A DNA stretch of 64,000 nucleotides from Pegea sp. RAD2-039. Taxonomy: Eukaryota > Chordata > Thaliacea > Salpida > Salpidae. The stretch lies in the NCBI GenBank assembly GCA_034620365.1, contig JAQGEQ010000175.1:372001-436000 (forward strand), written 5' to 3'. The notes under the pieces are model-generated. The model saw only the letters and a list, made by a program, of their open reading frames with translations. It was not told the origin of the DNA and ran no database searches. Both the position numbers and the translations under genes were made by a program. Shown piece by piece: positions 1 through 64,000 of this stretch. Each line of letters begins with the position of its first letter. Positions within the stretch are counted from its first letter, which is position 1.

Positions 1-592
1 CTACATTACCCATCATTGTATAAGATTTACCAGCACCAGTCTGACCATATGCAAAGATACAAACATTATACCCATCAAAAGCATGTTGAAGCATTTCAAC
101 ACCTAAGTCTCTATAGACTTGTTTTTGATCAACAAATCTTTCATCCGTTTGCTGAAATGTAAATTTGTGTAATTTTAACCTTCTTTAAACTATTCCTGAA
201 GTTTTTAAGAACATCAATACAAATTTATTTATTTACTTACACTTGTGTGTGACCAATAAGAATAGTCAAAGTTAAAACTTTTTGGATTTTCTTGGGGTTG
301 TTTTGGGTTACATATAACTGAAAAAACGTCATTAAAGTTATAAATATTTTTTTAGATAAAACAGTATGGGTGAAAAACAATAATTCAGTAAATGAAAAAT
401 ATTATCAAATTATTAAGAAACTTATTTTAATTTGAAATAAATTGATAATTTAACAGATGAAAAACTTTATAAAAATAAAACATTAAACTTACTAGTAGTT
501 GTTCCTGCCATTCTGATAATACATTTTGATTTCTTTTCTTTTTCTCTTTTATTAAAAGGACGAACTCTAACTGCAACTTTTACGGAAGACAT
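1..592 (-). CDS. KIF1A: Kinesin-3 motor, KIF1A/UNC-104 type, N-terminal exons (partial)
   Basis: Plus-end-directed microtubule motor for synaptic vesicle precursors (family knowledge). Three exons are visible on the minus strand: 493-592, 241-317 and 1-151 (runs off the window). Each is bounded by GT/AG sites and the phases join. The protein starts [17 protein letters not shown]; the second exon gives [19 protein letters not shown] and the third contains the P-loop GQTGAGKS at about residues 95-102, followed by YTMMGN. These blocks match the KIF1A/KIF1B motor N-terminus closely, whereas kinesin-1 and other kinesins differ in the NPKQP...FDYSYWSH segment. The ATG at 592 is chosen because it directly precedes the conserved [10 protein letters not shown] strand. 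Only about the first 109 residues are present; the rest of the motor, FHA and PH domains lie outside. KIF1A and KIF1B cannot be told apart in an invertebrate, where one gene usually serves both. Confidence 0.93.
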
Positions 593-3500
593 TGAATAAG
601 CAGGATTTTGAAAACTTCACCAAAAACAAAGAAAACTTAAGGGGTTATAAGGTTCATAAGTTTGTGTTTTAAAAAGACTTTGATATAATACTTAGTCTTA
701 AACTAGAAAAGAAAGAAATATGTTTTATCATAATTTGTTTCAACATCAATAAAAAACAAATTTGGTGGATAGTAAATTAAAAAATCAATCATTATAATTA
801 TTATAGATATGTTGAAAAATATTATAAATTATATATAAAATATAAAGCACTAAAGACAGATTACAGAAATAAAAATTTGTATTATAGATAAATAAACTAA
901 CATTTATAAACTAACATAACTTATAAAATAATCTTAAAACTTTATCAAATGACAACTTCATTTAAAAATTACTTATAACTATTTATTATTTATTTGTTGA
1001 TTTTTTTGATAAAGCTTATAATAAGAATTAGAATAAGAAAGCAAAAATAAAAAGATTTTTGAAATATTATTCAATGATATAATTATATCTTCTTAACTTT
1101 AAAAACTATAATAACAAACAATACTTTTCTTTCAAAATTGAAACTAACAATTTGCTTATACATTAACTATTCTGAGTTTAAATATTTTCAAACCAAGTAA
1201 AGAACTATGTTAAAGAAAAACAATAAAAGTTAAAAAGGTTAAACTCAAAGACCTTGGAAAATGATGTTTTTATTAACAATGGTTTTTACAGGAAATATAT
1301 TATACAAGCATCACCTTACACAGCTTTTAAGAAGTTTAAAATTATTCTCTCTTTTATGACTGAGCTACAAAATAGCAATTACTTCATTTCTTTAAAATTT
1401 TCATTGAGAAATTCTTGAACAGCTGTTATGATAAACTCGGAAATTGTGGTAAATATGGTAGTTTTATTTAATTCACCCAAAGTAGAAAAATACTACTTTT
1501 AAAAGATATAACTTTAATGCTATATTTGTGATTATTCATGAGCTAAAGTTTTCAAAAATTAAAAGTAATATTTTAAATTTAACTTTACTAAATTATATTA
1601 TGTTAACTATTAACAATTGAGTAACTTATTAAATCGATGAAGATACCAGCTAGACATACTTCATTTGATATATAGGTAAAATATGTTTTAGTGGTTCACC
1701 AATATTCATAAAAAAATTTTACAAACATTAATACAAAATCTAATTTTCTCTCTGGGTACTATTTTAGTCTATTTCAGTTCTTTAAGATGTTAGTTATTAA
1801 GCTCTTTAAACAGTTCTCAAATACAAGGTCATTGCACAAAAGAATTATTATCGTTTCTATATAGATTCTATAATATTTTTTGGTGAAAATTTAAAGTATT
1901 CAATTTTTCAAAAAATAAGAGGAATTAATTGCCATTTATTAAACTTTTTGTTTATTTAATCTTATATATAGGCATTTTTAACTAGGAGTTTTCTTGACAA
2001 AATGGTCAATTTCTGTTTATTGTTTTGACAGGATATGTAAACAAAAAAGTTTTTGAAATAATAGCATGATAATCTAACTAGACATAGTATTATCAAACTC
2101 ATAATAAGTAGAAATATAAAGAAGACTACAATCACTTTAGTACTTAAATAAAGTATCTGAAGCAAAAACTGTTTAAATGTCAAACTAAAAATACTAAAGT
2201 TAAAATAAAATATTTCTTAACTAGCTTCTATTAAAATACGTTAAGGTGTATAGAATTAATTACAGTTTTTTGTTTTTCACAGCTGTAAGAATCGTTAATA
2301 TTTACACAATATTAAACTAAAAATCAAATTTTAGTGATTGAAAAAAATTTGAAAATCGTCTACATTAATTGTTATTTTTAATATAATATCATCTATTAAA
2401 TAACTGATAAATATAATGTTATCATACTAATAATTATGTCACTATATAATGTTTAATATTTTAATATCCGTATTTAAAAAACTATAACAAAAATAAATAT
2501 TTTATAATATGGACGTTTGAACCAAAAATAATTATTTCTTATTTTTATCTGATCTGTTTTGAACTGGAAAAATACTAACCTGGGACTTTTCAAAGTTTCT
2601 AAATCTCTTGGATATTTTGTAAAAAAAAATAAATGCTTCAACTATAAACTAAAGTCAAAATTCTCCACTACTCTACTGTTCTTTAAAGAAATAGTTGTTA
2701 AAATAGCGAAGAAAGAAAATAGAGAAGAGATAAGACATCCATGAAATATTGATGTTTTTCTGAATGTATTGATCTTTCTCATGAAGACTTGAGAAATGTT
2801 TTTTTTTAATTTTTATAACTTTTTATAAACATTTACAAAAGTTAATCGATTATAAATTCAATTCAAAACTTTAGTTTAAAAGATGAATCTATGTCATTAG
2901 TGATTTTCATGTCATTAGCATACAATTCAGTGAGATAATTTGTTGCTTAAAATGATGGTACAAAATCTACTTAACTAAATCATCTCTCAATACATGAAAC
3001 TATGTCAGCTTGAATAAAAGATACTTTTTTAAAAATTCTTAACCAATAGAAACATTCTTTTCTTTTTTATCACAAAACTAGTTTTTATTTAAGCAATTCA
3101 AAATTCCATTTAAAACCTATTTATTTTTCCATAATTATGATGAAGTAAAAAATTCAATAAAAATATTAAAGTTTTGAAAACCAGTTAAAATGTACATAAT
3201 GTCAATTATAGATTGAAGGTGATAAAAGTTAAAGATAAAACCAATCTACAATTTTGTTTTTTGTAAGTTTTATATATCTATTTTTGTTTTTACCTCTTTT
3301 TATAAAATTATATTTCTAATCCTTTTACAATAAGATTAAAACAAGTTGTCTTCACTGAAACTATTAAACCTTAAGCTAAAAACTGCAATTGGAATGATTC
3401 AGTCTAATAAATTAAAATATAATTTACATATCAAAATAAAATGTAATTTATACAAATGCTACAAACTTAAACAGGTAGGCATTTTTTCGGGTGTGTTTTT

Positions 3501-3607
3501 TAATCTTTTCAATTACATTTCTTTAGCGCTACCCTCTGACTACTAGTAGAGCCATGATAATTCAAACTAATATTTCCTAACTACAATTTTTATTAAACTT
3601 TTCTTGT
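593..3607. other. AT-rich intergenic stretch, no gene seen
   Basis: Upstream of the kinesin gene. Short open frames here have no recognisable motif, no splice-compatible neighbours and the composition of random AT-rich DNA. A kinesin promoter or 5' UTR exon probably lies near 600-1300 but I cannot locate it. Confidence 0.5.
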
Positions 3608-4445
3608 GTGCTTATTTATTTATCTACTTGTTACAATAAACGCAAAAGAGGGTGCCTAAAAAAAGCACCTGTCGCTAACACACATTCTCACAAATAATAT
3701 ACTCATTATATATTTCATCTTTTGCTTTCTATACTTCTAACTTAATAAATACTATTTGTGAGACTGTGTGTTAGTGAGAGGTGCCCTTTTCAAGACCCTC
3801 CTTCGCGTTTATAGTAATAAATTAATATAATTAAATTGGAAGTATAGAAAAAATAGATGTTACACATGGTATTCCAGTGGTAGTCATACAATATAACAGT
3901 GAATACTTTCATAGAACTTAAATATTATGAAATAAAGAAAAAGAATCATAGTTTAGAAATGACAAATGTAAAAATATTAGAACTTTAGCTTCAACAGCAT
4001 GAAAGATTTTGACATGACAATGTCTGATGGCAGTTGGTTCCAACTATTAACCGTCCTGTATGAGAAAAAATTTGCTCTAATTAAAGTACCAGGTGACATG
4101 GGCTTACCAAGGTGTATTGTGTGTTGTCTGAGTCGATGTAACTTGAGGGAAAGACTAATGGGAAAGAAATCATCGAACTGAATTAAATAGTGGATAAATT
4201 AAAAAATAAGAATTCAGTTGTATTTAATCCGTCGGATTTCCAAAGTATCCAAAAATAAAAACTAAGATGATGTTTATAACTATCATATTTAATATTAAGT
4301 TTCCTGCATACCAATCTCGTAAATGTTGCCTGAACAGATTCGATTTTTTGATATCACCAATTTGATATGGCATCCATGCACTGACATTATATTCAAGAAT
4401 TGGACGTACAAACAACTTGAAGAGGTTGATAAAGAAGTATGAATC
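3608..4445 (-). mobile_element. 5'-truncated LINE (CR1/L2/Jockey-like), 3' end copy 1
   Basis: Read on the minus strand, the piece begins inside the region after the reverse transcriptase with LFVRPILEYNVSAWMPY and DIKK. A frame change leads to IESVQATFTRLVC. Further on come DDFFSISPSLKLHR and RTVNSWNQLPSDIVMS, the typical C-terminal signature of CR1/L2/Jockey-type LINE polyproteins (WNxLPS). A 3' UTR follows, ending in a conserved tail (TGTGAGAATGTGTGTTAG ... CACCCTC...GTTTATTGTAA) and ATAAATAAATAA. The coding part is broken by at least one frameshift. The same 3' end recurs at about 51530-52070 and 58918-59145. A second, oppositely oriented tail sits inside it (3715-3830). Confidence 0.85.
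3637..3812. repeat. Inverted pair of LINE 3' tails (hairpin-forming)
   Basis: Arm 3637-3695 and arm 3754-3812 are imperfect reverse complements about 59 bp long, separated by about 58 bp. Both arms are the LINE tail motif in opposite directions. The plus-oriented arm is preceded by a short stretch also found before the tail in other copies (TTTCTATACTTC), so it looks like a second, heavily 5'-truncated LINE insertion (about 3715-3830) inside the tail of the minus-strand copy. Confidence 0.8.
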
Positions 4446-7400
4446 CTTAGAATTATAGATCTTTATAACAAAGTAAACAAAAATGATTGATTTTAGAAAG
4501 ATATTTGAGCCATTATTTGTAAAGTTAATATTTTATTTTTTATAATGATTATGATTAAAGTTGATTTTATTTTAGAACTGACCAAGAAATTTATATCAAT
4601 TTGATAGACTATATAGTTTAATTTTACAACAAAACAATAATTTTGAAGATGAAATACATGTTTTTTGTTAATTATTATAAATACTAATGGTGCAATTTCC
4701 TATTTCAGTTTTCTATTACATTAACTAATCTAGTTGAGATTTGATTTTTCTAATAACTTCACAATACTATAAATTTATCGCAATAAAACCAACAAACTTG
4801 TTAGTATATTATCTTTATGTAGTTTTGGATGAAATGTATATTCTAAAATTAGTAGATACAGGTGACTATTTATTCTTTATAATCTCAAAGATATATTAAA
4901 CAAAACTGCTAAGCTAGAATCTTTCTCACTGATTGTGATATTTGAAATTACAAAAATAACATTAGTAATTACTTATATTTATTTATGTAATTATGTCATA
5001 ACTACATATTTATTTATTATGTAATTTATGTAATATTAGTGTCATAATGAAAATACATTACTGATAAATTAGTAATATATTTTTCAATGTGGTGTTTTTT
5101 TGTTTCAAATCTTATGAGTTTCTATTGAAAATGCTGACTTTAATGACGCAGCAACTAAAGTAAGATTAATGTATGAGTAATTACTCACTTTAAAGTAAAA
5201 TATAAACAGACAATAAAACTTAAAACAATCTTTCAGGAGATTTAGTTTGTATTACTTTAATGATTTTTATGATTTAGACCTACTGAAAAGGAATTATGAG
5301 TTTTGTTAATTATAGTGATTTAAGATTTGTTCGGTTTTTTAACTAGCATGTATTAGTGTGAATATTTTTTCTGGTATACTAATGTTTAGTAAATATAAAT
5401 TGTTTTACTTTCTTATGCTTCAAATTATGTTCAGTATAGAATATGATACTAAGCTAATATTTGCTTAGAAGCAAGGTTAAACCGCATTTAAATCACAATA
5501 AAACTACAACTTTAAGTCATTCCAACAAACTTTGTTTTGTAGTAAATTTAACTGTCAAATGCTTTTTAATGTCAAATTAAACTAGATCATACTTTAAAAA
5601 AATCTTTTAGCTACAGGTTAAACTATTGACCTATAATGCTGTCATTCATGGAAAATCATTTCTTAAATATCATAGTTGTAGTTATTTATCTAAAAAATTA
5701 TTTTGTTTTTCTATTCATCAGTCATCATGTTAGCCTTTTTAACTTTGTAAATACAAAAAGGTGCATTTTCATAAGAAGTTAAGATCTGTAAAAGAGTTTT
5801 TAGATAAGACTGAAAAAAGAGTTCTTGCTTTATAAGCATAAAAAAGATTCAAACTTATTTGTATCAATGATAAATATTTAGTATTTTTTGAAATCATTTT
5901 ATTTGTTAAGAGATTATTATGCAAGCTTACATACTGTTGACAGATAAAAGATAGAAGTTTTTCTTAAATTTATAAAATGATAGGTGACAAGCGATGTCTT
6001 TTTATGTATAAAATGAAAAAGTATTTTTTATTTCTACAGTTATACGAGTTGTTTTATTCATTTCTACTTATTATATAAGACTTATACTTTATATTAAGTT
6101 ACTCTGAGATAACATTAAATAGTTTTATATAGATACTTTACATTAAGAAATAAGTTATATTGAGTTATATAAATCATGCGTAAAAAGCTCAACAAAGTCA
6201 GTCATTTTAACACGGAGTAAACTTTTAGAGTATTAAATAAGAATTTTTATAATCTTTTAAGACTCAAATGGTAAAAGTTCAAAGGTTAAAACTGAAAATG
6301 TTGTATGTTAAAACTTCTTAAACACATTAGTAAAGGTTAAATAAGATTCAACTTACACTTTGAGTCAGTAAAAATTCCCTAAATGAATTATTGGTTTGAT
6401 GTAAATGAACCAACTACTTTTTTAATAATCTACAACACACTACAAGTATTTGAACAAAGTCCACAAAAAAGTTTTCTAATTTGTCTATACAACTTTGTAT
6501 GAACTTGTTTATTCGAATATAGCTTTTAATGACAAAAGGTCAGTTTGTTTGTTACAATGATTATCATCACTCAATCAATAGTTTAAAAGATTTTTCTTGT
6601 TGTATGGCTGCTCGATAAGCAATTGTATATACGATTGAAACATGCCATTATTTCTATTACTACACGTTTGACTGTTTATTCATTTAATCATTAAAGTAAA
6701 CGTAAATAATATTACTGCAAATAGTACCAAACAATCTAGGAATTAAGCTTAAATAAATACTTCAAATATTGTTAATAAATTACTTCAACTTTTACCTGAA
6801 AGCGATTAAAAAAATTGAATTAGACTGTTCCTGTTTTTCAAGAAAAATTTATTTTATATCATTTGATCAATTCGTACAAAATGTAGAATGTAACCACCAA
6901 GAGAGTTTATGTAAAAAAAACTTTTTAAAACCTAAAAAATTATTTGATACTTTAGTATAGGTTTAAGTGTTTAAAGAAATATCTTTCTTAGCAAAACCAG
7001 ATATTATAGTCAAATATTTTCTGACATCTTCTTTAAATTTAAAACAGTTTATAAATCTTCCATTTTCAGGACTTTAAAATGCAAAATAAAGTATTTACTA
7101 GAAAAAAAATGTTAATACTAGAACATAATTTTAAAAAATAAGCGTTTAGTTGGAGAAATAGGGGTGTTTCAAATTATTTTTCCCACAAATATCTAATTTT
7201 GGTGAAAAAAAATTCTTACTCAAGATTTTTTAGTCAAATTTATCCTATAATCAAGCGTTTAAAAATTTTGTTTATTGAATTTTTCAGAAAACTTTATTTT
7301 AAAATTAAAAAATAAAGTTTTTAATTTCGAGAAGGCCATTGAAACATACTTAAGATTATCACAATCAAAATGCAATTTTTTTGTTATAAAAGTTCTTTGA

Positions 7401-10400
7401 AGTATTATAATAAAAGTAATAAAAATTGCACTTGAGATACTTACACCTTCAAGTGTTTAGAATTATCTCTAAAAAAACTTTAGATATAAATTAACAGAAC
7501 TAAGCAAAAGTGTGTAAGTATTATCTAGTGGTTGAATTATAATTGAATGTCTTCAATTTTTTGACTGATAGTAAACTACTCAAACAAAATATGTTATTCT
7601 TCGTATCGCTTACATGCACCAATGATTTATACAACATTCCAGATTTTAGGTTTCATAGTATGACCTTTATTCAAATCTATTAGTATTTCTAACTTCTATT
7701 TTTTTGCAAATTTTTAGTACAATTATACATTTTATCAGCAGATTTCTAATTGCTTATGTAATCTTTGAATTTATGGTATATATAATCTCCTCAAAACTGT
7801 CTTGTGTAACTATCTACAATCTATTTTAAATTCATTCTTTAGACTAGCTTGCGTAATACTAAATATTAGAAATACTTACAAAATAATACTTACATACCTT
7901 ACATATACATTTATCTGTAGATGAAAACTTATACGCCTCATACGTTCATCTTGAAAGCATTAAGTTAGCTACCTGAACTATAAATTTTCTAAAAAAATTA
8001 TTTTAATAGACACTGAGTGATTTATGCAAATTATTTAATTAATGAGTTAATTAAAAGTTGTAGTGAATGAAGGTCACGTTATTTAATACAAATTGACATT
8101 AAATGCAATTTACATAACACAAGTTAAACGTAAAAAAAATTGTAAAATTGACATATAGTTGTTTATTGAACCAATTTAAGCTTACAATCTTAATAAAGAT
8201 TATGATTCTAAAGATTATTTCGGTTGTAAAGCAAATTTCGGAAATTAATTTAACAATATTATCAGTCTCCAATAAGATAGAAAAGTACTCAACATTTAGT
8301 CTTATAGATATTTTTGATTATGGCGTTTGAAAGCAAATTAAAACCAATTCAAAATCAATTCTAAATATTTATAATAACTTATTACTGCTTCTGAAAGTTT
8401 AAAGTAGTTTTTATTTTGTAATTAGAGTAAAAACTTTTGAAAATATTATAAAATATAAGTTTTGAATGAAAATGTTTTCTAACTGATTGATTCATTTTAA
8501 TAACTAGTCGTAGTTTGTGAGATTTATTTACTGTTGTTTTATCCAATACTTGGCACATTTATCAAAAAACCTTATTCTTTATCTTATCAAAAATGTTGTC
8601 ATTGATTTTTTTTAGAATTGTGCAAAGTAGCATGACTATCATAAGTAGTTTTATATCTGATATTTGTATTAAATCAACATTCTTTGTATTTCAATATTAA
8701 CAAACTTCAATATTTTTCTACTTTTCTTATCAATATTTTTTCGTTTCATGGCAATTTTATTACGAAAATAAATTAGAGTATTCTACAAAACTAAAACAAT
8801 GAAAATGTTTAGTTTAAAACTGAAGCTTTTACTTCATACTACTGACCAATTTGATAGTTTGTAGAGCTTTTTTTTCAACTATATTACGCTTCAAATTGTG
8901 CTTAAATATCTGTTTTTAGTTTTTCAACATTCAACAATAAAATTTTAGTTCAGTTCATTTATTTATCAGTTAGTAATAGCAGGACTTGAACAGAGATTTT
9001 ATCTCAACAATTTGTTCAATTTTAATTCTATTTAAAATCGAATGTTTGATCCACAAATCTTTTTCAAACCAATTTTTAAACTTACTAACTGAAACTTTTT
9101 CAGTAGGCAACAACTCGAGAGAATAAAAGAAAAAATCTTTCAATTTAAGTCATTTATTTCAAAGCAGAATTTTTTTTTCGTTAATTCAACGTTTTAATTT
9201 ACATTAAAACAGAGTTTTATATTCATTAACGCAAACAAGATAACTGTTTATAAATTAAAAAACAAGGCATTTAATATTTAATTATTCTAAGCAAGTCAGA
9301 AGCAACAGCTTTTTTAATAATTAAGAAAAATGTATTTTTGAATGTGATTAAGAGAGTGTACAGAGTTGAGCAGAATTGCAACTTTACAATAATGGTTTAA
9401 AAAATCGATTAGAAATTCTTATGTTGCTACATTTGATACAACGAAACTCATATATCTTCCAAACTAAAAAAGCTTGACAAATTTCAATTCTAAGCAGCAT
9501 ATTGAAAGCTCTAGTTCTTATAATGAAGACTAGCTATTCATTTAAAATCATTTGTAACTAAAAACCGTAACCTTTAAACGATAAGCTTTTATAAACAATT
9601 TCTTTATAATGAGTTATAAATGTAAATTAAATTTATTAATGATTGTTATGTCTTTAAATGACTGTCTCACGCTCAATTATGTTTTAATCATCATTATCAA
9701 CATAATTCCTCTTTGTAAGCTTGTTGAGTACTTAAGTTTAAAATATTTTTTAATAAATCCAAGTATAAAAGGCTGTTTATATTTTGTTCAAGTTTTTTTT
9801 TATGTTACTATTCAACTAGAATATTTAGTAACTAGACTTGTGTTTCGATTTTGTTTGTATACATCTATTTTTGAGAATGCTTTGCAAAATAAAAATTGTT
9901 AGTGGCTGCTGCATTACATTGAAAATATTGTATATTTGATTACTATGAAAGCAATAAAAGTAATATAAAGTCAAGGAGTTTCCTGAAACTGTTAAATTCG
10001 AAAGATTAAATTGTTCTTTAAACTTTTGGGAGGTCTGTCAAATCTGATCAATCTTTTTATATCTTTTATACATAGATTAGAAAGATCTAAAAATAAAATA
10101 AAATATAAATTTGTTAAATTCTCTTCACTTAAAAAATTGCGGTTTTTACTTCATAATGAAGTAATTTAAATAAATAACTCTAGATAGAGTTTAAAAATTT
10201 ATTTGTTTCGATTTAAAAAAAATTAATTAATTCAAAAATTTATGTCAACTCATCTTATAAAATTTATTTATCATCAATATAATATGATTTCAATCTTATC
10301 TTAAAATTTTTAAGTTGCTTACAGTTGTCTTATTCAATCAGATATTTGTAATTTAAACTTCAAATTGTGGCTACGTATAGCAGATTGTTGCAAAATTGAA

Positions 10401-12713
10401 TAGAAAATACAAAAACTTTCACTAAAGCAAGTGGTGATTACTTCAAAAACTTTAGTTGGTGTATCGTGACAGTGATATGCTTATTTTTCATGTTTATTAT
10501 GATGTATCATCTAAAAACAAAACGTGAGGCTTTTTTATTATGTAAATAAATGATTTCTCATTCAAACCTCAGCAAGAAATTGTTTTGATTTTGATTCAAA
10601 GGTATTACAGAATTCATAAAACATAATTTCAGTTTTATAATGTTAAAGTAAATATAAAAGCTGCATAGGTGTTACATTTACAATCTTTTTTACAATTTGT
10701 TGGTTGTTTTTGGTGTCATTAAAAATGTAGTTAAGTAATAAAAAATATTTGTCCAAGGTAAACATATATTGTAAAACAAAATTCATAAAAATATCATAAA
10801 GTCTTTTAAGATTTTTTATGATAAAAAGAGAAATCTGTCTCTGCTTTAAAGAAACAACAAAAAATCTTCTGAAACATTGATTTATTGATCTTTATAATAG
10901 TTGTAGTAGTGCTTAGGTTTCTTAAGGACAGCTTCAAGTTGTATTATTTAACATTTTAAGTACAAAAATGTTAGATTTAGTTTAACAAAGACATTTGCAT
11001 CGTAATAAGAATACAAATTAGGCGTGTAAATTGCATATAATGTTGTTGTAATTGTGTATAAGTTACGTTTGGTTTATTCTTGGTATTTATTCAACTACTT
11101 CTTAAACCAGCAATACCAACAAGCTGGTAATAAATGACTTTTTTCATTTTTTTCTAAAAATCTTATTATTATTACAAATAATTATTATTTAAAATTTCAT
11201 TTAAAGATATCAATTTTAAGTCTAAATTATGTCCTGTTATGTTTATTTTGAAATATTTTTCTTATTATTTTTTAATGCATTTTAATAGAAAAATTATAGT
11301 CATTTTTATACAAAGTTCAAACATTTTTTAAATTAGTTAAATATGTAAACAATAATTTTAAATAATTGAGATATCTTATAGACTTGATTAAATTAATCGG
11401 TTTCAGTTGTAGACAGATAAACATGTTAAACTATTAACTAATTATTTTCTGATTAGTTTGGTGTTTAGTAGACTAATATAGCTTTTAAAATAATTAGAGG
11501 TTTTGGATAACTAAATTTCAAAAATACAAAATTGACGTACATACTTTTGAATTTATTTTTTTTTTCTTGTTTCAATATGTTTTTGTATGTTATTACAACA
11601 AACAGAAACTGACAGTAAACTATTTAATATAAGTTTCTAACAGGATAAAGTTTTTGAATAATTTCTATAAACTAATTTAGGTATTTGATAAACAATTTTG
11701 GAAATTAATGATTAACTTAAAAATTTGAAATTTAATTTAGTTTTAAAGAAAAAAATCACATTTTTTGCAAATGAGCTTTTGTAAGATGATTATCAATGAG
11801 GTTTTAACGATTTGTTTTTTTTTTCTTTTATATCTCACCTTTAGAGTAACCTTTAAAAATATGTAAAAACTACATTGTATAAATTATTTTATATCAAGGT
11901 TAACAGGTGTACCAGCTATCATTTTAAAAGAGTTAATTTTTAAATTAATAGGTTTTTTTTTTGAATTTTTGAAAAATTATTATGAATCAGCCAGTTTATA
12001 ATTTAATTTTCTTTAATTACTTTGTACAGTCTAAAATATTTTTTTATTAAAAAGTTGAAATTGATGTTGATACTGTGAAGCTACTCAACTAACTAATCTT
12101 GTCATTATCGTTCAAAAGGATTTATTACGCTCAAAATGATACTAATATGTTTTAAATTAAACTTCAAAATTTACATTCGAAAACTATTTTTCTGTTATGA
12201 AACAGTTTTAGTAAATAAAATTTAAATAATATTTTCAAATATTTTTTTTCTGTTTGTTCTACTCAAAACTTATTGAAATAATAAACTGTAATAGTTAAAT
12301 CATTTAAATTTGAATTATCTATTAACTAATCATCTGTTTTTGAGTATAGATTGATTTTAAATTAGCAAGGCGCGGCTTAAAAAGTCATTTTTTAAATACT
12401 TTTAAATGTAAATAAACTTTTTTGTTAAATGAAAGGGAAATTTCCACCTTAATATTAGAAAAATCCTATTAGAGTTACCAATCATAATCTACTTCCTTTA
12501 TTTTAATTTATTATTATCTATCGGGTTTTTAGGTAAAGTTACTTTAGAAAGTTCATTGTCTTTTACATAAAATAGTTGATTTAATGATTGAACATGTTTA
12601 GTACGAATTCTTTGCAATGACAATAAATTAATAATAAAAAAAACGTTTTCGAAACAGATTTTAAAAAGTTTTTTATTTTTTTTTTGCTTGAATAGAAATC
12701 ATAAAGTTTTGAA
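4446..12713. other. AT-rich gene desert, nothing recognised
   Basis: About 8.3 kb with no recognisable protein motif on either strand. The longest open frame (9609-9902, plus) is built of Leu/Ile/Phe/Asn/Lys codons expected by chance at this base composition. No tRNA, SINE or LINE signature was seen. Confidence 0.5.
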
Positions 12714-15700
12714 ATGGGTGAAAAATGGACTAAAAAAAGCTTGAAAAAAAATTTGTACATTTGCGCTTTTGCTTTCATGATGAACTACGCAGCATATGCG
12801 GGTAAGAAATAAGTTTCAAATAATTATAAGTTTTTTATTTACTTAAAAAAGTCATTAAACGTAAAATATGATTCTGTGAACCTTTAGTCATAATTTTTCA
12901 CTGAAAACGTTACAAACAGTCACTAACTTTGTTTCTACTAAAACTAACCTCACTGAAACCTACCTTATTTTAATCCTTTATTGAGAGTTTCATGGGAATA
13001 ATTTTAAAATGTCAACGTAAAAACGTTTAATTACAATAATACAAACTATTACAACGTAAAAAACTTCAAAAAACACAGAATTGTTACGTTGCTATACAAA
13101 CTCAAGTACCCACGTCCAAATTTAATCTTTTTTTTTATTAAGTTATCAAATACTTGGTGTTCACCGAAAATTCTAATTTAAACAAATATCACTTTTCAAG
13201 TTGTATAGTTGATTGATTGATGGTTTCCGATTCTTCATTTTGAAGTGTTCTTGTTTACCTTGGTCGGAAATTGATAAGAAAAACTGATTTTTTTTCAAAG
13301 AACTGTTTAATGTCGAATCAATGAGACGACCAAAAGTTTAAATGTCAAAAAATACCTAAAAAAAACTTTGTAAATCTCTCAATAAAAATTGAAATTTGTA
13401 TTAATTTAAAAACCTCTGAAAACATACAACTAATTATTGCAGGTCTTGTTTTCATTCAAAGTAGTATTAACCATGAAGAAGGATTAGGGATGCATGGTCT
13501 GTTTGTAGTTTATGTGACTTCATCTATTTCTACAATTACAATTCTTCCTCATTTATTGATTTCTGTGGAGCAAAAGCAGCTATTGTTGCTGGAGAGATTG
13601 GAATAATAGCATTTACAATCGCAAATTTCTATCCAAGTCAGTTAAAAAATAGAAAACTCAATAATTAAAACCATCTGAGCATTGATTGATTAAAAAGTTT
13701 TTTTTTCTAGATTGGTATACTATAACAGCAGCAGCAATTATACATGGAATTACTGAAAGTGCTTCGTGGGCAGGTTCTGCAGTTTATGTCAGTTATTTGG
13801 GAGAACGGTATTGGGAAATTAAAAAAGAAAAGCGATCTAAAGAAGAATGTGTCTACAACTTTTTTTCGAGATTTTATTCTGTCAGTTATTTTTCTCAAGT
13901 AAGTCAATTATTTGATTAATTTCTTAATGTTATCAACAACTGGTTATTCAAAAATAATCTCGTAAATATATAGTACTAGTGAATGTTTATTCTCCTAAAA
14001 TTAAAATAACTACTTTTAATAATTAGGTTTTTAAACCATTTTTAAATGTATCTGATGCTATAAACTAGAATCAAAACCGAATTATTGGATTTTTAGTTGA
14101 AAGTGTTTTTGACCATTTCTTATCTATTGTTACAAAACTATTTAAATGATTTTAAGATCTTCATCAACTTCTAACTTTATTTTTTTAGTAAAAAATTTTG
14201 AATAAATTGTTCATTTAAACCATTAATCTTAAAGATCTCTTCATCATTTCAGCGTACTAAGGCGTAAATAGCGCTAAATTTCTTTTTATTAAACAGATTT
14301 TAATGTTATTTTCGAAATGTTTAAACTATAAGCACATTTAAAAGATTGAAATAAATACCTTTACTCAATAACTTAATTCTCACTATAGATTTTGCATAAC
14401 AACTTTTTGACAGTACACTTAGCAGTTACAATTTAATATTTTTCAAAGATAACAATATTTTACCATTTACAAATTTTTATCAGAAAATTGTTGAGCACTT
14501 TAGGCATAATTTAGTCATGTAATGTTTTCAAAATATACAACTCTTATATCTAACCTCATAAGTTTAGTTCTCAACACTTTTTAGGCTGTACTACAATTAA
14601 TTCTTTATAATTGAAAACAGTTTATAATAAATAAATAATTATAATAGTAAAAAAATTTGTAGTACTTTTGCTGTTGAATCAAAAACAAATTCATTTATGA
14701 AAACTAATGAATGTTTCAAAACAACGAAAAATAAACTTGATAAAAACATCTTTTGATTTAAAAATACTTTTATGTCTTAAAAAAGATTCGATGCTTTAAA
14801 ATGCCTTAAATGTACCCTATAAATAAAAGTAATAATAATAATTTTAGGACTTTTCAAACTACACAACTTTTCTAAATATACTTAACATCATTATATTCAC
14901 TTGATAAAGATTATTGGCAATGGATTAGTGAGTGCTGTTTTCTTCAGCCATTCTGTAAAAGAACCACAAACCATGAATATGACACTAAATTTCGGTAATC
15001 TAAGCGATGATTGGTCTAATTGTGGAGCTAAACAATGTCAGGTGAGGCTATTGATACAGAATTATTAAACTATTAAAAGGTTTTTCAGTTCATATGTGTA
15101 ATAGAATCATACAACTTTGTATACTTCATGCTACGCTGTTAAGTTCATATTTAAATCTAGTTTGTTAGTATAACAGTAAAACTAATTAATCAACTTTTGT
15201 TCATTTTAATGTAAAAAAGATAAATCTTCATTAAAGTTAATTTCGATACTCTCTAAATCTTATTTTATAATGTTTTAATTCTGTTTTCAAAACTTATATT
15301 AAAGTATTTAAGCAAAATAATATCTAAAAATGACAAATATACAATAAAATCTTTACTTTCGAAATCTTTGTAGATAAGTTCTAATGAAACTTGGCAAAGC
15401 TCACCAAAGTACAACCCAGAAAGCTCAGCTATTTTCATATTGTTAAGTGTATTTTTATTAATGCAAATCATATTCACAACGATTCATGTTTTTGGTCTCA
15501 AGCGAATTTCTCCAAAGTTTTCTATTTCTGACAACGAAGTAGACACATTAGAAGACTTAAATCCGATAAACAAAAGGGGTGAGTTGAAAGTAAAATGATT
15601 TATTAAGTCGTAAAACGCATAGCTAATCACAAAACCAAGCTGCTGATAAGATTATCTACTTGTTAATCTATCAATTTCACCTTCAAAATGCTCCCACATA

Positions 15701-16745
15701 CAAAGATGAACTTATTTTAAGCTTATCAATATTAGTTTAAGTATAATGAAATAATAAACTAATCTAAAGGTGTCATTAAAGGAAAGTTTTTCTTTGTCAA
15801 ATATGTCAATTAAAACATTAAAAATAATTAAATATTATGTTTGATTTCTAAATTATAAATAATAATTATTTTATGTACAGAAATGAAAAAGTTTTCAAAA
15901 TCGTTTTTCAACAACTTGAAAAAAGAAATTTTGGATACTTTGAAACACTTAGTCAGTAAGCTACACATATGTGTAGTTCCAATCTATTTCCTCTATGGAA
16001 TACTTCAGGCTTTTTATGTAACTGAATTTACAAGAGCATACGTATCTTGTACGATAGGTATAAATCAGGTAATTAATCTACTAACCTCTGTTATCGACAG
16101 TAAAATATATAACCACTTATTATCTACAGTTGGGTTTTGTTATGATGGTATTTGGAGTTTCAGATATAATAATCAGTGCTTTGTTTATAAAATTATTGCC
16201 ACTTATTGGAAGGAATGTTCTTTTTTATTTGGTTTTAGCCATTCATTTATGCGCATCGATCTACAGTTTGTTTTTCCCAACTACAGTTAGTCCTACTTGG
16301 ATAATCTATCTTGGTTCTGTGTTATATGGAGCTTGTGATGCTGGTTACCAAAATATCTTACAAGGTAAATAGATTTTGAAGTTTTCGAAAACATAATAAA
16401 TCCTAAATTTTACGATCTGATAGTTGAAGTGATTAAGCACTTAAAAATGTGTTTGTTCAACTTTGAAACCAAGAACTAAGTTCTTTCTGTTTCTTTACAG
16501 GCTTGATTGCAATATATTTTGAAAACTCTCTCGCTATCGCTTACAGTATCAAAAATTTAATTGTAAATGTTGGAATAGTTTTTGGGACATCTTCACTTCT
16601 CAATTGTGTTTATTCAAATTTACAGCTTCAACTAGGAATGTTATTAACTGTTTCTATATGTTATATTTTTGCTGAAATTATATTTAGAAAAATGAAGAAA
16701 GCTACAACAGATACTGCACCCAAAGAAAACTCCTTACTGACTTAA
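12714..16745 (+). CDS. UNC-93-family multi-pass membrane protein, eight exons, one frameshift
   Basis: Member of the UNC-93 branch of the major facilitator superfamily (UNC93A-like in animals; nematode UNC-93 regulates a K+ channel). Exons: 12714-12801, 13443-13636, 13711-13898, 14910-15041, 15374-15578, 15881-16068, 16130-16364, 16501-16745. Recognisable blocks are NYAAYAG then LVFIQSSIN (the family's QSSIN signature), NFYPNWYTITAAAIIHG, YGILQAFYVTEFTRAYVSC and LGFVMMVFGVSD. The C-terminus reads through LGMLLTVSICYIFAE to a TAA. Summed length is about 491 residues, normal for the family. Phases join at every junction except across exon 2: near 13558-13575 the frame must gain one base to pass from LPHLLIS to GAKAAIVAGEIG, since the straight frame meets stops. 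Either a recent frameshift allele or a sequence error; everything else looks functional. UNC93A cannot be separated from MFSD11 with certainty, but QSSIN favours UNC93A-like. Confidence 0.88.
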
Positions 16746-17865
16746 TCGTCAAATGTATTCGTCATTTTTGTCATATACTAGTAATGAAGCCGACCAGCTT
16801 TTAGGTTTAGAAGATAATTTCTAAGATTTATTTTAATATAAACTGAATTATTCTAAATACTTGTGATAAAAGTAGGTCCAGTTTATTGAAAAATCCACAA
16901 AACTTAAGAACTTAGGTTAAGTTAAACAAAGATAATTGAATCTATTGATTGATCATCTTTTACATATGGTTTTTGGTTAAACATAAATCAGTATTACTGT
17001 TATATTAAACAAGAAGTTAACAGCTAATGTAAGGCTGCAAATTGATTTTCTAGAAGTTAATTTCCACAGCTAAGCTCTTGACTATTTTGATAGTTTTATG
17101 AGAATTATTTGTTAATGTTTTTATGAGCTGTATAGTTGATCAGCTTGAACTACTGGTAACTATTCGCTTTGGTTTCAAACCAACATAATATTTTATATGC
17201 ATTTAACATTTTTGAACTTTTTAAAGATTTATTAGAATTTCTTAAAAATGAAATGAAGAAAATAAACTTTGAAAAATCAAATTATGTTGTATTTAGAAGC
17301 AAACTTTTGTTAAATTTACAGATTGCCACTTTTAAACCTTTAATGACTGAATAAAAATCAAATTGGTCTTATTACTCTGAAAACTTTAGTAGACTTAGAA
17401 GACAAATTTTTTTAACTATGAAAGCCGTTTAGTGTTTCAATTTAATTTAAAAAATAAACCATTTTACTTGCTGCAGTTGGTGAACTATAAATGATATAAG
17501 CTACCTTAGTTGATACCTTTTACATAAATTCTAAAAAGATATGGTTTAAAAGAACTTTAGAGTAATTAAATTAAAGATACTCATTTAAGCTAAGAATAAA
17601 ACAAAAGATCATACTGACATTTAGTGAGAATTACTTTTATTTCAAATAAATATTTTCAAAACAACTGAAAAAAAACAGAAACTTAGAATACTCTTTAAAA
17701 ATGAATAAGATTTTGTACATAAATTACATTCGGGACCAACTAAAAAATTGTTTTCAAGAAAAAATCATGATAAGGAAAAGATCTAACAGTTAATCTATCA
17801 GATAAAATATTCAAACTTCTATTACACTATTAAAATTTCACAAATGTTCTACACACGACCACCAT
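16746..17865. other. Intergenic stretch between convergent UNC-93-like and MED23 genes
   Basis: Tail-to-tail spacer. It holds the 3' UTRs of both neighbours; on the minus strand an AATAAA lies near 17640, about 225 nt beyond the MED23 stop. No gene or repeat recognised. Confidence 0.5.
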
Positions 17866-20800
17866 TTAACGATTAGGGTTATGATATAGGAACTGTAGAC
17901 GATTTTGTAGAATTGGCATCAGCTTGTCAACAGCATTCTTTACTGTTTCATTCATCATTACACCAACATGCATATATTTGATGTGATATCTGTTGTGATT
18001 ATTACATTGAAAGGAATAGTTAAAAAAAATAATAATTTTTGTTTTAAAGATCAAATTTGTTGTTAAAATGATTAAATGTTATAAATATTATTATAAACTT
18101 TATAATAAAACACAATATTTATAATAAATATTTATAAAACATATAAAATATTATGTAAGTAATAAAATGAGAAATAATAAAAGGATACAACACATCAGCA
18201 ATCTCATCACAGAAATGAAACGTGTCGACATGACGGTTCGTTTCTTGTAAAATTTCGTACAAAAACGACGTAACCTGAAAACAAACTCAAATTTAAAGGA
18301 CTTTCTTCAATATTTTGCTGTCAACAAACTGAACTGACATCTGTTAAACATCTAGAACGTTCGTGATGAAATCGAACATACGATGGTCCAATTAGATGGA
18401 ATACAAACAGAAATTGTAATTCGTTCTTCACAAAACTACGAACCTCATCTCGAAGAAACCTAAAAAAGTCTTAAATGATGAAGATTTAAAGAGCTCTCTA
18501 ATCAGAATCACTCACTCTGGAACAAGAGAGAGCTGACCAATTCTCATATGTTGCCAGACTATATGAGTCAAGGCGATGACACGTGACACATAATTATCGC
18601 TTTCTGTCGCGTTCTTGCTCTCAAAGCAAAACAAGGAATAAGGATAAGAAGAACCCGCTGAAGACGAATGAAGTTTAGTAATTGTTTCAACAACCAATGA
18701 CATCATTTACCTTGAATTGGGGTTTCTAACTCATTTGATTTTAAAACTTCTAGAATGATATTATGTAAAGGTCTCCAGTAGGCTTGCTACAAATAAGAAG
18801 TCACCCTTGAACAAAACGTCAACCACACAGACTTACCAGCTACAGTTACTTTTATTTTAGTCTCAATCTATTTTTAAATTCTTATTTTTACTTCCAAATC
18901 AACCATCAGAAGTGACGATCGAAAAATGAAAGCATAGATGACGAACATAATGAGAAGTTTATAAGCCAAAAAATAAAACCAACTAACCGGTAATGAAGTT
19001 AAAACAAGACCAATAGCATTCATCCAAGGAACAAGCTCACAGACATTCACATTTGGCTGTCTAAATATTTCAATAAAAATGTAAATTTATAAATCTTGTA
19101 AGATAATTGACCTTTGAAGAGCCACGTTCATGATAGCTCGTCCAATTCTTTCACTTGGCATTGGTAATGAGAGAATTTCTACACAGGTTACATGTAAGGC
19201 ATGGGCAGCCTCATTTGGAAACTCATTAAATCTCCAATCACGTGACGCAAATGGAGTCACTTTATCATGATCAATAGGTAAGAACAATTAAGAAAAGATA
19301 ATATTTGTCAAAAGACTTCAAGCTATTAAATACTATCAATCAATCAATTAATTAGAAAAAGGATATTGTCAACTAAACGGCCAATAAGTTCACATATATA
19401 CGGTTGGTTAGGTTCCCAAGATATTTCGTTTAAAGAGTCCATCATCTTATCCACAAATATTTGAGAAAAGGCCCAGTTTGGAGGTTTGTGTTCCTAAGTA
19501 ATCAACTTTGGTTTAAATACAATGAAACTATTTGTTGAAAACAACCATGAAATATTTGAGTTGGCAATCTTTCATATCTTTAAATGGCTTAAAAACCGAA
19601 CAAGTCGAAGTACTCACCATGATTGCTTTGAATATAGCAGTAACTAGCTTCTTTTTCAGCAAATAATGATCTTTTAATTTCTTTTCGTAGTAATGAAGAG
19701 TGTTGTAGAGGTATGTCAGTGGTTGAGCTGAGATTAACACACGAGGTATTCAAATGAGGCAAAAAATAATTGAATTACAAACCGTGGAATTTGTAGAGAA
19801 GACCTAAATGTTCAATAAGGATTTCCAAGGAAGTGTTAGAAGCAGGAAGGAGCTCAACACAACGATGGATAACAATGTCAAGGACAGGTAGAAATCGAAG
19901 ACATATATTGCTAAAGTATGATGGCAAGTATTTGCCATTTGCACTATGCTCTGAGAGAGAAAGTCAGATGAAGATTTGGATGATATCTGATGGATTTACC
20001 TTCTGGTGTTGCAGAACAATGATTTAATAATCCTTCAAAATAATAATTTTCCGGAAATTTCTGCATAAAATCAACTTTTTCATGAAATTTATTCAAATTT
20101 TTAAAAAATCAAATCTTACACGATGAAAAGAAATATGTTTCGAATACCAGTCATCATGTACCCAGTGGTCTAGATGGTCAACTTCTCTCACAAAATGACA
20201 GACTCTCGTTCGAAAGTCATCAGGTTTAATCAGTAGATAATGAATGATGAAAAAAGCGACCTGAAAACCAAACAAATTGAATCTTCTTCTTGATGTAAAT
20301 GTGAAGTTACTTGGACATGCTTTGGTTCATATGATCTCAAAGCGAGACATAAAATAAAACGATCCAGCCCAACGATGTTATATTTCCAAACCATGTCTCG
20401 TAAAACATCTGCACAACTTTACAAACAGGTGTAAGAAGTTAGTTTACAAACAGGTGTAAGAAGTTAGTTCCGGAAATCAACGATTTATTAGAAGTTGTTT
20501 CGACGAGTTAATTGAGAAAGGAGAAATACAAGAGGCAGGCAACTTACTGGTTCACGTGACTTCCTCCATCGCTAGTTGAAGCAAACTCATCAATTAGAAA
20601 GTCAGAGAAAACTTGAACATGTTCCGACATCAAAGATGCTCTCATGTTCTCCAAGACTCTATCAATCATTTTCAAATGATTTTTTGATCAAATGAAGAGC
20701 AGAGATTTGCTTACTTGTACGCAGTTGATGAAGGTGTCTTTCCTTCAAACAAAACCTTCCAAATAAAACAAAGAAAATAAGGTGGAGATGTAGATGATGT

Positions 20801-23800
20801 GAAATAAGCAAAAGAAGTCTCTAATTCTTCTGTAGATGGGATTTGATCAGTGGTTAAGGTTTTTTTCCAATGAGGAAAGTCATTATCAACAGAACTCTTC
20901 AAATTTGACTTGTTTGGAACGCTCACTACAAACGAGTTTATGATCAATTCAAGATCAATTTATGAAAAGATCAAACCGATATTTTGTCGGAAATATTCTT
21001 GAATAGTGGCTGGAAAGCATTGTAAGGTGCTGAGGGGCCATTTGTGAGGAGTTGCAGCCATGATAGCCTTCAAAACTTCTGTACACCATGAACCTGAGAT
21101 GGTTTCAGCTCCTGTGTGTCATTTACATCAATTTAAATGAAATTGTTGAAATTTTGAGAAGTTGAAACAAACCAGTTCGATGAATTGATCTTGCAATCGT
21201 CAACACAAGCACTCGATTAAGTTCTTCTGAATCTTGAAAGACAATTTGCTTTTTATCATTGATGAGACATTCTAATTGTGGTTTTATATCACAATTATCG
21301 AAGCCCATAATCAAACGTAAAGCCGCACCCTCAATCCTAAATAAAATTGAGAAAATGAAATTGTTCAAGAAAATTGGAATAATTACGCTTGTTGTAACTG
21401 GTTGAGATTTGCATGTGAAGAGTTTGAAAGAGAATGCAAAGTAGAAAGAAGCTGTAATCTGTAATTAGGTCTTATATGATGTAGTCGATAACATATAATT
21501 TCCAGTAAAGTGTATATCATCCCCCAAGCTTGATGTGAAAATAAAACTGGTAGAACATGATCTAGAAAACATTAAGATGAGAAAATATAATTGGAAGCAA
21601 TCAAACTTACTTATAAGACCTTCAATTCCTAGCGATTCAATCTCTGAATACACCAGCAATCGACTGTAACTTTCAACAAACGCAGGTGATAGGTTAGTTT
21701 GTGATTGTGAAAGTTTTTGGATTCGATTTACAAAATGGTGAATCATACTAAAAAGAAATTAAAGATTAAATACAAAGGATAGATGTAAAGTAGATAGAAC
21801 CTCAGTTTAGTGTGAGCAGTAACTGAATCCAACAATTCCACTGATAAAGGTTTAGTTTTATTGTAAGCAACACAATTGGTGCCAGGTAATGCGATAGTAG
21901 CTTGACCTTCTTCGTCACAAACATTTTCTAAGAACTTTTTTATCGTGGTTTGAAACCCTTCTGACAATAAACAATAATTAAAAGCTGAAAATCTTCAGAT
22001 GATGAGTTTTTTAAAGTATTTAAACTGCTCTTTAACGAAAGGAATTTGTTGACAACCTGGTGTGACACTGCACGCGTTACAGAGTAACGCAATGTGGTTG
22101 AGGTCTAGACTGGAAGAATTTTCAAATCTTGGTGACACTTCTGACTGTGAATTAAATGAGTTTTGTTGAAACAGCAGCTAGTTGAAACTGTTCTTTACTC
22201 ACTTCTACATTTATCAGATTACATAGATAAATATTTTGTTGTTCCAGAGCACGTGGTATTGAGAGAGATGGTATTACACCAGTAGATGAATCAACTATTT
22301 GTACATTTTGTAATCAAATATGTAATTAATTTGAATATTATTATCAAAACATCAAAGATTATGTAACTTTTGTTTTTCTTACAAATTCATGCATTTCATT
22401 AAAAAAATTTTACATCAAAATAACTATTTGAAGAAAATAAAGTTTTAAAAACCTGTTGCTTTTTTAAGGATCAAACCAAATTGAAAAAGAATTGAAATTG
22501 CTGAAAATTGGATCACATCAGTGGGTTTGGTGAGCTCTTTTACTGGAATCGGCTATTCCAACAACAAAAGCGAAGTTTGAAATAACCTGAAAGAGACAAC
22601 TGGATGAACCCACCTCTTTTTCAGGGTAAAGAATCTGGATAAGCTGAACAACAGGAGCAAACCCATCAAGGGAATTCTTCTTATTACTTCCAGATGTATA
22701 TTGTAAAAGAGCCCATAAAAGTCTATCTCGATTAGCTTTCACTTTGTAGCATTCAATATTTTTTAACTGTGAGTAGAAATTTGAGAAAAAGTTGGGGTGA
22801 AAATCTCATTAACCTTGTTACACAGTTGTTCTACAACACTTGAAAAATTTGCCATTTGATAATATACGAAGTAGATGATAAGTGCTGCAAGATGCTGCCA
22901 AAACTGGTTTGTGCATCCATTTTTCAGCAAGGTTTCTATAAGGACATCAGACAGCTCCTTTAAAAAAGTTTAATCATAAGATTTATGATGAAGTCAAAAA
23001 GATTTGAAGCAACATAATAAATGTCTAAAGATTAATTTTTTATACAAAATATTGTTTTCAAAGATTGTTTTTCTACAATTTCAAGACCTGTTCAAGAGGA
23101 TAACTCTTTGAAATGGTCTGTTTTGGCATCTCTAGAACATGAAGAACAAAATCCTGGGAGTATTCTTGCTTGAGGATATGTTTAAAGAGCTTGCTTTGAC
23201 GGCCGGACATTTCCTGGAATAGAAAATGAAATAGATGATACTTGAGTTTTGATGAAGTACTTTTGGATATGGTAGTTGTCGGTTTAGTGGGAAACGAAGG
23301 TTTTCAGGATCTAACTTCCAAGCACTTGTTAAAGTGGATGATGCATAATGAATAACTGGCATGAGATTCCATTTTTCAGTAGTCATAGCTATCTTTACTG
23401 TAGCTCTAAATCGATCAATAAATTTACTTAAACTTCCTTGAACAACCTGAGAATCAAATAAAGATTAATTGGTTGTCAGGTGATTTCATCTTGGATTTAA
23501 TCAGTTCATGAAATATCAACAACTAGTACTTACCCAAGGAACATGTAACACGTTAGGCATATGCCTTTTAATTTCACTGATGGCAAGATACCCTGGCATT
23601 AAGTAGGAATTTGAATCAAGAATATAATTGAGTAGTTCACAGAAAACTTCAATCTATATTTAAAAGAATCAAAATATTGTTGAAAACTTCAGTGAAAATC
23701 TTCAAGCTTGATTCAGATGTAAACTACATTCGTTGTCAAGCTGAAAGTAGAAATGTTTTTCTTACTTGTTTTTCACAACCTTGCCATGCACTCATTGGAA

Positions 23801-25313
23801 TATCGATGGTTTTTACGATCATGCTTTTCAAAACATCTCGGCAACCCTAAATAAATTACTTTAATCAAAAACTTCTTGTCACAAATTAATGAACAATTCT
23901 GTAGTTTTACAGAAAACTTTAAAAAGTCAAATTGAAATAATTTGAAAGTTTGAAATGTCAACTAATTTGTTTACTAACTTTATAATCTAATTGATTTATA
24001 TGCCGCCGAATAATCACATAGGTTTGATACCAATGAAATTTCTTCTGGTATGTCAACTCACTACATTGTAGTCGATCTAATGCTATTCTAGAAAATATTG
24101 TTTATAAAAACTATGATCTCTAATAGTCTGAAAAGACCTTTAATACTTGCTTTAGTTTTAGATATTTATATAAATTTATTTCTAATATAAACAAAAACAC
24201 TTACTTGTATAGATTATTTTGATTTTTCATTAGATATTCAAGGAAATCGAATAGAAATTTAGCTTTATAAGTACATTTTAAATGGTGAATAACCTGGACT
24301 ATCACCTAAGTTTAAAAGATTATTATTTCCAGTATTTTTCTATAAGATTGAAAGAACTAACATTAACACATCTTATTCTATCATCCTGATCAGAAAAGTT
24401 GAAAAATTGAGCAAAACAATTGTAGCATGTCTGAAGCTGTCTGTTTCTATCAGGTTTTTTTGGGATCACATAATCGATGAAGACTTCTTCTAATGCATCT
24501 CGTTTCTATAAAAGATATAATCAATGTGATAAAAGTGAAACAAATAATTCTATTAATTAACTAGTTAGTGAAAACTACAAAACAATAGTTTCACAAGCTT
24601 TTAAAATACAACAAATTCATTAATAGTGAATATTCACATTTTTAATGGTTAAGGAATAAATCCTTAATCAATAATTAGAAGAAATTTTATTTATCTGTAA
24701 AATACATTCTGTTTTTTTTTTACTTTCTAAAAGTTTATTTCTTTTGTAACAATTCAAATTATTATTGTAAATAGTTAAACTAACAAAATATAACATTTAT
24801 AAAACAATAACTTACACAGAAAAATAAATCTGTATATGATACAAATAATATTCTATTTAAAAGCGCTTTCATTATCATTATTGATAGATTATTTATTGAA
24901 ACTATTTTTAGACAAACAAATCACTTTCAATCACCTAGTAAGTGGCTAAGAATATTTATATTAATTGAACTATCAAATTAACCCATATATTTTTTTTTAG
25001 TTAATAAACTTTATCAGTAAAAATCTACTTTGTTTACAAGGTAAACTTATTCCAATCTGATCTGCAAATTACTGCAAAAACACTTCACACTTTATTTATT
25101 TATTTATCTTTATTTATAGGTTCCTAATAATGATAAGTCAACAAACAATGAAAATTTATAATTCAAAAGTAATTTTAAACTAGGATCAATGTATTAAAGC
25201 TTTAAAAAATCATTTTAAATTAATAAAAATATATAAAATACACTTACATTACATTCATCAACAATTTTTAATATTTCATTTTCCAATTCTTTGACATTAG
25301 AGAATTTAGCCAT
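17866..25313 (-). CDS. MED23: Mediator complex subunit 23 (MED23), about 30 exons
   Basis: Tail-module subunit of Mediator linking activators to RNA polymerase II. Start ATG at 25313 (MAKFSNVKELENEI); stop TAA at 17866-17868. Exons fixed with consistent phases include 25248-25313, 24362-24505, 24205-24305, 23979-24087, 23766-23846, 23534-23653, 23261-23446, 23088-23213, 22814-22957, 22614-22766, 22453-22552, 22203-22294, 22057-22144, 21801-21960, 21611-21747 and 21387-21561; more follow to 17866. Blocks matching human MED23 along its length: SAWKLDPENLRFPL, LPGTNC, SRLLVYSEIESLGI, SEELNRVLVLTIAR, DMVWKYNIVGLDR, PLTYLYNTLHYYE, DWRFNEFPNEAAHALHVTC, WMNAIGL and IGQLSLVPE. Several introns are tiny: 23214-23260 is 47 bp and 22553-22613 is 61 bp. 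No break in frame was found in the exons checked, so the gene looks intact. Exon edges in the 3' half were read less exactly. Confidence 0.95.
20418..20467. repeat. Perfect 25-bp tandem duplication beside a MED23 splice acceptor
   Basis: Two identical 25-bp units (20418-20442, 20443-20467) lie in the MED23 intron that ends at the exon beginning at 20408 (minus). On the minus strand each unit contains CTAAC and a pyrimidine-rich run, so the likely branch-point and polypyrimidine region is present twice just upstream of the acceptor. Confidence 0.85.
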
Positions 25314-26339
25314 ATTTTCTTAATGAATAAAAAGCTTTAAAGAAAAGAATTTAGATATTTTTTAAAATATTTACTTCAGATTTCTTAATTAACGTTTTAT
25401 AGAAACTTTTGCAAGCACAAATTTTTAAGCAACATATGCAATCGTTATCTAAGTTGATTCAATAAATAGATAATTAAATATTTTAATCAAAGTAATCAGC
25501 ATATTTACACTTATGTAATGGCTATACAAATATTTAATCAGATATAGGGATCAAGAATATTCTAAAGATAAAAATGAATAAAAATACTATAAATCATAGT
25601 TCATTGGAAATAAATAATGCATCAATTTTGTGAATGATTTTGATTCAATTTTAACATTAAAGAAATCTGAAATTCATTATTTTTAAAAAACTTATAATGT
25701 TTTCAATAAAACATTTTTAAAAGTGAATGATTAAAATAGGCAGAGAAAAACAAATAACATATATAATTGACAGATACAATATAATGAGAAAATAACTTAA
25801 AATTCAAAATATTTCTTAATTGAAAGTTTAATATATATCCCAAATAATTTAGATAAAAAGCTTTTAAAACAAATAATCAATATTATCTTGTATTAATAAG
25901 TTTATACAAGTAATTTATTGTTACTTTTAACAATTTCAGTAATAGCTTACCTAGTACTCTACTTATTTAAGTTTTAGATGAATTATATGCAGATATAATA
26001 AAAATAGATCAATTAAAATTTAAAAAAATAATTTTTTTAAGCTCTTTGAAGTTTTAGGAGATATTTTAGAAATTCATTTCTTAAATAGAACAATATAAGA
26101 TAGAAAAAAAAACCCGTATCAAAAATTAAGGAAACTTATTAAGTAAAATTCAAACAAAAAGTAAAATAAACGCAGCACATAAAATTTATTTAACAAAGTT
26201 TTTAAAATACATTAAATAGTAAAAAGCATAAAATGGTCAACTTAAAAAATGTTTCTACATTAAAAACAAAGTTTTTGTTAGCAAAGCTGATAAAATGATT
26301 TTTACTAAAATAAAATATAGACTTTCTTACTAGAATTTC
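25314..26339. other. AT-rich stretch upstream of MED23
   Basis: Presumed MED23 promoter and 5' UTR region. No motif, gene or repeat could be assigned. Confidence 0.45.
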
Positions 26340-28500
26340 GAATTTTTATGGTCTAAATAAATGTATATGTAATATTTTTGTCCCGTAACCTTGACTCCAA
26401 CAAAACCGACAAATTGTTCCTTAGAGTCCTGGGTATTTGATAAACGTTTGGTTTTTACTCTTGGCTATGATTACATCCTTCGTGTTTATCTTAATAAAGA
26501 AATAAATGATATCATTACGTATTGACACTATAGAAGGAGATGTTTGCTTACTTTATAAAAGTAATTTAAAAGTTGAACTAGTTCATACTTGTTTGGATTT
26601 TTTCCTATTTTCTAAGTTAGTCTTGAAGTTATTTGTGTTTATTTTCTTTAAAACTTGAAATCTAAACTAAGGCTCTTCTGGGTTTATATTTCGTAACATG
26701 TCATGTAGTTGTATGCTATCTGGCATATGCAGCGTTACTAGTAGTAAGTGATATTCTTTCTTACTTCTTTGAAAATTTTAATCTTCCTAACATACATTAT
26801 ATAACTCTTTATATATATCTTTAGGTGATAAGCTCATGATGTTTTTCTCAGATTTCAACTACTTTTTAACTTAATTTACTTATTCACTCAAAAAGTCAAA
26901 TTCTGAATTACTTGTTTTCTAATACCCCGGAAATTTACAAATTGTAACTCTAACTAGTATTTTGTTAAGTATTCTGCCTTTAGTGGCGGTATGTCTTAGT
27001 CTCACTCTCATCAAGCTAATTTTGAATTGATTAACACCAATCGATTTTCCTTAATCTAGGAGCACACGCTTAACGATGTTTACAATTCTTCTAATGTCAA
27101 ATTCTAACATAGCCTTGTTTCGCTCAAACTATTTTCTAAAAATAAAATATTCGTAATTTTTAAAAAGCTAAACCTTTTAACCTCAACTCTTAAAAGTCTT
27201 CACCAAAACCAACGAAACTACAAATATTATTCTTAAATCCAAAAAATCATCTTATGAATGATTTTGCAACCACCAGGTTTGGACATTTTCACTATTGTCG
27301 ATGATATCAACTTCAAATAACTTATTTATTACCACTTTATTAAAGATCTATCTCGAACACCTGAAAAGTTCCTTTTATTTAGATAAGCGCTCTATTTATA
27401 CTACAACTATTTTATACCACAAGTTGCTTATATCAAATTAATTTTATCAAAAAAAAATTCTGACTCATCTTTACGAGATTTCAAACCTACTTTTTGAGTA
27501 TCAATTTGGACTCTTTCCTCAAAGATCCTTGATCTTAATCAGTTGTTGTTCTGACTTCACCAGTAGCTATATTCCATAGCAAATAATTTAGCTACTAACA
27601 TCACTTATGCAGACATTCACGAAGCTTGTAATTCATTTTTCATCCTATATTGGTAACAACTTTCAGAGAATTTAATATTGCTTAAGCTTATTCATTTTTA
27701 ATTATTTATAAATTTAATTATTTATAATTTATTTAATATTATTTAAGCATACTCTAGCCTCTTTGATTAAACCATTTCTTAAAGATAGACAACAACAAGT
27801 CATCATCAATAAGTCTGTTTTAAATTTTCTTTTAGGTCTTCAGTGATACTCCCTAAAGTAGCCTTCCTCTCTTGAAATACTGGTATCAATGATATTAAAG
27901 ACTTTTCACTAGATGATTCTAGAATTTAGTTTTCTTTGCCAAACGTTTTGCTACTAAATTAGTTGCTCTTCAATCTTATAATTAATCTGTTGACTTATGG
28001 CTTCAATCAACTCAAGCTATTAATAAATGTCTTCATCTTTCAAATAATAAACTCTCAAGATTTAATCATCGGAATTCTACTTAAATTTCGAATATTTTTG
28101 AACAGCAAATTTCTAATGTCAATTGCGTAACCTAAAGTGGGCTTAAAATTTTTCACCACGTGAGTTTCTTCCAAGTTAAAGTTTAATTTTTCTGCATGAA
28201 GTCTTTCTACGATTAAATTATTGAAATTTATTCAAAGATTGTTTATCTGGAAAGATTTTCTTAAATGTGTCATTTTTCTCATAGAAATCCCATCTTTCAA
28301 AGTTGCCGTGTCTTTGACCTTTTATTATCGTTTAAAATGTTTAATAGTTTCTTAAACTTGGCTTTAAGGATTTCTTTAAATACCACCTTTCATACGTTTT
28401 TATTTTCATAAAAAATTAACCTAATTAAAAACTTTAATAACATCCGATAAGTACTTTCAATAAGGTAACAACAGCTTGAAATTTTCCCGACTCCATCACT
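26340..28500 (+). mobile_element. Decayed LINE body with endonuclease and reverse transcriptase
   Basis: Reading all plus frames gives non-LTR retrotransposon motifs in the right order, with many stops and frame changes between them. The endonuclease remnant EGDVCLLYKSNLKVELVH lies near 26540, and SDFN (decayed GDFN) near 26860. RT motifs follow: EYQFGLFPQRS near 27500; YADIHEACNS then FHPILVTTFREFNI near 27610-27680 (the FxKAFDSVxH region); IKPFLKDRQQQVIINKSV near 27770; INDIKDFSLDDSRI near 27880 (the A/YxDD box); and NKCLHLSNNKLSRF near 28030. A post-RT stretch with DLLLSFKMFNSFLNL ends it. The order and wording are those of the CR1/L2/Jockey-type clades. It is long dead. Whether it is the same family as the 3' ends elsewhere in this window is unresolved: the diagnostic LINE tail was not seen downstream. 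Edges are approximate. Confidence 0.8.
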
Positions 28501-28799
28501 TCAATTAAAATTAAGTAAAAAAAGAATAATTAAAATAGTTTTATTGACGAGTGATTCATTATGTGGTTTTTTGCTTCATTATTTATTTGTTGTAGTTCTT
28601 AACTACACCGTTTTGATGTGTTCTGGTTTTTCTATGTCAATTATAATAAACTGTAGTATTTGAAACTTTTTTACTTTTAGGTCTTTCCAATCATTTTCAG
28701 TTGTTTCCTCTTCAAAAGATACCTAATCTGTTACTTTTAGAAATGAATTTTATTACTAAATTGAAGATATTTCAGAAGTTACGGATCGTTTTATGAAGC

Positions 28800-29135
28800 T
28801 TCGATATGTTTTGTCCGGCGAGCACATATTTGCGACAAGAAAAAATACATACAAAACCCAGGTAGAAAGGCGTTGTTAGTCTGTCTTAAAACAACACTTC
28901 CAGGAGATACAAAAGTCTGAATTTAAAGACAAAGTTGGAGTCTCGTACGTTATTAGTCGCTGTACTCAATGTAGTTCTGGCAGCTCTTGCGACGCCAGCC
29001 GGGTGTAGCTGCATCAGTCCTTCTGTTGTGCTGCATACCTTGTTAGCGTGGAAACCTGCTGCATGGGCAACAACTGGGTTTCCATAATGTCTGCCCTGAC
29101 TTACAGCAATACCGTTCTCGGTCGAAGCAGGCCAT
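28800..29135 (+). mobile_element. tRNA-related SINE, long-body type, copy 1
   Basis: A GC-richer island of about 335 bp just after the LINE body. From CACATATTTGCGA (about 28820) to the TTACAG near 29105 it aligns with the reverse complement of about 62000-62300; for example CAGTCCTTCTG...CATACCTTGTTAGCGTGG here against CAGTTCTTCTC...TATACCTTGTTGGCGTGG there. The 3' end is ACCGTTCTCGGTCGAAGCAGGCC-like, shared with the repeat at 56690-56780. The tRNA-like head is eroded here and clearer in the second copy. Confidence 0.75.
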
Positions 29136-31173
29136 AAAAATTTGAAAATTTAAGTTTTTATGATTCTCTAAAAAGTACTTCTGTAGTGTTTAAAACTAAT
29201 TTAAATAAAATTTTAAAGTAGCTGTCAACATCCAGAAATGTTTGTAGTTTTTGTAACTTAGTGACCATTCTGAATTTATCAGAGAATGAATCTTCTTTCT
29301 GTTGAATCATGAAAGGAACTTAACATAAGAAACTTTTAAGATATCTCATAATTCGGTATTACTCTCTTTATAATGTAGCTTCATCTCTAAAGTCTTTAGA
29401 ACTATCAAATGCTACCGAGTAGTGAACTAAAGCTATTAAGTTTTGAAGAAGATAGTTAGTTTGGTTGTTAGAAGTACGTTTAATTTTTAAACTTTATATC
29501 AAATTCTTTGTAAGAAAATGTTTTCTAAGGATGATGTTTGAATCTAAAAGCAAGAAATAACCTCACCTTGTAATATATTAAATTATTAATTCTAACATTA
29601 CTAGCTGTTGAAGTAATTACAGATGGAATAATGAGTTATGGCCTCATTGTTGGACCACCTACGTTTTACTACTATAAAAGTGATGTTATCTGCATAATTT
29701 TAAAACTATTTTGCTTTCAGTCATTAAAAAACTTATGCTTTAATGAAGACTAACTCTTTTAGATTCTCTATTACTATTCTGAAGTATTAGTGACAGTAAA
29801 TACTTATACTGAAGCTAATGTTTTGTGGCTTGTAATATTCTGTTAATTAGGATAATATAAATTAATTACTATTTCCTAAGCTACTATCCAATCTGCAGTG
29901 ATTTTGTTAACATGATGAAATAATGCTTTCAATTCGTTAATCCAAACTCTTTCTTACATAACTACATAAAAATGATTTAATTGAAAATTAGATTGACGAT
30001 TATATGACAATAAAATATCTAATGTCTAAAAAATGTAGAACCTTATTTTAAATCCTTAGAAATCATTGTTACAACATAAAAGTCTACTTCTAAAACTTGT
30101 TAATTTTTATCAGCTCATAAAAATAAGCACAAACATGTGAATAAATAGAAAAGTGCCTACTTTTTAAAGAAAAGTATTTATTTTGAAATTACATAATGAA
30201 AATAAATTCTTTGAAAGGTTAAATACCGTCGGCTACTAAAGTTAAAATTTGTCTAAGAAAGTTCTTATCAATTTCTGCTAACCGATTATTTAAAAAAAAG
30301 CGATGAAACAGAAAACGTAAAATTTTCAAATTTTTTTTCAATGGAAATTTATAGAAAATTTAGAAATGAATCAATTTTTCAACCCTCTGTTGAGAGCTAA
30401 ACGAAGGGTGGCCGAGAAGAACGTTTGATATTTCTTTTTCTGGCACATAACTTCGCTATATTTAAGCTTAATACGTTTTTCAAGTCACCTATAAGCAGTT
30501 AGGAATAATAGAAATTATTTTACATCAATAGGTGGCTTTATTTGTAGTTTTTTGTTTTATGGACATCTCCGGTTTTTGAAGTAAATGCTAGAAGGTTGCC
30601 AAGACTACTGCTACTGGTATTAAGATCTATTGTAAATGCAATAACGTTATCAAAAGTCTTCAGTTTAATTGATGTAACCAAACTTCAGACTTTGGCGGCA
30701 GTTAAAAATTTAAATTGAATAATTCTACTGACCTTAGTAAGCTTATTTCAAACTTGTAAATTTTAATTTTTCTATTTTTAGCAACTGCTAAAGTAGTAAG
30801 ACAAAATGATTATCAAATTAAGCGTTCTGATGCTGTGAAAATCAAATTAAAGTTTTGGCTAAAAAATATCAATTAACCTGCATTTTTAAATACCAAATTT
30901 ATTTAAACTTAACCCTCGTAATAAGAGCTTTTAAATATTTTTTTCAACGAACTTAATTATCATAAAACACAATTTTTTTAGAAACCGAAAAACCAACGTC
31001 ACAAACGGTATTGTTCATTTCTTAAGTAGTCTAAGAAAGAAATTTCAGATCAAGTCAAGCATGTTGAACTGCCTTAATTTGTATTATCGTGTATTTGTAT
31101 TGTTAGTTTGAAAAATATCTTCAAGTCTATCTTTTCAAAATTATCGTTGGCATAAGCTAAGATCTTTAAAAAG
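29136..31173. other. AT-rich intergenic stretch upstream of the small heat-shock gene
   Basis: No gene recognised. A two-unit heat-shock-element-like sequence, GAAATTTC, sits at 31039-31046, about 130 bp before the start codon of the small heat-shock gene; such a short match can arise by chance in AT-rich DNA. Confidence 0.4.
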
Positions 31174-31668
31174 ATGGAAAGTAAGTCGAAAATAAAAGAA
31201 CAATTAGAAGATTATAAAGTATCTGATAATTTTCTTGTTGACTGTTGTAGTAAAAGACGAGCAAACTTTGAACGTAAACAAAGTTTAATTATTGAGGGCT
31301 TTGAAAAGCTATTTGACACCAAAGAACATTGTGTTAAAAACCCTAGTTACACTCTGCCTTCTACCTCACATGACTATTCAGAAAAACTTGATGAAAATGA
31401 TGATCAGAATTTTTTAGAATGTATTCGTTTAGTTGACTTCAAACCTTCAGAAATTAGAGTTTTGTTAAAATCGGGTCGTAGAATACTAGTAGAAGCAAAG
31501 CAAGTTGAACCTTGCAACTGGAAACCATTTGTAAGAAAAGAATTTCGTAGAATTTTAGAGGTTCCCGAAAACGTTAATATCGATAAGATGGAGTCAGCCT
31601 TTGATAATTTTAATAAAGAACTGAGAATAACAGCTCCTTTTACAAAAGAAAAAAGTGATAATTTTTAA
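31174..31668 (+). CDS. Small heat-shock protein (alpha-crystallin domain), 164 aa
   Basis: ATP-independent chaperone-type protein that would bind unfolding clients in the cytoplasm (family knowledge). A single uninterrupted frame of 164 residues. Residues 1-78 form a variable charged N-terminal arm. The alpha-crystallin domain runs from about 79 to 157: VDFKPSEIRVLLKSGRRILV matches the DVSQFKPEEIxVKxxxGxLxV core, RKEFRRILEVPENVNIDKM the FxRxxxLPExVDxxKV strand, and FNKELRITAP the DGxLxITAP end. A GxL-like position is kept as NKEL. There is no I/V-x-I/V motif in the short tail (TKEKSDNF), so oligomer assembly may differ from canonical members. It lies tail to tail with the connexin, 194 bp away. 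An AATAAA is at 31688-31693. Exact orthology unclear. Confidence 0.85.
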   Translation: MESKSKIKEQLEDYKVSDNFLVDCCSKRRANFERKQSLIIEGFEKLFDTKEHCVKNPSYTLPSTSHDYSEKLDENDDQNFLECIRLVDFKPSEIRVLLKSGRRILVEAKQVEPCNWKPFVRKEFRRILEVPENVNIDKMESAFDNFNKELRITAPFTKEKSDNF

Positions 31669-31687
31669 AGTTGGTGTTTGATTAATC

Positions 31688-31693
31688 AATAAA
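31688..31693 (+). promoter_or_regulatory. Polyadenylation signal of the small heat-shock gene
   Basis: AATAAA 20 nt past the stop codon, which implies a very short 3' UTR; fits the close convergent neighbour. Confidence 0.5.
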
Positions 31694-31862
31694 ATAGTTG
31701 TAAACTTCTATCGTTATCTTGAAGTACACAAAAACTTTACTGAAACCAACTATTCAGACAGATAGTTAACTTAATAAACAGCAAAAAAGTTGAATCAGGT
31801 AGTTAACAGTCTAAAAAATTAAACAAATACGACATTAAACAATTTAGTGAGATAATTTTTCT

Positions 31863-34800
31863 TCATATATAGTTAAAATAGTCTTTGGCGTTATTTTCAA
31901 GGTTAATATTTAACGGTGGTGTACCAATAATCGGTTTCCCGTCTTTTGTGCTGCTATTATTTCGAAGAACAACTTGAATTGGAGGTAGAAATGCGTTTCC
32001 TCCATACCCACTACCATTACTTAAACGAACCTCTTGTGCGTTTGGGTAATTGCTACGACGTTGCTGTTCATTTAAGATTGCCTCGTCCAGACTTATAGAA
32101 GTTGCAAGATGACCCTTTATTTGAGGGCCTTTGTATTCTGGTGGAGGAGGGGGCGATGGTTGTCGATTTACAACTGGAAGAACTCCTCCGTCTAGTATCT
32201 CTGCATCTGAGATCTCATCAAAACGTGCTTTTGAGCTTGGTCTCCGCATCGCTTCTTGTTTTTTTCTCATAATTCGGTGGCGTCGAACCCCAAACTGAAT
32301 ATTCAAATTTTTTTGATGAAAACTTAACGAATTTGTAGAGAGAGAGTAGATACTGTGAATAATTTAAGATTATGTTTTGCTATAGAGGAAGTTTCAGATG
32401 TTATCTTGTCTTTAATCGTTTGATTATAACTTTTGTGAAATACAGATTTCTAAATCTAAAAATTGTTCAGCAATCGAAATAAAACAATGAATTTTGTTTC
32501 ATAGAACTGTTTCCTACTAAACCTTTTTTACAAATTTATTCATTTCAGTTTCAAGCTAACCGCTAAGCAAAATACTTTTATGGAAGATGGCACTAAACAT
32601 GTTTAAATTAAAAGTTCAAATAAACCCTTAAAAATAAGTTTATTTCAACAAAAATTATTTATTCAAATATTCTATTCTTAAAATCGTATATTGGAACAAA
32701 TCTATAGTTGATCGATGTATAAGTATTGGCAAAAGATTAAACTCTTTTCCTTATTCCAAGTTTTTTTTTCTCTTTTTCTTCATTCTACTAAGAGAAGATT
32801 TTGTGACATGTGAATGCATTGGACTGACATGCACAGTAACTAAGCTAAAATAGTTTAAATGTTTAAACAGAAAAGATTATTGGGCAAAAATACAGTAAAA
32901 AATTTGCTTACAATGCTAAAAAATTGCTGCCAAAAACACATAAGCCAAAGGTGTAAACTTAAACAAACCAAAACTACCAAGCTTCATTAGATTTGTACTA
33001 ATTTATTTCTGATAAACCAAACACAGCTGTTTCAAATGCTATTCTTGATTCAAAATAGAAATATATTTTTTTGTAGTCATCAAAGTTTTTACATTAGTGC
33101 TGAATGAATAGCATTAAGTAAAAAATAATTTGTTTACCTGCCATACCAAATAACAAAGCTCCACAATATTCAAAGAAGCACATATTATGGCAATGACAAA
33201 CATAAACCATAAGAATATGGTTTTTTCCATAGGTCTAGATACAAAGCAATCAATGGTGTTAGGACAGGGGTGCCCTTTGCATTTGTAGGTTTCTGGAATT
33301 CGAAATCCAAACATCGAGTACTGGAATACAATAAAAAGTTATTATTTTAAAAAGATTTATTACACAAGGTTTTTTTTCATGAATAATTGAATAAAGGTTA
33401 AATAAAAGATGTTTTAAAAATTAGCTATAAGTTTATATTTTGTGTAACTAAAAACTCTAATTCAAATTTTGTTTTCTTTCACGAATGCTTAAAAACTGGT
33501 TAGCAGTTTTATTGTAATGCAAAGCATTACATTAGGGTTTCACGAATTAAATTGCTAAATATCAAGTTTTAGTCAACGTAAAACCTTCTTAAAAATGCAG
33601 TTTGCATTTAATGTATCATCTTAGTCTCAACCAAAGCTGATTATGAACAAAATACTTTACATCATAAGATACTCAAAACAAGGTTTAAAAGATCTAAAAA
33701 AAGGCTTAAGCATAAGGTAAAAGAAAACATAAATCTAGAAGCATCTTGTGACTTGAGGTCTTTAGACTTACAAAGAGCAGTTATAATACTAACAATATAA
33801 AAATAAGCGTCTTATTAATTTGGTTGCTAGTAAATATCACAGAAAATCCTTGGGGAGACTGAAAATAACTAAATCCGACTTAACTAGAAGTTTATAATAT
33901 TATTTATTTACTTTAACCTTTTGGAATAAAACAGTTTTGTACTTATCTTTAGAATTTCTTTTTTAAAAGGATTTCTAAAACGGATTTTCGGAGCCATTCA
34001 ATCAAGTAATAAGTAATTGAACATATTTCTCATATGTCACACCAATTAGCTTTTAATTAGAAATTATTAAGCTTCTTACTTGTAAATAAATAAAACAAGC
34101 TTCTATTAATGTACGAGCAATCACAGAAAATGCGTAGAGAATATAGTTTTGACTAAAAGCGAGTTTTTCATCTCCAAACATTTCTTGTAACACCATCATG
34201 TTTAACTTCTTCTTTTCAGCCTCAGGGTCGTCGCTAACAGCAGATCGGACCTCCTTCAGGTGTCTGCTATTTGAAATTGAATTTAAAAGTATCATCAAAT
34301 ATTCGATTTTTGAATAAAAACTTTTCTTTGAAAGGTTACAAAAATTTCAAACCTAACTTTATCTTAATATTTTTAATGGATAGGTTTTTTCACATCCATA
34401 ATTTCCAAACTGCGATCTATTTTTATTAGTCAACTTATATTAGCAAGTCATATAGCAGAAGATAATGAATTATGGTCAAATTTTTTCAAGCTATGCAGTC
34501 AACCATGATATTCAAAGTATTGTTTACTGAATAGTATCTAAAGATTTCAAAAACCAAACATAAATATCTGTTTAATTTATTTTTAGTATCTTAATAATAA
34601 ATCATCTTTTTAAAGACACAAAGATGTTTGGTTAAAGTTATTATTAAAGAGATTTTTATCTTATCTTGTGGTTACTTTCATCTTTTGATTCATGTCTTTA
34701 TTTTAACAGAAAATCAATTTAGCAAAACTGTTTGAATAAAACTTTCTCAACTGCATGAATTAGTAAAAATAATATTTTCGTAATTAAATCTAATCGATTT

Positions 34801-37800
34801 TACTTCAGTTTTTTTTATTTATTGGAAAGCTTTCAGACATTACACGAAAAACATGAGGGTAAAAGCGATTAAACGAAGTAGGAAAACTTTTATATCAATC
34901 TTGTCGCAAGTGGATTTAAAACAAGAATAAAAAAACTGTCATAAAATTTCAGAAGGAACATTTTAATGGATACAAATTGTGTGTCTGTTTACCTTTTCTT
35001 TCGTTTCTTACCGTCCTCTCTATCTGAATCATCTGGTGATTTCTTAACCTAAAAAAAGAATTTATATTTTAAAATGTTGTTAATATTTGAGTATCTAATT
35101 TAAGTATGTCAAAAGTAGGAAATAGTTTACGTGTTTGAGTATTTGAAATTCATTCTGAGTTTTGTACAAATACTTAACCCAAAACTTATAATATAAGCAA
35201 ACTGTTTTAAGCTTTTTTTTTAACACCTTTCAAATATCTTTAAGTTTGGAATCAAATACCAAATTGCATGCTTCATGCTGGTGAAAGAACAATACATAAA
35301 AAAATAAAATACAAAATAAATGTAAAAATAAAAGATGCAGAACTACAATCATATAAGTTTTATAACAACTTGACTTCAACTCAAGTAGAAATTTCCAACT
35401 AGAAATTATCTTATAACAAAATTATGATTTAAAGAAACATAACTTGGTGTAATTTATTCAAATTTTTTCATCAATAAGTTTATTTGAAAATTTAGAATAC
35501 TAAAAGCTTACCTGGCTAAAAGCCAGTGCACTTAGCATAATTGCAAGATTTTGAAATTGAGTTATAAAAGTTATAAAAGAACAAAGAAAAAAAGTTTAGA
35601 AAATTTTAAAGGATTTTTCGAATTAAAGTTTCACTTTTACGCCACTGGACATTTAAAGTGGGACTTAAATACACAATTTATTTCCAAATTGAAATTAAGA
35701 ACCAGAATGGGTTTAATCAGACTCTTATAAAAATCATCATCAGATTTTTAGGGACTTCCTAAGAGTTTTTTTAGAAGTTGAATCGGTTCAAAAGCTCTTC
35801 CAACATCGAAACACCATCAACCAATCACATCAGTCAGCTGCATGCATTCACGCAGTTACGTGACGTCATCGGCATCGGGCGGTTCGCGCCGACGAACAAT
35901 GTTTCCGGTCAGTGAGGAGCTTCTCGATTTGCTATTTTGTTGCTTCCGACTTTCACCGTCACTCTGTAGAGTGGCCATTCGCTGGCCTACGACGTTGTTG
36001 GCGGTCTTCACCTGATGTGCAGAGTACACCATGAACATGATGGACGGAGTTGCCACCATAATGATCTGGAAGGACCAGAAGCGGATGTGGGACAGCGGCG
36101 AGAACTGGTTGAAGCAGACATTCGGGCAACCAGGCTAAAAAAAAATTTGATTAATTTTTTGGGCGAAATTGGATTTTGAGAATTTTTTTTTTTGAAATTA
36201 TTTTATAATAAATTGATTGGAATTACCTGATTGGTGTTGCATTTAAACTCGCTTTGCTCATCTGAATAAACACGATCACTAACGCTAGACACAACCACGA
36301 TTCGAAAAACAATCAGAAAAGTGATCCAAAATTTGCCGATAAGTGTTGAATGCTGGTTCACCTAGGTTTCAAGTTTATCTTTTTTAAATTTCTACTTAAA
36401 GCTGCTAATATTTAATAAATTTATTTTTAAAAGATGTTGGCGCGAACAGCGATCTTTTAGCTAGTAGTTTAGTAATTCCTACCGGACAGAAGTTTTTTAA
36501 AGATCCTTAAAAGCTAAAAAGATTTTTTTTAAACTTGGCTGTTTATCAATATCTCTCATAACTACTCAAGTGTTTATATTAATTGAATTTTTTGAAAGAA
36601 AATGAAAATAAAACAGCAAAAATAGACTTATCAATAGTTGTATCAGTTTATTCACAAGCTTGAAATTTGATAACAATAAAATACAATTTGAATATTACTA
36701 GAGAATCTAGATAAACATACTAAATTATTATTTGTTTAAAAAAAAGCTTTTAAAAATTTAATCTAATCGGTCCATTAATCTTTTTAATAAAAGTATTTTT
36801 GAAAGTATTTATTTGATTAGTAATAAAAGTTAATTAAGATATTATAAGGTGCTTTTGTAAGTTTATAGAAATTGTAATTATTGAACTGAATGTCAAGTTT
36901 GAATTAATCACTTCAATTTTAAACATTGTCACAAAATTTTAGTTCATTAATGATTGCTAGAAATTAACATTTTGAATTATTTGGTTTATAGGTTAAGTTA
37001 TTAAGTTAAAGTCTGTTTAATATAAAAAAACAGCTTTTGTTTAACAAACTGGTCATTATATAGTCTTGGCCGACATCAAGTACAAAGTTATAAATAAAAC
37101 AAATTTATAGTTTTAGTAACATTTTATAAAAACTTATTTTATCTATAACAATTCATTTTTCAGGTAAATTTCATATTTGTATAAAAGATTTTTGCAATTT
37201 TCATTTTCATAATTGCTTTGATTTTGTATAAAAAAAAATAAAAGAAAACTTTTCTGTAAAATAACTTGCTGGTTATTGTGTTATTATATGCTTTGAAGAA
37301 GTTGAAAAGAAACACTCTAAATGTTAGTTAAATTTATTTGTATAACTTTAGTTTGTTAAACTTACATCTACTGGAAACCAACAAAACTGTTTTATGATTT
37401 TTGTAATTAAAAAGCTGGTCAGTAAAATGAATTTCAAAGTTTGATTTTATTTATCTTAGGTATCAAATTATCTAGCTAATAATTGTTTGATTCTTATCTA
37501 AATGCATAATGTTTCTTGATTAAGCGGTTCTTTAGTTGAAAAAAGTCTGCTAAAATTGTTGCTAGTATTCTTAAAGTTAGTCGAGTAAATGAAAAGTAAT
37601 ATAGAACTTTTATTGAAACCCTTTAATTTAGATTTAAAGTTAACTATTTAAGAGAGAATAAGTTTTTTAATAAATCTTTAGATGGAATTATTTATTTTTT
37701 TCTTTAGTGTACAAAATTAATAAATGAAAATCACTTTTTAATGGCATAGTAAAAAGAATATTTTCTTTTAACTTCCTAGTCACACTAACCTTTACAAGAA

Positions 37801-37947
37801 ATAAAGTTAGTCAAATTTTGTCAAAATTCAAATATACAAGATTTATAAACTCAATAAAATTCTATATAATGTAAATTACAATAATTGGAATTAAATTAAT
37901 TGAAGTATCACCTTCTGAAGCCATCTTTCGACAAAATGCCATGACAT
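31863..37947 (-). CDS. Connexin (gap-junction channel protein), seven coding exons, 383 aa
   Basis: Four-pass protein forming connexon hemichannels in the plasma membrane. Exons: 37912-37947, 36227-36361, 36012-36134, 34993-35048, 34080-34266, 33138-33320 and 31863-32294, with phases consistent throughout. The N-terminus [12 protein letters not shown] joins [12 protein letters not shown], as in vertebrate connexins. Extracellular loop 1 has [19 protein letters not shown]: cysteines at about 53, 60 and 64 in C-x6-C-x3-C spacing, followed by PLSHIRFW. Loop 2 has [15 protein letters not shown]: cysteines at about 193, 198 and 204 in C-x4-C-x5-C spacing, followed by [10 protein letters not shown]. 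Residue numbers are almost those of human Cx43. TM segments lie at about 21-41, 75-95, 155-178 and 208-233; the cytoplasmic loop is Lys/Asp-rich and the 143-residue tail has a poly-proline run. The first exon is 12 codons only. Exon 3 is strikingly GC-rich and stays open past its donor. No innexin signature, so not a pannexin/innexin. Confidence 0.95.
35856..36011 (-). other. Open GC-rich extension of connexin exon 3 (possible alternative end exon)
   Basis: Beyond the donor CAG/GTGAAG at 36011 the frame stays open for 51 codons ([20 protein letters not shown] ...) to a TAA at 35856. Base composition here is about half G+C, as in the exon itself and unlike the flanking introns, and the peptide is Ser/Arg-rich like a cytoplasmic tail. 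If read through, it would give a protein of about 149 residues ending after the second membrane segment. An in-frame alternative donor GTC/GTAGGC also lies within it. Confidence 0.45.
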
Positions 37948-40900
37948 TTTTTCCAATCAAACAAACAAGCCAAGGATTTAGTAAGAGACTTCAGTCAGTA
38001 TCGGAATATAATCATCATGTCTTTAATTTGTTTGAAACTTTACAAGTATGTGACTTAATATAAGAAAATATTCTATAAATCTGAAAAATATTAAATTTAT
38101 TATTGATCTGTGATAAATTACTTGTAAGAATTGAAATTTGTAAAATTCAATAAAGTTGATATAAGTTTTAAAAAATGTTGAATTTAAATAAAAGCTAAAT
38201 GATATAAGATAATTAATGAAATGATATAACTAATAAATGTTTAAAAAATTGTATTTATTAAAGTGGTGATATATGATTGTTTGTTTTAGCTTGTATGAAG
38301 AATTTGAACACCTTGTGATTTTTAAATACTTACTTTGAGTTACTTTCTCTTCAATATTTAAAGCAGCAATTTTTAATTTTAATGGATAAGTAAATTTTGA
38401 CAAAAAAGTCAAGAAAATATTTCACAAAATCGAATAAAAATCAATTATAAAAGAATTGCTGATTCAACGTCAAAACCAAATTGTTTATTCAAATCGATAC
38501 ATACAACTTTAAACTTACACGGCTCACTAATTATCAATAAGTATGTCTCAAAGATGTCGATATTTTATGTACTTGGTATTATAGCTGATGCTAATATATG
38601 ATAATATTTCCATAATAAATTACGCTATTTTCATTATTTCTTAGATTTATTATAATAATTATCATATGATTTGTTTTGAAGTTGGTTTTTAGCACTACAC
38701 TATTAACTTTTGATGACGTAATTGTTCTTCATCCGCCTTATGTCAATCTTGGCTGGAGCAATTATTGATTAATTGGTATAATCTACTTGATTAAAATCCA
38801 CTAGACACTAAAAATACTATATAATAAATCTTCAAGATTTGAATAAAATCTTAATTATCAAGGAATTTCTTATTAGTAAATTTCAGATTGAAATTTAAAA
38901 TAATTTTTGCTGTTTAGTTTATTGTTGGAAACAATTAAACCGTTTTTAAGTACTTGAGACTAAAAATTATGTTTTTGGTTGATAAGTTATAACTTTTGTT
39001 GTTAATTTTTTTGTTTAAAGGTTTATATTGCTTAAATTGCAGTATAAAATACTTAAACCATAATAAGTAGATATTTATGATATATATAATGAATATATAA
39101 AAGTTGAACAATATCCTATAAATAGAATTTATCTATAAATATAATGAGATATATTGTAAAAATTAATGAAGTATAACAGATATAAACAAATCATCAATAA
39201 ATAATTCTCAAAAATGTTACAAAAACAGATCGATACAACACTAAAAATACTGAAAGGGTCAATTTGTCTCATTTTCTAAAAGATGTACTTATATCAACTC
39301 ATCGAAAAAAACTCAGTTAACTTTTACTTTATAAAATCGGATTGACTTTGTATTAATCTCTAATGAAAAACTTTTCATTAATATAAAATAATCTTAAAAT
39401 TACTAAAAAAGTCTTTCTTAGACCATTAAATGTGTAATTTGATTAAATTAACTGAAGTTACGCTTTCACTGAATTAAAAAATGTTTTATATCTACGTTTT
39501 TATCAATCTTTTCCAACTGTTATTTCCATTTATAAAATTATTTTTTATTTATAGAACTTTTATGGATTATTTTAAGAGTTTTATTAACTCAATTAGTTAT
39601 TTTCAAAAATAATTTGGAAAATTATGTGAGCTAAATATTAAAAAGCTTTTCAATTCAATCTCTATACATCCAACATAATGGCACGATACAAAAAAAAACA
39701 TCTATAATTTATAAAACAATTTATTCTAATAGCTTAGCTGTTTATTCAGTTTTATTTTGTTGGTAAGTCATTCTTGAATAATTTCACATTCATACTTAAA
39801 CTCTTATTTTTTTAAACCAAAACCAACGACAAATGAAATATCGAATAGAGAAATCGATATCTGCATTCGGTTCGCCATCATCTATTGATACAATGTAAGC
39901 AGGTAAAACTATTTTCTCTAAGTCGAAAAAACGTTAAATAAATCCTGGCAACAACGAAACCAAGACTTGGAAATAAAATTATTTTTAGAACTATTGATTT
40001 GTTGAAATTTTGATTTGAATAATACTAAAGAATTTTTGGAAACTTTTTTGTATAAAAAGTTCTCTTATAAATTTGTTTTCAGATTTAAAGTCCTAATTTT
40101 TAAAAGAAAAACAACATTTTTCATTCTTGACAATTCCAAGTAAATATATTTCTAGATCTGACACTAGAAAAAAATCAATAAGAGTTAAATGATAACAGTC
40201 AATTTGTTTTTTATACAAGCACAATGACCTTTTTTGTGAATGATTGTTAATTATGAAAGGTGTAACTCTAATATAAAGAAAAAAACAAACAATTTATTTT
40301 AACTTAAAAAGAAACTGAACGAAAAACCATTTGTAGTATTGATCGTACTTTTAAAAGCAATAACGAAGTGCCCTTAGTACTGGCAAATATTTCAAGAAGT
40401 TTTGAATAAAACATTTCTTTTAGAGTTTGAAGAGAAATCTTTTATCAGTAAAACGAGTAAAAACTTCCTTCACTTCAAAAAAACTACATATTATTTAACT
40501 TTAAAGCTTGAATTTCAACTTCCAGTCTGTGATAGAAATTAACTTATTTGAACTTCTATTTGAAACAAATTACAGTTGATTTACAAGCCTTGGTCTTGTA
40601 TTTTTATTCTTGTAAACGTCTTTATTTCTTACAACGAGAAGGCTTTTATTTAAACGGATGACCAAAAAACAGTTTTTAGTTTAATAATATTACTAAATGT
40701 TTTTTAACAACATGTAACAAACAATTCGTTTACGTTTAATTGAAATTAGATAATTTTATTTCTTTTGCTTTTAGCATGACAGGTATTCAAAAACAAAATC
40801 TTAAAGAAGCTTGCTAATGATCGGTAGATACAAGAGTATAAAAGTTTCAATTACCGTTTCATTAATAGTAAAAATATTTTTTAAATCATTTGCAAAATTC

Positions 40901-41339
40901 TCATTTTTTAAATAATTGTTTATTAAGACAACTAAATATTTAAGAATCAAAGAATTAAAGTTTTCTTAATTTTGTAACTGAATTGAAAAACATAAGAGTG
41001 TTTACCTAAACAAAAACAAATAAGATAGATGAAAATTTTATTAAAAAACTTCTCATTATTATAATTAAAGAAGTCAAAAATACTTATTACTTTTATAAAG
41101 TTTTAAAGAGAAAAGAACTTTGTATAAAAACTAAATCAAATTTAAAAAATCATTTTTTCGTAAACTTTCGAATAAAATAAAACAATATTTAAAAATCAAG
41201 CCGAAAAAAAGATAATTCAATATTGACAAGGTTAATCTTAAAAAAGGTTTAACCTAATTAAATTCTAATCAAGTTTACGAGGTTTGAATTTATGCTTTAA
41301 TTTGAAATCTGATAATTAATTATACGTTAAACCAAATAA
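37948..41339. other. AT-rich stretch upstream of the connexin first coding exon
   Basis: No gene recognised. A CRE-like TGACGTAA occurs near 38713, in a slightly GC-richer patch (38700-38770) that could belong to the connexin promoter. Otherwise featureless. Confidence 0.4.
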
Positions 41340-41580
41340 ATAAAAACTAGCTCACACCTGGTACCCACCTTCAACAAATTAACCGGATTAGAGCCACACC
41401 GAAATTAGCAATTAAGCATATTAATGGTTAATTTGTTTGTTCGAGAAGTATGATCGCCTCAGTTGCAGTAATAGCGCGGTGTCTGTGGTTTGCTATGTTT
41501 TGTGGCGTTGCACTGTTTAAATTATTAATGAGTCTTTGGACCTTTTCACTTATTTCTGATTCACCTCGTACCTGATAGAG
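41340..41580. other. GC-richer pocket in AT desert with a 41-codon frame
   Basis: About 240 bp standing out from AT-rich surroundings. On the plus strand 41450-41575 encodes 41 residues (MIASVAVIARCLWFAMFCGV ...), hydrophobic at the start and using GCC, GCG, CGG, CTG and GGC codons that are rare elsewhere here. No family recognised. It may instead be a 5' non-coding exon or promoter of the connexin (about 3.5 kb away) or an old repeat. Confidence 0.25.
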
Positions 41581-44500
41581 CTTTTGTATTCTTTATTTGA
41601 GTTAAAAATACGTTTGTTAGTTATATAATAATTACAAAAGATAATTAGATGTTACAAATGATCAACAAAATCATTTTTAAGAACAAAAAATATTCTATGT
41701 TTAATACAAACCCTTTTTATCAAATAATTTTGAATCAACTAATTTAGTTCAGAGCCTTTGACACTAAGGAAATGTTTTCTAAAAGTTTGAATTTAACTAA
41801 CAAAGATTTATTTCGTGTTTACAAATAAGCTTGAATAAAATCCTTTATTTGAAACTAGTTAAAATTACTAGATAAAAACATTTCTGAAATTGCTATCTTT
41901 TATACAGTAAAATTGGAGACAAATACAATGAAATGATATTATTATTTGGCAGCATTGCTTCTTAATCTTTTTTGTTGAATATTTCAGAGATCATTGATTG
42001 ACTTTTTTAAATTCTAACTGTTAGGCAAAGTTACTGTAAGCATTGTTAAGCACTTCAAAACTTAAAGTCGTTAAAAACGAAGAAAGAATAACTCAACAAG
42101 CTAAAAATATTTCATAAAAATATCTCACTAAAAGTATTTCTATTATTTTTTAACTAGTTTTGATACAATACTTTACAAACCAATTAATAGTTTTTTGAAA
42201 GCTTTTAATTGAAACAAAATATTTTGGTAATCTGTCTAGCAGTTAAAATCGCCTTTGCTAAAACCTTGTACACCTTAATCATATTTCTTAATAATTTCTA
42301 ATAAACAACTTCAGTTATTTCATAAAGGTAAACAGAATTCGATTTTTAGATAAATTAGTTTATTACTTTAGAGACTAAAGAAAAGCTAGTAAACCAGTTA
42401 AGTCACCTTAACTTAAATGAAAAGTAAGATGGTGTTACTATTACTGATTTCATAAATTTAAATCATTTACAGAAATAAAATACTTGTTAATATGTAAGCA
42501 ATTAAACAATTCGTTTAGTTTTTTTCATATAGTTAGCAATATATATATAGTTAGCAATCATTTAAAATGTTATTCAATTGCATAAATATTTGTGGATAGT
42601 TTTATTTTATAAGCTTTTACAAGCAGTAAGGCTGAAATAAATATAAATTATATCAACCTTAACAAGCTTAACTTAAACATTAATCTTTTGCATGACTTTG
42701 TCAAAAATTTCAGTTAACTAAATCTAACTGAAGTAAAATTCACGTCAGATTTTTACTAATGAATTATTAAAACCACTCGTAAGTTGTAAACCAGCTCGGA
42801 AGTTAGTTTTTTTAAATAGACTTTTGAACATTCAACGAAAACAACTACATACAAACTGAATTCTGTTTACTTCATTTAGTTTTTTTTAAACTGGTAATTT
42901 TACTAAAGAATTTGTCAGTTTTCAACTGAAACTAGTCTGAATTGAAATCAAAAACTTTTTCAAATTAACTTACAGTACTAAACACACCACATTGGTGTAA
43001 AAATAAATCGACTAAATTTTTTAAAAACGCTGGACTCGAAATCTAATTCAAGCTATTTAAATTTTACCTCTATAAGAAGTAAAACAAGTATATAAAGCTC
43101 TTTTAAAGTTAAATGATCTTTCAATTTATTTGCATTATCATTAAAATAGTCAAAATATAAAATTATTCAACTTAAAAAGATTTCATAAATGATTTAGTAA
43201 TCAAACCACTTTAGATATTTCAGATTATTCTTTTTTCTTTACTATTTAAATTGAAAACTTGTCTTTAAGTCAATTAGAACCCAAATTACATTGAGATATC
43301 TTTCTCGGTTGCTAAATTAAATATAATTACTGATTACATTGAAGAAAATAATAAATAGTGACGTTAAGAGAATGGTTTTTAAGACTTCAATCAAAATAAA
43401 GTTTAAATGTTCGATACAAAAGCATTATTAGAACGATCGTTACTTAATAAAAAGCCTTTAAAAACGTTTCAACTTGAGATAAAGTCCTATTTTCAGAAAT
43501 AAAACTTGCTGAACTAAAACAAAGCTGTAAATCGATTTATCGAGAAAATAAATTATTAAATACCAGTTAAGTGAGAATTCGTTCAAATCAATACAGAGCA
43601 GTAGTCCTTAAACAAGACACTTTGATTTACGTGAATAAAAAATATTGTATATTAAGATGAAGACAGTTTTTATCAGAATCTTTATGAGTTGAAACTATTT
43701 CTAGCTTTATGGATGTAATTTACTACTGACCTTGGATTTTAAGAATACTTAAATCAAATCAGAAATCTATTTAAACAAAAAGTTTACTACGGATGTATTT
43801 TTAATAATAACTTCATTAAAAGCCACGCTTGGAAAAGAGTTAATCTCTCATGGCTATAATTTTCAAATTGCACCAACATTTGTATTTTACTCAATTTATA
43901 AAGTTAAATTTGTTTGTAATTTTTTATGTGGTTTTCTTGGGGCTAAACAGCATTAAAAGACTGTTCAATAAAACTTCTTAAAAGTAACTTGTTATTTTAA
44001 AACGAAATAAGAAATGTGAAGAATTTCAACATAGAACTGCATTTATTATTTGATGTTATAGAAATCAAAATTATGACAAGTAAGAATATTTTTGATTTCT
44101 ATCTAAACACAATCAACATTTAATGATTCGTAAGATCAATATAACAAGATGACGTCAATTGGTGGTAGAATCTATGATAGGAAATATTCTGGATAATGTC
44201 AGCATGTAGGAACAGCGAGTGCTTGCAAACTAAAGTCTATCATTTAATTTGAAGTAAGTCTTCAAATGTAAAAATTAAAAGGTCTTTAGAAAGCTCACCT
44301 TTTTTTTTGCTAAATAAAATGTAATGAAATAATTTCAGCTCCAACTTAAGTTTTATTTAAAGTATAAGCCATAAGCATCTTTTTTGAACTTGAGAAATAC
44401 TCTTAACACTTTTCTATTTTTGTACTTTTGAAAAGCATATTTGCTTATACTACAAATCTATAACAATAAACACTTATCTTTTGCGCTTATTTAAACCGAA

Positions 44501-47219
44501 AATAAAACCCAGTTTTTACTTTTAAAAATAAGTTAACAACAACAGCGAAAACGTTAACCTCAACTGTAAAAACACAAATAAATTGAAGTGATGATACAAG
44601 TAAAAATCAATAGTCACTGACATCTCTTAAAACAACATTTCCATTGATACCTAATCGTTAAAAGCAAGAAAAAGGTGATAGTATTGAACTATTTATTACC
44701 ATCTGTAGTTGAGAACTGCCTTTTTCTTATAAATGAACTCAATGTACAACTATCAAAATAATTGTTATCAATCTAAACACTTGTTCAACTTTTAATCGTT
44801 CTTAATTATAGCAATTATTTTTGTAACAGACAAGATATTGTTTTTTGTCATCATTTTATACCTGCTAAAAAATGCTTTTCAATTTCAATGTAGAGTTCTG
44901 TTTATTTTGAGTTTTTCTTGACTGTAAAAGATACCTTAAAAAATATGTTTCTAATATTTAAGTAGCATGCAAATTGTATTATAGGTGAAAGCCATAAGGA
45001 AAGTAGTCTAATATAGCAGTAGGCATTTTTTTAAGTTTGTTTGACATCTACATCTAATATTTATGATGAAAAATACATCAAGGTTTCAATAGTTTTAGAT
45101 GTAACTTACTACTTAGTGGCTAAAAGCGTTTAAAGTTGCATCTCAAGCAGCTAAAAATTCTATAAGATAGCACAAGTAAGTTTAAAATATATTTAAACTC
45201 AAACTTCACTTTTCATTTTAAGTTTGTTTCAAATCATTTAGTTTCAAACTTCTGACTTTTTAAGGTTTTGTTCTTTATACCATCTAAGTATGTTTATCAA
45301 TTTTTGAGTAACAATCTTAATACTAATAACTTTTATATGACTTGTTTCTAAATATTTCATGAGTACAACACGAAAATAATACCTCTACAACAAAAAATAC
45401 CCCATAATTGAGGTGAATACGTTAAGTAAATAAGTTAAAAAATTGACAAAATACAAAGAAAAATATTCTGATAATATTAACCTGCTGATCTATGAAAAAG
45501 ATTAAATAAAATTCATTCAAAATATTGCAAGTTTTAAGCAAGAAAAATGTTGATTCACTTTTGATTAGCAAAAATAATATTTTTTATCTAAGCTTTAACT
45601 GGTTGAAATTCAGAAGTTTACTTAAACTAAACATTTTAAAAAGTAAAATCGATTCAATGAGCTCAAACAAACTGAATATGTGACAGGCAAGGAATCTTAG
45701 AGATTTTGTAGCCAGAAATAAACTAAGCTCATAGCAAATAAAGTTGATTAAAGCCTAGAACAACATAAAGCTTTTATAAAAAATATATAACTATTCTTTT
45801 GTTGATTGAATCTTAGATTAATTGTTGTTAAAAGAGTTGATATTAGTTTGGTATTATTATAATTTCTATTTCATTTTAAGGATACAAATATAGTGACCAA
45901 CAAAATAAGCTTATAACAAAAATTTATTTGTCTTATTTATGATTTGTAGTAATATTACTAAAACTTCATTTTTAGTTTAAATTTGAAAAATATATACTTC
46001 TTTTATTAAAGCTAATCATTGTAAAGTCAAAACTTTTCTATTTAATTCAGAATAGATTGCAAAGTTTTATATAATGTTTCTGGAAACAAATTCCGTCTTA
46101 GAAAATCTTCTAAATCCTTTTGGCTTTGATTCAAGTCAACAACACTAACTGTTTTTGTTCATTTTGTAGCTTGCATGACAATAAAAAGTCCACCAAGGTT
46201 TATGAATGATTTTTCAATTAACTTTTATTACAATGTAAAACTAAAGATACAGTTAAAAGAATAATATTATATTTATAATATAATGAATAATAATTAAAAT
46301 TAAACTGAAAGTTGTGTTAATAGATGAAACAGAATAACTCAACTTTTAAAATAAAGATACTTTTATCAATACAAGTTTTTTGTCAGTAATTTTGACATTA
46401 AAAGCTGTGATAATTGTGCTTATAGGTTGTTACATGAAGTAGATAAAATGTAATTCTATTTAACTACTCTTTTTTACAAAGTTTTTAATAGAAATAAACA
46501 ACTTTATACAGAATTGCTAAAAATATTTACACGTTTTACAATTAAAGACATCACAAATAATATATAAGAAATATGTAAAAGATAATATGTCTTTTTGAAA
46601 ACTATTTTAAAAACAAACCTAACTATTGTAATCTTTACTAAAATTCTAAGTGACTACAACCTCTGTGAAAGTAAAATGTATATTCAGCTACGTACTCTTC
46701 AAAACTTCATATTTCTTTAAATGTCAAAAAATTTTAGTCAAATTTTTTATGACACCTAATTTTACAGTAATGATATGAAAGCACATTTAGAAAAATAATA
46801 TTTAAATTGATAATAGATCTTCAAATTTACCATAGAAACAGCCTAAATCTTTATAAACCAATCTATAAAAATATAATTTATGAAATTATAATTTTCTGAG
46901 GACTTCTTTTAATGTACTTTAGAACATATTTTCTATAGGATTTTTGAAAATCACAGAGCTAATGCATAATCTATCGAAGGTATGCTTTACCCCAGGGAAG
47001 CACTGAGATTTGTGATAAATCATTTATTATTATAAGATTAGAGATATATTATTGATGGCTTCATATCTTTTCATTATAGTAATTAATCATTATTTCATCA
47101 TTTGGTTTCATTTTTGTTTATGATAACTGGCTTCACAGATTTAAAACTTATTACTCAGTGAATAGATACATTTTAAATTTCTATATACTCACTTTAAAAT
47201 AATTTAATCTGAAATAAAT
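41581..47219. other. AT-rich stretch, nothing recognised
   Basis: About 5.6 kb. A TGACGTCA palindrome occurs near 44150 and a short duplicated TATAGTTAGCAAT near 42530-42558. No gene or transposon signature recognised. Confidence 0.45.
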
Positions 47220-47910
47220 TCCTTGCTATAACTATCACAGTTGTGAACAAGCAGTTAGTAAAGCTTTCTCTTCAGCGTTATTGTTATCTATCCAATAAAA
47301 ACTACCTTTACGTTCATGCTTTAGAAGACCAAGCTCTAAATTGTTTTAAATAATTCAAAATTTTTGGGCTTCTAGCATTTTCACAGTTACTTTTCATTTT
47401 GTTCTTCAATGAAAACAAAATTTGTTTTGAAATTTTTAGCAGTATCAAGCAAACGTTTGTAACTATCAAAATCAGTCCAGTAAATATAAAACCAAAGAAA
47501 ATAATATCAAATCAGAAATACTTCTCATATATTATTGAGCATTTTAAAGTATCAATTATTGAGCATACAATTTACTGATTTCAAGTGGAAATACTTTTGA
47601 AATAACTTTAATTAAATTAATGAATTTTTATTTAGTTTTGAAGTCATCACCAGCCTATCAAAGTTGATGTGAACAAAGTTGGTACACTAGTATCAAAATG
47701 TGTTGGTCAACAAAAGACTTCTCTTAACGCTTTCTGTAATATTTAATAGAGCCATCACGTAAAATAAAGCCAGACTGTTTAGGATTCATTAAAAGCATTT
47801 TTAGGATATAAGAAAGAAACTAAGCTGTAAGACATTGCTTTATAATCTGTCTTGAGTCCCTGAGCAGCTGTTAGTTTTACAAGCTGAGCTGCTGGAGAAG
47901 ATTTGTGATA
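47220..47910 (-). pseudogene. Degraded coding-like patches of unknown origin
   Basis: Minus-strand translation shows stretches far less repetitive than the AT background, such as IYWTDFDSYKRLLDTAKNF, GLLKHERKGSFYWIDNN and SSPAAQLVKLTAAQGL. They lie in order over about 690 bp but do not form an open frame. One stretch has a weak resemblance to an RNase H segment of retroelements; the others match nothing I know. A decayed retroelement or host gene relic is possible; treated as a fossil. Confidence 0.25.
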
Positions 47911-48599
47911 AGAAGATAATCTGTAATCTGCTGACGTTCAAGAATTTAAGTTCATTATTTGATAAATACCCAATGTGCTTTTAAGCAAATATTCTGAATT
48001 AAGTCAATATTTGATTTACGTTGAAGATGAATTGAATACTGAAATTACATTGACAATTATTTTAAAACTATGTAAGATATCCAGCAGTAAAAAATGTAAA
48101 CTCTTTTTGTTGTGAAGTGCAAACAAAGTATGAACTCAACAAATGAGAACTCAATAAAATAAGTTTTTGTGTTTTGAAAGTTTGTAAAATAAACAAAATA
48201 AAATCATTAAAAAAGGAATTTTTTGTCAATCTGATTAAGAAAATCTTCTAAAAATGTATTTTACTTCCATCTAAGTCCTTAAACTCATTTGAAAATTGTT
48301 AAAGATAAAAGATTGGGACTTATAAAAAAAGCAAACAAAATAATTTACTAAATTTGAAGGCTTACTTGTTGTATATCAATCGCAATAAACAAACTTCATG
48401 AGATGATATTTACAAAATACAAAGTTGAAGTTATTTTTTTACTTGAAATATTATATAGTATATAACAAAATATTAATTGTTATATTTGTAAATATTTATC
48501 TATCTGATTATCTATTAAATGCGTGGCTGCTTGTGACAAATTCAACAGCTCTTATAGTAAACAAAAATCAAATATTATCAGCAAAGAGGTAATTGAAAG

Positions 48600-50190
48600 G
48601 TCTTTAGTATTACAATTGTAGCGTGTAAAGAATAAGAGTACTCTAGAAATATATGTGAAACGTAAATTATGAGTAAAATATTTAATATTACAAAATAGAA
48701 GAAGAAAGTGATGAAACTGGCAGCGTGTTTTTTAAACAAAATTTTAAAAGATGCGATAAATGTTGATGTAGTGATTCCAAACCTTGTTACCCTAATGAAA
48801 AGGCTGTTACTCTACTTGGTGTTATTAAAGTTGTTAATCGGTTTAATTCTGAATCAAAAGCCTCTGAGGAATTATGATAAATTGCGATCTTTAAAGTATT
48901 CTATGGAGTTGTTATGCAGATGGCGAAAACCATTTATTATTCTAAATAGTCGTACAAAGTCTTCCTATGAGGAAAGGGTATCCCCCCATATAAGGAAATT
49001 TTGTAATATTTTTTCAAGGCGAGGACTTCATGCGGAAAAGTTAAATACGAACTAATTATGGACGGATGTATGCGGTGAATCTTTTAATAATGTCTAAATA
49101 CTTCTTGTCTTAAAATATTTGAGAATTTGGTATGCAGTTGATGAAGATATTTTGAACAAATATTTTTTGGTTAGTCTTTTCTAAATCGTAAGAGATACAT
49201 TTTCCCAGAACTTAAATGACCTGACTTTGGAAAGTTTATTGTAGAATAAATAAATGTAAGTTGATGTTGAGTTAAAGTTTGAAGGTTCGTTTATTGAAAA
49301 CATTTGTCAGTGGCGAGCTTGAATTAGGTTGTCTGGATTGAAGTCATCGATTAGTGAATGCCTAAGAAGAACGAAAAGTAACTTATTTATTACTAAGAAG
49401 TTTGGCAGCAAAAATTATAAAAACTATATACATAGAAAAGCAGAAGGCCACAAATGCTGCCTTTGAAATATAAGTTTGCAGATATCAGATAACACTACAG
49501 GAGAGGTATAAATACAATAAAGTCCGATTGGATTTCAAGTTGAAAAAATCAACTCAAATAATTTCAAAATTAATTTGGGAAGATGGAAAAGAATATGCGT
49601 TAAATATGGAAAGAATCTAAAGTTATATGGGCATGTCGTGATATATTTGAAATGTAAAACAGTAAAGTATTTTACCGCTGACGTAAATGTGTTGAATGCT
49701 GGTAGAACGTGCGTATCGTTAATATATTTATCGTGGTGTTAGTCGCCTTATTTATTGAATAAAGCTCATTTCTATTTTAGTGAACTTTTAAATCACTTTT
49801 ATAAAGTAGGCAGAGTATAAAATAACTTCTCTAATGTACTCTTGTTTAATGATATCATACCCAGGGGGACATACCATTGAGCTCGAGATCTTATCAGATA
49901 TCTAGGACTCAGTTAGGAGCAATAGGTCAGTTTGATTGTAGTCAAGACATTAGAATGAAAGCTCTATCTTATATGTCACACATTTGATGTTGCAAATAGT
50001 CAATTTTCAAATTATTAGGTAAGTAGAACTAATAATGAAAAGTATCAATCATACAAGCAAAAGCTGGCAGTTAACACAAAAGCCCTGAAGCTTGACAACC
50101 GAGTGTTGATGACTTTATCATCACTCAACCTCACCTGAGCAGCATCCAGTTTTTCACGCAATTCTTTTACTGATGTCTCTTATGAAGCTC
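48600..50190. other. Mixed-composition region, probably old repeat debris
   Basis: Composition is less AT-rich than the flanks. A 115-codon frame at 48708-49055 (plus) has no recognisable motif, and alternative frames overlapping it look equally protein-like, as expected of broken transposon DNA. Together with the ORF1-like piece just downstream this suggests a decayed insertion, but no family can be named. Confidence 0.25.
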
Positions 50191-50496
50191 TTACCTCTTC
50201 TTAAGTCGGTTTAGTAGCATATAAATACAGTTGGTTTTTTCAAGGCAATTGGTGCTGAGGTTTTGGAGTTTGAGCAATTTATTTCTGTTTGATTGATTTG
50301 AGAGTTTCATGATAATTGGTTTGCGACTGGAAGATGTTATCTCCTTGACTTCGTCTTTTGTAAGAGGAGCTTTGTCCTCCACTGAGTTTAAGAAAGTTTG
50401 AAAAACTTGCCTCGTATTGAGAATTGGATCAATTGTCTTAGACTCGGGCATGTTGAAAGATACGTTGAAGGATTTAGTTTCTTGCAGAAATTTCAT
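50191..50496 (-). mobile_element. Possible LINE ORF1 (RNA-binding) fragment
   Basis: A 101-residue minus-strand frame. PLTKDEVKEITSSSRKPIIM followed by KLSNQSNRNKLLKLQNL resembles the RRM part of LINE ORF1 proteins, where an R-P-I-I-V-x-F segment is followed by a basic K-x-x-L-L helix; after the stop the same strand continues with basic, helical-looking sequence. No neighbouring RT was found, so the assignment rests on this motif alone. It could also be an unrelated broken gene. Confidence 0.35.
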
Positions 50497-51529
50497 CAGG
50501 GTTCCATAGTTGAGGTGATATTAGAGAATATCACCCTTGATTTATTCTCCATTAAAGAAATTTGCTTATTTTGAATTTATTGAATTAAATTGATATCTAT
50601 TGAAGAAATTTTATTAGCTTAAATTTTGTAATCTTGGTGCATGGCATTGCTAGAAACACTTTCAACTGGTTTATTAGTAGTTTTACAGTCTTTAAACAAC
50701 TGTCAGGAGACTAAAAGATACCGTTGGACACTTGGCATTATACACAAAAGGTCTTCTTTTAAAATGGCTCCATACTTCACAGTACATGTACTGTATTCGT
50801 GACGATTTCTTATCATTGATGCCATCTAAGCATACACCACAAGTGATAGTTGCATTGGCATCTTTCCTTAGTGAACCTATATCACCAGAAACAGTAAAAA
50901 TCCTAAAAATATTTAACTTTCAATAAAAAATAGACTATAACCCTGTTAATAGAATTTTTAAAAGGAATATTGAGTTTTAATTTGCTTCAAAATCTTTTGT
51001 GTTCTAGAAATTTACAATCTATTTTCATATAAATCTATTTTTGAATTGATAACTAGACAGTATTTAATAGAAATTAGTACTACTGTTTTACTTGTACAGA
51101 AGAAGTCTAAAAGTATTTAAGTAGTAATTAGACCATAGTAGAAAAAAATTAAAATGTTTCATATTCCACAAATATTTCTATCACTTTGTGCCTAGTTTAC
51201 TGGTTGGTGTGAAAAGTTTTCTAGAAGTAAAATAATTTTATAATTTACTGAATTGTTATTATAGCTTGAATTGATTTTAAACAAACGATCTATTGCACAA
51301 CATAATAATTATTTTTATGTTATCGATAAAAATTCTTTGTTTAATCTTATGAAATTTTTAAGTCATCAAAAGACTCGGTTTTTAATCCTAAATGAATTTT
51401 TTGATATTTCTAACATCTTATCAATATAAGTAACAAAAGAAACTTCTTGTATAAACAAATTTTCGAAGTTAATTTAGGTTATTTGATTGAACTTTTATCA
51501 AAACAGTCGCTATAATATAATTTCTCAAT
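50497..51529. other. AT-rich stretch, nothing recognised
   Basis: Contains a perfect 8-bp stem hairpin near 50516-50536 and a 64-codon frame at 50732-50926 without recognisable motif. Confidence 0.4.
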
Positions 51530-52070
51530 GGCTTTATTAGCATTAGCTTTTAACACGACTTAATTCTTGTTTTTTTAATTATTCAAAATTTAATTAACCT
51601 TAAATTCGATGATTTCTTTTCCATTAGTCCTTCACTCAAGTTATATCAAGTCAGACATTACATCTTAATAAGCCCATATCACCTGGTACGTTAATCAGAA
51701 CAATTTTGTTTAATATTGCATAATTAGTACTTGGACCTAGCTGCCATCAGACATTATTATGTCAGAATCACCCGTGTTGTTCAAGCAGAAGCTGAACCGT
51801 TTTAATGTTGGCAACATTGTCATTTCTAAACTGTGAATTCTTTTTTACTTTTCATATATTTATCATTCTGTGTAAGTATTCACTATTATATTGTATGGGG
51901 ACTACTAAAATATCATTTGTTATATTTTTTCTTTCTATATTTCCAACTTAATTATATTTAATAGCTATCATTATATATGAAATGGTTTGTGAGAATGTGT
52001 GTTAATGAGAGATGCTCTTTTTTGGCACCCTCTTTCTCGTTTATTGTAATAAATAATTAATTTAAGAAGT
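51530..52070 (+). mobile_element. 5'-truncated LINE 3' end, copy 3
   Basis: Same family as the minus-strand copy at 3608-4445. Frames give DDFFSISPSLKLYQ-like sequence and then LPSDIIMSESPVLFKQKL, matching RTVNSWNQLPSDIVMSKSF of the other copy. Shared 3' UTR blocks follow: CATTGTCATTTCTAAACTG, TATTCACTATTATATTGTATG and the tail TTTGTGAGAATGTGTGTTA...CACCCTCTTTCTCG, ending in AATAAATAATTAA. Frame changes interrupt the coding part, so it is dead. Confidence 0.85.
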
Positions 52071-53903
52071 AATCGGTAAATTTTTTTTTGTAAGTTGAAT
52101 GTCTTTTTGATAACTTAAAAACTTATTTTCCAAACAAATCATATAATCAGTACAATAAATCTGTATAAATACCATGAAATACGATAAAACCAAATGGTGA
52201 GCTTGTAGTTCGTAAATAAACCTTGAGAGGAAACAACATTTATAAGTAATTTAAGCTCTGAAAATGTTCAATTTCCTAAAATTTGCAAATCCATGTAAAC
52301 CTATTGTATTTGACTAACGATTCAATTAATCATTAAATATCATTAAACTTCATGGTTTTAGTATAAACTTGGAAGCTAATGTAATGTGATTATGTTACAA
52401 CAGTGTATAGGTTTCTAACATGAATAAAACAAATTTGTACTAAAGCTTAAAGAAAGTAGCTGAAGTCAGGGAAATTGAAACTTGTACAAAATCTCTTATT
52501 TAAGATTTTATGAAATATTTGTTAAGAAGCAGAGCTCTATAACCTTAATAATTAGTTTTATGAAGAAATATATAAAAGTCGCATTTTACACCAACAAATC
52601 TAACTTGTTTTTAAGTGAATTAACTTCAAGAAAGCATGAATTTATAAAGTTACTGTAATGAGACGATAATTTTTTTAAACTATCAATTTAAATGAATCAG
52701 AAAAAACATTTTATGTAATCCTCTTAAACCTAGGTACTTGCTCTAAATTTCGAAATTATCTTTTGTTTTTACATTCTACTTTGTGAAATAAAATCTGTAA
52801 TAAATTTAGCTACTTGTAAGATCTTGAAATCCATTAAAAAACTAATCATTTGATTCTTGAGTAAACACATTTGGAATAAACTGTACTAATGTTAAAATGA
52901 AGAACCAATCAGTTTATTACCACAAATATGAATAAACTTTATTTTACAGAAATGTAAACTTTCGTAAACAAAAGTAAAATAATTATCAAAACTGAAAAAC
53001 AAATCAGAAAAATAAATAAAATATAATTAGCAAATCTTTAAAAAGTCATTCAGTATTAATATAAGATTTATGAATATGTTTGAAACCAAATTTTATACAT
53101 TTTGGAATGTTTACAACAAGTTTTACAACTTTTCAATCATACAACATGACTCTGCTAATTATATAAAACATTAAAAGTTTGAACAAATTTAGATGTTAAC
53201 AAAAAAGTATTCAACACTTTTTAATTACTGCCAACAATTTTGTAATTAAAGAAGCTAGCACTTATGTTTAGAAACTAATATAAACAACTATGTAAAAAAA
53301 TAATGAAAACTTTACATAAGTTAAAGCAACCATTGAACAAACAAAAACTAGAAGATATCCAACTATAAACTAAAATTATGAGATCTAATGATGACATTTT
53401 CTTTAAAAAATCAATATGATAAGATTATCAGCATTTGTTTAAACCTAAAAATTGAAGGCACAAACATTATTCTTGAAGAATGACTGTTTAATTTAAAGCT
53501 ACATTATTGTTTATTAATTTTCATAATTCATTTAACTAAAAGTTGCTAGTGAAATATTGACTCAAAACTTAGATTAATAAATTTAGTTTACAACAAACTG
53601 TTTTATTATAAACCCAAATAATTAATACAGTAAAGAAAGTATTCAAATGAAAAGATTTTGAATGGTTGATGAATTTACATGAAAACTATACAATAGGCTG
53701 AATCCAAAGTTTTCTTGTCAAATACATGCAATTAGTTTGTTCATTGATACTAAAAGAATTATAACAAGTTTTGCCAAGTAGCAAAAACTTTACATTTACG
53801 TATTTAAAACAGTCAATAAGAATTTATATGCAGAAAACTTATTGGAGCATTGGCTGTAAAAGCACAATTAATAACAATCAACCAAAAAGCCATATTAGTA
53901 TAA
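52071..53903. other. AT-rich stretch, 3' flank of the Ikaros-like gene
   Basis: No gene recognised. On the minus strand it would carry the 3' UTR of the zinc-finger gene; an AATAAA (minus) occurs near 53600. Confidence 0.4.
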
Positions 53904-55013
53904 TCACTTGTTATGGCCTCTTGCAAAATGACAAGCAAACTTGTGCCGGTCACCACAATCCAATCCACACACATTACATTGAAAAGGATTATCACATCCA
54001 TGACAGCCCATATGAATTGTATACATAACAAAATCACGAAATATAATTCCACAATGTTTACATTCATTTGTTCTATATTCTTCTTCATTGTCTGTTTGAC
54101 ATGAAATATCATGAGCTAAACCATTTAATGATTTATTCTTTTCATTTTCTGTTGTAGATCTATCTCGGTCAGTGTCACCGTCCATGTTTATACTTGAAAT
54201 ATCAGAATATAAAAGTGAACTTTTAAAAGATTGCTTCAAAGAAAACAGATCATTTTGAGAGTAATCTATAGGATTACTGATATCTTTAGAAATATCATAA
54301 GGTGATGTAGTAGCTTTTTCATTAATATCTCTTGATGAACTAACACACAGTACTTTTGGAAAACCTGAACCACTATCTTCATTCATGGGTTTTGCTGATG
54401 TACTAAATGCATTAGGTTGATAAACCATAGTGGGTAAGTCATTTGAGATATAATTAGATGGCAAGTAAGCTGTTGAAGGTTCAGAAAGATCAGTCAGTTT
54501 ATCATCTGAATTAGCATTATAAGACTGCTCTTCTGATAACTGATTGCCTTGATAATCAGAACCATCAATTATTATGGAGTCATTATATAAAGTATAAAAA
54601 CGGTTTTTGACAGTATTCTTAGATAAAGAAATTCTCTGCCGTTTTTGCTGAGAATTTGTTGAATGAGCATTATACAAAGCTAAACTAGTTGTATGTTTCC
54701 TTCTTCTATGACTGTTTAAATTACTTTTATCACTAAATGGTCTTGAACAAAACTCACACCTAAAAGGTTTTTCACCAGTATGTCGTCTCATATGTACACG
54801 AAGGTTACCTGGGTAAGCTGAACTAAATGGACATTTTACACAGGAGTAGATATTCTTGACTTTTTTAGTGTTATCTTCAGTTGAAACAGAATTGATTGGT
54901 TGCATCAACCCATTTGTTACACTATTACTTGTATCTTGAACATTTCGTTCTTCAGAAGGGTCAATCGGGACAGAACAGCTATTATCAGAGTTACTCATTT
55001 TGCTATTCACCAA
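53904..55013 (-). CDS. Ikaros-family C2H2 zinc-finger transcription factor, 369 aa
   Basis: Nuclear DNA-binding protein with two N-terminal and two C-terminal C2H2 fingers. Finger 1 uses C58, C61, H74, H78 (YSCVKCPFSSAYPGNLRVH) and finger 2 uses C86, C89, H102, H107 (FRCEFCSRPFSDKSNLNSH), joined by the TGEKP linker. The C-terminal pair uses C318, C321, H334, H338 and C346, C349, H362, H367: ECKHCGIIFRDFVMYTIHMG and PFQCNVCGLDCGDRHKFACH. Mid-frame FxxxVMYTIHMGCHG and the final finger are the dimerisation-finger signature of Ikaros/Helios/Eos/Pegasus. Between the pairs lies a Ser/Asn-rich linker of about 200 residues. Two DNA-binding fingers, fewer than most Ikaros proteins, recall Pegasus-like or divergent members. 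The coding sequence here is one exon; upstream coding exons adding fingers cannot be excluded, though a Met at residue 1 and another at 6 give plausible starts. Confidence 0.9.
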   Translation of the reverse strand: MVNSKMSNSDNSCSVPIDPSEERNVQDTSNSVTNGLMQPINSVSTEDNTKKVKNIYSCVKCPFSSAYPGNLRVHMRRHTGEKPFRCEFCSRPFSDKSNLNSHRRRKHTTSLALYNAHSTNSQQKRQRISLSKNTVKNRFYTLYNDSIIIDGSDYQGNQLSEEQSYNANSDDKLTDLSEPSTAYLPSNYISNDLPTMVYQPNAFSTSAKPMNEDSGSGFPKVLCVSSSRDINEKATTSPYDISKDISNPIDYSQNDLFSLKQSFKSSLLYSDISSINMDGDTDRDRSTTENEKNKSLNGLAHDISCQTDNEEEYRTNECKHCGIIFRDFVMYTIHMGCHGCDNPFQCNVCGLDCGDRHKFACHFARGHNK

Positions 55014-56689
55014 ATAACCAAATAGTAAACAACTACTTAAAATTATAGAATAAGAAATGAATTAGATGTTTTTTATAATCTTAAAAATCTCTTATTTTAT
55101 ATTAAGATTAAGTTATATAAGCATCAAATAATGTCAGTTATTTAAAGATAAAAATATAAATACAATGAGTTTTTAAACCAATCATATAAATGATATAATA
55201 AAAGTTAAAGCAAAAATATTAAACAATTATCAAAATTATTTGAGTAAGTCTATAAGGCTTAAAACTAAACATTAGAATATCATAGAAAATAAATTCATAA
55301 AAACATGTTTTAATATTATAAACTAATACCACTCTTAATGCATGATGAAATATAAATAAATATAATAAGTATAAAGATTAATAAAGTTGTATAATACATC
55401 AAGTATATAAGAAACAAAAACAGATATAAGATTTTTATAATATTTACATAATGAATCAATGTTAGTATAAACTAAATAGAAACAATTATTTTACTATAAA
55501 ACATAAATCAAAAAAAAATAGAACAAGAAAAAAAGTTAATGTAATAAATAAAAATATCCAAAGTAAAAATAACAACTATTTTATAACAGCTATCAGTTGC
55601 AAGGCATTGAAGATTTATTAAATATATGTAATGGTTAAAATTAATTTGTAATTTAATCTATTATAAATATTGTTTATTTTTTTATCAATTACAGAAGTAT
55701 ATCTTAGCTACATTTAAAGATGACTTTGCTAAATAAAACTATATCCACCATACATATCTATTTAAATATATTAATTATTAAATCAAAAATTTAGAAATAA
55801 AAAAAAACTAATTATAAACATTTCAAAATATAATGATTAATTTTTCAATGAAATCATTCACATTTAATTATTAAAATGTTTTTTAAAGTTTTACCAAAAA
55901 AATGTACCAAAAAGCTAGTTTACGTTTCTTTGTTATGAACTCAGCATATGCAATTTTATAACCAGTCTCGCCAAATAAAGAGAACCAGTACCTACGTTTC
56001 AAAGAACAAATGTTTGTTAGTTAGTGCCTTGTGCAAAAATTTTACTTTAGCAAATACCATGCTGGATTTTTTCAAGAATTTATTAGGTTAAAAATTAAAA
56101 ATAACCCTTTGTATATCATTGCTAAGTCTAACTGTCAAACAAAGCGACCTGGTGAATTTAAAGTAAAAATAGCTTTTATAAAGTGTTCATATGCTTAAAA
56201 GAGAGTCAAATTATCTGAAATATATATTAATGCACCAAAGCATGGTTTTTAAAGTTACATTAAAAGCTTTAGGTGGGCGATAAAATGGTCTAGTAATCAG
56301 ATAAGCAGGAAATTCGTTAATTTGTTCGTACATCATTATATTATTGACAGTACTTTAAGGTTTGAAGATAGAGAATGAGAAATGCTAAAGAAATAAACAA
56401 CTAAGAACGATGCACTGAGAAAGAGTAAAGTGCACGAAGGAATATCCAGTGGTGTTTTTCACAGGGTGTAATAAAAGCAATTGTAGAATTAATAGTAATT
56501 TTATATTAGTAGAATTTATACTTTTGTTGCACTTTCCACTTTTCTTTGCAGCGTGAAGAATGCTTATAGAAATAAATAAATGCAAAATGGTAATTCTGAC
56601 TTTGAGATTCAAATATGGTCTAATGAAAAACTACTTACCACTCGTTGAAAAGAAATACATTTCTTACTATTACTTAATAAATTTGCCAT
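55014..56689. other. AT-rich stretch upstream of the Ikaros-like gene
   Basis: No gene recognised. Presumably contains the promoter and possible 5' exons of the zinc-finger gene. Confidence 0.4.
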
Positions 56690-56780
56690 CTCCGCAGTGT
56701 AGCAGTTATCAGTCCACCTAACACGTGGAAAGTCCCGGACTCCAGTAGGGCCGTTGTCGGCCGAAGCAGGCCTCCCTATA
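56690..56780 (+). mobile_element. tRNA-Val(AAC)-derived SINE fragment
   Basis: TCCGCAGTGTAGCAGTTATC, then CACCTAACACGTGGAAAG and TCCCGGACTCC, follow tRNA-Val(AAC) along D arm, anticodon stem-loop (CCTAACACG) and T arm, with the A box intact and the B box decayed. Directly after it comes GCCGTTGTCGGCCGAAGCAGG, also found at the 3' end of the longer SINE at 28800-29135. The cloverleaf is not intact and extra sequence follows the T arm, so this is a SINE rather than a working tRNA gene. Confidence 0.7.
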
Positions 56781-58523
56781 ATTAATGAATTTTCTTTTGG
56801 CACTAACTTTCGATAACTAATTACCAAGTTTTAATTGTCTAATCAAATTTTTGTCATTTTGCAGTTTTATGATTACAACGAAAATATAGGATAAAATAGA
56901 AGACTAAGTCAAAAGTTTGCTTGAATTTAATAAATATTTTGAAAAGAACCCATTCTTATTAATTTTTGAAACACTCGTTGAAAGCTGTTTATGAGAATTT
57001 TAATCTATAGTGCTGTGCAATAGAAGCTTGCAATTTCAGTGAGTTTAAAGTAATTTTTATGATAATATGATGTCATAAAAATCTTGTAATCAAAGGTCGG
57101 TAAAGTTGTTATACAAACTAAATCACTTCTAAAACAAACAGATTGTGAGCATAAGGTAAATAAATTTTTGGAAATGTTAATTCTAATTCTTTTTAAAATC
57201 TAAAGTATTCTATTTTAATTCTATTTTAAGGAGTTTTGATTTTTTTGCACCAGTTTATTTATCATATTGAAATAGCACTTAATAACTTTTTATTTTAGTT
57301 TCTATTCAGTATTTCAGCTTATCATTTATCTAAAAAGTTTGTCAAAATCTAAATTTCAAAAATTTTTATCTCACAGTCGATTTCGTTAAACATCGGCATT
57401 TATATTAATGAAAAAGTTTAAAAGCCTAAAAATCAAGTTTTAAAATCTTTTTATTGTTTTTCATTAGTTATCTTAGTGGATTAAATATCCACTAGTAAAA
57501 AAGTTGTTCCTTTTGTTTAATAGTTTTAACTAAATAAAGCATATTTTAAACTCAGAAAAATACTTTTTCTAAGATCTGTATTTTACTAAGCCAAAATTTC
57601 ATAGAAACATCATAACAATTATAAAAATAGCAACAAACTATTAATGAAATTATATTCAAAAAGTTTTTTCATATTATATTTAATAGTAAATTTAATATTT
57701 TAATATAAGCATAAATCTCAAAAAGTTCCGTAAAATTAAAAAAAAAAATTTGTGAAGCAGTTTATTGTGCGATTACGGCCGGCCATAAATGTTTATTTTT
57801 GTGCGAAACTGTAAAAAGATCATATAGAGATATGAATCGTATGGTTTGGCCTGTTTGAATTTTTGAGGTTAATGATAGAGTGTTTCTCTTTTATAATTTT
57901 TTAATTCTTATTTTTTTGATTCAATTATGATTGAATGTTTTGTTTTTAATTTGTAAACTCATAATATTTACTAGGTATATAATTTCATGGTTAGAGTACT
58001 ATTTTGTTGTAGATTTATTTCAATTATAATCTTATTAATTAAGTATGTATTTTTTCGTGGTATAATATCCATTAATTTGTAGCAATTAATTTATATTTAG
58101 ACATTTATACCTTAAATTTCAGCTTTATGTTAAATATGTCAATTGATAAAATAAATTGGTTAAATTACTGAAATTCTATTTATTTATTTTAGTTGGTAAT
58201 TTTCTTGTTATAAGTTTTTGTTGAAAAGATATTACAAATATAAATTAAATTTAGTTTTAAATATATGTTAAAGAAGTTTGAAATTTATATTGAATTTTAA
58301 AATAAAATTTGTAATTTAAGTTTTAAATATTAATGATGAATGTAGCCATATATTTTTTGTTACTTTTTTTATATTAATTCATTTACTCTGATAGACAGCA
58401 GATTTTTATTAATAACTTTTTTGAATTTAATTTATTATGAAAATACAATGAAAATAAGCTTTTAAAAAATAAAAATTTTGAATTAATAGCTCTCATTCAT
58501 TTTTGTAATCTTCTTTTTGCAAT
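56781..58523. other. AT-rich stretch upstream of CDK9
   Basis: No gene recognised. A GGCCGGCC palindrome near 57778 is an isolated GC-rich site and could mark the CDK9 promoter or be repeat debris. Confidence 0.4.
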
Positions 58524-60805
<2,282 letters not shown>

Positions 60806-60958
60806 TCTTTGATCTGGAGTTTTGATCAAATCTCTCTGATGCTTTAAACTTTTGTGAAGATACTGGAAACGTGTTGTGGAGTTTCTGGTCGATTTTTATA
60901 GCTGCCTTTTTCCACTCAACTTTTTTCTTTCTTTATTTGTGTGTTGTTTGATTCAAAT

Positions 60959-60964
60959 AATAAA
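60959..60964 (+). promoter_or_regulatory. Polyadenylation signal of CDK9
   Basis: AATAAA about 154 nt past the CDK9 stop codon, after a T-rich stretch. Confidence 0.5.
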
Positions 60965-61989
60965 AAAAGGATCAAATAATCAATTTATGATTTTAATATT
61001 TCAAAACTCTATCTGATTCAGTTTCTTGATTTTATGAAAAACAATTTTAAACTTTTAGTTTTCAATAATGAGATCTTGTTTGTTAAGATTAGTACAATGT
61101 TGTAAGGTTTGTTGCCTAAAGAAGTTTGAGTTTTCATTATTGTGAATCCTCACATCCATATTTTAGTTTCAAATAAAAGTCGGGAAACTGAAGAATTAAA
61201 AAATTTTTAAGTAAAAATACAACCTGAAAGGTAGCAGAAGTCAACTGGTAAATAAATAATTGTAAAGTTTCAAACTGAAACTGAAAATCGAATTAATGCA
61301 GGAAGCAATTTCAGAGCATACAGCTGCTAAAAGCTGCTTAAAAACTTCATCAGTTGGTCTGCTGTAATATTGTTAAATAACTCCCATATATCAGAAACTA
61401 GGAACTTTCTTTGCGTATCAAATCAGAATATGTTTCTACCAGAACCCAATAAACTTCTATCAGAAACTTCTATCAGCACAAAATCTGTTTGCATATTTAG
61501 CGATTCCTACTCAAAAAATTCAAAGTCTATATGAGCTTTCCTATTTTACCTATAAGACGTTTAGTTTAGTAAGTTGTCAATTAGTCTTATGTATGTTAAA
61601 GAATTCATCAGTTAGAAGTAATGTTAGCGAGTGTTGTTTTTCAAAGACACAAGTTTTTATAAAAAAGGATGCTGTGCTATACAAGACATAGTGTGGTTTA
61701 TATCAGTCATTCATGCTAAGTCTACGAACCATTCTTTATTATTAAGCTGAATGTTCCATACCTTTTCCCAGATAAATAACTCACCTTTTAGGAATGAAAT
61801 ATTTTAAGAAACTTTGCATTGGCTCAATCGTCTGGCTGTTGTGAAAATTATTTTATCATCTTAGCTGGCATCTAAACCATCAAGCAAATCTTAAAGCTTC
61901 GAAAGATTTATTTGAATTTTTTACTTCATGATGGAAATTAGTGTTTTGATAGATTTAGTTTAAAGCAATTTTTCTTATGGACAACTTAG
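60965..61989. other. Intergenic stretch, nothing recognised
   Basis: Between CDK9 and a SINE cluster. A short imperfect repetition of AAACTTCTATCAG near 61450-61470 is the only structure noticed. Confidence 0.4.
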
Positions 61990-62325
61990 GTAGGCAACGA
62001 CTTTTCTGTAAAACAAGGCAGAAGTTATAAGGGTCGATTTGTTGCTACTGCAGTAGTATTCCATCCTCCACGCCAACAAGGTATACAGCGGAGAAGAACT
62101 GATGCAGCTTCACCCAGAAGGCGTTTCAACAGCTGACAGAACGACACTGAGTGACAATCTATCTGTGAAGTTCCGATTCTGGCTTTAAATTCAAAGTTTT
62201 TGCGTCTCCTAGAAGTGTTGTCACTAAACAAACTGATGAGGCCCTTATACCTAGGTTTTTATAAACAATTTTTATCGCAAATATGTGTAAAGCCGGGTGT
62301 GATAACCGCTATACTGCGTTGCAAG
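61990..62325 (-). mobile_element. tRNA-related SINE, long-body type, copy 2
   Basis: Minus-strand reading begins with CAGTATAGCGGTTATCAC and CCCGGCTTTACACA (about 62281-62320). This matches the 5' half of tRNA-Val(UAC) through its D arm and anticodon loop (CTTTACACG in the tRNA). It then passes into CACATATTTGCGA and a body of about 250 bp shared with 28800-29135. The end near 62000 keeps a worn version of the family 3' end. A 68-codon open frame inside the body (62025-62231) is incidental: the other copy is closed in that frame. Confidence 0.75.
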
Positions 62326-62588
62326 TTGATGAAGTTTGTTTATTAGAAAGAATTTTGAGAAAAAGGTCATTTTAATTAATAATTTTTGATTTAAACCATA
62401 AGAAAATTTTAAAGAAATTTTAAAATTAAATAGAATTTCATGAATTTAAACATAAAGCATGAACTGTGATTCTGCAAATTTCTATTTAAACATGAAGAAG
62501 ACATTTAATGAAAAATTCAAATATTTGGTTAAGAATGAATTGTGTGCAATTCAAATAATAATGACTAATCAAAATTCTTATGAAACAT

Positions 62589-62775
62589 TGTCCTGCTTAG
62601 TGGTGAAGCGGTTACTACACCTACCTTCTAGCTAGGAAGTACCGGGTTCGACCCCAGGTGGAGACATATAAAACTCCTGAAAAAAACATAAAAAACTCGT
62701 GAGAATATGTGTTAGAGAGATGTGCTCTCTTTAGGCACCCTCCTTCGCATTTATATATATAAATAAATGAATAAA
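62589..62775 (+). mobile_element. tRNA-derived SINE with a LINE-type 3' tail
   Basis: Head 62589-62666 folds like a tRNA. The A box is TAGTGGTGAAGCG at 62598-62610 and the B box GGGTTCGACCCC at 62644-62655; CTTC/GAAG anticodon stem, near-complete T stem and partly paired acceptor ends (TGTC/GACA) are also visible. A short A-rich linker follows, then CTCGTGAGAATATGTGTTAG ... GCACCCTCCTTCGCATTTAT and an ATAAATAAATGAATAAA end. This matches the LINE 3' tails at 3637-3695, 51990-52070 and 59067-59145. It is not a tRNA gene, because a retroposon tail is attached and the anticodon loop lacks the expected U33 alignment. Confidence 0.85.
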
Positions 62776-63875
62776 AAGATGCTGAGCTAATTTACAAAGT
62801 CTTTTATTTATAATTGTCATTAATAATTTCAATATATTAGAAAACGCAAAGCAATTTCAAAACATATTCTAAAGTTAGATAATCTCATTGTAACCCACAA
62901 CAGCTTGATAAAGATGTATTTTAATGATCATTTTATTGGATCTATTAGATCAAAATTTACTTTTAATCAATCATAATTAATTTATTTTTTAACTGAATAT
63001 ATCTAAGTGAACATAAGTATTCTCTATTACTAACTGGTTTTATTATTTTAAATGTAATTAAAAATTCTATACAAGATTATTGAACCATTTTTTTAAACAT
63101 GAAAATTTTTTAACCGATATTTTCAAACAGACTTAATATTTTATTGATTAAAATAATTTTTATACACTACATTATGGTTAAAATCGATTAAAATTTATTT
63201 TCACATTTACTTAATGTAAACTGTATATATCATTATTAACATTAATAAACTATTTATTTGTTTTGATGGTTTAAAGTGTCTTTTCTATTTTAAATCATCT
63301 AAAATTTTCTGATGAGTCATAACATCTTATAATTTTTAAACTAACACTCTTATAAAGTAAATAATTATTTTCCAATAAATTTAATGAAGCAGTTTTTAGT
63401 TCTTTTTTGATTTAAACGTTTTCAAAAGGTCATTGAGCTAATATTTTTCAATAAACACTTAGTTTGCTCTAGCTTTCTTAAAAGCTATAAAACCAAGAAA
63501 AGCTTTCGGTTCTAGCATAACTTCAGTATAAAACTAACCAAAATTACTTTAGAGTTTATTGAGTTTGTCGGTGTTGCTTATTTGAACCAGTTAGTTAGTA
63601 CTAAACTTACTTAAAAAATTGAATAAGATTATTTTGAATATTTATCATTAATTCTATAGATTGACTTTGTATAAATGAACTTTATATTATGGGAATAAAC
63701 GCTATCTCATCTTTATGTCGTTATTAAACTTATTTATAGTAATAAGATAATTGCATCTTAAAGCAGTTATTGTAGCGTCTTTTTTAACTATAAACACTTT
63801 AAATATTTTTAATACAATTTTTTTTAGCTTTGTTGTTTCATTGCTGAAATATTTAAATATATATGTGAACCAATA
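62776..63875. other. AT-rich stretch upstream of the dehydrogenase gene
   Basis: No gene or repeat recognised; probable promoter region of the downstream SDR gene. Confidence 0.4.
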
Positions 63876-64000
63876 ATGACTGCGTTAAAAGGAAAAGTTG
63901 CTTTAATTACTGGGGCATCAGCCGGCATTGGGGAAGCAATCGCTAGAAAACTAGTCAAGCTTGATATGAAGGTAGTTGGTTGTGCTAGGAACAAAGATAA
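63876..64000 (+). CDS. Short-chain dehydrogenase/reductase, DHRS11-like (partial)
   Basis: NAD(P)-dependent oxidoreductase; only the first 41 residues lie in the window (MTALKGKVALITGASAGIGE ...). The Rossmann-fold cofactor motif TGxxxGIG is at residues 12-19, and VVGCAR follows at 33-38. The VVGCAR strand end with a basic residue suggests NADP preference and resembles DHRS11 and its insect/invertebrate relatives more than other SDRs. The ATG is chosen because it precedes the conserved GKVALITG strand by four residues. Orthology within the large SDR family is uncertain without the catalytic YxxxK part. Confidence 0.85.
   Translation, partial: MTALKGKVALITGASAGIGEAIARKLVKLDMKVVGCARNKD

Follow-up and report, generated by a model that had tools for sequence, protein, structure and literature searches.

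An intron-split connexin gene in a genome that is very probably that of a tunicate

The coding region of vertebrate connexins lies mostly in one exon. A first-pass annotation of the DNA analysed here (a window of 64,000 nucleotides, C258:372001-436000, in an assembly of 105.7 Mb and 387 contigs) had described an intron-split connexin of seven exons, which raises the questions of whether a gene divided in this way is a genuine connexin, how its introns arose and in which animal it resides.

The connexin gene and its exons

The gene occupies positions 37947-31863 of the minus strand and has seven exons with six GT-AG introns, the exons joining in frame to give 1152 nt that encode 383 amino acids and a stop codon. 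The seven exons first proposed thus rejoin in frame with every intron GT-AG, and the join exactly reproduces the 383-residue protein reported with them. The features of the locus are as follows:

38081..38095, minus: candidate splice acceptor TTTAATATTTTTCAG, 133 bases 5′ of the start codon, from an acceptor scan
37912..37947, minus: exon 1, 12 codons from the start codon onward, N-terminal helix; the counterpart in paralogue C85 is unbroken
36362..37911, minus: intron 1, a phase 0 intron of 1550 bp between codons 12 and 13
36227..36361, minus: exon 2, remaining N-terminus, TM1 and first part of the E1 loop
36012..36134, minus: exon 3, E1 cysteines (GCPNVC) and TM2
35859..36011, minus: possible continuation of exon 3, with a frame open over 51 codons (GC 0.55) as far as the TAA at 35858-35856
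35512..35530, minus: possible 19-nt microexon of a 440-aa alternative, weakly supported
34993..35048, minus: exon 4, cytoplasmic loop
34080..34266, minus: exon 5, cytoplasmic loop and TM3
33138..33320, minus: exon 6, E2 loop (C-x4-C-x5-C, SRPMEKT) and TM4
31863..32294, minus: exon 7, cytoplasmic C-tail with PPPPPEY (which we take to be a PPxY-type motif) and stop codon

The window gene is a genuine connexin cut into seven coding exons. Against the connexin profile PF00029 the 383-aa model scored 295.8 bits (Pfam cut-off 31.3), the match covering 225/225 positions. A PDB search with the 440-aa variant, which differs from the 383-aa model in the cytoplasmic loop only, gave Cx46 as best match (E 8.7e-55) with a Cx36 fusion construct at 5.8e-54, and the 34 distinct sequences found at E <= 0.001 were all named as gap junction proteins or fusions thereof. 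Both connexin cysteine signatures that had been read in the protein are present, the E1 loop being CNTNQPGCPNVC with the spacing C-x6-C-x3-C and the E2 loop having C-x4-C-x5-C. The product would cross the membrane in four helices and expose two extracellular loops laced by disulfides, with six subunits predicted to assemble into a connexon that would dock via E1 and E2 with the connexon of a neighbouring cell to form a gap-junction channel. With all seven exons open, both cysteine signatures intact and canonical splice sites, a pseudogene or a non-channel relative is a highly improbable reading. The connexin gene is presumably expressed. The acceptor-like sequence TTTAATATTTTTCAG, one among four such sites from the scan, may serve for cis-splicing or for spliced leader (SL) trans-splicing.

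The neighbours named in the first-pass annotation were all matched within the window: MED23 in exons in three frames (45.3-47.3 bits), CDK9 (E 2.7e-49) and, at the window edge, a KIF1A-type kinesin (E 7.4e-22). Near the connexin gene HSP20 was matched at 24.2 bits (cut-off 20.8). The longest open frame in the window (385 aa, 53904-55061, minus strand) encodes C2H2 zinc fingers, while an open frame at 4224-4532 on the minus strand, which has no Pfam match, contains VRPILEYNVSAWMP, a stretch that is presumably reverse-transcriptase-like.

The junction between exons 3 and 4

The sole uncertain junction is that between exons 3 and 4, where the join of 36012 to 35048 has the best splice sites and would give the 383-aa product, which is probably the correct model. 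Exons of the window gene and of nine further connexin genes from this genome were modelled with a spliced aligner, and a position model of donors and acceptors was built from 27 introns in the homology-anchored parts of nine genes, the window gene included. The donor at 36012 (CAG|GTGAAG) scored 7.1 and is in phase with the acceptor at 35048 (score 9.1). Models of 432 and 440 aa, which were built first, were dropped in favour of 383 aa after splice-site scoring favoured 36012. In these longer models exon 3 extends to 35865 or 35860, making the cytoplasmic loop some 50-57 aa longer, and the stretch 35859..36011, an intron in the 383-aa model, is coding; the 440-aa form passes through the 19-nt microexon. 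A longer main product gains some credit from the 51 codons that stay open past 36012, from the high GC of the exon that the continuation retains (0.55 versus 0.26 for the window) and from a weak likeness to the C85 loop (p = 0.008 by shuffling, in one test on low-complexity sequence), but its donors (-4.8 at 35865 and 2.0 at 35860) fall under the range of 2.7-12.2 scored by the 27 homology-anchored donors, and the fit to PF00029 is slightly better for the 383-aa model, the 440-aa variant scoring 289 bits. Nor does the continuation resemble exon 3 in composition, with CpG that is not depleted (16 observed, 11.5 expected, versus 5 and 8.3 in exon 3) and GC that is flat across codon positions. 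The evidence that the continuation may be coding is mixed on these sequence features, and a longer main product is unlikely. Two further donors, at 35957 (3.2) and 35951 (2.9), would need an extra exon to be brought into phase with exon 4, and the best small exon that could be added after donor 36012 (18 nt, 35277-35260) has good sites with nothing else in its favour.

The same continuation might act as an alternative last exon, its frame being open to the TAA at 35858-35856, and would then yield a truncated connexin of 149 aa with two helices. By a rough estimate open frames of 51 codons are not uncommon at a GC of 0.55, and this product is very unlikely.

Of all 275-base stretches in the window, the one with exon 3 has the highest GC (0.545 versus a mean of 0.264). 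The only 275-base stretches in the window with GC >= 0.5 fall at 35771-36155, a patch that takes in exon 3 and about 240 bases of intron, is CpG-rich past the donor and carries the palindrome TGACGTCA. The possibility that the patch is a copied element was rejected, as a genome search with it found itself only.

Connexin paralogues in the genome

A genome search with PF00029 gave at least 54 exon matches, the 54 matches falling into 32 clusters at 4.5 kb, one of which (C3:450k) comprises two genes. The 18 clusters that were read consist of nine with canonical connexins (ten genes with the window gene), seven with genes that have a longer E2 loop (long-E2 genes) and two loci on C12 (L032 at C12:842965 and L033 at C12:958616), where E1-like pieces such as YHDELSEFKC in L033 gave no connexin gene model. 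All nine other canonical genes have an M[AGST]W start and the E1 spacing C-x6-C-x3-C; the E2 spacing C-x4-C-x5-C is present in eight of them (9/10 with the window gene), the exception being C3a, in which E2 was not recovered and which was excluded from all three trees for that reason.

The closest kin of the window gene is the paralogue on C85 (25806-29293), the two being grouped at 97/96, 99/97 and 96/96 in the three trees and identical at 116 of 184 core positions. Over the same 184 positions the window protein shares 70-89 with the seven other canonical rows and 73-86 with five vertebrate connexins such that, C85 aside, it is no nearer to the canonical paralogues than to the vertebrate proteins. 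The C85 gene lacks the intron at codon 12 and its remaining introns differ from those of the window gene. Across the paralogues a many-exon structure appears to be ordinary for the connexins of this genome.

The seven long-E2 genes (L034-L040, in order C191, C245:270k, C30:1189k, C258:2109k, C262:1042k, C262:147k and C18) resemble the window gene in belonging to the PF00029 family and in keeping the E1 spacing C-x6-C-x3-C (7/7), but differ from it in having extra residues between TM3 and E2 and re-spaced E2 cysteines, C-x8-11-C-x11-16-C in all seven versus the canonical C-x4-C-x5-C. The four proteins submitted to PF00029, three of them hand-assembled, scored 135.7-173.9 bits. All seven have an exon 2 of 91 nt and an exon 3 of 113 nt, and the clade shares further introns, for example after residues 43 and 80. 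The models were built with a query taken from one of the loci and are approximate in their loops and ends. In the first tree six of the seven rows were hand-assembled from two models per locus, with the C262a row omitting a 12-residue stretch present in one model, and for this reason a second tree was built from the models as they stood; the clade was supported at 100/100 in both trees, with C191 forming a long branch in each. When the long-E2 rows were added, their point of attachment differed from that of the vertebrate rows, and the canonical rows consequently lay on one side of a branch in only 0% and 2% of 200 bootstrap trees.

The genome may hold two deeply separate connexin lineages, a canonical one and a lineage-specific long-E2 expansion in which the cysteines are re-spaced and a many-intron structure is conserved, and may in addition have lost its innexins completely. 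This reading is tentative, and our judgement leans slightly against it. Were it true, the long-E2 lineage would escape surveys that demand the usual cysteine spacing, and its proteins may dock only among themselves or act as undocked hemichannels. A further clade in which the E2 loop is altered is relevant to the evolution of docking specificity. The vertebrate-centred survey of Mikalsen et al. states that predicted sequences without proper cysteine patterns were excluded (PMC7914757). Among the matches listed in a search of the open-access literature no title concerned the structure of connexin genes in tunicates or an E2 that departs from the standard; that literature being partial in scope, the long-E2 clade is not claimed here as unpublished.

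The intron at codon 12/13

The first exon of the window gene, 12 codons long, had been described as easily missed. The junction that follows it, 37912/36361, is backed by homology since the C85 paralogue reads MSWHFLERWLEKTNQHSTLLGKFW unbroken across the corresponding position. The exon is real, as the phase 0 acceptor at codon 13 recurs in all seven long-E2 genes, where an AG immediately precedes the position corresponding to residue 13 and its distance from the conserved [HY][STG]T motif is the same. A short first exon starting with Met is found upstream in six of the seven; the first exon proposed for the seventh, C191, lies 2.9 kb away without a Met and is not credible.

The intron was found in none of the nine other canonical genes, all of which are unbroken at this position. 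That it is unique to the window gene was rejected, as the second clade has an intron at the same position. A recent mobile insertion is likewise unsupported, a genome search with intron 1 (E <= 0.001, very common words skipped) returning its own copy and no second one. It is more likely that intron 1 is an old intron held in common with the long-E2 clade and lost later in other genes than that it was gained recently. A parallel gain at codon 12/13 is possible, with a rough estimate of its chance at 2-3%.

Tunicate markers and the source of the DNA

The first-pass annotation took the gene to point to a tunicate, and the rest of the assembly bears this out. A cellulose-synthase glycosyltransferase (GT2) domain at C14:72138-72908 scored above the cut-offs of three profiles (PF13632 62.6, PF13641 39.8 and PF03552 31.3 bits). 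It is accompanied by a GH6 match at C14:74494-74718 (27.5 bits when the genome was searched, 26.8 in Pfam as a single frame; cut-off 27) and a second GH6 piece under the cut-off at C14:75434-75742 (21.9 bits). The GT2 domain, hydrophobic stretches and GH6 pieces lie on one strand in the order of tunicate CesA and may belong to one transcript. CesA is described as present in every sequenced tunicate genome and absent from other metazoan genomes (PMC6523144).

The spliced leader of Ciona is reported as the 16-nt sequence ATTCTATTTGAATAAG (PMC7986045). Exact matches to this leader with GT added (ATTCTATTTGAATAAGGT) number 99 and lie on 40 contigs, versus none for the reversed control. A tandem array on C4 (C4:1135044-1142219) has a unit of about 199 bases, its first eight copies lying 198-200 bases apart. 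In seven of the eight loci read the SL sequence stands outside any array, alone before other sequence; at L021-L027 it is followed by GTTAT or GTTTT, as if on dispersed repeats. The Sm motif AGCTTTGG, described for the Ciona SL RNA (PMC7986045), was found within 50 bases in none of the 15 SL copies at the eight loci.

The source organism is very probably a tunicate, in which the presence of connexins is expected, and the best explanation of the window gene, which we regard as very likely, is that it is a tunicate connexin gene. A connexin in a non-chordate animal, the alternative previously described as much more surprising, finds no support in a genome with these markers. Genome searches found neither CesA nor an SL copy on the window contig C258, and the link to tunicates consequently runs through the assembly, which might also be expected if tunicate DNA contaminated the assembly of another organism. 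The COX1 search of the assembly, which gave no match, could be read in the same way; this search gave matches in 8 of 14 control genomes. In the tunicate mitochondrial code AGR is read as Gly. The CesA-type gene, however, lies on a contig of 1.0 Mb, the SL copies are spread over 40 contigs, and on C3 and C28 an SL copy occurs together with connexins; the window contig measures 2.6 Mb and C3 4.5 Mb. Both the non-chordate and the contamination readings are extremely improbable.

Comparison with known connexins and innexins

Connexins are described as occurring in tunicates and vertebrates and not found in lancelets, with Ciona listed as having pannexins (PMC6391747), and one innexin is reported for most tunicates (PMC8769644). 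The innexin profile PF00876 gave no match in the assembly at E <= 0.001 or at E <= 10, and the controls were likewise silent. A match to human PANX1 at C249 (18.4 bits, E 0.04, two stops) was on reading due to chance and not an innexin. The absence of innexins from the genome is a lead only; should the lack of innexins prove real, connexins would be all that this chordate has to rely on.

The window protein has in common with the vertebrate connexins Cx46, Cx36, Cx26, Cx32 and Cx43 the MxW-type N-terminus, both cysteine spacings and SRPxEKT, but is encoded in seven coding exons, versus mostly one in vertebrates. The nearest vertebrate row to it is Cx36. All rows of the trees were chosen as connexins and as such the trees place the window gene within the family only. 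In the tree without the long-E2 rows the five vertebrate rows form their own group versus the genome rows at 99/99, and on this sequence comparison the window gene would not be orthologous to any vertebrate class. In this it is like the connexins of tunicates, which are reported to fit no vertebrate subfamily (PMC7914757); the likeness to these ascidian proteins, the lack of affinity with a vertebrate subfamily, is one of published description and not of sequence. The window gene adds an intron-rich tunicate connexin to the known family, in which intron positions may serve as markers of early connexin history beyond what the fast-evolving sequences offer.
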